DNA from: Thioalkalivibrio thiocyanoxidans ARh2
Lineage (GTDB): Bacteria > Pseudomonadota > Gammaproteobacteria > Ectothiorhodospirales > Ectothiorhodospiraceae
NCBI RefSeq assembly: GCF_000385215.1
Contig: NZ_ARQK01000055.1
Coordinates: forward strand, 1 to 64,000
Length of the DNA stretch: 64,000 nt
Direction of reading: 5' to 3'
Below, piece after piece: positions 1 through 64,000 of this stretch (positions within the stretch are counted from its first letter, which is position 1; each line of letters starts with the position of its first letter). Position numbers and translations under genes: made by a program. The notes under the pieces were generated by a model. It saw only the letters and a program-made list of their open reading frames with translations, was not told the DNA's origin and made no database searches.

Positions 1-36
1 CAGGTCATGCCCAAGGGCACCCTCAAGGACCTCTAA
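1..36 (+). CDS. yajC: YajC, Sec translocase accessory subunit (3' end only)
   Basis: Only the last eleven codons and the TAA stop are in the window, reading QVMPKGTLKDL. YajC proteins commonly end in a PKGT-x-K-x-L tail, and the gene lies directly upstream of secD, its usual place in the yajC-secD-secF operon. YajC is a small single-span inner-membrane protein that associates with SecDF. The call rests on this tail and on the neighbours; the body of the gene is outside the window. Confidence 0.8.
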   Translation, partial: QVMPKGTLKDL

Positions 37-44
37 AGCCCAAT

Positions 45-326
45 AGGAAACACTGATCCATGTACACACTCGCGTTGGTACCCCAGGTTCTTCGAGACAA
101 GGCGCGCCGTGCAGCGGGTAGTGGTTCTACCCGCAAGCGGCGCAACGCTGGATCGGGGAACTTGGGGTACCAACCCCACAAGCCACTCAATGCAGGGGCT
201 CGGCCGCTTTTGCGCGCGCACGGCGTTGCGGCTCCCTTGTGCAGAATGACTGCACGGCAGTCGCCGCGCCTTGTTCGCACGCAAAAGCGACTCGAGCGCG
301 AGCGTGTACATGGATCAGTGTTTCCT
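45..326. repeat. Palindromic intergenic element, copy 1 (full length)
   Basis: A 282 bp element with terminal inverted repeats. The left end at 45-74 starts AGGAAACACTGATCCATGTA and matches the reverse complement of 297-326 at 29 of 30 bases. Inside are two more inverted repeats. Arm A (about 75-178) has GGTACCCC...GGGGTACC at its base and GCGGGTA/TACCCGC at its tip. Arm B (about 200-295) has CGCTTTTGCG/CGCAAAAGCG at its base and GTGCAG/CTGCAC at its tip. The whole could fold as a three-way junction. The two arms share a core (ACAAGGCGC...GCCGTGCAG...GGCGCAACG) in opposite orientation. No convincing protein is encoded. It lies between yajC and secD. Confidence 0.85.
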
Positions 327-341
327 TAAGGGTCTTCGAAT

Positions 342-2210
342 ATGCGCAATTCCTTTCCGGCGTGGCTGTACGCCCTGATCGTTGTCGTGGTGGTGGGCGC
401 GGGGCTCTATGCCGCGCCCAACCTGTTCCCGGAGGACCCGTCCGTCCAGGTCGGGAATCCGACCACTGGCGAGATCGATCAGAACATCCGTGAGCTGATG
501 GGGACGATCCTCGGTGCCCAGGGCGTCACACCGCATACGCTCGAGGAACAGGACGACGGCCAGATTCTGTTGCGGTTCGCAACCACCGACGAACAGTCGA
601 CCGCGGCCGAGATCCTGCGCAATGCGCTGGATGACAATCATACCGTCGCGTTGAACATGGCCCCGGCGACGCCCAACTGGCTGCGCGCCATCCATGGCCA
701 GCCGATGGCATTGGGACTCGATCTCCGCGGGGGCGTGCACTTCCTGTTCGAGGTGGACCTGGATGCGGTGATTGGCACGGCGATGGAACGTTATTCGAAC
801 GAACTGCGTGGGCGCCTGCGAGAGGAGCGCATGTCGTTCGACACCGTGGAACGCGATACTCGCGATCTGACGGTAATGTTCGAGAGCGAGGCCGAGCGCG
901 ACGAAGCCGAGAGCTGGCTGCAGCGTCAGTATCGCGACGAGCTGGTCTGGGAGTCGCGTGGCTCGGGTGACACGAGCCGCCTGGTGGCCACCCTGGATGA
1001 CGACCACCTGACCGAGCTGCGTCGCCAGGCGTTGCAGCAGAACATCTCGACCCTGCGTTCGCGGGTCGACGAGCTTGGTGTGGCGGAACCGATCATCGCG
1101 CAACAGGGCGAGAACAGGATCGTCGTTCAGCTCCCGGGCGTGCAGGATACCGCGAGGGCGAAGGAGGTCCTCGGGGCGACCGCGACACTGGAATTCCGTC
1201 TGGTGTCGGAGAGCGGCGATCCGCGGGAGGCGGACGAGACCGGCCGGGCACCTTCGGGCACGCGGCTGTATCACGAGCGGGATGGAACACCGGTGCTTCT
1301 GCAGCGGCAAGTGATGCTGACCGGTGAGTACATTACCGATGCCTCTTCCGGGTTTGCCCAGGACACGGGCGGCCCGGCAGTGTTCATCAACCTGGACGGC
1401 CAGGGCGCGCGCATCTTCTCGCGGGTGACCGGCGACAATGTCGGGCGCCTGATGGCGACCGTGTTCATCGAAACCACTACCGAGACGGTGGAGGAAGATG
1501 GTGAGCAGGTCATGCGCACCTCGCGCAGCGAGGAAGTGATCAACGTCGCGCGGATCAACGAGCCGCTCGGTGCGCGCTTCCAGATCTCCGGGCTGGACAG
1601 CAGCCGCGAGGCCCGCAACCTGGCGCTGCTGCTGCGTGCGGGTGCGCTGGCAGCCCCGATGTCGATCGTTGAGGAACGCACCGTCGGCCCGAGCCTGGGG
1701 CAGGAGAACATCGACCGCGGCATGCAGTCGGTTGTCATCGGCTTCATCGCAGTGATGCTCTTCATGGTGCTGTACTACCGGGTGTTCGGTCTCATCGCGA
1801 ACGTGGCACTGGCACTGAACCTGGTCTTCATCGTGTCCGTGCTGTCCATGCTGCAGGCGACCCTGACCTTGCCGGGCATTGCGGGGATCGTACTGACCGT
1901 GGGTATGGCGGTGGATGCCAACGTTCTGATCTTCGAGCGGATACGCGAAGAGCTTCGGAATGGGCTGTCACCGCAGGCCGCTATCGCCTCGGGGTATGAC
2001 CGCGCGTTCACGACGATCGCGGATGCCAACGTCACTACGCTGATTGCGGCTTTGGTGCTGTTCCTGTTCGGGACCGGACCGATCAAGGGTTTTGCGATCA
2101 CGTTGTCGATCGGGATCATCGCCTCGATGTTCACCGCGATCATCGTGACCCGCGCCATTGTCAACCTGACCTACGGGCGGCAGCGTCGGCTGAACCGCCT
2201 GGCCATCTGA
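342..2210 (+). CDS. secD: SecD, protein translocase subunit
   Basis: A 622-residue inner-membrane protein that, with SecF, uses the proton motive force to pull proteins out of the SecYEG channel on the periplasmic side. One membrane span lies at about residues 8-27. A large periplasmic region follows and contains the family motif GLDLRGGVHF at 125-134. Five further spans occupy the C-terminal third, starting near residue 465, with the conserved GMAVDANVLIFERIREE segment near 520. The length matches the family. The ATG is 15 bases downstream of repeat copy 1, and secF follows 16 bases after the stop, so secD and secF form one transcript. The repeat separates them from yajC. Confidence 0.97.
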   Translation: MRNSFPAWLYALIVVVVVGAGLYAAPNLFPEDPSVQVGNPTTGEIDQNIRELMGTILGAQGVTPHTLEEQDDGQILLRFATTDEQSTAAEILRNALDDNHTVALNMAPATPNWLRAIHGQPMALGLDLRGGVHFLFEVDLDAVIGTAMERYSNELRGRLREERMSFDTVERDTRDLTVMFESEAERDEAESWLQRQYRDELVWESRGSGDTSRLVATLDDDHLTELRRQALQQNISTLRSRVDELGVAEPIIAQQGENRIVVQLPGVQDTARAKEVLGATATLEFRLVSESGDPREADETGRAPSGTRLYHERDGTPVLLQRQVMLTGEYITDASSGFAQDTGGPAVFINLDGQGARIFSRVTGDNVGRLMATVFIETTTETVEEDGEQVMRTSRSEEVINVARINEPLGARFQISGLDSSREARNLALLLRAGALAAPMSIVEERTVGPSLGQENIDRGMQSVVIGFIAVMLFMVLYYRVFGLIANVALALNLVFIVSVLSMLQATLTLPGIAGIVLTVGMAVDANVLIFERIREELRNGLSPQAAIASGYDRAFTTIADANVTTLIAALVLFLFGTGPIKGFAITLSIGIIASMFTAIIVTRAIVNLTYGRQRRLNRLAI

Positions 2211-2226
2211 GCGCCGGGAGACCTGC

Positions 2227-3174
2227 ATGCTTCCGCATCTGAATTTCGCCGAATCGAATCTCGATTTTCTCGGCAAACGCAAATACGCGATCACGTTCTC
2301 GCTGATCCTCATCCTCATCTCCGTGGCTCTGCTGGCCACAAGGGGGCTGAATTTCGGGATCGACTTTACCGGCGGCACGCTGGTGGAGGTCGGGTATCCC
2401 GAGGCGGTCGAGCTGGACCCGATCCGCGACACGCTCGCCGAAGGCGGCTTTGCCGGTGCTCAGGTGCAGACCTTCGGCACTTCGCGCGATGTGCTGATCC
2501 GTCTGCCCCCGAGCGAGGATGACGACGATCCGGCCACGCTCTCCAACCGGGTGCTCAACGCCTTGCAGGACGGGGGGCCAGACGATCCGGATCTGCGACG
2601 TGTCGAGTTCGTGGGGCCTGCCGTGGGCGAGGAGCTGCGCGAGCAGGGCGGGCTTGCGATGATCTATGCCCTGGCGGGGATCCTGATTTACGTGGCGGTT
2701 CGGTTTGAGTGGCGGTTCTCGATTGGCTCGGTCCTCGCGCTGGTGCATGACGTGGTCATTACGCTCGGGATCTTCTCCCTGCTGCAGCTCGAATTTGATC
2801 TCGGGGTGCTTGCAGCCGTGCTCGCGGTCATTGGTTACTCATTGAATGACACTATCGTGGTCTACGACCGAATACGGGAGAACTTCCGCATATTGCGCAA
2901 GAAGGGTACCGAAGAGGTCATGAACATCGCAGTGAACAAGACACTGGCGCGTACGATCGTCACCAGTACGACGACCTTGCTGGTGCTGTTTTCTCTGGTG
3001 TTCCTTGGAGGGGCTGCATTGCAGAACTTCTCGATCGCGCTGATCATCGGCGTGATCGTGGGGACCTACTCGTCGATTTTCATTGCAGCCACCGCGGCTT
3101 TGTTGCTGGGCGTTGACCGCCAGGTGCTCCTGCCGGTGAAGAAGGAAGGTGCGGAGGAAGATCAGACGCCTTAG
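2227..3174 (+). CDS. secF: SecF, protein translocase subunit
   Basis: A 315-residue partner of SecD. It has one N-terminal span (about residues 20-40), a short periplasmic domain and five C-terminal spans. The family signature GYSLNDTIVVYDRIREN lies near residues 201-217, and the N-terminal GIDFTGGTLVEV motif is present. The ATG at 2227 has GGGAGA a few bases upstream. The stop codon TAG (3172-3174) coincides with the first base of repeat copy 2, so the element begins exactly where the gene ends. Confidence 0.97.
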   Translation: MLPHLNFAESNLDFLGKRKYAITFSLILILISVALLATRGLNFGIDFTGGTLVEVGYPEAVELDPIRDTLAEGGFAGAQVQTFGTSRDVLIRLPPSEDDDDPATLSNRVLNALQDGGPDDPDLRRVEFVGPAVGEELREQGGLAMIYALAGILIYVAVRFEWRFSIGSVLALVHDVVITLGIFSLLQLEFDLGVLAAVLAVIGYSLNDTIVVYDRIRENFRILRKKGTEEVMNIAVNKTLARTIVTSTTTLLVLFSLVFLGGAALQNFSIALIIGVIVGTYSSIFIAATAALLLGVDRQVLLPVKKEGAEEDQTP

Positions 3175-3469
3175 GGAATACATGATCCATGTACACGCTC
3201 GCTGCTTCGTCGCTTTTGCGTGCGAACAAGGCGCGGTGACCGCCGTGCAGTCATTCTGCACAAGGGAACCGAAACGCAGTTCCCACGCCTGTTTTTGATA
3301 ACAACGGGCAGCCGAGCCCCTGCTTCAATGGCTTGTGGGGTTGGCACCCCAGGTTTTCCGAGACAAGGCGCGCCGTGCAGCGGGTAGTGGTTCTACCCGC
3401 AAGCGGTGCAACGCAGGATCGCGGAACCTGGGGTGCCAACGCGAGTTTGTACATGGATCAGTGTTTCCC
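3174..3469. repeat. Palindromic intergenic element, copy 2 (inverted relative to copy 1)
   Basis: A 296 bp copy bounded by GGGAATACATGATCCATGTA on the left and the complementary TACATGGATCAGTGTTTCCC on the right, with TA directly flanking both ends (3172-3173 and 3470-3471). The B arm and the linker run in the opposite direction to copy 1, so the element is inverted. The A arm (about 3340-3440), however, reads in the same direction as in copy 1. One half of the B arm base has diverged and no longer pairs well. It fills the gap between secF and the terminator. Confidence 0.85.
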
Positions 3470-3500
3470 TAGGCGGCGAACGCATAAAAGGCGGGTACAA

Positions 3501-3537
3501 AAAAGCCCGGCAAGCCTTTGGCTGCCGGGCTTTTTTT
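3501..3537. terminator. Bidirectional intrinsic terminator between secF and the DUF302 gene
   Basis: A GC-rich hairpin with arms AAAAGCCCGGCAAGCC (3501-3516) and GGCTGCCGGGCTTTTTTT (3520-3537), carrying a T run on the plus side and an A run on the other. It therefore serves both convergent genes: secF with copy 2 from the left, and the exported DUF302 gene from the right. Confidence 0.9.
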
Positions 3538-3552
3538 GGCTCACGCTGACAA

Positions 3553-4071
3553 TCAGAACGCGAGCGCTTCCTTGATAATGCGCTCGACCAGTTCGTTCAC
3601 GTCGCGCAGGCTCTTTTTGGAGTCCTTTTCACCGACTTCGGGGACCGGCGAATAACCCATGTAGATGGTGCCGGGCTCGTCTGTCAGTTCGTAGATGGTG
3701 ATCACGTAGGGGCAGAACACCATATTGTGGGGGTCCGCCTCCATGGTGGCTCGCGAATAGGTCGCACTGCAGAACTCCACTGATCGGCCTTCCAGATAGA
3801 TGCCTTCGCCCCGTTCCTGATTCGCCGTGCGATCGAGCATGCTGGCGATGTGGCCGACATTGTTGACGACCATTCCCTCGGCGCTGATGGCCTCTTCAAT
3901 CATTTCGAAGTAGTGATCGAAGTCGCCCTCGATCTTGAATATGACGCGCTCGTCGGTCTCCATCACGGTCTCATAGGCGCTGGCCGTGGCGCCCAGTGCC
4001 AGTCCGGCGCTCAGGGTGAGTGCGATGGCCGAACGGCGCAGCAGTTGGGTCAATTGGGAGAATGCCTTCAT
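3553..4071 (-). CDS. Exported DUF302-domain protein
   Basis: A 172-residue protein with a clear Sec signal peptide (basic start, hydrophobic core, likely cut after ATASA near residue 32), so it is probably periplasmic. The mature part carries the DUF302 pattern: an isoleucine/glutamate-rich helix (residues 52-65), a short loop, and a hydrophobic strand around FCPYVITIYEL. Cysteines 101 and 120 are the only two and could pair in the periplasm. DUF302 proteins are common in sulfur-oxidising and other environmental proteobacteria, but no reaction is established. It is the last gene of a three-gene minus-strand group of exported proteins, 41 bases after the NlpC lipoprotein gene. Confidence 0.85.
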   Translation of the reverse strand: MKAFSQLTQLLRRSAIALTLSAGLALGATASAYETVMETDERVIFKIEGDFDHYFEMIEEAISAEGMVVNNVGHIASMLDRTANQERGEGIYLEGRSVEFCSATYSRATMEADPHNMVFCPYVITIYELTDEPGTIYMGYSPVPEVGEKDSKKSLRDVNELVERIIKEALAF

Positions 4072-4112
4072 GGTTCCTTCCTCGTCATGGGTTCCAGGGG
4101 GCCAGGCCCCGT

Positions 4113-4682
4113 TTAGTCTGCTGGGTCGAAGAAATGGCCCGCGAATTGGATCCGTGGGGCCCAGTACGGATTGTCGAGGTCCTCGATGCGAACCTGTCCG
4201 CGCGAGCTGGGCGCATGGACGAATCGGCCTTCACCGACATAGACCCCGACGTGGTCGATTTGATTCCCGTTGATTGCGAAGAACACGACATCCCCCGGAC
4301 TCGGGTCACCCTTGCGCTGTGTGGCGGACTGAGCCTGCTCGGAGGTGGTGCGGGGGACGTCGCTGCCGGCTTCGCGGTAGGCGCGCTGTACCAGTGCGGA
4401 ACAGTCGAGACCGTTGGCGTCGGTGCCGCCGTAGCGATAGGGCGTATCGAGGTGCCCAAGTGCCGCCAGCACGACTTCCGAACGCTTCAGCTCCGCTTCC
4501 GGCGCCAGGCTCATGGGGCCCTCGGCAACCCGGGGTTCCGGCTCGGTCTTGAGGGGTTCCGGTGCCGGGCCGCGCGGCTCCGGGCCGGCCGCGCAGCCGA
4601 CGAGGGCGAGCACCATCCCGATACAGGCGAACCCGTAGACGATCCGGGCCGCTACCGGGCTAGAACATCTCGGTTTCTTCAT
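4113..4682 (-). CDS. NlpC/P60-family peptidoglycan hydrolase lipoprotein
   Basis: A 189-residue predicted lipoprotein with lipobox LVGC (Cys30). A proline/glutamate-rich linker (about 31-60) and an NlpC/P60 domain follow. The catalytic Cys94 sits in GLDCSALVQ, His144 in DHVGVYVG and His156 in FVHAPSS, in the family order. Such enzymes cut peptide bonds in murein stem peptides from the outer-membrane face. The start overlaps the end of the upstream exported-protein gene by 23 bases, which indicates translational coupling. It resembles Spr/MepS-type enzymes in size, but I would not assign that name from sequence alone. Confidence 0.9.
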   Translation of the reverse strand: MKKPRCSSPVAARIVYGFACIGMVLALVGCAAGPEPRGPAPEPLKTEPEPRVAEGPMSLAPEAELKRSEVVLAALGHLDTPYRYGGTDANGLDCSALVQRAYREAGSDVPRTTSEQAQSATQRKGDPSPGDVVFFAINGNQIDHVGVYVGEGRFVHAPSSRGQVRIEDLDNPYWAPRIQFAGHFFDPAD

Positions 4683-5439
4683 AGCTTTCCGGTACCTGGA
4701 ACAGCGCCTCGCTCAGGGAATCGGTCGACAGGCCCGCGAGCCGGGTCGTGACGCCGTCGTGCTCGCGGACTTCAAGAGGAACCCCCTCCACGCGCGGGAG
4801 CAGCGACGCCCCCATCTGGGAGGCCATGGGGCCCCCGGCCTCAAGCGCGCGGAGCGACAGCTCGTAGAGCCGGTCCATCAGGGCGCCGAGGGTCTGGAAG
4901 TCGGAGTCCTCAAGGCCCAGAGACTGCGCGTCGGCGACGCAGACGGTGCTCTGGGGCTGGTCGTCGATCAGCACGTCGATCTCGCGGCAGACAAACTCTC
5001 CGATCTCGCGCTCTTCGCCGGTCTCGCGCGTGCGGATTTCGGCCTCGAAACCCTCTGGGCCGATGCCCAGTTGCTGCTTGAGCTGCTCGCGAACGTCGGG
5101 GGGGAGCTGCTCCATCTGGCGGCGAAGGTCGCTGACCATGTCCGTCATCGCCTGGATCTGCTGATCCATTACCTCGCGCGTGAGCGGCAGATAGGTCTGC
5201 TCGTCGTCGTCCACCACGGTCAACTGGTCATTGCGTGCGTCGAACAGCATGTACCCGGAGGTCCCGCTGATGGCCTCGTTCAGCTCCATGCGGATCATGT
5301 GATCGCGTACGAGGATCTGGCTCTCGAGGCCTTCATCGTCGATGTAATGCAGGACGGCGTCGGCCTGGGCAGGCAGGGCCGCTGCCAGCAAGAGGAGCCA
5401 GGCGGCCGGGAATAGGGCGAGCGTACGGGACATGGGCAT
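4660..5439 (-). CDS. Exported protein of unknown function
   Basis: A 259-residue protein with a Sec signal peptide (cleavage expected after ALPAQA near residue 26). The mature part starts with strands typical of lipoprotein-carrier-like or DUF4412-type folds (VLHYIDDEGLESQILVRDHMIRMEL). A helical, glutamine-rich middle (about 90-125) and a C-terminal strand-rich part with two cysteines follow. I do not recognise a specific family. Met1 and Met3 are both possible starts. It leads a minus-strand group with the NlpC lipoprotein and the DUF302 protein, so it may act in the cell envelope. Confidence is high that the gene is real and low for any function. Confidence 0.75.
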   Translation of the reverse strand: MPMSRTLALFPAAWLLLLAAALPAQADAVLHYIDDEGLESQILVRDHMIRMELNEAISGTSGYMLFDARNDQLTVVDDDEQTYLPLTREVMDQQIQAMTDMVSDLRRQMEQLPPDVREQLKQQLGIGPEGFEAEIRTRETGEEREIGEFVCREIDVLIDDQPQSTVCVADAQSLGLEDSDFQTLGALMDRLYELSLRALEAGGPMASQMGASLLPRVEGVPLEVREHDGVTTRLAGLSTDSLSEALFQVPESYEETEMF

Positions 5440-5484
5440 TCGCAGGTGTTGAGCCAGGCGCTATTGTGGCATGGAAGCCGGTGG

Positions 5485-7044
5485 TCAGGCGGGAACCGGC
5501 TGCAGGAGCTGGTGTGCCAGGGCGTCGGTGTCCAGCGGCTGCTCCGGGGCGACTTCCACGACGCCCTCGGCACTGGTCGGCCATTCCTGCTGCGGACGTT
5601 GCTGTTGCATCACCTGGTAGTCCGCGTCGGATGCGTCCTGACCGGCGGCCGCGCGCTGCTCCAGGCGCTCCTGCAAGACCCTTTCGCTGGCATGGCAGGC
5701 GACAACGGCGAAGCCCGCCTGGTGGCGGGCGGCCAGCTTCTGGAACGGTGCCCGCTGGGCGCGCGTGAGGAAGGTGGCGTCGACGATGACCGTGTGCCCG
5801 AGTGAAAGCAGGTTGTCCGCGCGCTGGCGCAGACGGTCGTAGATCTGGCCGCGGGCCTCCCTGCTGTAGGAGACGTCGTCCCCCAGGCGCTTGCGCTCGA
5901 TGTCGGAGCGCAGACGCAACGCCCCGAGTGCCTCGATGACCTGCGTGCTGATCACGGTCTTGCCGCTGCCCGACACGCCGTGCATCAGTACCAGCCGGGG
6001 GGTGCCGGGCTCGGTCAGGCGTTCGGCCAGTGCCAGGTAGCGTCCCATCTCGGCGCGGTGAGCGGCCTGTTCGTCCGATGGGAGATGGGACTCCTGGGCG
6101 TGGATGCCCTGCACCTTGGCGCGAATGAGTGCCCGGTAGACCTGGTAGAGGGGCAGCAGGGTAAGGCCGGCGATGTCGTCGCGGCCGTCCAGATAGGCAT
6201 TCAGCAGGCGCCAGGCATGGGCCCGGGCCTTGCGTGACAAGAGATCCATCGTCGTGAACGCGATCTCGGAGATTACGTCGATCCAGCGCAACTCGGGATC
6301 GAACTCGATGGCATCGAACGCCGCCAGGGTTTCGCCTTTTTCGTCGTCGATGTAGACGATGTTGCCCAGGTGCAGGTCGCCATGTCCGTGACGGATAAAG
6401 CCCTCGCGGTGACGCGATTCGAGAAGAGGCCCGAGTCGTTCAATCTCGCGCCGGGTCCAGTTCTCCAGCGCCTTCAGCCGGGCCCGGTCAGCCTCGCCAC
6501 GGATCGCTTCGCCAAGGGCCGGGAAGTTGTCCAGCATGGGCTGGGTCGCCGCTTCGGGGGTGCCATGCGGCGAGTCGGCGCCTGCCCGCTCGGTACGCTC
6601 ATGAAAGGCGGCGATGTACTGGCCGAGGTCATCCATGGCCGAGGTGGGAAGCTGATCCTTGTCCAGCAGGTTGTCTAGTTGCTTGCGGCGATCAAAACGA
6701 CGCATGCATACCGCGTAATCCAGTATCGGGCCTTCGCCGTTGATGCGAGGAGCCGCGGGGTCGCCGTTCAGGGTCACGACGTCGAGATAGATCTGGGGCG
6801 CGAGGCGGCGATTCACCTCCAGCTCGGTCTGGCAGTAGTACTCGCGCGCTTCCAGGGTGGAGAAATCCAGAAACCCCAGGGCCAGCGGCTTCTTGAACTT
6901 GTAGGCCCGGTCGCCCGCGAGGATGACCGTCGAAATGTGGGTGTCGATCCGCAGGATCTGATCGCCTTGAGGGGGCGAATCCGGAAACCCGACTGTGTCA
7001 ATCAGGGCCTGCAGTCGTTGTTGTTGTTCGTCCAGCGCGCTCAT
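5485..7044 (-). CDS. Aminoglycoside phosphotransferase-like domain fused to an AAA/zeta-like kinase domain
   Basis: A 519-residue two-part protein, with the start chosen at the ATG preceded by GGAGG. The N-terminal part (about 1-330) is a protein-kinase-like phosphotransferase. It has the HGDLHLGN catalytic loop near residue 225 and a following aspartate in AFDAIEFD. The C-terminal part (about 345-519) is a P-loop kinase with Walker A MHGVSGSGKT. This arrangement is known in proteobacteria as a conserved uncharacterised fusion; the substrate is not established, and antibiotic resistance should not be inferred. It is divergent from mrcB, with about 150 bases between the starts. Confidence 0.85.
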   Translation of the reverse strand: MSALDEQQQRLQALIDTVGFPDSPPQGDQILRIDTHISTVILAGDRAYKFKKPLALGFLDFSTLEAREYYCQTELEVNRRLAPQIYLDVVTLNGDPAAPRINGEGPILDYAVCMRRFDRRKQLDNLLDKDQLPTSAMDDLGQYIAAFHERTERAGADSPHGTPEAATQPMLDNFPALGEAIRGEADRARLKALENWTRREIERLGPLLESRHREGFIRHGHGDLHLGNIVYIDDEKGETLAAFDAIEFDPELRWIDVISEIAFTTMDLLSRKARAHAWRLLNAYLDGRDDIAGLTLLPLYQVYRALIRAKVQGIHAQESHLPSDEQAAHRAEMGRYLALAERLTEPGTPRLVLMHGVSGSGKTVISTQVIEALGALRLRSDIERKRLGDDVSYSREARGQIYDRLRQRADNLLSLGHTVIVDATFLTRAQRAPFQKLAARHQAGFAVVACHASERVLQERLEQRAAAGQDASDADYQVMQQQRPQQEWPTSAEGVVEVAPEQPLDTDALAHQLLQPVPA

Positions 7045-7196
7045 CACGCCTCCGTGGGATTGGCAACTCGCGATCGGGTGGACGGCTTTTGTGCCGATTC
7101 GTTCCCGGAAACACGGCCTTCGCGGCATGTCCGCGGTTCCGGGTCAGGTTAACATTGGGGCCATTCCTGTTCCTGGCCGCTGTTAGCACATACCCG

Positions 7197-9539
7197 ATGC
7201 CCCGAAAACGTACTGCCCGTTCCCGCCGAGGTTCCCCATCTGGAGGCCTGCGCCGTTTCTTCGGTGCCGGGGCGTGGCTGCTTGCCGGGCTCTTGTTGGC
7301 CGGTATCGGGGTCGGGGCGGTGTACGTGGTCTCGCTGGACCAGGAGATCCGCGAGCGTTTCGAGGGGCAACGCTGGGCGTTGCCAGCCCGAGTCTATGCG
7401 CGCCCGCTGGAGCTCTACGACGGACGGGTGCTCACGCCGCAGGCGCTGGAAACCGAACTCGAGGCGTTGAACTACCGTAGTAGCGCCGAGGGCAGTGGGC
7501 CTGGCGAATACCGCGTAGACGGAAACCGGGTCTCGTTCACTACCCGACCCTTCACCTTCGGTGACGGGCCGGAGCCCGCCCATTCGGTCCGAGTGGACTT
7601 CGGCGATGGACGGGTCCAGTCCATCCGCGAGCAAGGGAACGACGAGCGGGTGGACCTGATGCGCGTCGAGCCCTTGCTGATTGGGAGCATCTATCCGACC
7701 CATGGCCAGGATCGCATCCTGGTCTCGATCGACGAGGTGCCGCGCGAACTGATTGGTGCGCTGCTTGCGATCGAGGACCGGCGCTTCATGTCGCACCGTG
7801 GGGTGGACCCGGCGGGGATTGCCCGGGCCGCCATGGCGAACCTGCGGGCGGGCCGGACGGTCCAGGGTGGCAGCACGCTGACACAGCAGCTGGTCAAGAA
7901 CTTCTACCTCACAAGGGACCAGACGCTGGCGCGCAAGGCCAACGAGGCGGTTATGGCCCTGTTGCTGGAGCGCCGCTATTCCAAGCGGGAGATCCTCGAG
8001 GCCTATCTCAATGAGGTGTATCTGGGACAGGCTGGCGAGCGCGCCATCCACGGCTTCGGTCAGGCCTCGCAGTTCTACTACCAGCGCCCCCTGAACGAGC
8101 TGCGCCTGGATCAGCTGGCGCTGCTGGTGGGGCTCGCCCGTGGTGCGAGTTACTACGATCCGCGCCGCCACCCCCAGCGTGCCAAGGCGCGCCGCGATCA
8201 GGTGCTGCGGGCGATGCTGGAGACCGGCCTGGCCGATGCCGAACAGGTCGAGGCCGCGCTGGATACGGAACTGGATGTATCCCCCGTTGTGCCTCGGGGG
8301 CGGAGCCGTTTCCCGGCGTTTCTCGACATGGTGCGTCGCGAGCTTCGCGCCGACTACGCGGACGAGGATCTGCGCAGCGAGGGGCTCCGGATCTTCACCA
8401 CGATGGACCCGGTCGTGCAGCTGACCCTGGAAGAACGCCTGGAAGCGGGCGTGGATCGTGTGATCGAACAGCGCGGCTCCAGGCTGGATGGACTGCAGGC
8501 CGCCGGGGTCGTGACTGATCCGCAGGCGGGTGAGGTGCTGGCCGTTGTGGGGGACCGGAATCCGCAGTATCCGGGCTACAACCGGGCGGTGGAGGCGCAG
8601 CGCCAGGTGGGGTCGGTACTCAAGCCATTCGTCTATCTGGCGGCGCTCACGCAGCCCGGGCGCTATACGCTTGCGACCGTGCTCGATGACAGCCCGATGA
8701 CCGTCCAGCTGCCGCATGGCGAGCCCTGGACGCCACGCAATTTCGATCGCGAACACCGGGGCGAAGTAACGGCATGGGAGGCGCTGGTACAGTCCTACAA
8801 CGTCGCCACGGTCCGGCTGGCCGAAGAGATCGGCATTTCGCAGCTGATTGATGTGCTGCAGACGCTTGGCCTGCAGCGCACGCCGGCACCGCTGCCCTCG
8901 CTGGCCCTCGGCGCGATCGAGTTGTCGCCGCTGCAGGTGGCCGGGCTGTATCAGGCGCTGGCCAATGGGGGCTATGCGACCGGCACCCGTGCGATCCGCG
9001 ATGTCCTCGATCTCGAGGACGAGGTCCTGTCTCACTATGGTCTGGAACTGCGAGGGGCCGTACCCGATGGCGCGGTCAGCCTGCTGACCCACGCCCTCCA
9101 TGATGTGACCACGGAGGGTACCGGGCGGCAGATCGCCCAGCGTCTCCCGGGACAAGTGGTCGCCGGCAAGACCGGTACCACGAACAACTTCCGCGACAGC
9201 TGGTTTGCCGGCTTCGATGATCGTTACGTCACGGTGGTCTGGCTGGGCATGGACGACAATGAAGCGACGGGCCTGACTGGCGGGGCGGCGGCAGCACCCA
9301 TCTGGGCCGACGTGATGGCCGGTCTGGGTGTCCAGTCGCTGCGGCTCGATCATCATCCCGAGGTTGCCTACCAGGAGGTTGATCTGAAGTCCGGTCTCCG
9401 TGTGGAAGAGGAGGATCATGCCTGCGAGGCGGTGAAAGCACTCCCGTTCTGGCAGAATTCCATTCCCGAGGGCCGTGCCGACTGCGACACGGGCTATGCC
9501 CCGGACGAACGAGGCTTTTTCGAGAGACTGTTCCGTTGA
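7197..9539 (+). CDS. mrcB: Penicillin-binding protein 1B, bifunctional murein synthase
   Basis: A 780-residue class A PBP that polymerises glycan strands and cross-links them in the periplasm. A basic cytoplasmic tail (RKRTARSRRG) is followed by a membrane span (about 25-45) and a UB2H-like region. The GT51 glycosyltransferase shows EDRRFMSHRG near 192 and QGGSTLTQQLVKN near 222. The transpeptidase has catalytic S473-V-L-K476, S533-Y-N and K658-T-G-T. I chose the ATG at 7197, which gives the basic tail; the frame is open further upstream. The stop overlaps the start of the TPR lipoprotein gene. Confidence 0.95.
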   Translation: MPRKRTARSRRGSPSGGLRRFFGAGAWLLAGLLLAGIGVGAVYVVSLDQEIRERFEGQRWALPARVYARPLELYDGRVLTPQALETELEALNYRSSAEGSGPGEYRVDGNRVSFTTRPFTFGDGPEPAHSVRVDFGDGRVQSIREQGNDERVDLMRVEPLLIGSIYPTHGQDRILVSIDEVPRELIGALLAIEDRRFMSHRGVDPAGIARAAMANLRAGRTVQGGSTLTQQLVKNFYLTRDQTLARKANEAVMALLLERRYSKREILEAYLNEVYLGQAGERAIHGFGQASQFYYQRPLNELRLDQLALLVGLARGASYYDPRRHPQRAKARRDQVLRAMLETGLADAEQVEAALDTELDVSPVVPRGRSRFPAFLDMVRRELRADYADEDLRSEGLRIFTTMDPVVQLTLEERLEAGVDRVIEQRGSRLDGLQAAGVVTDPQAGEVLAVVGDRNPQYPGYNRAVEAQRQVGSVLKPFVYLAALTQPGRYTLATVLDDSPMTVQLPHGEPWTPRNFDREHRGEVTAWEALVQSYNVATVRLAEEIGISQLIDVLQTLGLQRTPAPLPSLALGAIELSPLQVAGLYQALANGGYATGTRAIRDVLDLEDEVLSHYGLELRGAVPDGAVSLLTHALHDVTTEGTGRQIAQRLPGQVVAGKTGTTNNFRDSWFAGFDDRYVTVVWLGMDDNEATGLTGGAAAAPIWADVMAGLGVQSLRLDHHPEVAYQEVDLKSGLRVEEEDHACEAVKALPFWQNSIPEGRADCDTGYAPDERGFFERLFR

Positions 9540-10087
9540 TGACCTTTATGCCCACCATGCGCCTGAGCCCGTGGCTTCGGCCCCAGCCGTTCGCTGCATT
9601 GCTGGCTGCGATGTTTCTGGCTGCCTGTGCGGTGCCGGAAACACGGGCACCGGCGCCGGAGCAGCCCCCGGCAGCCGAGGCACCCGAGCCGGAGCCGATC
9701 CCGCACGAGGATGCGCGGGAGCCCGAGCCTGCTGCGGAGCCGGAGGCCACGCCGTCGGCCGCGCTGGCCCTGGCCGAGCAGGCGGAAGGCTCGCGCAGCG
9801 AGGGCAACCTCGAGCGCGCTGCCCAGCAGCTGGAACGTGCCCTGCGGATTGCCCCGCGCGATGCCGCGTTGTGGCACCAGATGGCCCGCATCCGGCTGGA
9901 GCAGGGCAATTACCCCCAGGCGGACCGTCTGGCCGGGCGCTCGCTGCAGCTGGGCGGCGAACGGGATCGCTCCCTTGCTCTGGAAAACTGGCGGGTGATC
10001 AGGGCCGCGCGCGAGGCGATGGGTGACGAAGAAGGCGCTCGGGAGGCCCAGGAGGCCATTCAGAGGCTGGAAACCGGCGTTGTCTGA
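9539..10087 (+). CDS. TPR-repeat lipoprotein
   Basis: About 182 residues. A signal peptide ends in the lipobox LAAC, followed by a long proline/glutamate/alanine-rich linker. A C-terminal helical region (ALAEQAEGSRSEGNLERAAQ, then QLERALRIAPRDAALW) matches the tetratricopeptide pattern. Its position straight after mrcB, with the ATG overlapping the mrcB stop (TGATG), suggests a role around murein synthesis, comparable to LpoB being a lipoprotein activator of PBP1B. That link is inference; this is not an LpoB sequence. ATGs at 9548 and 9557 are alternative starts. Confidence 0.8.
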   Translation: MTFMPTMRLSPWLRPQPFAALLAAMFLAACAVPETRAPAPEQPPAAEAPEPEPIPHEDAREPEPAAEPEATPSAALALAEQAEGSRSEGNLERAAQQLERALRIAPRDAALWHQMARIRLEQGNYPQADRLAGRSLQLGGERDRSLALENWRVIRAAREAMGDEEGAREAQEAIQRLETGVV

Positions 10088-12074
10088 GTTCGCTGAATCA
10101 CCCGCGACGGTCGAATCCGGGTCGGCAGCGGTGCGCGCTCTGAGTCCCGGGGGCGATTTGGCCGAGGCACTGCACGGGTTTCGCCCGCGCGAGCCGCAGC
10201 AGCGCATGGCGGCGGCCGTCGAGTCGGCTCTGGGGCAGGCCCCGACCGCATTGCTGGTCGAGGCTGCCACCGGGGTTGGCAAGACCTATGCCTATCTGGT
10301 GCCGGTCCTGCAGGCACGGCGCAAGGCGCTGGTGTCGACGGGCACCAAGACGCTGCAGGACCAGCTCTTTGATCGTGACCTGCCAACGGTATGCGAGGCG
10401 CTGGGCTACCGTCCGCGCACCGCACTGTTGAAGGGCCGCGCCAACTACCTGTGCCATTACCGCCTGGAACTCGCTGCCGCCGAGGCCCGGGGGCAGACGC
10501 AGCGTGGCGCCCGGCGCGAGCGCATGCCCGTGATCGAAGCGCTGCGTCAGTTCGCGCGCACCCATCCCACCGGCGATCTTGGACAGGCCGGCATACTGGC
10601 CGAAGACTCGCCCCTGTGGCCACAGGTGACCTCCACGGTCGACAACTGCCTGGGCGGCGAGTGTCCGCAGTACAACGACTGCTTTGTGGTGCAGGCGCGC
10701 AAGCGCGCACAGGACGCCGATGTCGTGGTCGTGAATCACCACCTCCTGCTGGCCGACATGGCATTGAAGGAAGAGGGCTTTGGCGAACTCCTGCCGGAAG
10801 TGGATGCCGTGATCGTGGACGAGGCGCATCAGCTGCCGGAGATCGCCGGGGCATTCTTTGGCGTGGCTGTGGGAAGCCGGGCGCTGCGCGACCTGGCGCG
10901 GGACGTGCGTCGGGAGCAAGAGCAGGCCGCCCCGGAGATGGTGGCGATTCGCGAGGCCGCGGTAGATCTCGAGACCGTGGTGAAGACGCTGCTCGATGCG
11001 ACACAGGGCATGGACGCCCGCGCCGCCTGGGATGCGGTGAACGAGAGGGGCCGGATGGACCCGTCGATCGAAGAACTGGACAAGGCCCTCTGCACGTTGG
11101 TTGATGCCCTGGCGCCGGCCGTCGAACGGGGGCCCGGCCTCGAGCAGGTGCAGGGGCGTGTACTGCTGATGCGGGAACGCCTGCAGGCCTGGCGCGAAGA
11201 TACGCCGGATACCGTGGCCTGGGTGGAGCGCTTCGCCCAGAGCCTGATCCTGCACAGGACGCCGCTGGATGCCGCGCGACCGCTGGCGCAACGGCGGGCC
11301 GCACGCCCCGCCGCCTGGGTATTCACCTCGGCGACGCTGGCCGTTGGGGAAGATTTCAGCCACGCCGCGCGCCGGCTGGGCCTTCCTGTGGATGTCGCCC
11401 AGGAGCGCCTGGAAAGCCCGTTCGACTTCGGCCGCCAGGCTTGTCTGGTGCATCCGCAGCCGCCGCTGCCCAACCCGAACAGCCCCGACTTTACGCGGGC
11501 CTGTGTCGCCTGGGCCTGGCCGCTGCTGCGCGATAACCCGGGTGGCGGGTTCTTTCTGTTTACCAGCCATCGTGCCCTGCAGGAAGCGGCGACACTGCTG
11601 CGGGCCGAGCTGCCCGACCGCGAACTGCTGGTGCAGGGCGAGCAGCCCCGGAACGACCTGCTCGCGCGCTTTCGCGAGAGCGGGAACGCCTGGTTGCTGG
11701 GGGCCCACAGCTTCTGGGAGGGCGTCGACATCCGGGGCGAGGCCCTGTCGGTGGTGATCATCGACCGGCTGCCGTTTGCGGCGCCGAACGATCCGGTGTT
11801 GCAGGCCCGCGCGCAGGCGCTGGAGGCCGAAGGTCGCTCGCCGTTCATGGAGTTCAGCCTGCCGCAGGCGGTGCTGGCCCTGAAGCAGGGGGCCGGGCGC
11901 CTGATTCGCGATGCCAATGACTCCGGCATCCTCGCGATCTGTGATCCCCGCCTGACTGGAAAGTCCTATGGGCGCCGGTTCCTGGCCAGCCTTCCACCGT
12001 TTTATCGGACGCGGGATCCGATTGCGGCGCTGCAGTTTCTCGCGACCGCCCGGGAGCGTGTGGGATGCGACTGA
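10080..12074 (+). CDS. DinG/YoaA-family ATP-dependent helicase (XPD-like, iron-sulfur)
   Basis: A superfamily 2 helicase of about 660 residues. Walker A is EAATGVGKT, the Walker B box is VDEAHQLPE, and the C-terminal motifs are HSFWEGVDIRGE and QGAGRLIRD. Four cysteines between them (one in LCHYR, then CLGGECPQYNDC) fit the XPD-type 4Fe-4S cluster. YoaA and DinG unwind damaged or structured DNA; the short Fe-S and arch regions fit YoaA better than DinG. The start is uncertain. TTG at 10080 overlaps the end of the lipoprotein gene, the frame is open back to GTG 10023, and GTG 10131 is also possible. tsaB starts inside its 3' end. Confidence 0.88.
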   Translation: MSEFAESPATVESGSAAVRALSPGGDLAEALHGFRPREPQQRMAAAVESALGQAPTALLVEAATGVGKTYAYLVPVLQARRKALVSTGTKTLQDQLFDRDLPTVCEALGYRPRTALLKGRANYLCHYRLELAAAEARGQTQRGARRERMPVIEALRQFARTHPTGDLGQAGILAEDSPLWPQVTSTVDNCLGGECPQYNDCFVVQARKRAQDADVVVVNHHLLLADMALKEEGFGELLPEVDAVIVDEAHQLPEIAGAFFGVAVGSRALRDLARDVRREQEQAAPEMVAIREAAVDLETVVKTLLDATQGMDARAAWDAVNERGRMDPSIEELDKALCTLVDALAPAVERGPGLEQVQGRVLLMRERLQAWREDTPDTVAWVERFAQSLILHRTPLDAARPLAQRRAARPAAWVFTSATLAVGEDFSHAARRLGLPVDVAQERLESPFDFGRQACLVHPQPPLPNPNSPDFTRACVAWAWPLLRDNPGGGFFLFTSHRALQEAATLLRAELPDRELLVQGEQPRNDLLARFRESGNAWLLGAHSFWEGVDIRGEALSVVIIDRLPFAAPNDPVLQARAQALEAEGRSPFMEFSLPQAVLALKQGAGRLIRDANDSGILAICDPRLTGKSYGRRFLASLPPFYRTRDPIAALQFLATARERVGCD

Positions 12075-12766
12075 TCGCCATCGAGACCTGTACCGAGATG
12101 TGCTCCGCCGCCTTGTGGGTGGACGGCGTCCTGGAAAGCGTCGAGGTCCGCGCCCCGCGCCAGCATGGCGAGCTGATTCTCCGGCAGGTGGAGGAGCTGC
12201 TGGCTCGGTCGGATATCGCTCGCACGTCCCTGGATGCCGTCGCCGTGGGGCGTGGCCCCGGGGCGTTCACGGGTGTCCGCCTCGGCTTGGGCGTTGCGCA
12301 GGGGATGGCCTTCGCGCTGGATTGTCCGGTCATCCCGATATCGACCCTGCAGACGCTCGCACAGCAGATCGTGAGTGAACGACCCGATGCCCCGCCGGGC
12401 GAGGTGCTTGCGGCCCTCGACGCCCGCATGGGCGAGGTGTACTGGAGCCTGCATGCGATTGTCGACGGGCGTGCGCAGTCTGCGCCGGAGCAGGTCACGG
12501 CACCCAGTCAGGTGTTGCCCGCCTGGCGCGGCACTCCGGATCGGGGCATTGGCGCCGGGTTCGCCGCCTATCCCGAACTGGTCGAGCGCAGCGGCCTGAG
12601 CGAGGAACGGCTCTATCCGGATGCGCTGCCGCGGGCGCGCGAGGTCGCTGTGCTGGCCGTGGATGCCTGGGAACGGGGCGAAGCCATCCCGCCCGAACAG
12701 GCCCAGCCCGTTTATCTGCGCGACAACGTCGCCGAGCCGTCGAGGCCGCGAGGGGCGGGAACGTGA
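12065..12766 (+). CDS. tsaB: TsaB, tRNA threonylcarbamoyladenosine biosynthesis protein
   Basis: A 233-residue ASKHA-fold protein. With TsaD and TsaE it forms the complex that adds threonylcarbamoyl to A37 of ANN-decoding tRNAs. It opens with MRLIAIETCTEMCSAAL and has the family block VGRGPGAFTGVRLGLGVAQG near residues 60-80, both characteristic. The ATG overlaps the helicase gene by 10 bases and the stop overlaps the truD start by 4, so the three genes are coupled. Confidence 0.93.
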   Translation: MRLIAIETCTEMCSAALWVDGVLESVEVRAPRQHGELILRQVEELLARSDIARTSLDAVAVGRGPGAFTGVRLGLGVAQGMAFALDCPVIPISTLQTLAQQIVSERPDAPPGEVLAALDARMGEVYWSLHAIVDGRAQSAPEQVTAPSQVLPAWRGTPDRGIGAGFAAYPELVERSGLSEERLYPDALPRAREVAVLAVDAWERGEAIPPEQAQPVYLRDNVAEPSRPRGAGT

Positions 12767-13818
12767 CCACAACGCCGCTGTACCCGTGGTCGCCGCCGAT
12801 TACCGGGCGGATGAAAACGGCTCCGGAAGATTTCTGCGTGTTCGAACGCCCCGCGACCGAGCCGGAGGGCAGTGGCGAGCATCTGTGGCTGGAGATCGAA
12901 AAGCGCTTGCTCAACACCGAGGATGTTGCCGTCGCGCTGGCGCGGGCGTGCGGGGTGCCGCGGGGCCAGGTGAGCTATGCCGGGCGCAAGGACCGGCAGG
13001 CCGTCACGCGGCAGTGGTTCAGCGTGCAGTGCAGGGCCGCGGCCGAACCGGACTGGCAATCTCCGGCGAGCTTGATGGAGCGGTTGGGCGAACACGCAGA
13101 CGGCGAGGTTCGGGTGATGCGTGCCGAACGGCATTCGCGCAAGCTGCGCACCGGACACCTCGCGGGGAACCGCTTTGTCGTCTGGCTGCGCGAGGTTGCG
13201 GGCGATCGCGACATGGCGGAACAGATCCTTCGGCGTATCCGGCAGCAGGGGGTGCCGAACTACTTCGGTCAGCAGCGCTTCGGCCGCCGCAACCTGGAAC
13301 AGGCCGAGCAGTGGCTGGGCGGCGGAAGGGCGCCCCGGGGGCGCAACCAGCGCAGCCTGCTGCTGTCAGCGGCGCGTTCCGCGATCTTCAATGCTGTGCT
13401 GGCCGAGCGTGTGGCTGACGATACCTGGGCACGGTTTCTGCCGGGCGACGTGGCGACGTTCCAGGGGTCCGGCAGTGTGTTCGCGGTTCCCGAGGTGACC
13501 GCGGATATCGAGCAGCGCCTGGTGGAAGGGGCGATTCACCCGACGGGCCCGCTATGGGGTCGCGGAGAGGCATTAACGACAGGCGATGTGCGCATTCGGG
13601 AGGCGGAGTGCGCCCGACGTTTCGAGACCCTGGCGTCGGGTCTTGAGGCCCAGGGCATGAAGCCGGCACGCCGTGCCCTCAGGATGCTTCCCGGTTCACT
13701 CGGCTGGGAGTGGCAGGGAGATGACTTGCGGCTGGAGCTTGAGCTCGGCCCCGGCGAATACGCGACCAGTATTCTTGACGCACTGATCAGCGAGGCACCT
13801 GAAGCCCTCGCGCTGTAG
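12763..13818 (+). CDS. truD: TruD, tRNA pseudouridine(13) synthase
   Basis: 351 residues, the usual TruD length. The enzyme isomerises U13 in tRNA-Glu. The catalytic aspartate lies in YAGRKDRQAVT (near residue 80), and the other family motifs are GVPNYFGQQRFGR and AGNRFVVWL. It starts at GTG 12763, overlapping the tsaB stop (GTGA). In many gammaproteobacteria truD is directly followed by surE. Here a three-gene minus-strand insert (LOV, cytochrome, Smr) separates them. Confidence 0.95.
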   Translation: MTTTPLYPWSPPITGRMKTAPEDFCVFERPATEPEGSGEHLWLEIEKRLLNTEDVAVALARACGVPRGQVSYAGRKDRQAVTRQWFSVQCRAAAEPDWQSPASLMERLGEHADGEVRVMRAERHSRKLRTGHLAGNRFVVWLREVAGDRDMAEQILRRIRQQGVPNYFGQQRFGRRNLEQAEQWLGGGRAPRGRNQRSLLLSAARSAIFNAVLAERVADDTWARFLPGDVATFQGSGSVFAVPEVTADIEQRLVEGAIHPTGPLWGRGEALTTGDVRIREAECARRFETLASGLEAQGMKPARRALRMLPGSLGWEWQGDDLRLELELGPGEYATSILDALISEAPEALAL

Positions 13819-13829
13819 TGGCCTGACGG

Positions 13830-14273
13830 TCAGACGGAACGGGCCCCGGTTTGCCTGAGCTCTTGTTCCGCTTTTTCGGCGCGCTGCTCGGCCTCGATCC
13901 GGGCCGTAATGTCTTTCTGGATGCCGATGTAGTAGGTCAGGTGATCTTCGTCGTTGAACACGGGTGTGAGCGACAGCTCGTTCCAGAACAACGAGCCATC
14001 CTTGCGGTAGTTGCGCAACGTGACGCGGCAGGGCCGGTTCTCCCGTATCGAGGCGCGGATCTCGGCGCGCGCTTCCTGATCGGTGTCGTCACCCTGAAGG
14101 AAGCGGCAATCGCGGTAGAGGATCTCCTCCGAGCGATAACCGGTCAGTTCTTCGAAAGCGCGATTGACGTAGATCAGGATGTGGTCGTCGCCTTCGCGTT
14201 CGGCGATCACGACGCCGTCGTTGGAGGCGTCGACCGCGAGGGCCAGGAGCTCGGCATCAATCGTTCGTGTCAT
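13830..14273 (-). CDS. Short LOV-domain blue-light photoreceptor
   Basis: A 147-residue single PAS/LOV domain with short N- and C-terminal helices and no output domain. All flavin-site residues of LOV sensors are present: photoactive Cys56 in YRDCRFLQG (58-61 is FLQG), Asn88 in RNYRKDG, Asn98 in LFWNEL, and Gln119 in YIGIQKD. Layout and length match the Pseudomonas putida short LOV proteins (SB1/SB2 type), where light forms a cysteinyl-flavin bond and changes dimer shape. I chose the ATG at 14273; the frame is open 90 bases further. It is convergent with truD, 11 bases apart. Partners are unknown. Confidence 0.9.
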   Translation of the reverse strand: MTRTIDAELLALAVDASNDGVVIAEREGDDHILIYVNRAFEELTGYRSEEILYRDCRFLQGDDTDQEARAEIRASIRENRPCRVTLRNYRKDGSLFWNELSLTPVFNDEDHLTYYIGIQKDITARIEAEQRAEKAEQELRQTGARSV

Positions 14274-14405
14274 GGTTCGGTCACATTCGTTTTCTGGGCG
14301 ACCCGGCGGGAGCGCCCTTGAGGGGCGACCGCCCTGGCTAACCCGGTGCTTCGAAGTTATCACGAATGTTCCCCGATGCGGGGGTGGTTCTAGCGTCGGA
14401 CAGGA

Positions 14406-14431
14406 GAAAGGCCGCCCGGAGGCGGCCTTTC
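14406..14431 (-). terminator. Hairpin, probable terminator of the DUF3365 cytochrome gene
   Basis: A perfect 11 bp stem (GAAAGGCCGCC at 14406-14416 and GGCGGCCTTTC at 14421-14431) with the tetraloop CGGA. It lies just past the 3' end of the minus-strand cytochrome gene. The following T content is modest, so termination strength is uncertain. It sits upstream of the LOV gene and so separates the two minus-strand units. Confidence 0.7.
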
Positions 14432-14453
14432 AAGGGTGTTGCTGTCGGGTACT

Positions 14454-15062
14454 TTACATCTCTTGCGTGATGGTGAAGGCACCGCGAACCTCGCCTTCGC
14501 TGTAGCCTGTGGCCTGGTCATCGGGGTACAGGCGTTCCAGGGCGTGTTTCACGTCCCGGTCGATGTCCGTGCCATGGCAGGCGAGGCAGGCACCACCGGT
14601 TGGAATCGCCGACATGAAGCGGAAGCGGGCGCCGTCCTCGTCCTCGACCACTTCGTGGCGCGGGGCGAGTTCATTGGCCGGGATGCCGTCGGCATGCTGG
14701 GACTCAAAGTGTTCCAGCTGGATTCGTTCCCACTCGTCCGGACTGTTGTCGGGGTTGCGGATCTTCAGGCTGGTGCGGCCCACTTCCCAGCCCGTGTCGG
14801 CGGCGATGTCATCCGCGATTTCGGGGGCCCGCTCGTTACACACCTCGATGGCCTGGGTGGGGCCGCCTTCTTCCATTGCGGCGACGAGTTCACCCTGAAG
14901 GGTGCTGGCGAACTGCTCGATGGCGGCGCGCGTTTCGGCGATGCGCTCCTGCAGCTCTTCGTCGGTCATCGCCTTGCTCTGCTCGTCGCCAAGGGCGTGG
15001 CCACTTGTGCCCACGAATGCGGCCAGGCCAAGGGCGATCGGGGCTAGTTTCCTGATGTTCAT
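14454..15062 (-). CDS. DUF3365 (Tll0287-like) exported mono-heme protein
   Basis: 202 residues with a Sec signal peptide (cleavage near HALG, residue 25). A DUF3365 domain follows, including AIEVCNERAP near 71-80 and RTSLKIRNPDN near 96-106. A single c-type heme motif CLACH spans 159-163. Such proteins are periplasmic heme sensors or electron carriers, often fused to signalling domains. Here the domain stands alone as a soluble protein. The start is the ATG at 15062. The gene lies upstream of the LOV gene on the same strand with a hairpin between, so a joint light/redox role is possible but not shown. Confidence 0.87.
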   Translation of the reverse strand: MNIRKLAPIALGLAAFVGTSGHALGDEQSKAMTDEELQERIAETRAAIEQFASTLQGELVAAMEEGGPTQAIEVCNERAPEIADDIAADTGWEVGRTSLKIRNPDNSPDEWERIQLEHFESQHADGIPANELAPRHEVVEDEDGARFRFMSAIPTGGACLACHGTDIDRDVKHALERLYPDDQATGYSEGEVRGAFTITQEM

Positions 15063-15114
15063 GAATAGGGCCTCCCAATGCACGGTCCGTTGCGCCCCAC
15101 GGGGCTATACAATA

Positions 15115-15136
15115 CTTGTACGGATAATGGTACGAG
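15115..15136. promoter_or_regulatory. Inverted repeat, candidate operator upstream of the cytochrome gene
   Basis: CTTGTAC at 15115-15121 and GTACGAG at 15130-15136 are complementary at 6 of 7 positions with 8 bases between. They lie about 55 bases upstream of the cytochrome start in an AT-richer stretch that also holds TATACAAT. The 218 bp gap between the cytochrome and smr genes contains nothing else I can identify. Confidence 0.35.
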
Positions 15137-15279
15137 TTCTGGGGATTTGCAAGGATCGGGACGGGAAAAATGTGAACCAGGCCCGCCTTGCCTTCCCAGC
15201 CTGGAACCAGTCTAAGGTCAACGATCAGTAAATGGGAATATGTGACTGAAGTATAGCTGGAGGGCGCCTTAACGCTGCG

Positions 15280-15843
15280 TTAACGGGGTTTTGCTGCGTG
15301 CCGTTTCAGGAGGACATACACAGCCCCGGTGCCACCATCGGTGGGTGGCGCAGAGCAGAACGCCAGCACATCCTGGCGCTGGCGAAGCCAGTGATCGGTC
15401 AGGCCCTTCAGTACCGGTCCTTTCTGGCGGGAGCGCATACCCTTTCCGTGGACCACGCGCACGCAGAGCCTCCCGCGTTCGCGCGCCTGATCGAGAAACA
15501 GGGCGATGGCCTGTCTGGCCTCTTCGGCGAACATCCCGTGCATGTCGAGCTCGTCTTCCACGCGGTAGTGCCCGTTTCGCAGCTTGCGGAACACACGCTG
15601 GCTAATGCCGTTGCGGGCGTAGCGGAGCTCGTCACCCGGCTGGAGATCGGATGCACCGATCGGGTCGCTGAGCCAGTCGGCATGGGCAGCGGCCTCGTCA
15701 CGGTCCCGCTGGCGTGCCCGGGCGGGCGGGCGGGGTTTGCCCGTATCGGCCTGGTCATGCTGCAGGCGTCGCACATCGCCAATCGCGCGCAGGAATTCGT
15801 CCGCGTCGTTGGACATCTGGTTGGGATCGTCGCCGGAGTTCAT
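15280..15843 (-). CDS. Smr-domain protein
   Basis: 187 residues. The charged N-terminal half (about 1-60, rich in Arg, Asp and Gln) looks disordered. The C-terminal Smr domain has LDMHGM at 99-104 and the HGKG signature at 132-135 ([14 protein letters not shown]), as in E. coli SmrA/YdaL-type proteins. Smr domains of the MutS2 type nick DNA or cleave RNA; stand-alone Smr proteins have been linked to ribosome rescue (SmrB) or DNA cleavage. It is divergent from surE, with about 120 bases between. Confidence 0.9.
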
Positions 15844-15965
15844 GGCAGGATACTCGCGTTTTCAGTGGCGTGGACGGAGACGGGCCTCGGGAGTGCGAGG
15901 TTCATGATCACGCGCCCTGTTCCGATTCCAGTATATTAGGCATCTTCCCAGCGACCCCAATCCGC

Positions 15966-16739
15966 ATGCGCATTCTGGTAAGTAACGATGATGGTATCCA
16001 TGCGCCCGGCATACAGTGCCTGGCGGGTTGTCTGCGTGAAGTCGCGGAGGTGCGCGTGGTCGCGCCGGATCGAGATCGCAGCGGCGCCTCCAACAGTCTG
16101 ACGCTCGTGCGGCCCGTTCGTGCCCGCGAGGTGGCAGGGGAAGGGATCCAGGTGGACGGAACGCCGACCGACTGTGTGCATCTCGCGCTGACCGGTCTGC
16201 TCGGGGACTGGGAGCCGGACGTCGTGATCTCGGGGATTAACTCCGGCGCCAACATGGGGGATGACGTGCTTTATTCGGGTACGGTTGCGGCGGCGATGGA
16301 AGGCCGTTTTCTGGGGTTGCCGGCCATTGCGGTCTCGCTGGTCGGTACAGACCTGAAACATTACGCGGCAGCCGGACAGGTCGTCCTCAACCTGCTGGAC
16401 CGGATTCATCGTGTACCACTGCCGGCAGCTACGATCCTGAACGTCAATGTCCCTGATCTGCCTCGCGAGGAGATTCGCGGAGTGCAGGCGACGCGCCTGG
16501 GTAATCGGCACCGTGCCGAGCCGATGATCGCGGACGCCGATCCACGCGGGCGCCCGATCTACTGGGTGGGCCCGGCAGGTTCGGAGCAGGACGCAGGCCC
16601 AGGTACGGATTTTCATGCGGTGCGAGAGGGATATGTGTCGGTGACTCCCATTCAGGTGGACCTAACGCGTTACGACGCCATCGATACGGTGGGTCGCTGG
16701 CTGGAGGATGCAACGCCCGGGAGCCACCATGGTTCCTGA
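15966..16739 (+). CDS. surE: SurE, 5'/3'-nucleotidase and exopolyphosphatase
   Basis: A 257-residue metal-dependent phosphatase acting on nucleoside monophosphates. The metal ligands Asp8, Asp9, Ser39 and Asn92 are in place ([30 protein letters not shown]). I start at the ATG giving [10 protein letters not shown], the standard N-terminus; the frame is open about 250 bases upstream but that stretch is not conserved. A TATATT box near 15932 is a candidate -10. It overlaps pcm by 11 bases, as in the widespread surE-pcm-nlpD-rpoS cluster. Confidence 0.96.
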
Positions 16740-17394
16740 TGCGCGTGGGGCCGGGTTGACGTCGGGTCGGGCGAGGGAGCGGCTGATTCGTTTGCTGGAG
16801 GGTCAGGGCATTCAGGATCGCCGGGTGTTGGAAGCCATCCGTGCCGTGCCCCGGCATTTGTTCGTGGAAGAGGCGCTGAGCCACCGTGCCTACGAGAACA
16901 TCGCCTTGCCCATTGGCCACCGGCAGACGATCTCGCAGCCTTTTATCGTGGCGCGCATGACCGAGGCGCTGCTGGAGGGCGGCCCCGTGAGCACGGTGCT
17001 GGAGATCGGTACGGGTTCGGGGTATCAGGCGGCAGTGCTGGCGCCGTTGGTGGACCGGGTGTACTCCGTCGAGCGTATCCAGGCGCTCAGTCGGAACGCG
17101 AGGGAGTTGCTGAGTCGACTGGGGATCAACAATGTCAATCTGCGCCATGGTGACGGGGCGGAAGGGTGGCCCGAGCGGGCGCCCTTCGACGGGATCCTCC
17201 TGACTGCCGCTCCACACAACGTCCCGGAAACCCTGCTGACCCAGCTCGCACTCAATGGTCGTCTCGTTGCCCCCGTCGAGGGACCGGACGGGCGTCAGCA
17301 GTTGGTGCGCTACACGCGCACCGAAGAGGCCTACGTGCGCGATATCCTCGACGCGGTGATGTTCGTACCGATGTTGCCCGGTGCGGAGCAGTAA
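16729..17394 (+). CDS. pcm: Protein-L-isoaspartate O-methyltransferase
   Basis: 221 residues. It methylates isoaspartyl residues so that damaged proteins can be repaired in stationary phase. The SAM-binding motif [10 protein letters not shown] is at 91-100, and the family motif [16 protein letters not shown] starts near 66. The chosen start ATG 16729 lies inside the surE 3' end with GGGAGCC upstream; an in-frame codon at 16708 is an alternative. Confidence 0.95.
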
Positions 17395-17441
17395 GGTGCC
17401 GGTATGGCCGAGCATGACCGATCCAGCCGACGGGATATCGC

Positions 17442-18026
17442 ATGAAGCTGTTTGAGCCGCTCTATGACCGCGTCATGCAGTGGTCCCGGCACCGGCATGC
17501 GCCACGTTATCTGGCAACGCTCTCCTTCGCCGAGTCTTCCTTTTTTCCGGTGCCGCCGGATGTCATGCTGGCGCCCATGGCGGCTGCCCGTCCGCGGTCA
17601 GCATGGTATCTGGCCGCTCTGACCACGATCTTCTCCGTGCTGGGGGGGCTGCTGGGCTTTCTGATCGGGTGGGCGGCGTTCGAATGGATCGGGCCATGGC
17701 TGGAGCGCTGGGGATATGGCGCGGAGCTCGCGCAGGCGGAGGCATGGTTTGCGGTATGGGGGGTCTGGGTCGTGCTGATCGCCGGGTTCTCGCCGATACC
17801 CTACAAGCTGTTTACGGTGACGGCCGGGGCCTTGTCCATGGCCCTGATTCCATTCGTGATTGCTTCGCTGATCGGGCGGGGGTTGCGGTTCTTCCTGGTG
17901 GCGCTGGTCATGGCGTGGGCGGGTCCGCGCGCCGAACGGCATCTGCGACCCTATATGGAGCGAATTGGCTGGGCGGGCGTGGTGGTGCTGCTGGGTGCGA
18001 TCGCGATCGTCTGGTTCATGGAATAG
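17442..18026 (+). CDS. YqaA/DedA-like VTT-domain inner-membrane protein
   Basis: A 194-residue membrane protein. It has the SNARE-associated (VTT/DedA) pattern: FAESSFFPVPPDVMLAP near 26-45, several glycine-rich hydrophobic spans (about 50-72, 103-125, 130-160, 172-192), and the reentrant-loop motif GFSPIPYKLFTVTAGAL. DedA-type proteins are implicated in lipid carrier handling and membrane homeostasis. This subgroup (YqaA) commonly sits between pcm and nlpD/rpoS, as here. Confidence 0.9.
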   Translation: MKLFEPLYDRVMQWSRHRHAPRYLATLSFAESSFFPVPPDVMLAPMAAARPRSAWYLAALTTIFSVLGGLLGFLIGWAAFEWIGPWLERWGYGAELAQAEAWFAVWGVWVVLIAGFSPIPYKLFTVTAGALSMALIPFVIASLIGRGLRFFLVALVMAWAGPRAERHLRPYMERIGWAGVVVLLGAIAIVWFME

Positions 18027-18030
18027 TCCC

Positions 18031-18798
18031 TTGACACGGGCATTGGGACAAGCAGTTGCACTGGTGGCGATCGCCGGGCTGGTGATCGCGCTGTTCAGCG
18101 GCTGTGCCGCGCGGGCGCCCAGCCCGGCACCCGATTCGCCGCGCACGGGCGAGCGGGTCCCCGAGACACATACTGTTCAGCGCGAAGAGACTCTGTACCG
18201 CATTGCGCAACGCTACGGTCTGGAGTGGCGTGAACTGGCCCAGCGCAATGCGATCAGCGCTCCGTACATTATCTATCCCGGCCAGGAATTGCGCCTGCGC
18301 GGTGGCGCGCGCTCGTCCCCCCCCGAAGCCCCCCGCCGGGAGCAGGAAGAAATGGGGACCGCGACCCGCAGCGACGCCGACGATGGCAGCGCCGGGGAAT
18401 CCACGCGCTCTGAGCCACCGCCGGATGACCCGGGCGGTTGGCAATGGCCAGCCGACGGCGACGTGTTGCGTAACTTCTCGAGCAGCGGGGCCCGGCGCGG
18501 TCTGGCCATTGGCGGAGAACGCGGTGACGACGTACGGGCAACGCGGAGCGGTGAGGTGGTCTATGCAGGTGGCGGCCTCGTGGGGTATGGTCGACTAATA
18601 ATCCTGAAACATGATGCGCGCTTCCTGAGCGCCTATGGCCACAATGACGAGCTGCTGGTGGCTGAAGGGGATCAGGTCGAGGCCGGTGACACCATCGCGC
18701 GCCTGGGGTCATCCGGAGCGGAAAGGCCCATGCTGCATTTCGAGATACGGGTGGACGGGACGCCCGTGGATCCGACGCGGTATCTGCCGGACCGCTAG
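18031..18798 (+). CDS. nlpD: NlpD-like lipoprotein with LysM and degenerate M23 domains
   Basis: About 255 residues. A lipoprotein signal ends in FSGC near residue 26. A LysM domain follows (THTVQREETLYRIAQRYGLE to YPGQELRL). After a low-complexity linker comes an M23 peptidase-like domain (about 150-250). The zinc ligands of active LytM enzymes are not all present: GERGDDV stands where an H-x3-D would be. This fits NlpD as an amidase (AmiC) activator rather than a hydrolase. The start is uncertain. I use TTG 18031, five bases after the YqaA stop; the frame is open further upstream. The TAG stop abuts a repeat remnant. Confidence 0.92.
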   Translation: MTRALGQAVALVAIAGLVIALFSGCAARAPSPAPDSPRTGERVPETHTVQREETLYRIAQRYGLEWRELAQRNAISAPYIIYPGQELRLRGGARSSPPEAPRREQEEMGTATRSDADDGSAGESTRSEPPPDDPGGWQWPADGDVLRNFSSSGARRGLAIGGERGDDVRATRSGEVVYAGGGLVGYGRLIILKHDARFLSAYGHNDELLVAEGDQVEAGDTIARLGSSGAERPMLHFEIRVDGTPVDPTRYLPDR

Positions 18799-18820
18799 GG
18801 AAACACTGATCAATGGATGG
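18798..18820 (+). repeat. Left-end remnant of the palindromic element (copy 3)
   Basis: Directly at the nlpD TAG stop the sequence reads GGGAAACACTGATCAATGG, matching the terminal repeat of copies 1 and 2. No matching right end is found in the 240 bases before rpoS. The rest of the nlpD-rpoS gap (18821-19059) is GC-rich and otherwise shows only a few weak inverted repeats, so this is a decayed or end-deleted copy. Confidence 0.65.
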
Positions 18821-19059
18821 GTACTTAACATCGCGGTCGTTTGTCTCAGGCCCGCGGGGCGCGCTCCCTCGGTCAGCGGCTTGAGGGGGCCTTTGGTGTT
18901 TGGATCCGCGTTGTCGGGCCTCCAGGTGCGTGGACATCGGTTGTGCCGGTCGAGCGCCGCGGCTGGCTGCAGCGGTGGGTTCGCAGCGGGAGGCATGGGT
19001 AAACGTATGCGCCAGCATGTGGCTCACTAGCCCGGCTTAACAGGGAGTACAGTTCATCC

Positions 19060-20139
19060 ATGGCGAAATCCCGGAAACCGGTCGACTCGGAGACGGACGC
19101 AGACCACTTGATGGGCGAGGAAAGTGGTCTGTCGAGTGGAGGAGATCCGGACCATCTACTACGTGCGAACGGTGATCCCCTGGCGACGGATCAGGGTAAT
19201 CCGGAAGACGGCGTATTGCCGGCGCCGGATGACGAGAAGGAGCTTTCCCCGGAACAGGATTTGCCAGTGCGCCCCCGCACGCTGCGCGATGCGCGTCCAG
19301 CCGAGCTCGACGCGATCCAGATCTATCTGCGCGATATCGAGTATCGGCCGCTGCTGACCCCCGAGGAGGAGCGCAAGTACGCGCGTCTGGCACGGGACGG
19401 CGATGAAGCGGGTCGGCGGCGCATGATCGAATGCAACCTCCGCCTGGTGGTGAAGATCGCACGGCGCTATCTGAATCGTGGTCTCCCGCTACTGGATCTG
19501 ATCGAGGAGGGCAATCTCGGGTTGATGCATGCGGTCGAGAAGTTCGACCCCGAGCGGGGCTTTCGTTTCTCGACTTACGCGACGTGGTGGATCCGGCAGA
19601 CGATCGAGCGGGCCCTGATGAACCAGGGCCGGACCATTCGCATACCCGTGCATGTCAGCAAGGAACTTCGCATGCATGCACGTATCGCGCGCAACCTGAC
19701 CCAGGAGTTGGGGCGCGACCCTACGGAAGAGGAACTGGCGCAACGTCTGGGCAAGCCGGTGGCCGAGGTCCAGAAACTGAGGGCGATGTCGGAGCCCTCT
19801 ACCTCCATGGATCTGCCGCCAGGACCGGATGGCGAGCGATCCCTGACGGATATCCTCGCCGACGTCAACGCTCAGGAGCCGTCGTCTCTGCTGGAAGACC
19901 AGGATATCCAGCACCTGGTGGAGGAGTGGTTGGGGGAACTCGACTACAAGCAGCGCGAGGTCCTGGTGCGGCGGTTCGGGCTTCACGGGTTTGAACGCTC
20001 GACCCTGGAGCAGGTGGGGGCCGAGATCGGCGTGACGCGGGAGCGCGTGCGGCAAATCCAGATGGACGCGCTCAAGCGTCTTCGCCGCCTGCTCGAATCG
20101 CGCGGCATGAAGGGCGACGAAGTCCTGCCGAAATCCTAG
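19060..20139 (+). CDS. rpoS: RNA polymerase sigma factor RpoS
   Basis: A 359-residue group 2 sigma factor for stationary phase and general stress. An acidic N-terminus is followed by region 1.2 ([20 protein letters not shown]). Region 2 includes [20 protein letters not shown] and [18 protein letters not shown]. Region 3 and the region 4 helix-turn-helix ([18 protein letters not shown]) follow. The fixed nlpD-rpoS order separates it from RpoD/RpoH. GGGAG precedes the ATG. In relatives the main rpoS promoter lies inside nlpD. The 262-base leader here carries a repeat remnant that could affect leader structure. Confidence 0.97.
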
Positions 20140-20178
20140 GGTCTAGGGTAGGCCCGTGGCCGGGTCGGGAGCCTGCCC

Positions 20179-20559
20179 TTACTCGCCGCCGTCGATGATT
20201 AGCGCGGCCGCGACCTCGCGACCCTCCGCCATGATGAGATTGTACGTCCGACAAGCGGCGGCGGTATCCATGATCTCCACCCCGAATCCCTCGTTGCGCA
20301 AGTAGCGCCAGACCTTCCGGTCCGGGAATTGCTGTACCTCGCCGGTACCGATTAGCAGCACTTCGGGGGGGTGGTGGATCACGGAACTCAGGTGTTCGAC
20401 TGCCAGCGCATCGATGGTATCAACCGGCCACTCCTGCTCCAGTGAGTTCGGGCGCACGATCAGGCTTCGGGTATACCCGACCTGATTGATCCCTACCGCG
20501 CCGGACTCGTAGCCGGTCACGATGTAGGTTTCCTCGCTGGTGACTTCGGAGAACAGCAT
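20179..20559 (-). CDS. Mth938-like (DUF498) domain protein
   Basis: A 126-residue single-domain protein. It has the Mth938/NDUFAF3-like features: a strand block around YTRSLIVRPNSL, then PPEVLLIGTGEVQQFP, and GVEIMDTAAACRTYNLIMAEGR near residues 95-116. It is soluble with no signal peptide. Eukaryotic relatives help assemble respiratory complex I, but bacterial members are uncharacterised. It is convergent with rpoS and divergent from alaC. Confidence 0.88.
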   Translation of the reverse strand: MLFSEVTSEETYIVTGYESGAVGINQVGYTRSLIVRPNSLEQEWPVDTIDALAVEHLSSVIHHPPEVLLIGTGEVQQFPDRKVWRYLRNEGFGVEIMDTAAACRTYNLIMAEGREVAAALIIDGGE

Positions 20560-20747
20560 GGGCTACACGCTACTCCGGGCGCGTGGCAGGCTCAAGAACA
20601 GCCATTTGCAACGTGGCCGATCCAGTGCCGGATTCGTTGACAGAGGCGGGCCCGGGTTATACTTTGGCGCGCTTTCCGGTGCAAGGGGATTCCGCGGCGT
20701 TCCCCCGATCTGCTGCCGGCTCGCTTGGCCCAACCAGGACCTGACCC

Positions 20748-21977
20748 GTGACCGACGCCTTTCCTCGTATCGAACGCCTACCGCCCTACGTCTTCAACAT
20801 CGTGAATCAGTTGAAGGCCGAGGCGCGTGCCCGCGGAGAGGACATTATCGACTTTGGCATGGGCAACCCGGACCAGCCGACGCCGCGTCACATCGTCGAC
20901 AAGCTGTGCGAGGCGGCCCAACGGGGCGACACTCACCGCTACTCTGTGTCGAAGGGGATCCCGCGCCTGCGCCGGGCGATCACCCGGTGGTACAAGACTC
21001 AATTCGACGTCGAGCTGGACCCGGAGACCGAGGCGATCGTGACCATCGGCTCCAAGGAAGGCCTGGCGCACCTCGCGCTGGCGACGCTGGGGCCGGGGGA
21101 TGCCGTGCTCGTCCCGAACCCCGCCTATCCGATCCATCCTTATGGCTGCGTGATTGCCGGGGCGGATGTGCGCCATGTGCCCCTTACGCCGGAGGTCGAC
21201 TTCTTCGCCGAGCTGGAACGGGCCATTCAGGACTCCTGGCCGAAGCCGAAGATGCTGATCCTGAATTTCCCGGCCAATCCGACCACGCAGTGCGTCGATC
21301 GGGAGTTTTTCGAGCAGGTCGTTGCGATCTGCAAGGAACATGGGATCTGGATCGTGCATGACCTGGCCTATGCGGAGATCAGCTTCGACGGCTACAAGGC
21401 GCCGTCGATTCTGGAAGTGCCGGGGGCGAAGGACATCGCGGTCGAGTTCTACACCCTGTCGAAGACCTACAACATGCCGGGCTGGCGTGTTGGTTTCATG
21501 TGTGGCAATCCGACGCTCGTGGCCGCGCTTGCGCGTATCAAGTCCTATCTGGATTACGGAACCTTCACACCGATCCAGGTCGCTGCGATCGCGGCGCTGG
21601 AAGGCCCGCAGGACTGCGTGGAGGAGATTCGCGAGCTTTATCGTTCTCGGCGCGACGTGCTGTGCGAAGGGCTCGACAAGCTGGGCTGGCACGTGGAGAA
21701 GCCGAAGGCGACCATGTTTGTCTGGGCACCGATCCCGGAGGCCTACCGCGAGATGGGATCGCTCGAATTCGCCAAGAAGCTGCTGCGTGACGCCAAGGTG
21801 GCCGTCTCGCCGGGGATCGGCTTCGGCAACTACGGGGACGATTTCGTGCGCTTCAGCCTGATCGAGAACGAGCAGCGCACGCGCCAGGCGCTACGGGGCA
21901 TCAAGGCCATGTTCCGTGCCGACTCGATCCTGGCGGATGCGGCCACCGAGCCGCCGGCGCCGGCTCGAGGCGAATAG
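20748..21977 (+). CDS. alaC: Glutamate-pyruvate (alanine) aminotransferase, AlaC type
   Basis: A 409-residue class I PLP aminotransferase making alanine from pyruvate and glutamate. [11 protein letters not shown] lies near 36-46, the alpha-carboxyl and cofactor motifs include [10 protein letters not shown], and the PLP lysine is Lys239 in [12 protein letters not shown]. It starts at GTG 20748. It is followed by hom and thrC at 60- and 39-base gaps on the same strand, an order seen in other gammaproteobacteria, so the three may be co-transcribed. Confidence 0.92.
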
Positions 21978-22036
21978 CAATCAGGAATTCATCCGGGCGC
22001 ACCGCCCGCACGCAGAGCAGACAAGACAAGGCTTTT

Positions 22037-23350
22037 ATGACGCCGGTAAAGATTGGAATCCTGGGACTGGGCACGGTTGGCTGCGGCACAGTCAATGTGC
22101 TGGACCGCAACGGAATCGAGATCGCGCGACGGGCAGGCCGTGGCATCCAGGTAGTGGCCGCCGCCGCGCGCGATGTCCAGCGTGAGCGCGAATGCGACTG
22201 CTCGCAGATCCGCCTGACCACGGACCCGGCGGCGGTCGTCAACGACCCGGAAGTCGAGGTCGTTGTCGAACTGATGGGCGGCACCGACCCGGCGCTGAAC
22301 CTGGTCCTGGCCGCGATCGATGCCGGCAAGCACGTCGTCACCGCCAACAAGGCCTTGATCGCATTGCATGGCAATACGATTTTCCAGCGTGCCCAGGAGA
22401 AGGGCGTGATGGTGGCGTTCGAGGCCGCGGTGGCCGGGGGCATCCCGATCATCAAGGCCATCCGCGAGGGCCTGGCCGGCAATCAGATCGAGTGGCTGGC
22501 CGGGATCATCAACGGCACCGGCAACTTCATCCTGACGGAGATGCGCGACAAGGGTCGGGATTTCGACGACGTCCTGGGCGAGGCGCAGGCACTGGGCTAT
22601 GCCGAGGCCGACCCGACCTTCGATGTGGAGGGTATCGATGCCGCGCACAAGCTGGCAATCCTGGCGTCCATCGCGTTCGGCATCCCGCTGCAGTTCGACC
22701 GTGTGGCGGTCGAAGGCATCAGCAATATCACGCGCGAGGATGTCGGATTTGCTGCCGAGCTGGGCTATCGCATCAAGCATCTGGGAATCGCGCGGCGCAC
22801 CGACAAGGGCTACGAGCTTCGCGTTCACCCGACGCTGATCCCGGAGCGCCGATTGATTGCCAATGTCGATGGCGTGATGAACGCGGTGCTGGTCAATGCC
22901 GACGCGGTCGGCCCCACGTTGTACTACGGCGCGGGTGCCGGTGCCGAGGCGACCGCCTCCGCGGTGGTGGCCGATCTGGTCGACGTCGTGCGCGCCCTGA
23001 CCACGGACCCCGAGAACCGGGTCCCGCATCTCGCCTTCCAGCCGGATGCCCTGTCGGACAAGCCGGTGCTGGACCTGTCCGAGGTGGAGACGTCCTTCTA
23101 CCTGCGCCTGCGCACCCAGGACCGTCCGGGCGTGCTGGCCGATATCACCCGTATCCTGGGCGAGCACGGCATCAGCATCGAGGCGATTCTCCAGCGCGAG
23201 CCGGACCCGGAGCGCGGCGAGGCCACGATCATCATGCTGACGCACAAGGTCCGCGAGGGTGCGATGAACGAGGCGATCGCCGCACTCGAAGCACTGGACC
23301 ACCTGCTGACCCCGATTACTCGCATCCGCATGGAAGGGCTGGGCCGCTGA
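22037..23350 (+). CDS. hom: Homoserine dehydrogenase
   Basis: A 437-residue stand-alone enzyme that reduces aspartate semialdehyde to homoserine. The dinucleotide fold is at the N-terminus (GILGLGTVGCGTV near 8-20). The catalytic domain includes GIINGTGNFILTEM near 154-168 and EAQALGYAEADPTFDVEGID. A C-terminal ACT domain (about 350-430, RPGVLADITRILGEHGISIE) provides likely threonine feedback control. It lies between alaC and thrC. Confidence 0.97.
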   Translation: MTPVKIGILGLGTVGCGTVNVLDRNGIEIARRAGRGIQVVAAAARDVQRERECDCSQIRLTTDPAAVVNDPEVEVVVELMGGTDPALNLVLAAIDAGKHVVTANKALIALHGNTIFQRAQEKGVMVAFEAAVAGGIPIIKAIREGLAGNQIEWLAGIINGTGNFILTEMRDKGRDFDDVLGEAQALGYAEADPTFDVEGIDAAHKLAILASIAFGIPLQFDRVAVEGISNITREDVGFAAELGYRIKHLGIARRTDKGYELRVHPTLIPERRLIANVDGVMNAVLVNADAVGPTLYYGAGAGAEATASAVVADLVDVVRALTTDPENRVPHLAFQPDALSDKPVLDLSEVETSFYLRLRTQDRPGVLADITRILGEHGISIEAILQREPDPERGEATIIMLTHKVREGAMNEAIAALEALDHLLTPITRIRMEGLGR

Positions 23351-23389
23351 GCCTGCGCTCTTGCTTTCGCAAAGACTAAAGAGAACACC

Positions 23390-24532
23390 ATGGCCTTTGG
23401 ACACCGCTATACCGGACTGATCGAGCGCTACCGTGACCGCCTGCCGGTCCACGACGACACCCGCATCATCTCGCTGGGCGAGGGCAACACGCCGTTGATC
23501 CGACTGAACAACATCCCGCGCGATCTGGCGCGCGAGGTCGAGATCTACGTGAAGTTCGAGGGCCTGAACCCCACCGGTTCGTTCAAGGACCGCGGCATGA
23601 CCATGGCCGTCACCAAGGCTGTGGAAGAGGGTTCGCGTGCGATTGTCTGCGCCTCTACCGGCAACACTTCGGCCGCGGCCGCCGCCTATGCGGCACGGGC
23701 CGGGATCACCGCATTCGTCGTGATCCCGGATGGCAAGATCGCGATGGGCAAGCTGGCCCAGGCGATGATGCACGGGGCGACGGTCATCCAGATCGAAGGC
23801 AACTTCGACGATGGCATGCGCCTGGTGAAGGAGGTCGCCTCCAACACGCCGGTGACACTGGTGAACTCGGTCAATCCGTACCGGCTGCAGGGCCAGAAGA
23901 CCGCCGCGTTCGAGATCGTCGAGGAGCTCGGCCGTGCGCCGGACTACCACTGTCTGCCGGTGGGCAATGCAGGCAATATCACCGCGCACTGGATCGGCTA
24001 CAGCGAGATGGCGGCCAAGAGCAGCGACGACGTGACCGAGGCCTGTTCCTACTGCAAGGGCCACTGCAAGTACGCCGGCGGCGGCATGGTAGGGAACCGG
24101 CCGCACATGGTCGGCTATCAGGCGGCCGGGTCCGCGCCGTTCATGCGCGGGGCGATGGTCGACAACCCGGACACCGTGGCTACTGCGATCCGCATCGGGC
24201 ATCCGCAGTCCTGGGACATGGCCTGGAAGGTGCGCGAGGAGTCCAGCGGCTGGTTCGACGAGTGCCAGGACGACGAGATCCTGGCCGCGCAAAAGCTCCT
24301 GGCCGAGAAGGAGGGCGTGTTCTGCGAGCCGGCGTCTGCGGCATCGCTGGCCGGCGCCCTGCGCGACATCCGCGAGGGCAGGATTCCGGAAGGGTCCACC
24401 GTGGTGTGCACCCTGACCGGTAATGGCCTGAAAGACCCGGACACCGCGATCGCGCAGAGTGTGGTGCAGCCGACCAAGGTGCCGGCGGAACTGGAAGCGG
24501 TCTCCCGCGCGATTCGCGACAACCTCGCCTGA
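23390..24532 (+). CDS. thrC: Threonine synthase with a cysteine-containing insertion
   Basis: A 380-residue PLP enzyme converting O-phosphohomoserine to threonine. The PLP lysine is Lys66 in [11 protein letters not shown], and the phosphate-binding loop is [12 protein letters not shown]. The usual short class runs straight from this loop to a GYQAAG block. Here there is an extra segment, about residues 210-240, containing C219-x2-C222-x3-C226 ([11 protein letters not shown]) and a glycine stretch. It could bind metal or be a disulfide switch. RBS AAAGAG lies before the ATG. Confidence 0.95.
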
Positions 24533-24582
24533 GGGGCTGAATCAGGGCCACTGGCGCGCCCCGTCGCATGTACAGGGGGGCG

Positions 24583-25371
24583 TCAGGGCTTGCTGCGCAG
24601 ATCCAGGTCGTACAGGGTGTCACCACCCAGACGGAAGATGCGACACGGGGGACGCAGGGCTTGATCGAGCGTCTCGATCTCGGGCAGGGTGATACCGTGC
24701 CGCCCGGACCCGATCAGCATCGGTGCGATCGTCAAATGCAGGCGGTCCAGGGCGTCACTGGCGAGGAAACGCGAGACCGTTCGGCCTCCGCCCTCGACGA
24801 GCAAACGATGCAGGCCGTGTTCCGCCGCCAGGCGGTCGCGGATCTGCGGCGGGGCAAAGCGCCCGTCCTCATCGGCTGGAATCTCCATGCATTCGACATG
24901 GGCGGGCATGTCACACGGACCAAACCCCTCTGCGTGAACAACGAGCGTTTTCACCTCGTCGTGACGGAATACATGCGCAGTCGGATCAATGCGTCCTTCG
25001 GGGTCGAGAATCACACGCACCGGATGGGCGCCCTCGGCCTTGCGGACGGTCAGACGGGGATCATCGGCGACCACGGTGCCGGCACCTACCACGACGGCGT
25101 CCACCAGCGCGCGCAATCGATGGAGATGCTCGATGTCCTCGGGGCCGGTCACGAACTGGGAATGCCCGGTGTAGGTGGCGATGCGGCCGTCGAGGCTCTG
25201 GCCGAGTTGCGCCACGGTGATACTTTCCGACTCGATAATCGGGCCGTACAGTTCCAGCAGGTCGTGTGCGGCCGGGGCGAGGGGGCCGGGCAGGGGGCAG
25301 CAGCCCGGATCGGCGCGCTGCGCCAGCAGCCAGCGCCAGGCCTGCTCCTCGGTGACTGGATAGGCCGTCAC
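24583..25371 (-). CDS. RibD C-terminal-domain (pyrimidine reductase-like) protein
   Basis: About 262 residues with the reductase half of RibD only: SITVAQLGQSLDGRIA, a VDAVVVGAGTVVADDPRLTVR block near 90-110, and LLVEGGGRTVSRFLA near 190-204. No zinc deaminase domain precedes it. Canonical members reduce the riboflavin ribityl precursor with NADPH; stand-alone versions have unassigned substrates. The start is uncertain: GTG at 25371 gives the N-terminus (M)TAYPVTEEQAW. The frame is open to 25698, but the upstream part looks non-coding. It is divergent from a RibA-type gene, which fits a riboflavin link. Confidence 0.82.
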   Translation of the reverse strand: MTAYPVTEEQAWRWLLAQRADPGCCPLPGPLAPAAHDLLELYGPIIESESITVAQLGQSLDGRIATYTGHSQFVTGPEDIEHLHRLRALVDAVVVGAGTVVADDPRLTVRKAEGAHPVRVILDPEGRIDPTAHVFRHDEVKTLVVHAEGFGPCDMPAHVECMEIPADEDGRFAPPQIRDRLAAEHGLHRLLVEGGGRTVSRFLASDALDRLHLTIAPMLIGSGRHGITLPEIETLDQALRPPCRIFRLGGDTLYDLDLRSKP

Positions 25372-25514
25372 GCCGGGAATTTCCGGGTTTCGCGACCCTG
25401 AGGGCGCACATGCGATAGGCTTGGGGGAAGCTGGGGCGACTGGTCGCGGCCGGACAAGGTGGAATTCGCGTCCTGCGGGCTGGTCATAAGACAAACTCCA
25501 TTGGGAAGGACCTG

Positions 25515-26660
25515 ATGCACAACGCCGATCGTGGGATTTTCGACCTTCGCCGGGGCCATCCGGTATTGCTGAGCGGTGAACAGTCCAGTGTACTGGTAGC
25601 CGCCGTTGAAGGTCTGACCCCGGTGTTGCTGGATCGTCTGACGCACATGACCGGCGGCCGCCCGCGTCTGATTCTAACGCCCCATCGTGCGTCCGCAATG
25701 GGTTGGCCGCAACCGCTGGCCGAGGGTTGGGAAGGCGTCGCGCTGGAATTTGCGCCCGGGACCGACCCGGAGGCCCTGTTTACCCTGGCCAGTGCCCCGG
25801 AGGCCTCAAACGAGGGGGAACACCCGACCCATGCCCTGGATCAGGCAGACGTGCTTCCGGCTGAGCCGTCGGAAGTGGCGGCGCTGGAGCTGGCCCGTGC
25901 CGGGCGCCTGTTGCCGGCCGTCGTGTCTGCCCGGGTCCCCGAGCCGACGCCCGAGGCCATCCGTTCGGCACTGGCAGACGGGATGTTCCTGGATGTGGAC
26001 GAACACGAGGCACGCGCGGTCGCCCATCACCCGCGGCTGGAACTGGCCTACGTGAGCGAGGCCCCGGTCCCCCTGGCCGATGCTCCGGTAACCCGCTTCA
26101 TGCTCTTTCGGGAGGGGAACGGGATTCTCGAGCATGTGGCGGTCGTCATTGGCGAGCCCAGCGAGTGGCCGGAAGCGGTTCCAGTACGGTTGCATTCGGC
26201 CTGCCTGACAGGCGACTTGTTCGGCAGCCTGCGCTGCGATTGCGGTGATCAGCTGCGGCTTGGCGTGAAGGCCATCAACGAAAGCGGCGGGGGAGTACTG
26301 CTTTACCTGGCGCAGGAAGGGCGCGGTATTGGCCTGGCCAACAAGCTGCGCGCCTACACCATGCAAACAGCCGGGCTGGATACCATCGACTCCGATTGCC
26401 AGCTGGGCTTCGAGGCCGATGGGCGGCGCTACGACGCGGCCGTGGAGATGCTGGAGTTCCTCGGCATCGATACAGTGCGTGTGCTCACCAACAACCCCGC
26501 GAAGATCGAGGCGCTACGCGCCGGGGGTATTCAGGTAGCCGCTCGCGAGCCCGTACACGGGACGCTCAATCCGCACAACCTGCGCTATCTCAGCACCAAG
26601 GCGGATCGCGGCGGCCACTGGCTGCAGGAACTGCTGGCCTCGGAAGCGGAGCGGGGCTGA
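25515..26660 (+). CDS. ribA: GTP cyclohydrolase II with an unusual N-terminal domain
   Basis: 381 residues. The C-terminal half (about 190-370) is a GTP cyclohydrolase II. The zinc cysteines are C230, C241 and C243 in HSACLTGDLFGSLRCDCG, followed by LLYLAQEGRGIGLANKL and the TNNPAKIEAL block. It opens GTP in the first step of riboflavin synthesis. The N-terminal about 180 residues faintly resemble the RibB (dihydroxybutanone phosphate synthase) layout (GGRPRLILTPHRASAMG), but the acidic RibB catalytic motifs are not visible. It may be a decayed RibB domain. The ATG at 25515 has GGAAGGA upstream. Confidence 0.85.
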   Translation: MHNADRGIFDLRRGHPVLLSGEQSSVLVAAVEGLTPVLLDRLTHMTGGRPRLILTPHRASAMGWPQPLAEGWEGVALEFAPGTDPEALFTLASAPEASNEGEHPTHALDQADVLPAEPSEVAALELARAGRLLPAVVSARVPEPTPEAIRSALADGMFLDVDEHEARAVAHHPRLELAYVSEAPVPLADAPVTRFMLFREGNGILEHVAVVIGEPSEWPEAVPVRLHSACLTGDLFGSLRCDCGDQLRLGVKAINESGGGVLLYLAQEGRGIGLANKLRAYTMQTAGLDTIDSDCQLGFEADGRRYDAAVEMLEFLGIDTVRVLTNNPAKIEALRAGGIQVAAREPVHGTLNPHNLRYLSTKADRGGHWLQELLASEAERG

Positions 26661-26698
26661 CTCGGGCTCCTGCCTGCGAGGGGAGCCAGCGCTATACG

Positions 26699-28132
26699 TC
26701 AGATCAGGTTCAGGTCGCTGCGCGCCCGCACGATCTTGCGCAGGGCAATCAGATAGGCTGCCGTGCGGTAATCCAGTACCGCCCCATTGCTTTCCACCTC
26801 GCGGGTCTCGTGCATCTCGCTGAAGGCCTCGCGCATGGTGTCGTCGAGGCCGGAGCGCACCAGGTCGATCTCCTCCGCGCCACGCACGATGGACTCGCGG
26901 ATCCAGTCAGGGAGCTGGTGGTCCGTGGACATCTCGATCGCGGTGACCAGATGCTGTCCCTGGGACTGGTCGTAGCGCCGTTCGAGACGGCCGAAGCGCA
27001 TGTGTGCGAGATTGCGCACCCATTCGAAGTACGAGACCACGACCCCGCCGGCGTTGACGAAGACATCGGGCAGGATGGTAATGCCGCGTTCCTGGAGGAT
27101 CCGGTCGGCCTCGAAGGTCACCGGGCCGTTCGCGGCCTCCGCGATCAGGCGGGCCTGGATGTTGGAGGCGTTCTCGCGATGGATCGCGCCCTCGAGCGCG
27201 GCCGGGATCAGGATGTCGCATTCGCGCTCCATGATCCGGTTGCCGTTGCGCTCGAATTCCGCTCCGGCGAAGCCCTCCATGGTCCCGGAGCGGCGTACAT
27301 AGTCGTTCAGGGCATCGACATCGATGCCATCCTCGCTGTAGACCCCGCCATCACTCTTGATCACGCCGACGATCTTCGCGTGGTCGTCGTTCTGCAGGAA
27401 GTGTGCGGCGTGATAGCCGACATTGCCGAAGCCCTGCACGATGATGCGCTGGTCGCCGAGGCCGCCTTCCAGCCCCGCCTCGCGCGCGGCGTTGCCCTCG
27501 CGGAAGAAGGCCTGCAGGGCGTACTGCACGCCCCGCCCGGTGGCCTCCAGACGACCGCGCATGCCGCCCAGGTCGATTGGCTTGCCGGTCACGGCTGCGC
27601 CATGGTTGACGTCTTCCGGGTGACGGTCGCGATAGGTCTCCATGATCCAGGCCATCTCGCGCTGCGAGGTTCCGACGTCCGGGGCTGGCACGTTCTGCGA
27701 GGGACTGATGTAGTCGCGCTGGATCAGTTCGTGGGCGAAACGGCGGGTGATCCGCTCCATCTCCCACTCGTCATATTTGCGCGGGTCGATGCGCAGCCCG
27801 CCCTTGGAACCCCCGAACGGGATGTCCACGATCGCGCACTTGTAGGTCATCAGGGCGGCCAGGGCCTCGGCGTGTTCCTGGTCCATGGTGGGGGAGAACC
27901 GCAGCCCTCCCTTGGACGGGAGGCGGTGGGCGGAGTGCACGGCACGCCAGCCGGTAAACACCTCGATGCGGTCGCGAAAGCGGATCGGAAAACTTACCTG
28001 GATCACCGAGTCACAGGCCTTGATCGCCTCCATCGCACCTTCGGGCAGTTCGAGGAAGTGCATGGCGCGATCGACCATGTGTGAGACACTGTCCAGAAAG
28101 GTTTCCGGCGTTTCGTTTTCCGACATGGGCAT
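26699..28132 (-). CDS. Glu/Leu/Phe/Val-family dehydrogenase, probably glutamate dehydrogenase
   Basis: 477 residues. The substrate domain holds KGGLRFSPTMDQEHAEALA, then MTYKCAIVDIPFGGSKGGLR, with the catalytic lysine in the first block region and aspartate in PAPDVGT near 155. The NAD-binding Rossmann domain has VQGFGNVGYHAA near 245. Overall it fits glutamate dehydrogenase of the hexameric class, which interconverts glutamate and 2-oxoglutarate; NAD or NADP use cannot be read with confidence. AAGGA precedes the first ATG (28132), and ATG 28126 is an alternative. It is divergent from dusA. Confidence 0.88.
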   Translation of the reverse strand: MPMSENETPETFLDSVSHMVDRAMHFLELPEGAMEAIKACDSVIQVSFPIRFRDRIEVFTGWRAVHSAHRLPSKGGLRFSPTMDQEHAEALAALMTYKCAIVDIPFGGSKGGLRIDPRKYDEWEMERITRRFAHELIQRDYISPSQNVPAPDVGTSQREMAWIMETYRDRHPEDVNHGAAVTGKPIDLGGMRGRLEATGRGVQYALQAFFREGNAAREAGLEGGLGDQRIIVQGFGNVGYHAAHFLQNDDHAKIVGVIKSDGGVYSEDGIDVDALNDYVRRSGTMEGFAGAEFERNGNRIMERECDILIPAALEGAIHRENASNIQARLIAEAANGPVTFEADRILQERGITILPDVFVNAGGVVVSYFEWVRNLAHMRFGRLERRYDQSQGQHLVTAIEMSTDHQLPDWIRESIVRGAEEIDLVRSGLDDTMREAFSEMHETREVESNGAVLDYRTAAYLIALRKIVRARSDLNLI

Positions 28133-28150
28133 TTATTCCTTGGCATTCCG

Positions 28151-28177
28151 GGCGCCACCCGCCGGGCGGGTGGCGCC
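28151..28177. promoter_or_regulatory. Strong hairpin ending at the dusA start codon
   Basis: An 11 bp perfect GC stem (GGCGCCACCCG at 28151-28161 and CGGGTGGCGCC at 28167-28177) with a five-base loop. It sits in the 45-base gap between the divergent dehydrogenase and dusA genes, and the last paired base touches the proposed GTG start of dusA. It has no T run, so it is not a typical terminator. It could block ribosome access or be an operator. A later dusA start would place it in the leader. Confidence 0.6.
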
Positions 28178-29167
28178 GTGACTGAATCGTTGCGTATTCC
28201 CGATCCACGTTTTTCGGTGGCGCCGATGATGGACTGGACCGACTCCTGGTGTCGGCGTTTCCATCGGCTTCTGACCCGGCGCGCGCTGTTATACACCGAA
28301 ATGGTACACGCCAACGCGGTGATCCACGGCGATCGCGACCGGCTGCTGGGCCATGTCCCGGCGGAACACCCGCTGGCGCTGCAGCTGGGCGGATCTGATC
28401 CCGCCACTCTCGCTCAGGCTGCACGCATCGCGGAAGAACGCGGCTTTGACGAGATCAACCTGAACGTGGGCTGTCCCTCCGACCGCGTGCAGTCGGGCAC
28501 GTTCGGCGCCTGCCTGATGGCGCAGCCGCAGCGGGTGGCCGAAATGGTGCGTGCGATGCAGGATGCCGTCGCGGTTCCGGTAACGGTCAAGCATCGGATC
28601 GGGATCGATGACCAGGATTCGGAGGCCGATCTGCGCGCGTTTGTCGAGACCGTTGCGCGGGGCGGCTGCCGGCATTTCATCGTGCATGCGCGCAAGGCGT
28701 GGCTGCAAGGCTTGAGCCCCAGGGACAACCGCGATGTTCCGCCTCTGGACTACGAGCGCGTGTTCCGACTGAAAGCGGAGTTTCCGGAACTGACTATCGT
28801 GCTGAATGGCGGTCTGGACGATGTCCGCGCCGCGCGCAGCTATCTCGATCGGGTGGACGGGGTGATGTTCGGGCGGCTGGCCTACCATCAGCCGTGGGTG
28901 CTGTCCGAGGTCGACCGGCTGTACTTCGACGTGCCCGGCCAGGTGACGCGCGAGGCCGTGCTGCAGGGTCTGATCGACATGGCGCGCGACATGCACGCCG
29001 AGCGGATCCCGCTGGCGCGGCTGACCCGGCATGTGCTGGGGCTGTTTCACGGCGAGCCGGGGGCGCGCCAGTGGCGGCGCATCCTGACCGAGGGTGCACA
29101 CCGGTCGGATGCTGGCCCGGAGCTAATAGAGCGCGCGGCGGAGCCCTGCCTGCGCGCCTGTGCCTGA
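28178..29167 (+). CDS. dusA: tRNA dihydrouridine synthase A
   Basis: A 329-residue FMN enzyme reducing U20/U20a in tRNA. The N-terminus has FSVAPMMDWTDSWCRRF, and the catalytic Cys99 sits in NLNVGCPSDRVQSG. FMN-phosphate motifs include KHRIGIDDQDS, HARKAWLQGLSP and LNGGLDD, all of the DusA subtype. The start is GTG 28178 or possibly TTG 28190; no clear Shine-Dalgarno precedes it because a hairpin lies there. It is convergent with roxA. Confidence 0.95.
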   Translation: MTESLRIPDPRFSVAPMMDWTDSWCRRFHRLLTRRALLYTEMVHANAVIHGDRDRLLGHVPAEHPLALQLGGSDPATLAQAARIAEERGFDEINLNVGCPSDRVQSGTFGACLMAQPQRVAEMVRAMQDAVAVPVTVKHRIGIDDQDSEADLRAFVETVARGGCRHFIVHARKAWLQGLSPRDNRDVPPLDYERVFRLKAEFPELTIVLNGGLDDVRAARSYLDRVDGVMFGRLAYHQPWVLSEVDRLYFDVPGQVTREAVLQGLIDMARDMHAERIPLARLTRHVLGLFHGEPGARQWRRILTEGAHRSDAGPELIERAAEPCLRACA

Positions 29168-29177
29168 TTACAGGGGC

Positions 29178-30356
29178 CTAAGTGTCGGGAACTAAGGTCT
29201 GGGTTGGGTCTTCAGCGGGCTCCAGCCAGCCTTCCTCCAGTCCGTCGCGAAGCATCTCGTGAATCGCCGGCCAATGGCGCTCCCACTGCTCCGGATCGAG
29301 GGTCTCCGTCGCGCACAGCCGCTCCAGTTCCTCCGGCGAAAGCTCGTGCGCCGAATAGCTGTGGCCGGCGACGCAGAGGACCGGCCCTGCCGGTGTCCCC
29401 AGCCAGTGGCGTCGAACGCCCGGGTGAATACGGCACGCCCTCGCTGCGGCGACCGGATCACCGGGTTGCAGTTCGACGTTCGCCGCCGGCCGGCTCAGGA
29501 AGCGCCCGAGGAAGGCATCCAGTTCCGTATCGTCGGCGGCGAGCATATCGCGCAGGATACCGCGCAGGCGGGTACGGTCGTGTACCGGGAGTTCGCTTGC
29601 GTATGCGGACGCCGGGCGCTGGGGATCGCTGTATCGGGGCTCTTCGCCGACCCGGTTGGCCCGCTCCTCCAGAAATCCGGTCAGCAGGTCGAGATAGGTG
29701 GGGGCACGAAAGCCGACCGACCAGGTCATGCACCGGTCATCCAATGACAGGCCGTAGTGAGGCAGGTTGGGGGGCAGGTAGAGCAGGTCGCCCGGTTCGA
29801 GCTCCCAGCTCTCGCTTGGATCGAACTCGCGCAGGATCGCCAGAGGCAGGTCGTCGTGGCAGTCCAGCGGCCCGGGTGGCGACTGGATCTGCCAGCGCCG
29901 GCGCCCGGCCGCCTGGAACAGAAAGACATCGTAGGCATCGACATGGGGCCCGACCGAGCCTCCGGGTGCCGCGTAGGAGATCATCAGGTCGTCGCGGCGC
30001 CAGCGCGGGACAAAGTCGAACTGCGCGAGGAAGTCCCGGCCTTCGGGCCAGAACCGCTCGACGTCGCTGACCAGCAGCGTCCAGGCGCGATCGGGCAGGG
30101 AAGCGAAGCGATCTTCTTCGAACGGGCCGTATTCGACCGCCCAGTCGGCTTGGTCGGTCCCGCCGAGCACGAGCCGGGCGCTGGCATCCGGGTCACAGGC
30201 GAGCCCGGCCAGATCGTCGGGCTCGATGGGGTTGGCGAAGCCCGATACCGCGCCGCGTACGAGCAGCGGCTTTTGTTGCCAGTAGTCGCGCAGAAACTCC
30301 GCCGGTGAGAGCCCGCCCAGCAGCTCCAGGCCCTGATTCGGGTCGTGGGCGGGCAC
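29178..30356 (-). CDS. roxA: RoxA-type ribosomal oxygenase (cupin/JmjC, YcfD family)
   Basis: A 392-residue 2-oxoglutarate/Fe(II) oxygenase that in E. coli hydroxylates an arginine of ribosomal protein L16. The iron triad is His138, Asp140 (GPHVDAYD) and His200 (LPPNLPHYG). The characteristic FLRDYWQQKPLLVRGA segment is near 21-36, and a C-terminal winged-helix-like region follows. It lies 3 bases downstream of purB on the same strand, so the two are probably co-transcribed. Confidence 0.93.
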   Translation of the reverse strand: MPAHDPNQGLELLGGLSPAEFLRDYWQQKPLLVRGAVSGFANPIEPDDLAGLACDPDASARLVLGGTDQADWAVEYGPFEEDRFASLPDRAWTLLVSDVERFWPEGRDFLAQFDFVPRWRRDDLMISYAAPGGSVGPHVDAYDVFLFQAAGRRRWQIQSPPGPLDCHDDLPLAILREFDPSESWELEPGDLLYLPPNLPHYGLSLDDRCMTWSVGFRAPTYLDLLTGFLEERANRVGEEPRYSDPQRPASAYASELPVHDRTRLRGILRDMLAADDTELDAFLGRFLSRPAANVELQPGDPVAAARACRIHPGVRRHWLGTPAGPVLCVAGHSYSAHELSPEELERLCATETLDPEQWERHWPAIHEMLRDGLEEGWLEPAEDPTQTLVPDT

Positions 30357-30359
30357 GCC

Positions 30360-31757
<1,398 letters not shown>

Positions 31758-31820
31758 TCAGGTGCATGGGGATGCGCCCATCGGACGGTCGATTGACGCG
31801 GCGCAGTATAATACATCGCC

Positions 31821-32091
31821 AGGGAGACGCCGATGAGTGCCCACGCCCGCGTTGACGCCCCATTTTCTCGAAACAAGGCACTGCCGTGCGGTGCTGTCGT
31901 TGCTCGGGATCAGGCGGCGCAACGGAGGTATCGGGGAAAATGGGGCGTCCACCCATCAAGGGCTCGGCCACTTTTGCGTCCTGCCGGCGTTGCGCCTCGC
32001 TTATGTAGCTCGGCTACACTGCGCTCACCGCGCCTTGTCAGAACGCAACAGTGACTCGAGCGCGGACGTGTGAACTCATCAGCGTCTCCCT
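31821..32091. repeat. Palindromic intergenic element, copy 4 (diverged, structure kept)
   Basis: A 271 bp copy between purB and fumC in the same orientation as copy 1. The ends pair: AGGGAGACGCCGATGAGT on the left against the complement of ACTCATCAGCGTCTCCCT on the right. Arm A has GACGCCCCATTTTC/GAAAATGGGGCGTC at its base where copy 1 has GGTACCCC/GGGGTACC. Arm B has CACTTTTGCG against CGCAACAGTG and the tip GTAGCTCGGCTAC where copy 1 has GTGCAGAATGACTGCAC. Sequence differs on both sides of each stem but pairing is kept. No TA duplication is visible at the ends. A TATAAT at 31807-31812 precedes it. Confidence 0.8.
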
Positions 32092-32115
32092 CGTCCCGAT
32101 CATTTGGAGGAGTGC

Positions 32116-33504
32116 ATGTCGAAGTCCCCGACCCGCCAGGAGCAGGACAGCCTCGGACCGGTGGAAGTCCCCCGGGATGCCCTCTGGGGTGCCCAGACCC
32201 AGCGCGCCATCGACAACTTCCAGATCGCCGGCCGGCCCATGCCCCATGCGTTCATTCGGGCCCTCGCGCTGACCAAGGCGGCCTGCGCGGAGGCCAACCA
32301 GGAAGTGGGCCAGCTCCCCGATGCCGTGGCGAACGCGATTGTGGCCGCTGCAGAGGCGGTCGCCGCGGGCGAGCATGCGGACGCCTTCCCGGTCGACGTC
32401 TATCAGACCGGCTCGGGCACCAGCACCAACATGAACATGAACGAGGTGCTCGCGCGAATCGCTTCAGGTGGCGGCGAGCCGGTTCATCCGAACGATCATG
32501 TGAACCGCTCGCAGAGCTCCAACGACGTGATCCCTACCGCGTTACATGTGTCTGCGGCGCTGGCGCTGGAGCAGGAACTGGTGCCTGCGCTGCGCCACCT
32601 GATTGCCACGATTGCCCGGCGCGAGGGCGAGGTCGGGGCGCTGGTCAAGACCGGGCGCACGCACCTGATGGATGCGATGCCCGTGACGCTGGGGCAGGAA
32701 CTCTCCGGCTGGCGCAGGCAACTGGAACTGGATCTGGATCGCCTGGAGCATACCCGCGCGCGCATTCAGCGTCTGGCCATTGGCGCCACTGCCGTGGGCA
32801 CCGGCATCAATGCACCCGCCGGCTTCGGCGGGCGTGTGGCAGGGCGCCTGGCCGAGCGAACCGGCCTGTCGTTTGTGCATGAGGGCAATGGCTTCGCGGC
32901 GCTGGCCAGTCAGGACAGCGCGGTGGAGCTTTCCGGACAGCTGCGCACGGTTGCCGTCGGGCTCACCAAGATCGCGAACGACCTGCGCTGGATGAACTCG
33001 GGCCCCCTGGCGGGGTTGGGCGAGATTGCCCTTCCGGCCCTGCAACCCGGCAGTTCGATTATGCCGGGCAAGGTCAACCCGGTGATCCCGGAGGCGGTGA
33101 TTATGGCCTCGCAACAGGTGATCGGTCTGGATGCAGCGATCGCGGCCGCCGGCGCCGGGGGTAATTTCCAGCTGAATGTCGGCCTCCCGCTGATTGCCGA
33201 CAACCTGCTGACCCAGATCGGCCTGCTGGCGCGTGCCTCCAACCATCTGGCGGACCGGGCGATCGCGGGCTTTACGGTGAACGAGGACAATCTGCGTGCT
33301 GCGCTGGATCGCAACCCGATCCTGGTGACGGCCCTGAACGCGGAGATCGGCTACGAGTCGGGCGCCCGCATCGCCAAGGAGGCCTATGCCACCGGACGAC
33401 CGATACTGGAGGTCGCGGCGGAGCACACGGATATCCCGCGCGAGCGGCTGCAAGCACTGCTGGATCCGGCGAAGCTGACGGGCCCGGGCGGTGCCGGCGG
33501 ATAG
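32116..33504 (+). CDS. fumC: Class II fumarase
   Basis: A 462-residue fumarate hydratase of the TCA cycle. The signature GSSIMPGKVNPVIPEAV is near 312-328. TGRTHLMDAMPVTLGQE, NRSQSSNDVIPTALH and GSGTSTNMNMNEVLA are all typical. The start is the ATG at 32116 with GGAGGAG four bases upstream; that RBS lies 15 bases past the end of repeat copy 4. It is convergent with the GGDEF-EAL gene, with only 2 bases between stops. Confidence 0.96.
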   Translation: MSKSPTRQEQDSLGPVEVPRDALWGAQTQRAIDNFQIAGRPMPHAFIRALALTKAACAEANQEVGQLPDAVANAIVAAAEAVAAGEHADAFPVDVYQTGSGTSTNMNMNEVLARIASGGGEPVHPNDHVNRSQSSNDVIPTALHVSAALALEQELVPALRHLIATIARREGEVGALVKTGRTHLMDAMPVTLGQELSGWRRQLELDLDRLEHTRARIQRLAIGATAVGTGINAPAGFGGRVAGRLAERTGLSFVHEGNGFAALASQDSAVELSGQLRTVAVGLTKIANDLRWMNSGPLAGLGEIALPALQPGSSIMPGKVNPVIPEAVIMASQQVIGLDAAIAAAGAGGNFQLNVGLPLIADNLLTQIGLLARASNHLADRAIAGFTVNEDNLRAALDRNPILVTALNAEIGYESGARIAKEAYATGRPILEVAAEHTDIPRERLQALLDPAKLTGPGGAGG

Positions 33505-33506
33505 GT

Positions 33507-35456
33507 TTATCCGGCCCGCGGGAGACGCGCCCGGTCCTGCAACAGGGCGTGGAACTCGTTGAATGCCATGGGGTGGGCAAAGAAGTAGCCCTGGGCCTCG
33601 TTGCAGCCGAACTCGCGCAGGATCTCGGCCTGGCGTTCAGTTTCAACGCCTTCCGCGATGATGTTCAGGCCCAGCGTATGCGCCATCTGCACGATGGCCT
33701 GGACGATCTTCGCATCGCCGTCGCTGCGCTCGAGATCCTGGACGAAGGAACGGTCGATCTTGAGGGTGTCCGCCGGGAGTTTCTTGAGCTGAATCAGCGA
33801 AGCATGGCCGGTGCCGAAGTCGTCCACGGCCAGCCGCATGCCGATCTCCCGCAGGCGCTCGAACATGCGGGCGGCACCCTTCGGGTCATCCATGATGGTG
33901 GTTTCGGTCAGTTCCAGCTCGATGCACTCGGGGGCAACGTTCGCGGTCTGCAGGATGGCGTGAAAGTCGCCGGCGAGGTCGGGCTGGCGCAGCTGTCGCG
34001 CGGAGACGTTGACCGCGATGCGGAAGGCCTGATTCCGGGCCGGAGAGGGCAGGCGCTTCAGATCCCGACAGACCTGGCGGAGCACCCATTCCCCAATCGC
34101 CTCGATCAGCGTCATGTCCTCTGCCAACTCGATGAAGTGGCTGGGGGGCAACAGACCGAGTTTCGGATGCTGCCAGCGGATCAGGGCCTCCGCGCCCAGG
34201 ATGTCACCTGTATACAGGTCGACCTTCGGCTGGTAGTGCAGGACCAGCTGGTCTTGCTCGATGGCGGTCCCCAGTTCCTTTTCCAGTTCGAAATGGCGGA
34301 AGGTGCGGGAATTCAGGTCCTGGGTGTAGAAGCGAAAGCCGTTGCGGCCGCGTTGCTTGGCCTCGTACATGGCGGCATCGGCGTTGCTGAGCAGGACATC
34401 GGAGTCTTCCCCGTCGTAGGGAAATACGGCGATTCCGCACGACGCGCTGGTCACCACGGGGTGATCGAAGATCGTGCGTTCTACCGCGGTCGTGCGCACG
34501 ATGTCGGTCACCAGCCGGACACAGCCCTCCAGGCCCTGCAGATCCTCGACCAGGATGCCGAACTCGTCGCCCCCCAGGCGCGACAGGGTTGCGCGCAACG
34601 CGCGCCCCGCGCGGTCACGGCCACGTTCCAGCAGTCTGCCCAGGTCCTGTGCGACCTTGCGGATCAGCTCGTCCCCGGCGCGATGCCCCAGCGAGTCGTT
34701 CAGGCGCTTGAAGTTGTCCAGGTCCAGCAGGATCAACGCAATGTGATGATCGGTGCCCCGATGGCGATCAATCGCCTGTGAGAGCCGGTCGCTGAACAGC
34801 ATCCGGTTGGGCAGGTTGGTCAGGGAGTCGTGCGACTGGTGATGGAGCAGTTCGCGCGACTGGTGTTCGGTAATCCGCTGCAAGGCCTTTTGCCGCCGTT
34901 CCATCATCTGGAACAGGTCCGCGCTCTCCAGCGCATAGGCCGTGTTGAACAGCACCATGGTCAGCGTCGAGAGGGTCATCTCGTGGCGCTGGAGGTCGTT
35001 CTGGCGAAAACGGGCGGCGAACATGCCGCGAATACGGGTTCGGGTCGAGATGACATGGAGCAGCACGCTCTCGCCCTCGAAGTGTGAAGGCAGGCAGACA
35101 GGATGATTCTGGTGCAACGCCCAGGAGAAGGTGCCTTCCCGAATCAGGTCCTCGACCGCATCCGCGAGATCGTATGCATCCTTTTGAGGGTGCTGCTGAT
35201 AGGCGAGATCAAACGAAGACTCGCCGTCGAGGATGTAGACCGCCATGTCGCGGGCCGGCAGCAGACGTCGGATGGATTCCAGACTGCTCTGGATGATCAG
35301 GTCCGGGCTGCGATTGCGGTCGGTGTCGCCAAAGATCGCGGTGGTCGAGGCGAGCACGTCCATCGCGTAGGCGTTTGCCTCCAGCGCTTCCTCGAGGAAG
35401 CGGATGCGCTCGTGCAGCGCATTGACCTCGTCAGGCGTCTTGTAGGAAGGGCTCAT
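33507..35456 (-). CDS. GAF-GGDEF-EAL cyclic-di-GMP signalling protein
   Basis: A 649-residue cytoplasmic protein. A coiled N-terminus (1-30) leads into a GAF-like sensor region (about 45-190) and a helix rich in Gln and His. The GGDEF domain has RLGGDEFGIL near 293, an intact active site for diguanylate cyclase. The EAL domain has GAEALIRWQHP near 420, ETTIM and DDFGTGHASL, with phosphodiesterase residues kept. Both activities look possible. It follows an HDOD gene on the same strand 45 bases away, suggesting one signalling unit. Confidence 0.93.
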   Translation of the reverse strand: MSPSYKTPDEVNALHERIRFLEEALEANAYAMDVLASTTAIFGDTDRNRSPDLIIQSSLESIRRLLPARDMAVYILDGESSFDLAYQQHPQKDAYDLADAVEDLIREGTFSWALHQNHPVCLPSHFEGESVLLHVISTRTRIRGMFAARFRQNDLQRHEMTLSTLTMVLFNTAYALESADLFQMMERRQKALQRITEHQSRELLHHQSHDSLTNLPNRMLFSDRLSQAIDRHRGTDHHIALILLDLDNFKRLNDSLGHRAGDELIRKVAQDLGRLLERGRDRAGRALRATLSRLGGDEFGILVEDLQGLEGCVRLVTDIVRTTAVERTIFDHPVVTSASCGIAVFPYDGEDSDVLLSNADAAMYEAKQRGRNGFRFYTQDLNSRTFRHFELEKELGTAIEQDQLVLHYQPKVDLYTGDILGAEALIRWQHPKLGLLPPSHFIELAEDMTLIEAIGEWVLRQVCRDLKRLPSPARNQAFRIAVNVSARQLRQPDLAGDFHAILQTANVAPECIELELTETTIMDDPKGAARMFERLREIGMRLAVDDFGTGHASLIQLKKLPADTLKIDRSFVQDLERSDGDAKIVQAIVQMAHTLGLNIIAEGVETERQAEILREFGCNEAQGYFFAHPMAFNEFHALLQDRARLPRAG

Positions 35457-35501
35457 GCCGGGTCGTCCTTTACCTGCGTCCGTGCGCTCATCCGTCCCTC
35501 G

Positions 35502-36341
35502 TCAGTCCAGCAGGATCGCCTGCATCTGTCCGAGCTGCTTCCGGGCATCGCCGATCACGGCTTCGTAGGTCTCGATCTCAAGGCCGATGCGGTCAAAGGT
35601 CTCCGCCTCCACGGGCGGGACGAAGCGTTCGCCCGACGACCCCAGTCGAAAGGCGTTGGCGATGCTGTCGGCTACATGGACGATCGCGGTCTCGACCGGG
35701 AAGGCCTGTGCTTCGGTCGGCGCATGGTGGAAACGGGTGGCCTCCACCTGTGCCGGTGACATGCCCCATTGCTCCATCAGCTCCGCGCCAATGGCCGCAT
35801 GGTCGAAGCCGAGAAACTCCGTCTCCGCCTCGAACAGCAGGATGCGCTCCCGCTCGCGGATGTTGATCAGCTCCTCGGTGCGACTGGACAGATGCAGGAA
35901 CATCAGCAAGCGCCCGAGGTCGTGCATGATCCCGTAGAGATAAAGTCGTTCGATGTTGGCCTCGCGCCGGAACCGCGCGATTGAACGGCTCAGCACGCCG
36001 ACGGCGAGGCTGTGACGCCAGAAGGACTCCATGTCCACGCCGATCACCGGAACACCGCGAAAGTGTTCGATCACGACCGTCGACATCACGATCTGCCGCA
36101 TCTGTTGCAGGCCGATGATGGAGACCGCCCGGTGCAGGGTGTCGATCGGCTCCGGGAAGCCATAGAGCGAGGAGTTGGCCACCTTGAGTGTCTTGGCTGC
36201 GATCGTGGGGTCCAGCTCCACGGCCTCGGTGATGGCCGCGACATTGGCTGTCGGGTCGCTGAGGCGCGTAAAGATGGTGTTGTAGCTTCCGGAGAAGCTG
36301 CACAGGGCATCGTCCGCGGCGAGAAAATCGTCGACCGTCAT
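35502..36341 (-). CDS. HDOD-domain signalling protein
   Basis: 279 residues. The HDOD core runs from about 20 to 215, with ANSSLYGFPEPIDTLHRAVS, then IGLQQMRQIVMST and LYLYGIMHDLGRLLMFLH. HDOD domains resemble HD phosphohydrolases but mostly lack full metal sites, and act in signalling or motility control. The ATG at 36341 overlaps the stop of the upstream small gene (ATGA), so the two are coupled. A longer start at 36377 would overlap more. Confidence 0.9.
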   Translation of the reverse strand: MTVDDFLAADDALCSFSGSYNTIFTRLSDPTANVAAITEAVELDPTIAAKTLKVANSSLYGFPEPIDTLHRAVSIIGLQQMRQIVMSTVVIEHFRGVPVIGVDMESFWRHSLAVGVLSRSIARFRREANIERLYLYGIMHDLGRLLMFLHLSSRTEELINIRERERILLFEAETEFLGFDHAAIGAELMEQWGMSPAQVEATRFHHAPTEAQAFPVETAIVHVADSIANAFRLGSSGERFVPPVEAETFDRIGLEIETYEAVIGDARKQLGQMQAILLD

Positions 36342-36730
36342 GCCTGTTCGCTCCGCCTTCTCGGTGCGTAGCGGCACAGCTCGTCCAGCAGGGCCTGCCG
36401 CGCCAGGCGGTAGATGCCGGACATGGGGTGCTCGTCCACCGTGCAGTGCTGAAAGCGCTCGGCAAGGATCTCGTCGGCGCGGGCCTCTATCTCGGGGGTG
36501 GGTTCGGCGGCAGGGGGTTCTTCGTTGTCCTGCGGGGCCGACATCGGTGCGTCGTCGGCACCCTCCTCGAGCACCTCGACGGCCGTGATCCCCCAGGACA
36601 GCAGTACTCGAATCTGCTTGTCCTGGAGAACCATGCCAGCGGGGACCAGAAGCCGGCCGGAGCGGTCATGGACCGCAGCCGCCAGCGTATGGCCGGACCT
36701 CACGTCCTCTATGGGTACCCGCCGCGTCAT
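36338..36730 (-). CDS. Small conserved protein, DUF3391-like N-terminus, coupled to the HDOD gene
   Basis: 130 residues, soluble. The first half (VPIEDVRSGHTLAAAVHDRS, then GRLLVPAGMVL and LLSWGITAVEVLEEG) matches the short strand-rich module that often precedes HD-GYP or HDOD domains. The second half is acidic, proline-rich, then helical (YRLARQALLDELCRYAP). It looks like the split N-terminal partner of the downstream HDOD protein. No catalytic residues are seen. It lies 16 bases after acnA on the same strand. Confidence 0.7.
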   Translation of the reverse strand: MTRRVPIEDVRSGHTLAAAVHDRSGRLLVPAGMVLQDKQIRVLLSWGITAVEVLEEGADDAPMSAPQDNEEPPAAEPTPEIEARADEILAERFQHCTVDEHPMSGIYRLARQALLDELCRYAPRRRSEQA

Positions 36731-36745
36731 GCTGTGACCTTAGTC

Positions 36746-39493
<2,748 letters not shown>

Positions 39494-39509
39494 GATGCGC
39501 TATCCGCTG

Positions 39510-40139
39510 TCAGGTGTTCAGTCGTTGAAGGATGTGGTCCGCTTGGCGAATCAGTCGTTTGCGGCCCAGAAGGAGTTTCCAGCGAGATCCACCCGCCTGG
39601 CGCCAGAGCACGGCGGCACGGATGCCGGCCAGCAGCAGGGCGCGAACGCGCGCGGCGATCTCGGGATTGGAAAGATGATTCTGTTCGCCCTGGACGACGA
39701 TACGCGGACCCAGCTCGGAGATGGTCTCCTTGTAGATCTCGGCCAGGCGCGCGATCACGCTCTCGTGCGTGATGGTGAAATAGTCCACCTGCCGTTGGGC
39801 ACCCTGCAGCCCGTCGCCCAGTTTCTGCAGCATGTCCGGGCGTTTTTGCAGCTTGCGTTCCAGAAAGATCAGGCCCACCGCGTAGCGTGTGATCTCCATA
39901 TCCGGTGGTTTGCCGCCATTTTGCAGCTGGCTGTGCACCCGCTCCAGGCCCGGGCGCAGGCTGCTGGCGCCGCGGTAGACATCCTCGGGCGTCTCCGCGT
40001 CGAACGCGAACAGGCTGCCGATCAGGATCTCGAATTCGTATTCGTCGCAGCTGCCGCGCCAGGCCAGGTCCTTGACCAGGCTGGCGCATTGGAAGAGGGC
40101 GGCCAGCGCCAACGTGCGGTTGTGGTCGTTACGGTCCAA
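39510..40139 (-). CDS. hflD: HflD-like high-frequency lysogenization protein homologue
   Basis: A 209-residue all-helical protein of the HflD family, with LAALFQCASLVKDLAWRG near 12-30, then FLERKLQKRPDMLQKLGDGL and VRALLLAGIRAAVLWRQAGG near the end. In E. coli it is membrane-peripheral and was found through its effect on lambda CII; its normal job is unclear. It is encoded after mnmA as in enterobacteria, where purB would normally come next but here acnA does. Confidence 0.93.
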   Translation of the reverse strand: MDRNDHNRTLALAALFQCASLVKDLAWRGSCDEYEFEILIGSLFAFDAETPEDVYRGASSLRPGLERVHSQLQNGGKPPDMEITRYAVGLIFLERKLQKRPDMLQKLGDGLQGAQRQVDYFTITHESVIARLAEIYKETISELGPRIVVQGEQNHLSNPEIAARVRALLLAGIRAAVLWRQAGGSRWKLLLGRKRLIRQADHILQRLNT

Positions 40140-40192
40140 GCCGGAGGGCTCCCGGAACAGGCGTGAGTGGGTGGCTGCGTAAAACGCGCCTA

Positions 40193-41314
40193 CTATACCG
40201 GAACCGAGGCTTCTGACTCACTGGCCAGTGTGCGGCGGCTGGCAATCACGGCCCCGCCCAGACAGACGTCACCGTCATAAAAAACCGCCGACTGGCCGGG
40301 TGTGGCCGCACGCTGAGGGGTCTCGAAGCGAACACGTAGCCGACCCCCATCCATGGATTCCAGCCGGCAGGTTTGCAAGGGCTGGCGATGACGCAGGCGC
40401 AGCATCAACGGCTGTCCCGGCTCAGGCGGCCGGTGAATCCAGTGCGCGGTCTCCGTCTCGACCGCGGGACTCATCAGCAGCGGATGCTGCGGGTCCTGCG
40501 CGACGACAAGCCGATTGCCCCCCAGATCCTTGTCCACGACATACCAGGGGGCCTCGGGAAACCCGTCGATCCCGCCGATGCCGAGCCCCTGGCGCTGGCC
40601 CAGGGTGTAGAACATCAGGCCCTGGTGGTGCCCCACGACCCGACCTTCCGGCGTGCACATCTCGCCCTCCGGCGCGCGCAGGTACTGCGCCAGGAAGTCG
40701 CGGAAGCGGCGTTCACCGATAAAGCAGATGCCGGTGGAGTCCTTGCGGGCATGGTTGGGCAGCCCCAGCTCGCGGGCGCGCTCGCGCACCCTTTCCTTGG
40801 GGATGTCGCCGAGCGGGAACAGCGCGGGGCGCAGCTGCTCCTGCGTCAGGGTGTGCAGGAAATAGGTCTGATCCTTGTTGGCATCCGCGGCCATGCACAG
40901 CTCGCTGTGGTCGGGGCGGTGGCGCACACGGGCGTAGTGGCCGGTCGCGATCCATTGCGCGCCCAGTTGGCGGGCGTGATCCAGGAATGAACGGAACTTG
41001 ATCTCGCGGTTGCACAGGATGTCCGGATTCGGCGTCCGGCCGGCCTCGTATTCGTGCAGGAAGTGGCGGAACACCCGCTGGCGATAGTCCTCGGCGAAGT
41101 TCGCCTTGTGCAGGGGGATCTCGAGACAGTCCGCGACCTCGCGGGCCATCTCGTAGTCGGCCTCGGCCGCGCAGTATTCCGCGTCGTCGTCATCCTCCCA
41201 GTTCTTCATGAACAGGCCTTCCACGCGATAGCCGGCCTCCAGCAGGCGGCTGGCCGCCACGGCCGAATCCACCCCGCCCGACAGGCCCACGATCACCCGC
41301 TCGGGACCGCTCAC
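40193..41314 (-). CDS. mnmA: tRNA-specific 2-thiouridylase MnmA
   Basis: A 373-residue PP-loop enzyme that thiolates U34 of tRNA Lys, Glu and Gln with sulfur from the Tus relay. The PP-loop is GLSGGVDSAV (10-19). Catalytic Cys101 (NPDILCNREIKF) and Cys197 (DSTGICFIGE) are both present. The ATG overlaps the stop of the Nudix gene by 4 bases. The order nudJ-mnmA-hflD matches E. coli. Confidence 0.97.
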   Translation of the reverse strand: MSGPERVIVGLSGGVDSAVAASRLLEAGYRVEGLFMKNWEDDDDAEYCAAEADYEMAREVADCLEIPLHKANFAEDYRQRVFRHFLHEYEAGRTPNPDILCNREIKFRSFLDHARQLGAQWIATGHYARVRHRPDHSELCMAADANKDQTYFLHTLTQEQLRPALFPLGDIPKERVRERARELGLPNHARKDSTGICFIGERRFRDFLAQYLRAPEGEMCTPEGRVVGHHQGLMFYTLGQRQGLGIGGIDGFPEAPWYVVDKDLGGNRLVVAQDPQHPLLMSPAVETETAHWIHRPPEPGQPLMLRLRHRQPLQTCRLESMDGGRLRVRFETPQRAATPGQSAVFYDGDVCLGGAVIASRRTLASESEASVPV

Positions 41315-41772
41315 GGCCCCTCCGCATGAACCAGTGAGCCGGCCGCGGCGAGCGGAAGGCGTACGCCATCCTGATAACGGCGGATGGTGCGCAGGACCAG
41401 CGGGCTGCGCAGCGGCCAGCCGCGACGCGCCTCGTCCGGTGTCAGCCAGTGGAGCGCATGGATGGCGGGATCGCGGGCCGGCGGGTGGCTCGGTTCGCTC
41501 GCCGTGCCGCAGAATGCGACGCGCAGCGTCACCGCGCCATTGGCGAGCGCGAGCAGGTCGCAGCCAAGCAGGGCCTCCGGCTGGAAGTCCAGACAGGTCT
41601 CCTCGCGGACCTCGCGGATCACCGCTTCCACCAGGTGCTCCTCGGCATCGAGATGGCCGGCCGGCTGGTTCAGTACATGGCGTCCGTCATCGGTCTCCTC
41701 GACGAACAGGAAGCGCCCGTCCCGCTCGATGACGGCGGCGACGGTGATATGGCAGGGCAGGCGTTCGGTCAT
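41311..41772 (-). CDS. nudJ: NudJ-like Nudix hydrolase
   Basis: 153 residues. The Nudix box runs from Gly39 (GHLDAEEHLVEAVIREVREE) with the metal-binding REVREE at 53-58. Cys60 replaces the usual glycine of the box, a change that may be tolerated. NudJ acts on thiamine and nucleoside di/triphosphates. The assignment rests on the box, the size and the conserved place before mnmA. Confidence 0.88.
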   Translation of the reverse strand: MTERLPCHITVAAVIERDGRFLFVEETDDGRHVLNQPAGHLDAEEHLVEAVIREVREETCLDFQPEALLGCDLLALANGAVTLRVAFCGTASEPSHPPARDPAIHALHWLTPDEARRGWPLRSPLVLRTIRRYQDGVRLPLAAAGSLVHAEGP

Positions 41773-41851
41773 GCCGCGAATGATAACGCAGCGGCCCGTC
41801 TTGCTGGCGTTCTCGAGACCACGTTCCCCTCGGCGGGGGCGGATGGGTATG

Positions 41852-41857
41852 TATAAT
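41852..41857 (+). promoter_or_regulatory. Candidate -10 box for icd
   Basis: A perfect TATAAT preceded directly by TG, 40 bases before the icd ATG, in the 125 bp gap between divergent nudJ and icd. No good -35 hexamer is seen at the right spacing, so activation by a factor is possible. The RBS AAGGAG precedes the icd start. Confidence 0.55.
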
Positions 41858-41897
41858 CCGGGAGAACGATTTCAATTCTTGCGCACAAGGAGTTTGC

Positions 41898-43154
<1,257 letters not shown>

Positions 43155-43220
43155 TGACTGAGGGTGCGGGCACTTGGCCCGGGCCCGGAACCGAACGACC
43201 ATGAACATAGCCTAAGGACA

Positions 43221-43250
43221 CAGGGAGACATTGGATCAGTGTTTCCCTGG
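43221..43250. repeat. Collapsed remnant of the palindromic element
   Basis: CAGGGAGACA is followed at once by TTGGATCAGTGTTTCCCTGG. The left piece matches an element start and the right piece an element end, with everything between missing. The two ends (AGGGAGACA and TGTTTCCCT) still pair at 8 of 9 positions. It lies in the icd-clpS gap and looks like a deletion product of a full copy. Confidence 0.65.
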
Positions 43251-43296
43251 ATGGCCGAACTGGCATGACCAACCGCTGAAAGCGTGAGTTCGACCG

Positions 43297-43623
43297 ATGA
43301 GTGAGAAAAAGCCCCAGATCCCCGATCATGACAGCAATACCGCCGTCGAAGAATCGAGGCCGGAGCTCAAGCCACCGCGGCAGTACAAGGTGGTGTTGCT
43401 CAACGACGACTTCACGCCTATGGAGTTCGTGGTCGAGGTGCTGGAGACCTTCTTCAGTATGGATCGCGAAAAGGCCACCCAGGTGATGCTGCACGTGCAC
43501 ACGCGCGGCAAGGGAGTATGCGGCATCTATACCCGGGATGTGGCCGAGACGAAGGTGGCACAGGTGAACGATTACGCCCGTAGCCACCAGCATCCACTGC
43601 TTTGCTCGATGGAGGAGGTCTGA
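43297..43623 (+). CDS. clpS: ClpS, adaptor for the ClpAP protease
   Basis: A 108-residue N-end rule adaptor. An N-terminal tail is followed by the family core [20 protein letters not shown] (near 27-46), which builds the binding pocket for N-degrons. [21 protein letters not shown] follows. It overlaps nothing and leads clpA by 5 bases, the standard clpS-clpA pair. Confidence 0.96.
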
Positions 43624-43628
43624 CTCCC

Positions 43629-45896
<2,268 letters not shown>

Positions 45897-45933
45897 GGGA
45901 GCCACTGGGCCGAATCCTGGCCTGCAGAAACCA

Positions 45934-45960
45934 CGAAGCCCCGGTCCGGCCGGGGCTTCG
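45934..45960. terminator. Hairpin terminator between clpA and infA
   Basis: CGAAGCCCCGG (45934-45944) and CCGGGGCTTCG (45950-45960) form an 11 bp perfect stem, followed by TCATTT on the plus side. It can serve convergent clpA and infA. Confidence 0.8.
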
Positions 45961-46015
45961 TCATTTAGGGGTAGGCCATGCTCTTTCGAGTGGGCCCGCA
46001 ACCCCTGGGGCGGGA

Positions 46016-46234
46016 CTACTTGTTACGGTAGACGATACGGCCCTTGGTCAGGTCGTAAGGGGTCATCTGCACGATCACCTTGTCGCCACGCAGGATGCGG
46101 ATGTAGTGCTTGCGCATCTTGCCGGAGATGTGGGCGGTGATGGTGTGCCCGTTTTCGAGCTCTACCCGGAACGTGGTATTCGGCAGGGTCTCCACCACCG
46201 TTCCTTCCAGCTCGATTTCGTCTTCCTTCGCCAT
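46016..46234 (-). CDS. infA: Translation initiation factor IF-1
   Basis: A 72-residue S1/OB-fold protein that blocks the ribosomal A site during initiation. The sequence is nearly canonical: [19 protein letters not shown] at the start, then TVILPNT-type strands and [20 protein letters not shown] near the end. Placement after clpA matches other gammaproteobacteria. No tRNA gene is seen beside it, unlike in some relatives. Confidence 0.98.
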
Positions 46235-46373
46235 GCAGGTCCTCGCGTATTGAATTCGGTGGCGACATTATCCGGATGCTACGCGCGAACACAAGTCAAC
46301 ACGGGGTTTCCGGCGCGATGTTGGCGGTTGCGGATCGCCGAGTGATCCACGTTCGCCGAGGATTAGAGGCTGT

Positions 46374-46402
46374 TTGCCGACGTTGCGTCTAGGGCCTACA
46401 CT
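46374..46402 (+). promoter_or_regulatory. Sigma-70 type promoter for fabD
   Basis: TTGCCG at 46374-46379 and TACACT at 46397-46402 are separated by exactly 17 bases, about 35 bases before the fabD ATG. It is a good housekeeping promoter candidate for the whole fatty-acid cluster, as no fab gene precedes fabD here. Confidence 0.6.
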
Positions 46403-46436
46403 ACGCCCGCTTTTCTATGCGCGAGACGATTGGCGA

Positions 46437-47381
46437 ATGACCACTAAATGGGCCGCAGTCTTTCCGGGGCAGGGTTCCCAGTCCGCCGGCATGCTCACCG
46501 ATCTGGGCGACGACCACGCGGTCGTACGCGATACCTTTCAGGAGGCGTCGGATTGCCTGGATGCGGATCTGTGGAGCCTGTGTCAGCACGGTCCAGTCGA
46601 ACAACTGAACCAGACCGAATGGACACAGCCGGTCATGCTGGCTGCCGGGGTGGCCACGTGGCGCTTGTTGGCACAGCAGACCGATGTACGCCCCGCTGGG
46701 GTCGCGGGTCACAGCCTTGGCGAGTACAGCGCGCTGGTGGCGGCCGGGGCGCTGCGATTCCCGGATGCCGTGCGTCTGGTGGCCGAGCGCGCCCGTGCCA
46801 TGCAGGCCGCAGTACCCGAGGGCGAGGGCGCAATGGCCGCGATCCTTGGTCTCGACGACACCGCGGTCGAGCAGCTTTGTGCGGACAACGCCGAGGGGCA
46901 GGTCCTTGAGGCCGTTAACCTGAATGCACCCGGGCAGGTGGTGATCGCGGGTGCGGCCGCGGCGGTCGATCGAGCGGTTGGTGCCGCCAAGGACACCGGG
47001 GCAAAGCGCGCGCTCAAGCTGCCCGTGTCCGTTCCGTCGCACTGTGCGCTGATGCGTCCGGCTGCCGAGCGCCTGCAGTCGGCACTCGATGCAACCACCT
47101 TTGCGACTCCGGAAATCCCCGTTTGGCAGAACGTGACTGCGGCGCCGGCCGAGACGGCCGAGGCAATCAAGGCGAATCTGGCCGCGCAGCTCTATCGGCC
47201 GGTACGCTGGGTGGAGACCATCCAGGGGCTTCGCGCGCAGGGTGTCGAGGTACAGGTGGAATGTGGCCCCGGGCGCGTGCTCACGGGGCTGGCCAAACGG
47301 ATTGACAGGGGCCTGGAGCTGTTCGACGTGGCCGACCGTGAAAGCCTGGATGCCACCGTCGGCCGACTGAAGGCTGGTTGA
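46437..47381 (+). CDS. fabD: Malonyl-CoA-ACP transacylase
   Basis: A 314-residue enzyme loading malonyl onto acyl carrier protein. The catalytic Ser93 is in GHSLGEYSAL, and the N-terminal FPGQGSQSAGM motif and the SVPSHCALM histidine (near 203) are present. The start is the ATG at 46437. It opens a plus-strand cluster that normally begins with plsX and fabH, which are missing here. Confidence 0.96.
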   Translation: MTTKWAAVFPGQGSQSAGMLTDLGDDHAVVRDTFQEASDCLDADLWSLCQHGPVEQLNQTEWTQPVMLAAGVATWRLLAQQTDVRPAGVAGHSLGEYSALVAAGALRFPDAVRLVAERARAMQAAVPEGEGAMAAILGLDDTAVEQLCADNAEGQVLEAVNLNAPGQVVIAGAAAAVDRAVGAAKDTGAKRALKLPVSVPSHCALMRPAAERLQSALDATTFATPEIPVWQNVTAAPAETAEAIKANLAAQLYRPVRWVETIQGLRAQGVEVQVECGPGRVLTGLAKRIDRGLELFDVADRESLDATVGRLKAG

Positions 47382-47424
47382 CGCTCTACACTCGATTCCG
47401 AGCACGTCCAAAAACAAAAGGCGA

Positions 47425-48165
47425 ATGATGTCCGATAACAAACGAGTGGCCCTGGTGACCGGGGCCAGCCGCGGCATTGGCGCGGCCATTGCCCGCCGTC
47501 TGGCGGAACAGGGCCTGCAGGTCGTCGGGACCGCGACCAGCGAATCCGGTGCCCAGCGCATCACCGAGGCGCTGTCCGAATGGAACGGGCGGGGTATCGC
47601 CATGGATGTAACCGACGCGGATTCGGTTGCGGCCGGCCTCGCCAGCGTCCAGGAGCAGGAAGGGGCGGTGGAGGTGCTGGTGAACAACGCCGGCATCACG
47701 CGCGACAACCTGTTCATGCGGATGAAGGACGAGGAGTGGGATGCCATCATCAACACGAACCTGTCCGCCGCCGCTCGCCTGACACAGCGCCTGCTGAAGG
47801 GCATGATGAAGCTGCGCCGCGGCCGCATCATACTGGTGGGCTCGGTGGTGGGGTCCACCGGCAATGCCGGTCAGACCAACTACGCGGCCGCCAAGGCGGG
47901 GTTAGCGGGGTTCGCGCGCTCGCTGGCGCGCGAGGTGGGCAGCCGCAACATCACGGTCAATACCGTCGCCCCGGGCTTCATTGATACCCACATGACCCGC
48001 GAACTCGGGGACGAGACGAAGGAACACCTGCTGGGCCAGATCCCGCTGGGGCGCCTGGGCGACCCGGAGGAGATCGCGGCGGCGGTGGGCTTCCTCGCAT
48101 CCGAGGAGGCCGGCTACATCACCGGCGAAACGCTGCATGTGAACGGCGGGATGTTCATGCACTGA
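47425..48165 (+). CDS. fabG: 3-oxoacyl-ACP reductase
   Basis: A 246-residue NADPH-dependent short-chain dehydrogenase. The TGASRGIGAAIAR cofactor loop is near 12, NNAGITRDNLFMRMKDEEW is near 89, and the Ser-Tyr-Lys triad comes from VGSVVGSTGNAGQTNYAAAK. It ends in FLASEEAGYITGETLHVNGG. Two adjacent ATGs (47425, 47428) both fit. It performs the first reduction of each elongation cycle. Confidence 0.97.
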   Translation: MMSDNKRVALVTGASRGIGAAIARRLAEQGLQVVGTATSESGAQRITEALSEWNGRGIAMDVTDADSVAAGLASVQEQEGAVEVLVNNAGITRDNLFMRMKDEEWDAIINTNLSAAARLTQRLLKGMMKLRRGRIILVGSVVGSTGNAGQTNYAAAKAGLAGFARSLAREVGSRNITVNTVAPGFIDTHMTRELGDETKEHLLGQIPLGRLGDPEEIAAAVGFLASEEAGYITGETLHVNGGMFMH

Positions 48166-48294
48166 TCAACCCGCGGGGCCTGGGGTCCAGCGCAGCCCAA
48201 GAGGCTCGCGTCTCCCTGGATCGCGGCCGGGCTTTTCTCTAGAATGGCGAACCTTCAAACGAAGCCGCCTCAATTGGAAGGGGATTTCTGAACC

Positions 48295-48534
48295 ATGAGT
48301 AGCATTGAAGAACGCGTCAAGAAGATCGTTGTCGAGCAGCTGGGTGTCAAGGAAGAAGACGTCACCAACAGTGCCGCCTTTGTCGACGACCTGGGTGCCG
48401 ACTCGCTCGACACCGTGGAGCTGGTGATGGCGCTCGAAGAGGAATTCGAGACGGAAATCCCGGACGAGCAGGCGGAAAAGATCACCACCGTGCAGCAGGC
48501 GATCGACTATATCAACGAGCACATGAAGGACTGA
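48295..48534 (+). CDS. acpP: Acyl carrier protein
   Basis: A 79-residue acidic four-helix protein. Ser37 in [14 protein letters not shown] is the phosphopantetheine site. It opens [17 protein letters not shown] and closes DYINEHMKD. The 130-base leader holds a TAGAAT at 48240-48245 as a candidate -10, so acpP may have its own strong promoter. Confidence 0.98.
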
Positions 48535-48569
48535 TTGGGCGCCCCTGGGCGCTCGAACAGGACACGGAC

Positions 48570-48595
48570 GGGCCTCTCTGCGAGCAGAGTGGCCC
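48570..48595 (+). terminator. Hairpin between acpP and fabF, possible partial terminator
   Basis: GGGCC-T-CTCTGC (48570-48581) pairs with GCAGAG-T-GGCCC (48584-48595) apart from one T-T mismatch, followed by TTCGTCGTTTCGTT. As fabF follows in the same direction, this may lower read-through and so raise acpP over fabF. Confidence 0.6.
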
Positions 48596-48644
48596 TTCGT
48601 CGTTTCGTTGAGCGCTTATTTCAGTCTTTCCAAGGAGAACATCA

Positions 48645-49883
48645 TTGGCTAAGCGACGTGTCGTGATTACCGGGCTGGGCATTGTGTCCCCGGTCGGCTC
48701 TACCATCGACAAGGCCTGGTCCAACATCAAGGCCGGCAAGAGCGGCATTTCACCGATCGACGTGTTCGATGCATCGGAGATGCCGGTCAAGATTTCCGGG
48801 GCCGTGCGGGACTTCGAAGCCAATGAGTATGTCCCGCCCAAAGACCAGAAAAAGATGGACACGTTTGTCCTCTACGGGCTCGCGGCCGGGATTCAGGCCC
48901 TGGACGATTCCGGTCTCGAGGTGACCGAGGAGAATGCGGACCGTATTGGTGTCGCGATCGGTTCCGGGATCGGTGGCCTGCCGTATATCGAACGCTCTTA
49001 CGCCGCGTACCTCAAGGGTGGCGCGCGCAAGATCTCGCCGTTTTTTGTCCCCAGCGCGATCATCAATATGGTCGCGGGAAATCTCTCCATCATGCGCAAC
49101 CTGCGCGGTCCGAATATCTCGATTGTGTCGGCCTGTGCGACGGCTACGCACAACATCGGCGATGCCGCCCGCATGATTGCCTACGGCGATGCCGATGCGA
49201 TGGTGGCCGGCGGGGCCGAGATGGCGACGACGCCGCTCGGCATCGGCGGGTTTGCGGCCGCACGTGCACTGTCGACCCGTAACGATGACCCGGAACGCGC
49301 CTCGCGTCCCTGGGATCAGGATCGCGACGGCTTTGTGCTGAGTGACGGGGCCGGCGTGATGATGCTCGAGGAGTACGAGCATGCGAAGGCCCGAGGCGCC
49401 AACATCTACTGCGAGGTAGCCGGCTTTGCCTGGAACGCCGATGCGCATCACATGACCCAGCCCTCGCAGGATGGGGCGGGAGCTGCTCGGTGCATGCTTC
49501 GTGCCCTGAACGACGCGGGCGTTAATCCGGAGGAAGTCGGATACATCAACGCCCACGGCACCTCGACGCCGGCCGGCGACGTGGCCGAGACACAGGGGCT
49601 GAAGAAAGCCTTTGGCGATCACGCCTACAAGCTGCTGGTGAACTCCACGAAGTCCATGACTGGACATCTGCTGGGTGCAGCCGGTGGCATCGAGGGCGTG
49701 TTCACGGCGCTGGCGCTACGCGATCAGGTTTCCCCCCCGACGATCAACCTCGACCAGCCGGGTGAGGGTTGTGATCTGGATTACGTGCCCAACGAGGCGC
49801 GCGAGATGAATACGAAGGTGGGTCTGTCGAACTCCTTCGGGTTTGGGGGCACCAACGGGACTCTGGTGTTCCGCAGCCTCTAG
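48645..49883 (+). CDS. fabF: 3-oxoacyl-ACP synthase II
   Basis: A 412-residue condensing enzyme extending acyl-ACP. The catalytic Cys164 is in [14 protein letters not shown]; the histidines are in [11 protein letters not shown] and [15 protein letters not shown]. It starts at TTG 48645 with a strong AAGGAG nine bases earlier, which decides the start. The N-terminus [17 protein letters not shown] is standard. Confidence 0.97.
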
Positions 49884-49894
49884 TCCGCCAGCAT

Positions 49895-51226
49895 ATGGCA
49901 GTCGAGCGGCTGGGGCGCGGGATCGATCTGGCGCCCCTGGCCCGGCGCTTTCCGGAGCGCTATCCACACCTGCTCGAGTCGGCCCTGATCGGTCAGGCGC
50001 CGGCTCGTTATTCCATCCTGTTTGCCTTTCCGGGCATCACGCTGGATGCCCGAGGCGATGACGCTCTGTGGTCCGTGCTCGACCAGGACCTGAGCGATGC
50101 AAGGGCCGACTCGGAAGTCGAGCCCGGTTATGACCACCTCCCGTTTCTCGGGGGCTGGTTTCTCTATCTGGGCTATGAATGGGCCTGGCAGCTGGAACCC
50201 GCGCTGGGCGCCTGCCGCTCGGACCCCTGGCTGCCCCCCGCCCGGGTCACCCGGTTTCCCGCCGCGATCATTGTGGATCATCACGACGACCAGACCTTCC
50301 TGGTGAGCGAGGAGGGGGCAGACCCAATCGCCTCCATGCGCGCTGACGTCGAGGCGTGCCGGGAGGAGAGTCTGGGAGCAGGGGCCTTGCCGGCGCTCGC
50401 GATCGACGAGGAAGAGCCGGAACGTTATCGCGCGGCGGTGCGGCAAGGGCTGGAGTACATTCGCGCGGGCGATACCTTTCAGGTGAATCTGTCGCGCGAA
50501 TGGAGGGCGTCCAGCCGGGAGGCACTCGACGGAGGTGCGCTGTATGCGCGCCTTAGGAACGCGAATGCGGCGCCCTTTGCCGCCTGGCTGCAGTTTCCCG
50601 AGGGGCAGGTGATCAGTTCGTCGCCCGAGCGCCTGGTGTCGGTGGAAGGGGGTGAGGTTGAGACCCGGCCGATCGCGGGTACCCGCCGGCGCGATGATAA
50701 CGCGGAAAAAGATTCAAGTCTTTTTAGCGAGTTACGGGGAAACCTTAAGGAGCGTTCCGAGCATGTAATGTTGGTGGACCTTGAGCGCAACGACGTCGGC
50801 CGGGTGGCCTCTGCCGGGAGCGTGCGGGTTGCCGAACTGATGACCGTCGAGAGCTACCGACGCGTCCATCACATTGTGTCGAGTATCGTGGGGCGATTGA
50901 AGCCGGAGACGCGTGCGGGCGATGTGCTGCGAGCCGTGTTCCCTGGCGGGACGATCACCGGGTGTCCGAAGATACGCAGCATGCAGATCATCCAGGAGCT
51001 GGAGGCCGGCGCACCCCGCGGGGCGTACACCGGGTCCTGCGGCTACTTGAGCCGGCATGGGCGGATGGACACGAACATCCTCATCCGTACCCTGGTGCTG
51101 CGCGGCAACGAACTGCGCTTTCGGGCGGGGGCGGGCATCGTGGCGGACTCGGATCCCGATCGCGAGCTGGCCGAGACCCGCCACAAGGCGCATGGGCTGC
51201 TGGATGCGCTTGGGGGCCGGGCGTGA
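49895..51226 (+). CDS. pabB: Aminodeoxychorismate synthase component I (TrpE/PabB family)
   Basis: A 443-residue chorismate-binding enzyme. The motifs are PERLVSVEGGEVETRPIAGT, HVMLVDLERNDVGRV, and FPGGTITGCPKIRSMQIIQELE. Neighbouring pabC points to folate (p-aminobenzoate) synthesis. In E. coli PabB a lysine (Lys274) precedes GT in PIKGT; here it is Ala261 (PIAGT), as in TrpE. The call therefore rests partly on context. The stop overlaps the pabC start. Confidence 0.82.
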   Translation: MAVERLGRGIDLAPLARRFPERYPHLLESALIGQAPARYSILFAFPGITLDARGDDALWSVLDQDLSDARADSEVEPGYDHLPFLGGWFLYLGYEWAWQLEPALGACRSDPWLPPARVTRFPAAIIVDHHDDQTFLVSEEGADPIASMRADVEACREESLGAGALPALAIDEEEPERYRAAVRQGLEYIRAGDTFQVNLSREWRASSREALDGGALYARLRNANAAPFAAWLQFPEGQVISSSPERLVSVEGGEVETRPIAGTRRRDDNAEKDSSLFSELRGNLKERSEHVMLVDLERNDVGRVASAGSVRVAELMTVESYRRVHHIVSSIVGRLKPETRAGDVLRAVFPGGTITGCPKIRSMQIIQELEAGAPRGAYTGSCGYLSRHGRMDTNILIRTLVLRGNELRFRAGAGIVADSDPDRELAETRHKAHGLLDALGGRA

Positions 51227-52032
51227 TCCTGGTCAACGGCATCGAGGCCCACGTCCCGGGCGACGACCGCGGCGTTTTGCTGGGCGATGGCTTGTTCGAG
51301 ACGGTGATGATGGATTCCGGCCGCCCCCGGCTGTGGCCTTATCATGTCGCTCGGCTGGAACGGGGGCTGGAACGACTCGGATTCCCGCCCGTGGATGAAT
51401 CGCACCTGCGTGAGGAACTACAGCGAGTCGCGCCAGAGGGGCGTTGCATGGCTCGCGTTACGCTGACGCGAGGGCAGGGGCCCCGTGGTTACTTGCCGCC
51501 CGACCACGTCACCATGACCCGGATTGTCGCCGGTGGCCCCGCGCTGGCTCAGTCCATGGGGGTGGAACCGAAGCCGTTGCGGATGGGCTGGTCGCCGGTG
51601 TCGATGGCGATTCAGCCAGCGCTCGCGGGCCTGAAACATACGAGTCGCCTCGAACAGGTCGTGATCCGGCAAAGCTGGGAAGCCGGATGGGACGAAGCCA
51701 TTGTCTGCGATACACAGGGGCGTCTGGTCAGCGCGACGCAAGGCAACCTCTGGTGGCGCCAGGGGACGGACCTGTTCACGCCTCCAGTGGACGAGGCGGG
51801 GATTGCGGGTACGCGCAGGGCGTGGATATTCGACCATGCAACGGCCCACGGTTTCACCGTCCAGGAGCAGCGCGCGACCCCCGAGGCCTTGCAGCGGGTC
51901 GACGGCCTTTATGTCAGCAATGCGCGCCTGGGATTATACCCAGGCCGCCTGATCGAAACGGACATGCCTGATACGACATGGCAGGATGACCCGGTTCGGG
52001 TTCTGAGTATGGCGCTGCATGAAGCGGATTAG
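51223..52032 (+). CDS. pabC: Aminodeoxychorismate lyase
   Basis: A 269-residue fold-type IV PLP enzyme releasing pyruvate from aminodeoxychorismate to give p-aminobenzoate. The motifs are DRGVLLGDGLFETVMMDSG near the start, GLKHTSRLEQVVIRQ (PLP lysine region), and EQRATPEALQRVDGLYVSNA. The start is GTG 51223, overlapping the pabB stop (GTGA). Its last 14 bases overlap mltG. Confidence 0.93.
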   Translation: MILVNGIEAHVPGDDRGVLLGDGLFETVMMDSGRPRLWPYHVARLERGLERLGFPPVDESHLREELQRVAPEGRCMARVTLTRGQGPRGYLPPDHVTMTRIVAGGPALAQSMGVEPKPLRMGWSPVSMAIQPALAGLKHTSRLEQVVIRQSWEAGWDEAIVCDTQGRLVSATQGNLWWRQGTDLFTPPVDEAGIAGTRRAWIFDHATAHGFTVQEQRATPEALQRVDGLYVSNARLGLYPGRLIETDMPDTTWQDDPVRVLSMALHEAD

Positions 52033-53056
52033 TGGTCTGATAACCGGGGTCTTGCTGATCGGCCTGCTGGCGGGAGGCTGGTGGTTCGGGGATCGCTATC
52101 ACCAGGATCTCAACCAGCCGCTGGCGCTGGATCAGACGGAACGGTTCCAGCTCGAGCGGGGCCAGGGGCTGCGTCAGGTGAGCAAGGAATTCGAGCGCCG
52201 CGGCTGGGTCGAGCAAGCCTGGATGGTCGAACTGTACGGGCGCCGCCAGGGCCTGGCACCGCGACTGCAGGCAGGCGAGTACGCGGTGGATGCCGGTGCG
52301 ACCCCGCGCAGCCTGCTGCACGCCATGGCACGCGGAGAGGTCGTGCAGCACCGGCTGACGGTTCCGGAGGGTTGGACCATCGCGCAGGCCCTGCGCGCCT
52401 TGCGCCAGCACCCCGAGATCGAGGGGCCGTCGGAATCCGTTGGGGTGGAGAACCTGCTGGAGGCGCTGGGGCTCGAAGAACTGGAGCATCCCGAGGGCTG
52501 GTTCTTGCCGGACACCTACTTCTTCGGGTCCGGGACCGATGCCCTGGAGGTGCTGCGGCGCGCATACCGCGCAATGGATGCCACGCTGCACTCCGCCTGG
52601 GAGTCACGCACCGAGGACCACCCGGTGGAGTCACCGTACGAACTCCTGATCCTGGCCTCGATCATCGAGCGCGAGACCGGGCGCGGCGAGGAGCGTGACC
52701 GGGTCGCGGGCGTGTTCGTCAATCGGCTGCGCCGAGGGATGCTGCTGCAGACCGATCCCACGCTGCTCTATGTGCAGGAGCCTGGCGTGCAGCGGCTGAC
52801 CCGTGCGGAGCTGCAGCGCGACCATCCCTATAACACCTATACCCGTACCGGGCTGCCACCCACGCCGATCGCACTGCCGGGACGAGCAGCGATCGAGGCG
52901 GCTGCGCGGCCGGCCGAGACAGACGATCTGTTCTTCGTTTCCCGCGGCGACGGCACACATCACTTCTCCGAGACCTATCGCGAGCATCGCCAGGCCGTGA
53001 TTCGCTATCAGCTCGGCGGTGATGGGTCCCGCTACGGCATCCGGAACCGCCGATGA
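52019..53056 (+). CDS. mltG: MltG, endolytic murein transglycosylase
   Basis: 345 residues. One membrane span lies at about 5-24, then a LysM-like part and the YceG/MltG catalytic domain. The catalytic Glu sits in [25 protein letters not shown] near 218, and LQTDPTLLY and NPYNTY-type [16 protein letters not shown] follow. It cuts nascent glycan strands, probably ending their growth. Starts inside the pabC end. Confidence 0.95.
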
Positions 53057-53727
53057 CCGCCGACGCATCCACCGAACACGTGTCCAGTGGCGCCCGCTTC
53101 GTAGTCCTGGAAGGTATCGAGGGCTCGGGAAAGTCCACACAGCTCGCTACTGTGGTGGAGACCCTGCGGGCAAGAGGGATCGAGCCCGAATGCACCCGCG
53201 AACCGGGTGGCACGGCACTGGGCGAGCGACTACGGGGTCTATTGCTGGATCCCGACCTTCCCGGTATGTGCCCCGAGGCGGAGCTGCTGTTGATGTTCGC
53301 CGCCCGTGCACAGCACCTCGCCTCGGTGATACGGCCGGCACTCGCGGCGGGCCGCTGGGTCGTCAGTGACCGCTTCACCGATGCGAGCTTTGCCTATCAG
53401 GGTGCGGGGCGAGGGCTGGGCACGGAGCGCGTGGCCCGACTGGAAGACTGGGTGCAGGGCGATCTGCGCCCCGACCTGGTCCTATTGCTGGATATCGATC
53501 CGGCCACCGGGCTGGAACGAGCGGTGCAGCGGGGTCGCCGAGACCGCATCGAGCGGGAGGCCCTGGAATTCTTTGCACGGGTGCGCGAGGCCTACCTGGA
53601 GCGTGCCCGCGCGCACCCGGATCGCTACCGTGTCATTGATGGACATGCCACTCCCGAGCAGGTGGCCGACTCGGTCCGTCGGGCACTGGAGGAATGGCAG
53701 ACCCATACCATGGCTCGGGGAAGCTGA
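53053..53727 (+). CDS. tmk: Thymidylate kinase
   Basis: A 224-residue enzyme phosphorylating dTMP. The P-loop is [13 protein letters not shown] near 18-30, the [16 protein letters not shown] motif near 111 follows DR-x, and the lid region is [11 protein letters not shown] 53053 overlaps the mltG stop by 4 bases. It is part of the conserved mltG-tmk-holB run. Confidence 0.97.
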
Positions 53728-54701
53728 TGTCGACGCAACCACCCTGGCTGGACCCCATACGGCAGCGCCTCGTGCGGCGCGGGCGGGACGGCAGGCTGCC
53801 CAGCGGGATTCTGGTCAATGGAAGCCCCGGGGTGGGCAAGGCCCTGCTGACGACGAGCGTCGTCCAGAGCCTGCTGTGCCAGCGTGTGGACGGCGACGAG
53901 CCCGCCTGTGGCGAGTGCAATGCCTGTCGCAGCCTGGAGGGCGGCGTGCACCCGGAGGTACGTCTGCTGGAGCCGGCCGAGCCCGGCAAGGACATCCTGG
54001 TCGATGCCGTGCGTGACGCCACGGAGTTTCTGACCCTCAGTGGCTCGGGCGGGGCGCTGCGGGCGCTGATCATCCGTCCGGCCGATGCGCTCAACATGAA
54101 CGCGGCCAATGCGCTGCTCAAGACCCTGGAGGAACCACCCGCCGGGGCCGTCGTGTTCCTCGAGTCCGCGCGTCCGGCCAGTCTGCCGGCCACCATTCGC
54201 AGCCGCTGCCAGCAAACGGATATTGCCAGCCCTGCCCTGGGCGAAGTGCACGAGTGGCTCGCCTCGGAAAGCGATCAGCCTGAACGGGTCGCGGAGGCCT
54301 ATGCCGCCAGCCTCGGGCGTCCGCTTCTGGCGCGGGAGATCCTGACGGATGCCGCGGCCCTGGAAGCCTGGGAAGCCGATCGTCAGATCCTGACCGCGGT
54401 GCTGAATGCGACCGATCTGCATTCCACCGCCGCCGTGCTGCAGCGCAGCGTGCCCGAGCGCCTGATCCCGCGCCTCCAGGCCCTGCTGCTGTCGGCGCAG
54501 CGCCTTTTGCTGGTGGGGCAACTGGATGCCTTTGGCGAGCAGTTCCCGCGCGATCAGTTACTCAACTTTGCACGGACGCGAGGTGCACGTCGCCTCGCGT
54601 GGCTGGTGCAGCAGTCACTCGAATGGCAGCGCCAGAATGGTGCCAACCTGAATCCTGCGCTGCGCAGCGAGGCCATCGCACTGGCGCTGGGCAGGCGCTG
54701 A
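53727..54701 (+). CDS. holB: DNA polymerase III delta-prime subunit
   Basis: 324 residues of the clamp-loader delta-prime subunit. The region resembling a P-loop is ILVNGSPGVGKALLTTS. Zinc-binding cysteines are in LCQRVDGDEPACGECNAC, and NAANALLKTLEEPPAGAVVFL and the RSRCQ sensor follow. The ATG at 53727 overlaps the tmk stop (TGATG). Downstream, 187 bases without a gene precede pilZ. Confidence 0.94.
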   Translation: MSTQPPWLDPIRQRLVRRGRDGRLPSGILVNGSPGVGKALLTTSVVQSLLCQRVDGDEPACGECNACRSLEGGVHPEVRLLEPAEPGKDILVDAVRDATEFLTLSGSGGALRALIIRPADALNMNAANALLKTLEEPPAGAVVFLESARPASLPATIRSRCQQTDIASPALGEVHEWLASESDQPERVAEAYAASLGRPLLAREILTDAAALEAWEADRQILTAVLNATDLHSTAAVLQRSVPERLIPRLQALLLSAQRLLLVGQLDAFGEQFPRDQLLNFARTRGARRLAWLVQQSLEWQRQNGANLNPALRSEAIALALGRR

Positions 54702-54887
54702 TCGGATTGCGCATTCGCGCTCGCGGTGCTGTTGCCGTGCGGGCATGCTGCAAAACGGACCCGCAACGCTGCGTGAAACAGGGCAGTCGACGCGCCCGGG
54801 TTTCAGGCAGCGTCGCCCCGGGGGGGTGGCGCACGCCAGCCGGGATGGGGGATACTCGCGGGTCCAGACAACGTGGTGGGAGGGAAC

Positions 54888-55226
54888 ATGGCCGGGCAGG
54901 GCATGCTGACCTTGGCAATCAAGGAAAAACCCGCACTGTACGCCGCGTACATGCCCTTCGTGACCAACGGCGGGCTGTTCATCCCTACGGACAAGTCCTA
55001 CAAGCTCGGGGACCAGGTGTTCCTGCTGTTGTCCCTGCTGGACGATTCCGACCGCCTGCCGACACCATGCACCGTTGTGTGGATCACGCCCGCCCGGGCG
55101 CAGGGCAACCGCCTTCGTGGTATCGGCGTTCAGTTCAACAAGTCCGACAAGGGCGTGACGCACCGCCGAATCGAGGAACACCTCGGCGGTATGCTCAACT
55201 CGGACCGCAAGACCCACACATTCTGA
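54888..55226 (+). CDS. pilZ: PilZ-domain protein
   Basis: A 112-residue single PilZ domain near holB, the location of the type IV pilus protein PilZ in pseudomonads. The core is MLTLAIKEKPALYAAYMPFV, then GGLFIPTDKSYKLGDQVFLLL and RGIGVQFN. The canonical c-di-GMP motif RxxxR...D/NxSxxG is not evident, as in PilZ itself. The ATG at 54888 has GGGAGGG upstream; an earlier codon at 54873 also exists. The 187 bases before it show nothing definite. Confidence 0.9.
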   Translation: MAGQGMLTLAIKEKPALYAAYMPFVTNGGLFIPTDKSYKLGDQVFLLLSLLDDSDRLPTPCTVVWITPARAQGNRLRGIGVQFNKSDKGVTHRRIEEHLGGMLNSDRKTHTF

Positions 55227-55249
55227 GCATCTGAACCCGGGACCGGTCG

Positions 55250-56368
55250 TCAGGCCGCGATCCCAAGTGCCTTCTGCACCTGATCCAGGGCACGCTCAAT
55301 CTGCTGATCCGTCAGGTAGTAGTGGGGCGAGAAGCGGATCCCCCCGCCACGCACCGCGCACAGGACTCCGCCGGCCTGAAGGCGCGCGTAGACGGCGTCG
55401 AGATCCGCCGAGGGGGGGCGGAAGGTCAGGATCCCTGCCCGTCGGCCGCGCGGCGTGAGCACCTCGCAACCCATCGCTTCCAGCTCCTCGGCCAGGTGAT
55501 GCCAGTGAAAGCAGATGTCGTGATCGACGTTCTCGATGCCCACCTCCAGCAGTAGCGACAGGCTGGCGTGCAGCGCATGGATCCCCAGCATGTTGTGGCT
55601 TCCCGGCTCGAACCGGCGGGCCGACGGGGCAGGGGTCAGCCCCGGGTTCGAGAAATCACCGGCATGCGCCAGCATGTTCCACCCGTACTCCTGTAGCCGG
55701 AGTTGCTCGCGAATCTCCGGGTTGACGTAGAAGATCCCGATCCCCTCTGGCGCCAGCATCCACTTGTGGCCGTCCGCCATTACAAAATCTGCGTGGCAAC
55801 CCGGGGCATCGAAGGGCAGCGCCCCCAGATGCTGAATCGCGTCGACACAGAACAGGATCCCCCGGGCCCGCAGCTCTGCCCCGAGTGCCTGGATATCCAC
55901 GCGGATGCCCGAGTCGTAGCGAACCGCGCTGGTCGCCACCAGCCGCGTCTGGCGGTCGCAGGCGGCCAGCAGGTCGCGTTCGGGTTCATCGCCCACCTCG
56001 ACCTCGCGCACCTCGATGCCGAATCGTTCGCCCGCTGCGTGCCAGACGACCCGATTGGACGGGAACTCTCCGGTCGGGAGAACAATGTTGTCCCCCTCCG
56101 ACCAGGGCAGGCCGAACGCCACCATCGACAGCGCTTCCGAGGTGTTCTTGACGAAGGCGATATCCGCCGCGTCGCTGGCCCCGATCAGGGCGCGGGCCAG
56201 CTCGCGCGTCGCATCCACCCGCTTGAGCCACTGGCCATAGTCCTTCGAGCCCTGACGCACGTTCTCGCGGGCGAACTCGCAAACCGCCTCTTCGGTACGT
56301 CTGGGCCAGGCACCCACCGCCGCGTGGTTGAGATGGATGATGTCCTGCTGCGGAAATTCGGGGTGCAT
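55250..56368 (-). CDS. Class V PLP aminotransferase-like enzyme
   Basis: A 372-residue fold-type I class V protein. It opens LNHAAVGAWPRRTEEAV. The cofactor lysine is in FVMADGHKWMLAPEGIGIFY, and GILFCVDAIQHLGALPFDAP carries the cofactor aspartate. This resembles cysteine desulfurase/selenocysteine lyase-type and isopenicillin N epimerase-like enzymes. No reactive-loop cysteine typical of IscS is clear, so the substrate is open. It is convergent with pilZ and divergent from bioA. Confidence 0.85.
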   Translation of the reverse strand: MHPEFPQQDIIHLNHAAVGAWPRRTEEAVCEFARENVRQGSKDYGQWLKRVDATRELARALIGASDAADIAFVKNTSEALSMVAFGLPWSEGDNIVLPTGEFPSNRVVWHAAGERFGIEVREVEVGDEPERDLLAACDRQTRLVATSAVRYDSGIRVDIQALGAELRARGILFCVDAIQHLGALPFDAPGCHADFVMADGHKWMLAPEGIGIFYVNPEIREQLRLQEYGWNMLAHAGDFSNPGLTPAPSARRFEPGSHNMLGIHALHASLSLLLEVGIENVDHDICFHWHHLAEELEAMGCEVLTPRGRRAGILTFRPPSADLDAVYARLQAGGVLCAVRGGGIRFSPHYYLTDQQIERALDQVQKALGIAA

Positions 56369-56547
56369 GGGATCCTCCTGGCCGGCAGGAAAGGGTACCT
56401 CATAAGCGCGCCCGCGCTAAATCCCGAATCCCGACGGGGAAGGAGCCTTGTTCGCCCCCGGGGGGGCTGCTACTTTCCGCGCACTGAATTACGGCCCCCG
56501 GCAAGCCGCTTGCGGGGGGCTAACCCACTGCCCCGAGAGCCCACCGC

Positions 56548-57909
56548 ATGGACAACGAACAGCTCAAACGCCGGGACCTGCGCGCCCTCTGGCACCCCTG
56601 CACCCAGATGAAGGATTACGGAGAGGAGGGGACCTTGCCCCTGCTGCCGATCCAGCGCGGGGAGGGCGTATGGCTGTACGATTTCGACGGCAACCGGTAT
56701 CTGGATGCGATCAGCTCATGGTGGGTCAACCTTTTTGGCCATGCGAACCCTCGCATCAATGCCGCGGTCCGCGACCAGCTGGACCAGCTCGAACACGTCA
56801 TCCTTGCGGGCTGCACGCACGAGCCTGTCGTGGAGCTGTGCGAACGCCTGATCGACCTCACACCCGAGGGTCTCGATCGGGTGTTCCTGGCCGATAATGG
56901 CAGCGCCGGTGTCGAGGTGGCGCTCAAGATGAGCTTTCACTACTGGCTCAACTGTGGCCGCGGCGAAAAGACCCGTTTCATCCGCCTGTCCAACAGCTAC
57001 CACGGCGAGACTCTGGGTGCCCTTTCAGTAAGCGATGTCCCGCTCTACAGCGCCACCTACAAGCCCCTCATGCTGGATGTCATCACCGTTCCCGCGCCGG
57101 ACTGCTACGAGCGCGAGCCGGGCGAGAGCTGCGCCGATGTCGCCCGGCGACAGTTTGTCCATATGGAGGCGGCCCTCGCGAACCACGCAGAGGAGGTCTG
57201 CGCCGTCATCGTCGAGCCGCTGGTGCAGTGCGCAGGGCACATGCGCATGTACGACCCGGAATACTTGCGCCTGCTTCGCGCTGCCTGCGATCGGCACGGC
57301 GTACACCTGATCGCGGACGAGATTGCCGTCGGCTTTGGACGCACCGGAACCATGTTCGCCTGCGAACAGGGCCCTGTTGTCCCGGATTTCTTGTGCCTTT
57401 CCAAAGGGCTGACCGGCGGATACCTGCCTATGGCGGCCGTACTGACATCCGAGGAGGTCTACAACGCCTTTTACGATGATTATGAGAAACTCAATATGTT
57501 TCTCCACTCACATTCGTATACGGGTAATCCTTTAGCATGTCGTGCGGCACTGGCCACGCTTGATATTTTTGCCTCGAGCCCCGTCCTTGACCGTAATCGG
57601 GAGCTCGCTGCCCATATCGCCCAGCGCATTGCACCATTAGCCGATCACCCTCACGTGGCCGATGTGCGCCAGCACGGCATGATTGCCGCCGTCGAGCTGA
57701 TTCAGGACAAGGCATCCCGGACCCCGTATCCCTGGCAGGAGCGCCGCGGGCTGGAGATCTATCGTCATGGCCTTTCCCGGGGTGCCCTTTTGCGCCCCCT
57801 GGGCAATGTTTCCTATCTGATGCCCCCTTACATAATCACGCCAGAACAGATTGATTTCCTCGTCCAGGTTATGGAGGAGGGGATTGATCGGGCCACCAAT
57901 TGCGGATGA
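56548..57909 (+). CDS. bioA: Adenosylmethionine-8-amino-7-oxononanoate aminotransferase
   Basis: A 453-residue class III aminotransferase of biotin synthesis, using SAM as amino donor. LRALWHPCTQMKDYGE (near 12-27) is the BioA hallmark. DGNRYLDAISSWWVNLFGHA and LIADEIAVGFGRTGTMFACE are typical, and the PLP lysine is in LCLSKGLTGGYLPM. The last 400 bases use noticeably more AT-ending codons than the first 900. No BirA/BioR site is clear upstream. Confidence 0.96.
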   Translation: MDNEQLKRRDLRALWHPCTQMKDYGEEGTLPLLPIQRGEGVWLYDFDGNRYLDAISSWWVNLFGHANPRINAAVRDQLDQLEHVILAGCTHEPVVELCERLIDLTPEGLDRVFLADNGSAGVEVALKMSFHYWLNCGRGEKTRFIRLSNSYHGETLGALSVSDVPLYSATYKPLMLDVITVPAPDCYEREPGESCADVARRQFVHMEAALANHAEEVCAVIVEPLVQCAGHMRMYDPEYLRLLRAACDRHGVHLIADEIAVGFGRTGTMFACEQGPVVPDFLCLSKGLTGGYLPMAAVLTSEEVYNAFYDDYEKLNMFLHSHSYTGNPLACRAALATLDIFASSPVLDRNRELAAHIAQRIAPLADHPHVADVRQHGMIAAVELIQDKASRTPYPWQERRGLEIYRHGLSRGALLRPLGNVSYLMPPYIITPEQIDFLVQVMEEGIDRATNCG

Positions 57910-57978
57910 CCCGTTTACGCAAAACCCGCGGCAGTTCGAATTATCGGCACCAGTCGCATGACTTTATTCCATCTCCGC

Positions 57979-58008
57979 TTGACGGATCGACGGATTGGTG
58001 GCTATACC
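57979..58008 (+). promoter_or_regulatory. Candidate promoter for the CsgD-like regulator
   Basis: TTGACG at 57979-57984 and TATACC at 58003-58008 with an 18-base spacer, about 147 bases upstream of the regulator start. The 245-base gap from bioA is AT-richer than the rest of the window. No further clear sites were recognised in it. Confidence 0.5.
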
Positions 58009-58154
58009 CTTTACTAGGGCTGCGCACTCCAAGGGCCGCATCAGGCCTATCGGAAACGCGGGACGGTCAAGTCTGGCGAATCTAACCCTTGGATCGAGGC
58101 GCGCCTTGGTATTCCATAGCCATCGTGTTTCCATCCATTCAGGGGAGAGTCGCC

Positions 58155-58856
58155 ATGAACGATTTCAATGAGGACTTGGGGAACGTATTAATTGTAACGC
58201 CGGGCTCGCCGCAATCGGCCCTGTTCATTGAGTACGTTTCAGAAAAAACCGGATGTTCTGTAACGGGATTGGAGCCAGGGTCCCCGCGAATTGCCCAGAC
58301 ACTCAGGGATTACAATCTCGCACTTTTTGATGCGAGCGCACTAGACGAGCGCGATATCGGACATGTACAGCAGGCGGTGGCGGATGGCGCAAAGACCGTC
58401 TTCTCCGGGTTCAATATACCGAGCGAAGACGAAGCCCTGCGCCTGCTGGACCTGCTCTACCTGCAAGGAATATTTTATAAGACGGATCAGCTGGATCTAT
58501 TGTGCAAGGGCATTCTGTGTCTGCTGAACGGCGATTTCTGGATGTCCCGACACCTGATGACACGGCTGGTCCGGCTGTACCGGCAGCAGCGCACGAACAC
58601 CTACCGGCCTGCCTGTGGGCTGACACAGCGAGAGCTCGAGATCCTGGCGATGCTGGGATCGGGCGAAACCAACATGAATATCGCGAAACAGCTGTTCATA
58701 AGTGAACATACGGTCAAGTCCCACCTGTACAACATCTTCCGCAAGATTGAGGTCAAGAACCGCACGCAGGCCATCAACTGGGCCAAAGACCATCTGGGCG
58801 CGCCGCCCCCTCAGGTGATGTGGAGGCGGCGGCGCGCCGAAGCACGCGCGATCTAG
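58155..58856 (+). CDS. CsgD-like LuxR-family transcriptional regulator
   Basis: 233 residues. The N-terminal half resembles the CsgD receiver-like domain without obvious phospho-acceptor acids. The C-terminal helix-turn-helix has LTQRELEILAMLGSGETNMN, then FISEHTVKSHLYNIFRKI and VKNRTQAINWAKDHLG, close to E. coli CsgD. CsgD drives curli and cellulose in biofilms. No csg or bcs genes are in the window, so targets are unknown. The ATG at 58155 has GGGGAGAG upstream. AT-rich 5' half. Confidence 0.87.
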   Translation: MNDFNEDLGNVLIVTPGSPQSALFIEYVSEKTGCSVTGLEPGSPRIAQTLRDYNLALFDASALDERDIGHVQQAVADGAKTVFSGFNIPSEDEALRLLDLLYLQGIFYKTDQLDLLCKGILCLLNGDFWMSRHLMTRLVRLYRQQRTNTYRPACGLTQRELEILAMLGSGETNMNIAKQLFISEHTVKSHLYNIFRKIEVKNRTQAINWAKDHLGAPPPQVMWRRRRAEARAI

Positions 58857-58872
58857 GGCAGGGGGCCGAAAA

Positions 58873-58891
58873 GGCCGGGCGCTCGCCCGGC
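58873..58891 (+). terminator. Hairpin after the CsgD-like gene
   Basis: GCCGGGC (58874-58880) and GCCCGGC (58885-58891) around loop GCTC, followed by TTGCTGTTG. A short GC stem with a weak T content, placed 17 bases after the regulator stop, so likely its terminator. Confidence 0.6.
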
Positions 58892-59000
58892 TTGCTGTTG
58901 GGGTAGTCAGGGCCTTGTGTGTTGTCGCCGGGCTGCCCTGGAAGGGACGTGAGCGGGCCTGAGGCGGTATCCGGTGTCCATGCTCTAACGTGGCGGTTCT

Positions 59001-59033
59001 CGTTAATACCTGCTGTCTGTTCGTCAATTAACG
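59001..59033. promoter_or_regulatory. Spaced inverted repeat CGTTAAT/ATTAACG
   Basis: CGTTAAT (59001-59007) and ATTAACG (59027-59033) are perfectly complementary with 19 bases between. They lie in the 328-base gap (58857-59184) after the CsgD-like gene. A dimeric regulator site is possible. Nothing else is definite in this gap apart from the hairpin at 58873. Confidence 0.35.
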
Positions 59034-59184
59034 CCGGTCGAAAGGGATTTCGACCCGTACAGCGCTGACCGGCGTCGATCATCAGCCCCCTCATACTTGG
59101 CGGGCAGCAACGACCGACAAACCTCTCCCGAAAAATCACCCGTTATTCCGATGTCCGCTGCTCGCCCGGCCACGATACTGCAGT

Positions 59185-59661
59185 ATGGCTGGGCGGGCCG
59201 GAATGGCCTGGGTATACGCCCTGGTCGCAACAGGCCCTTGCGGCTGGCAGGCGACACCGGCGCCGTCCGTAACTGGAACACAGCTTGTCGATCGCGCAAC
59301 TCCCATGGTGCCAAGGTGGCGAGGAGCGTTGGAGGTAATCCCGCTGGGATTGCCCTTGGCCGGAGGTCTGCACGCGATGCCGACGTCGCTCAACGAATCC
59401 CGAATTACGCTACAAGCCTCCGGGCCCGAGGGCACCGCGTACTCCATCACGTGCACGGTTACCAGGCCACACGAGGTCGAGGAAGTGGAATTCGAGGGCG
59501 TGGTACCACTGGAGGTCGAATTCGAAGGGATCGGGGTGGACTGCCGTGTGGTGCAGCTCAGTGGGCCGGGATACCTGGATCTGGTGCTGACCAAGAACGG
59601 TCATGTGACACGTTCGCGCAGCCACGGCCTGAATAACACGATGAATCTCCGGATCCGCTGA
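59185..59661 (+). CDS. Small possibly exported protein of unknown function
   Basis: Up to 158 residues. Starts at 59185, 59203, 59305 and 59377 are all possible. From 59305 the N-terminus (MVPRWRGALEVIPLGLPLAG) could be a signal sequence ending LHA. From 59377, with CGGAGG upstream, a 94-residue protein would result. The C-terminal 90 residues alternate strands (SITCTVTR, PLEVEFEGIG, YLDLVLTKNGHV, NTMNLRIR) in a beta-sandwich pattern slightly like MmpS-type domains. I do not recognise the family. It follows a CsgD-like regulator, so an envelope role is a guess. Confidence 0.5.
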   Translation: MAGRAGMAWVYALVATGPCGWQATPAPSVTGTQLVDRATPMVPRWRGALEVIPLGLPLAGGLHAMPTSLNESRITLQASGPEGTAYSITCTVTRPHEVEEVEFEGVVPLEVEFEGIGVDCRVVQLSGPGYLDLVLTKNGHVTRSRSHGLNNTMNLRIR

Positions 59662-59724
59662 AGTCCGGGTCAGTACGCTCAGCTGCATGGCCATGAATGG
59701 CGCAGAATACATATTATGTTAAGT

Positions 59725-59736
59725 CATGGATCAGTG
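59725..59736. repeat. Possible solitary end of the palindromic element
   Basis: CATGGATCAGTG is identical to 12 bases of the right-end repeat of copies 1 and 2 but is followed by AGGGC rather than TTTCCC. It lies in the 145-base convergent gap between the small exported protein gene and mtnP. It could be a decayed end or a chance match. Confidence 0.3.
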
Positions 59737-59806
59737 AGGGCGAACCGTTTGTTCCAGCCAGCCCGCTACCCTCGCATGAACCGACGGTCGTTCGCGCTGA
59801 TCCGGC

Positions 59807-60559
59807 TCAGGACAACGTCTCGATTACGTGCGTCAGGACATCCTTCACCCGCGCCATCCCTTGATCGAGGTTGCGGCCGATCTCGTCCATGGTGATTTCC
59901 CCCTCGGTTCGCCCGGCCGCCCAGTTGGCGATCACGGCGCAGCAGGCGTAGTTCAGACCCAGTTCTCGAGCCAGGGCCGTCTCGGGCATCCCGGTCATCC
60001 CGACCAGGTCGCAGCCGTCTCGGGCCATGCGGTCGATCTCTGCGGCCGTCTCGAGCCTGGGACCCTGTGTCGCCCCGTACGTGCCCCGGTCCGCGGCCTC
60101 GATGCACAGGTCATCAATCGCGTTCAGGAGGGTTTCCCGCACACCCTGGTTGTAGGGCCAGGTCATGTCGATGTGGGTGACCTCTTCCAGGTCCCCGCCC
60201 TCGAAAAAGGTGTTTGCGCGCGACCAGGTGTAATCGATGATCTGATCGGGGATGGCAATCATGCCCGGCTTCATGGCTTCGGTGATCCCGCCCACCGCCG
60301 CCACGGCAATCACGTTGTCTACACCGGCATGTTTCAGGGCCCAGATGTTGGCTCGGTAGTTCACCTGATGCGGCGGAATGGTGTGACGGGCGCCATGGCG
60401 CGGCAGAAACACGATCTCCGTGTCATTCAGTCGCCCGAAGACCAGCGGACCCGAGGGTTCGCCATACGGGGTATGCATGACCTGCCTGCGGGTGATCTCC
60501 AGCGATTTAAGCTGGGTCAGGCCAGTGCCGCCAATCACGGCAAGACGGGGTGTCGACAT
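59807..60559 (-). CDS. S-methyl-5'-thioinosine phosphorylase-like (MtnP/PNP family)
   Basis: 250 residues of the trimeric purine nucleoside phosphorylase family. Phosphate and ribose motifs are RHGARHTIPPHQVNYRANIW near 54-73 and VGMTGMPETALARELG near 185. In the base site IANW carries Asn where methylthioadenosine phosphorylases have an aspartate (TDYD), which suits a 6-oxopurine such as methylthioinosine. That fits the P. aeruginosa-type enzyme. The ATG at 60559 gives the standard start. It lies 16 bases after hpt on the same strand. Confidence 0.85.
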   Translation of the reverse strand: MSTPRLAVIGGTGLTQLKSLEITRRQVMHTPYGEPSGPLVFGRLNDTEIVFLPRHGARHTIPPHQVNYRANIWALKHAGVDNVIAVAAVGGITEAMKPGMIAIPDQIIDYTWSRANTFFEGGDLEEVTHIDMTWPYNQGVRETLLNAIDDLCIEAADRGTYGATQGPRLETAAEIDRMARDGCDLVGMTGMPETALARELGLNYACCAVIANWAAGRTEGEITMDEIGRNLDQGMARVKDVLTHVIETLS

Positions 60560-60575
60560 AACGCTGGTATCCCTA

Positions 60576-61127
60576 CTATTGGTTCGCGACGGCAAAGATG
60601 CCGGGTGCGTTGCGGAGGTAGTCCTCGTAATCCATGCCGTACCCGAACACATAGCGATCCGGCACCTCCAGGGCGGCGAAATCCACGGTAATGGCGGGGT
60701 CGCGTTCCGGGTTGGCCTTTTCGACCAGCACCACGGAGTAGACCTTCTCGGCGCCCTGCTCTTCGCAGAAGGCCTGGATGCCCTCCAGGGTGATGCCACC
60801 GTCAAGGATGTCGTCCACGATCACGACCGTCCGCCCCTGAATCGGCGTCTGGGGGCGGGCCAGCCAGTGCAGCTGCTCCCCTCCCCGCGTACCCCCGCGA
60901 TACCGCGTGGCATGCAGATAATCGACCTGCATCGGAAACGACCAGCGGGTCAGCAGCCCGCCCATCAGCACGACCCCGCCATTCATCACACCCAGAACCA
61001 GCGGGTTGCGGTCCTTGAGCACCTGCGCCGTGCGTTCCGCCAGGCGGTCGATCGCGGTCTCGACGGCATCGCGGCTGTAGAGGCAATCGGCATCACGGAG
61101 CGTTGCGCGGGCCTGTTCCGGGCTCAT
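60576..61127 (-). CDS. hpt: Hypoxanthine-guanine phosphoribosyltransferase
   Basis: A 183-residue salvage enzyme. The PRPP loop is VVIVDDILDGGITLEGI near 98-114, and the N-terminal VLGVMNGGVVLMGGLL and the hood region VDYLHATRYRGGTRGG are present. It converts hypoxanthine and guanine to IMP and GMP. Paired with the downstream phosphorylase it could complete methylthioinosine to IMP recycling. The ATG at 61127 has AGGAT upstream; 61187 is a longer alternative. Confidence 0.93.
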   Translation of the reverse strand: MSPEQARATLRDADCLYSRDAVETAIDRLAERTAQVLKDRNPLVLGVMNGGVVLMGGLLTRWSFPMQVDYLHATRYRGGTRGGEQLHWLARPQTPIQGRTVVIVDDILDGGITLEGIQAFCEEQGAEKVYSVVLVEKANPERDPAITVDFAALEVPDRYVFGYGMDYEDYLRNAPGIFAVANQ

Positions 61128-61230
61128 CAAGGATCCTGAGGTGAACGTTGGAGGAAGGATGTTGGCCGAGTGCCGGGCAGACGGCAAGGCCTGGGTTCGG
61201 TATACGTGGGCCTTGCGAGGCCCTGAAACG

Positions 61231-61260
61231 CAACCGGCCGGCGCAAGGGCCGGCCGGTTG
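61231..61260. terminator. GC-rich hairpin downstream of the DsrE gene
   Basis: CAACCGGCCGGC and GCCGGCCGGTTG form a near-perfect 12 bp stem around GCAAGG. It lies 25 bases past the DsrE stop on the minus strand, before hpt. The T run is weak, so strength is uncertain. Confidence 0.65.
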
Positions 61261-61284
61261 GCAAAGCGACGGACGTGTAGACCC

Positions 61285-61653
61285 TTAGTAGGTAAAGGTC
61301 ACGGTGTCGTCGTCCATGGCTTCGGAAATCACGTAGGCGCCGCCCACGGTTTCTTCGATTTCCGGAATCAGGTCATTGCCCCACAGATCCAGGGTCGGGG
61401 TGCAGACCTTCATCACCACGCCGGCTTCGTGGGCGTCCTTGATGAAGTCGTAGACGCTCTTGCTGGAGCCTTCCTGGACAAACAGGTTTTCGGCAACGCC
61501 CTTCTTGGCCAGTTCGCCGGCACGGCCGGTCATGACGACCTCGACGTCATATTCCATCGCGGCGGCGACGGTAGCCTGGAAAAACGGGGCGCCCAGTTCG
61601 GAGGGGCTGCTCGGATCGGTGTTAACCATGACGATCAGGAGCTTGTCGGCCAT
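61285..61653 (-). CDS. DsrE-family protein
   Basis: 122 residues of the DsrE/TusD-like fold. LLIVMVNTDPSSPSELGAPF is the N-terminal strand and nucleotide-like loop, VEVVMTGRAGELAKKGVAE the second, and Cys84 in VMKVCTPTLDL the only cysteine. Relatives pass persulfide sulfur (DsrE, TusBCD) in sulfur oxidation or tRNA thiolation. It stands alone here with no dsr or tus partners. A role in sulfur trafficking is inference. Confidence 0.85.
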   Translation of the reverse strand: MADKLLIVMVNTDPSSPSELGAPFFQATVAAAMEYDVEVVMTGRAGELAKKGVAENLFVQEGSSKSVYDFIKDAHEAGVVMKVCTPTLDLWGNDLIPEIEETVGGAYVISEAMDDDTVTFTY

Positions 61654-61790
61654 TTTTGATCTCCAACTTCAGTGGTGAGTGTGAATATTAACAGCTGCTC
61701 AAGCGCAAACCGGTGGCGCATTATAGGCGGGCCAGCGCCTGTGCGCCAATGCGCCGCCATAACCTGTTCCGATCAGGGCCAGGCGCTGCC

Positions 61791-62834
61791 TCAGGCGGTG
61801 GCGGCCTGCCGGGCCGCGAGCCAGTGGTGCAGCTGCGCCCGCAGTGCCTGGATGCGCCTGGAGTCCTGCTGGATGGGCCTTGCGCGCAGGGCCTCGACCC
61901 GCCTCGATGCCTGGGCTTCCAGGGGCTGTCCCTGCTGCGCCTCGAGGATGGCGTCTGCCTGCTCGGGCTGTTTGCAGATCAGCACCATGTCGCAGCCGGC
62001 CGCCCGTGCTGCCGCGGCGCGCTCGGTGGCGCTGCCAATGGCTTCGGCTCCAGCCATGGCCAGGTCATCGCTCAGAATCGCTCCGCGGAACCGGAGTTCT
62101 CGGCGCAGGATGTCCTGAAGCCAGATCCGCGAAAAACCGGCCGGTTGATCATCCACCTGGGGATACAGGACATGCGCCGGCATCACGGCGTCCAGGTCGC
62201 CCAGGACGGGACGAAAGGCTTCAATATCGTTGGCCTCGATCTCGGCCAGCGGACGGTCATCCACGGGCAGTGCGACATGCGAGTCCGCCTTGACGGCGCC
62301 GTGCCCTGGAAAGTGCTTGCCCACGCTCGCCATCCCGCCCGCCGCGAGCCCCCGGATGAGCTCGCCCGCCAGGCGCGCGATGACATCGGGGTCGTGGTGA
62401 AACGCGCGGTCCCCGATGACCTCGCTGATGTCGATGTCACGATCCAGCACCGGGGTGAAACTGAAATCGATGCCCGCCTCGCGTAGCTCCAGCGCCAGCA
62501 ATTCCCCGGTCGCATGGGCCAGTTCGCAGGCCTTGTTGCGATCGTAGTCATCGACGTACCCAAGCTCGCGCATGGGTGGAAGCGTGGTGAAGCCGTCCCG
62601 CAGGCGCTGCACGCGCCCGCCTTCCTGATCGACGGCAATCAGGATGCCGGGTCGCTCCGCACGTATGGCATCGGTGAGCGCCCTCACCTGCTCCGGCGTA
62701 CCGGCGTTGCGGGCGAAGAGGATGACGCCGCCCGTCGCCGGGTGGCGCAGGCGTTCACGATCTTCCGGGGTGAGTTCCAGGCCGGTCACATCGAGCATGA
62801 CCGGCCCCAGGGGCAGGGATACGGGAGAAGCCAT
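61791..62834 (-). CDS. nagZ: Beta-N-acetylhexosaminidase NagZ
   Basis: A 347-residue cytoplasmic GH3 enzyme that removes GlcNAc from murein breakdown products. The flexible loop motif KHFPGHGAVKADSHVALP (near 165-182) has the catalytic His-Asp-Ser pieces. LIAVDQEGGRVQRLRDGF is near 65 and the nucleophile aspartate is in ILSDDLAMAGAEA. The ATG at 62834 is preferred over a TTG at 62849. Confidence 0.95.
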   Translation of the reverse strand: MASPVSLPLGPVMLDVTGLELTPEDRERLRHPATGGVILFARNAGTPEQVRALTDAIRAERPGILIAVDQEGGRVQRLRDGFTTLPPMRELGYVDDYDRNKACELAHATGELLALELREAGIDFSFTPVLDRDIDISEVIGDRAFHHDPDVIARLAGELIRGLAAGGMASVGKHFPGHGAVKADSHVALPVDDRPLAEIEANDIEAFRPVLGDLDAVMPAHVLYPQVDDQPAGFSRIWLQDILRRELRFRGAILSDDLAMAGAEAIGSATERAAAARAAGCDMVLICKQPEQADAILEAQQGQPLEAQASRRVEALRARPIQQDSRRIQALRAQLHHWLAARQAATA

Positions 62835-62876
62835 TGAACCTGTACTCAACTGGCGCTCGTGACCCGAGCAATCTTT

Positions 62877-64000
62877 TTAGGATAGCGAGGCTTCCGGGCG
62901 GAATGCGAGTGCCTTGAGCTTCTCGATGCGGTCGCGGATCCGCGCGGCCTCCTCGAACTCCAGATCGCGCGCCTTCTGGAACATCTCCTGTTCCAGCTTC
63001 TCGATCTCTCTGGCGGCGTTTTCCGGGGCGTCGATGTAGTCCGGCGCGTCTTCGGCGACCTTCTTCTGGCCACGACGCCGCCCGGAGCCCGGAGTCGCAT
63101 TGCGCGCCTCGAGGATGTCCGCGACGTTCTTGCGAATGCCCTGGGGCGTAATGCCGTGCGCCTCGTTGTGGGCGATCTGCTTCGCCCGCCGGCGTTCGGT
63201 CTCGTCGATCGCCCGCTGCATCGATCCGGTCACCTTGTCGGCGTACAGGATCGCCTTGCCGTTCACGTTGCGCGCGGCACGCCCGATGGTCTGGATCAGC
63301 GAGCGGTCGGAGCGCAGGAAGCCCTCCTTGTCGGCGTCGAGGATCGCGACCAGCGAGACCTCGGGCATGTCGAGACCCTCGCGCAGCAGGTTGATCCCCA
63401 CCAGCACGTCGAACTCGCCCAGGCGCAGGTCGCGGATGATCTCCATACGCTCAACGGTGTCGATATCCGAATGCAGATAGCGCACCCGCACGCCGTGTTC
63501 CGAGAGGTAGTCGGTCAGGTCCTCGGCCATGCGCTTGGTCAGCGTCGTAATCAGTACGCGTTCGTCGCGCTCCACCCGCTCGCGTACCTCGGACAGGCAG
63601 TCGTCGACCTGGCTGCCGGCCGGGCGCACCTCGAGGATCGGGTCCAGCAGGCCGGTCGGTCGGACCACCTGATCGACGATGGCGCCGGCGTGCTCGCGTT
63701 CGTAGGGTCCCGGCGTGGCGGACACGTAGACGGTCTGAGGCTGCAGGGCCTCGAATTCTTCGAAACGCAGCGGGCGGTTGTCCAGCGCTGACGGCAGGCG
63801 AAAGCCGTATTCCACCAGCGTCTCCTTGCGCGAACGGTCGCCCTTGTACATCCCGCCCACCTGCGGCACCGACACATGGGATTCGTCGATCACCAGCAGC
63901 GCGTCCTTCGGCAGGTAGTCGAAGAAGGTCGGAGGCGGCTCGCCCGGGGCCCGGCCGGAGAGATAGCGCGAGTAGTTCTCGATGCCGTTGCAGTAGCCGA
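62877..64000 (-). CDS. uvrB: UvrB, excinuclease ABC subunit B (C-terminal part)
   Basis: The gene runs off the right edge, so only the last roughly 370 residues are present. They include [20 protein letters not shown] and [15 protein letters not shown] (motif II DESH), helicase motifs [11 protein letters not shown] and [35 protein letters not shown], and QTIGRAARN. The C-terminal UVR motif ([20 protein letters not shown]) ends the chain. UvrB verifies DNA damage with UvrA and recruits UvrC. Confidence 0.97.

Follow-up and report, generated by a model that had tools for sequence, protein, structure and literature searches.

The window, a stretch of 64,000 nt from a Thioalkalivibrio thiocyanoxidans ARh2 contig (NZ_ARQK01000055.1), contains three full copies of a folded repeat, all of them intergenic, as a reading made from the sequence alone had stated: one between yajC and secD, one downstream of secF and one between purB and fumC (gene names were assigned by reading the translations). 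Copy 1 (positions 46–325, + strand), a complete element, lies between yajC and secD with its left arm first. Its ends had been described as 45–74 and 297–326, where 29 of 30 bases do pair (97% by BLAST); the outer boundary is here refined to GGAAAC...GTTTCC at 46–325, the base beyond belonging to the target. The left terminal inverted repeat GGAAACACTGATCCATGTACACACTCGCG (46–74, +), whose first ~17 nt are those of the end of an IS5-type insertion sequence, faces the right terminal inverted repeat (297–325, −), and complementarity over the 43-nt end arms (32–74/297–339) is 84%. The right end abuts the target tetranucleotide TTAA (326–329, +) and the left flank is AATA, so the duplication is inexact.

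Two inner arms, each an inverted repeat as previously recognised, occupy the interior of copy 1. The left arm (74–174, +) consists of a stem, a conserved internal loop ACAAGGCGCG...CGCAACGC and a tip hairpin, GCGGGTAGTGGTTCTACCCGC; the right arm (201–297, −), with tip hairpin TGCAGTCATTCTGCA, is its inverted homologue. With a covariance model built from the left arm, the right arm scored on the − strand (E = 9e-10), and the arms are therefore related half-units in inverted arrangement, in agreement with the sequence-only reading. The predicted fold of copy 1 is the three-way junction that had been envisaged, with z = −12.4 as DNA and −15.8 as RNA relative to shuffled sequences, none of which (0 of 200) equalled it. 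An open reading frame (ORF) occupies 60–329 (+): it starts at the left-end ATG and is closed by the TAA of the target copy on the right. Constraint at the amino-acid level was looked for in this frame and none detected. A search for a promoter or terminator in copies 1 and 2 found none.

The two further full copies are the relatives noticed earlier. Copy 2 (3175–3468, −) is complete, in reverse orientation, and sits at the secF stop codon: its left target copy, TTAG (3171–3174, +), includes the secF stop codon TAG, and its right target copy is CTAG (3469–3472). Its left (model) arm, located by the covariance model at 3340–3437 (+), is quasi-palindromic, and the − strand scores with the model too. 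Copy 3 (about 31823–32089, +), in the divergent gap between purB and fumC, is older and diverged and has subtype-2-like ends, GGAGACGCCGATG. The remnants claimed elsewhere in the window comprise a solo end, AGGGAAACACTGATCAA (18797–18813, +), immediately 3′ of a coding sequence, and a collapsed hairpin, GGAGACATTGGATCAGTGTTTCC (about 43224–43246, +), composed of ends only.

The genome of the window holds about 70 elements and about 150 ends, on the basis of at least 77 BLAST matches (40 of 125 candidates scored), 151 end-pattern matches compared with 9 for a reversed-pattern control, and 94 matches to the arm covariance model. Many of its contigs terminate inside an element. When the end pattern was scanned across 84,980 species, all of the matches listed were from Thioalkalivibrio, and a whole 293-bp copy used as query matched Thioalkalivibrio alone, with many copies in 15 congeners and nothing in 66 genomes outside the genus. 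Degenerate forms include a one-arm element of 157 bp at locus L061 (64–221), to which each arm contributes one arm stem, and hairpins that are scarcely more than both ends (L071, 2494–2540; L075, near 2573). Solo ends abut gene borders at L073, L064, L068 and window position 18797; at such borders the ATG of the solo end sometimes lies near a coding start and may donate a start site.

Complete IS5-type elements of about 1.2 kb carry the element's terminal sequence GGAAACRCTGATCAATG (first ~17 nt), providing the full insertion sequence with matching ends for which the sequence-only reading had proposed to look. Full-length DNA of this insertion sequence is present in five congeners (three copies in G029, and G011, G022, G021 and G013), and PF05598 matches occur in congeners. 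Its transposase matches the IS5 model NF033581 (2e-95, cut-off passed) and the Pfam families DDE_Tnp_1 and DUF772. The ends read GGAAACGCTGATCAATGG and GGAAACACTGATTTATTCC, each bordered by CTAG, and the copies are flanked by CTAG or TTAA with 4-bp YTAR target duplications. The main subtype of the element (subtype 1) has the inner sequence of the insertion sequence's left end, GATCAATG, at both of its ends; subtype 2 (GGAGACGCTGATTTAATC; GGAGACGCTGATTTAATCGC) is of the right-end type.

The element's target is likewise YTAR, mostly CTAG or TTAA. Flanks match exactly over 4 bp in 42 of 131 copies, compared with 22.6 after shuffling (shuffled maximum 34), and no other duplication length is as clear. 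The secF stop site filled by copy 2 is empty in G001 and G025, and in G005 the other subtype occupies the same stop codon; more generally, a site that holds an element in one species can be vacant in others. Among left-arm-first copies between co-directional genes, 9 of 36 start exactly at the upstream stop codon. Copies would land just behind genes because YTAR often overlaps TAG or TAA stops and CTAG is rare in genes. At one locus in G029 (L083, about 448–1964) an element adjoins a full IS5-type element with a single CTAG common to both, which suggests that the border of the miniature element was itself used as a target.

Small size, many copies, the absence of a transposase gene, ends shared with an autonomous insertion sequence, a common target class and filled and empty sites together place the element with miniature inverted-repeat transposable elements (MITEs), and uphold the earlier view of a non-autonomous mobile element; an interior derived from the insertion sequence, as in MITEs of the internal-deletion type, is not found. 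Observations that weigh against an IS5 MITE include the following: target duplications are imperfect in many copies, AATA/TTAA of copy 1 included, and no IS5 copy was found in the window's own genome, where the elements are orphans or have lost their helper and any current mobility is putative.

Homologous sites with flanks 85–99% identical retain the element's orientation, its end dinucleotide and the target, and the interior varies by modules of 15 or 30 nt; at L168 and L179, for example, the flanks are 98% identical over 1.2 kb and the element lengths are 280 and 265. Interior modules that differ within near-identical flanks imply that interiors change faster than their surroundings, for which gene conversion between dispersed copies would be the simplest cause. 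Copies with nearly identical interiors also differ in the variable dinucleotide NN of the end sequence GATNNATG. Re-randomisation of NN at each move was considered and dropped, since orthologous sites keep NN while the interior changes, and overwriting of the interior is the simpler reading.

Among 130 Thioalkalivibrio copies, 25 of 80 alifold pairs show compensatory change (for example, GCGGGTAG/CTACCCGC versus GCCGGTAG/CTACCGGC), and NN agrees between the two ends in 103 of 131 copies, compared with 28 expected. In the outer stem, departures to A.C (43) are as frequent as those to G.U (34), with no strand preference, so selection on an RNA strand was rejected for this stem and the data do not support explaining the ends by RNA alone; that the two ends are held equal at the DNA level fits better. 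RNA folding energies of whole Thioalkalivibrio elements are about equal on the two strands.

The arms extend far beyond the genus. Outside Thioalkalivibrio, the left-arm covariance model matches 35 of the 272 gammaproteobacterial genomes sampled, with E values down to 2e-16. Across 77 loci from such genomes it located 119 arms, which mostly form inverted pairs with a spacing of about 11 nt and have a conserved core, CAAGGCG...CAAG...CAACGC. In the alignment of these arms, which was fitted to the model, 94.3% of cells are paired compared with 62.3% after shuffling; the covariation score is 0.847 compared with 0.219, both-sided change occurs in 32 of 34 pairs, and sliding the partner by one column drops pairing to 35–41%. 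When 44 distinct arms, two of them from Thioalkalivibrio, were aligned independently with MAFFT, the core was retained. The strand bearing the core folds better in 41 of the 44, and arm pairs predicted on both strands include 64 G.U against 22 A.C; such shared pairs were used since prediction on a single strand inflates the G.U count for that strand. The genome-wide and covariance-model searches envisaged by the sequence-only reading thus returned an element numerous in its genome and 15 congeners, and arms that are class-wide.

Elements outside the genus are mostly 250–300 bp long, with terminal repeats of 32–40 nt that differ by lineage: CTAGTACTCTTTCAAGGTRATAAAT in G242, G257 and G110 (62, 56 and 12 ends, respectively), TAGTGTACTGCGTCACTC in G130 (49 ends), TTAACCCGGCAACC in G167 (42 ends), and, further, CTAGTGTCCTGTCCC, TAGTGTCCCTTAACAG and GCCCTGCCCTTGACCC. 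Several sets coexist within single genomes (G110, G130 and G167), and YTAR-like borders resemble those of Thioalkalivibrio. In seven of these genomes with different terminal repeats, no insertion sequence combining DDE_Tnp_1 with matching ends was found, so the link to an insertion sequence is shown for Thioalkalivibrio alone. Where the same terminal repeats occur in different genera, the arm stems are also similar by eye; judged from these sequences, terminal repeats and arms appear mostly to travel together, and free swapping is only putative. Contig 1 of the complete genome G167 (L250–L269, L262) is crowded with two-armed families, with ends TTAACCCGGCAACC, TACTAAGACAAACGATAAC and TTAACCCGGATATTGCA, including many one-arm or solo-end remnants, some of them nested. 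The same genome also has a DDE_Tnp_1 insertion sequence with ends CACTAGTGTCCGGAA in four copies (L338–L341), one of which (L341) sits inside a TTAACCCGGCAACC element. A plasmid search with elements of other genera returned a single partial arm, in an unannotated stretch of Azotobacter chroococcum pAcX50f (NZ_CP010421.1, 19292–19348).

Within Thioalkalivibrio the element is strongly oriented with respect to its neighbours. In gaps between co-directional genes, defined with a simple purpose-made gene caller, 61 copies have the left arm leading along the direction of transcription and 7 the right arm, and counted as independent sites the numbers are 41 and 7 (p = 6e-7); a second gene caller gave 36:8 (p = 2.5e-5). 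Orientation is balanced in divergent and convergent gaps, and shows no bias outside the genus (19:14), where the count is noisy and element bounds are coarser. With a palindromic target and two similar ends, insertion itself should choose no orientation, and the bias is likely to reflect selection after insertion.

One source of such selection could be polarity alone: the ORF of left-arm-first copies would let ribosomes keep Rho off the transcript, and reversed copies would stop translation after about 16 codons. The ORF from the left-end ATG, which has AGGGA about 11 nt upstream and ends at a TGA in the right end or at the TAG or TAA of the target, spans 90% or more of the element in the sense direction in 102 of 122 copies, and the antisense reading stops in the first half in 96 of 121 (median 48 nt). 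Length classes lie 15 nt apart, and lengths divisible by three are rare (13 of 130) and usually break the frame. The earlier statement that the element has no gene of its own stands in that no conserved protein is evident, although an ORF of 85–100 codons usually spans it. A protein-coding element was rejected, as the ORF has no Pfam match, variability is flat over codon positions and stops are not avoided in a frame-specific manner. The last two observations also count against polarity: stop creation has a ratio of 0.50 in the ORF frame compared with 0.44–0.68 in three other frames and 1.1–1.3 in two, and the ORF is open about as often where the gene context is different. Polarity as the whole explanation is a real possibility, though short of a probable one.

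Alternatively, the element could act in mRNA in the manner of ERIC or NEMIS: it would be co-transcribed, be processed or stabilise or destabilise neighbouring mRNAs when in one orientation, and be retained on that account. The orientation bias with transcription, the very stable RNA fold, the insertions directly behind stop codons and the orientation-dependent effects of ERIC on mRNA (PMC2229807) are all as this account would have them. Yet orientation is unbiased outside Thioalkalivibrio, the ends covary without an excess of G.U, whole-element RNA energies are alike in both orientations, and tolerance of one orientation is not the same as function; an mRNA role is accordingly somewhat doubtful. 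ERIC, NEMIS (Correia) and YPAL resemble the element in being small, structured and intergenic with terminal repeats, and ERIC orientation matters for neighbouring mRNA and some ERIC, NEMIS and YPAL copies carry ORFs (PMC2229807), but they form one long hairpin of ~100–170 bp, in contrast to two homologous inverted arms with a class-wide core. Rfam searches gave no match at gathering score for the window, and for other loci nothing beyond chance-level matches (up to E = 1); membership of ERIC or NEMIS was rejected on this ground, and the sequence-only reading's failure to recognise a named family is borne out.

REPs are palindromes of 20–40 nt with a GTAG or CGTC tag. REPINs, RAYT-associated REP doublets, are similar to the element in their two inverted palindromic units, high copy number, intergenic placement and conserved hairpin motif. 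By analogy, the arms could be recognition hairpins for a dedicated enzyme, such as a RAYT-type HUH transposase, with the terminal repeats secondary. A pair of inverted, palindromic arms that share a conserved unpaired motif and have the functional strand on opposite DNA strands would suit such a system, as would arms that are class-wide while terminal repeats differ. The arms, however, are ~98 nt long with two internal loops and are enclosed by terminal repeats of ~30–35 bp with target duplication. Neither GTAG, the tag of the Thioalkalivibrio REPs, nor CGTC was found at the arm foot in the arm consensus; GTAG occurs solely inside the Thioalkalivibrio tip hairpin. REPs are the short repeats already known from Thioalkalivibrio (PMC3733652, PMC3116915, PMC2817692), which lends the comparison some weight, but the ends and target in this genus fit IS5 exactly, and a REPIN-like system is unlikely.

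An ordinary internal-deletion derivative of IS5, with an interior of insertion-sequence origin, is highly improbable: although the ends match, comparison of the interior with six copies of the insertion sequence gives only 14–24-nt pieces at chance level, and the class-wide arms, conserved in other genera behind other ends, already contradict it. For the same reason the element is not a known insertion-sequence fragment, an outcome that the sequence-only reading had named as fatal to its view.

Among known systems, the closest are IS5 insertion sequences and their MITEs (NF033581), with which the element shares its terminal sequence, 4-bp YTAR target and, in the genus, a partner of the transposase type, and from which it differs in its non-IS interior, conserved inverted arm pair and other terminal repeats elsewhere. 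RUP of Streptococcus pneumoniae is likewise a MITE tied through its ends to a specific insertion sequence, IS630-Spn1 (PMC2229807); the present element has IS5-type ends, a larger size and conserved arms. QMITE1 and QMITE2 of Coxiella burnetii are gammaproteobacterial MITEs with structured transcripts (PMC5896051), and QMITE2, set apart here by description only, contains a GTAG REP and makes 7–11-nt duplications. An integron attC site (RYYYAAC...GTTRRRY) was rejected, as the arm consensus CAAGGCG...CAACGC lacks a GTTRRRY partner. A literature search by motif letters gave no match. As far as tested, the MITE linked to an insertion sequence is of a known kind, as in RUP and others, and the two-armed class-wide core is the new part.

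The element is thus very probably a two-armed, non-autonomous miniature transposable element of the IS5-type MITE kind: it has IS5-family terminal repeats and target, is present or absent at homologous sites, is multi-copy and bears non-coding constraints. Movement by an IS5 transposase in trans is well supported; the enzyme would act on both GGAAACACTGAT ends and insert the element at YTAR. The interior is an inverted pair of ~98-nt stem-loops with the class-conserved core, its structure kept by compensatory change and its better-folding strand reading CAAGGCG...CAACGC. Between co-directional genes, nearly all surviving copies would be left-arm-first, the other orientation probably harming the operon, and interiors would be overwritten between copies while ends stay with the site. 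The arms most probably work in the form of folded single-stranded nucleic acid. A role at a DNA stage, with hairpins in mobilisation or replication comparable to REPIN palindrome pairs, has a slight edge over one confined to mRNA because the arms present their better-folding strand on opposite DNA strands.

More tentatively, the inverted arm pair may constitute a distinct class-wide superfamily of mobile modules whose strand-specific folded arms are bound by a putative factor. Such a superfamily might be carried by more than one transposition system, as the arms persist behind unrelated ends: IS5-type in Thioalkalivibrio, TACTCTTTCAAGG, TGTACTGCGTCAC, CCCGGCAACC and others.

The arms are apparently an undescribed family of folded repeats across the Gammaproteobacteria; given their strong covariation, high copy number within genomes and absence from Rfam, these ~98-nt modules would amount to a large unannotated class of structured repeats. 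Repeats of this kind break draft assemblies, as the contig ends in the window's genome illustrate. In Thioalkalivibrio, mobility can be tested directly through the genus-level link to an insertion sequence, and an effect on operons through the orientation bias.
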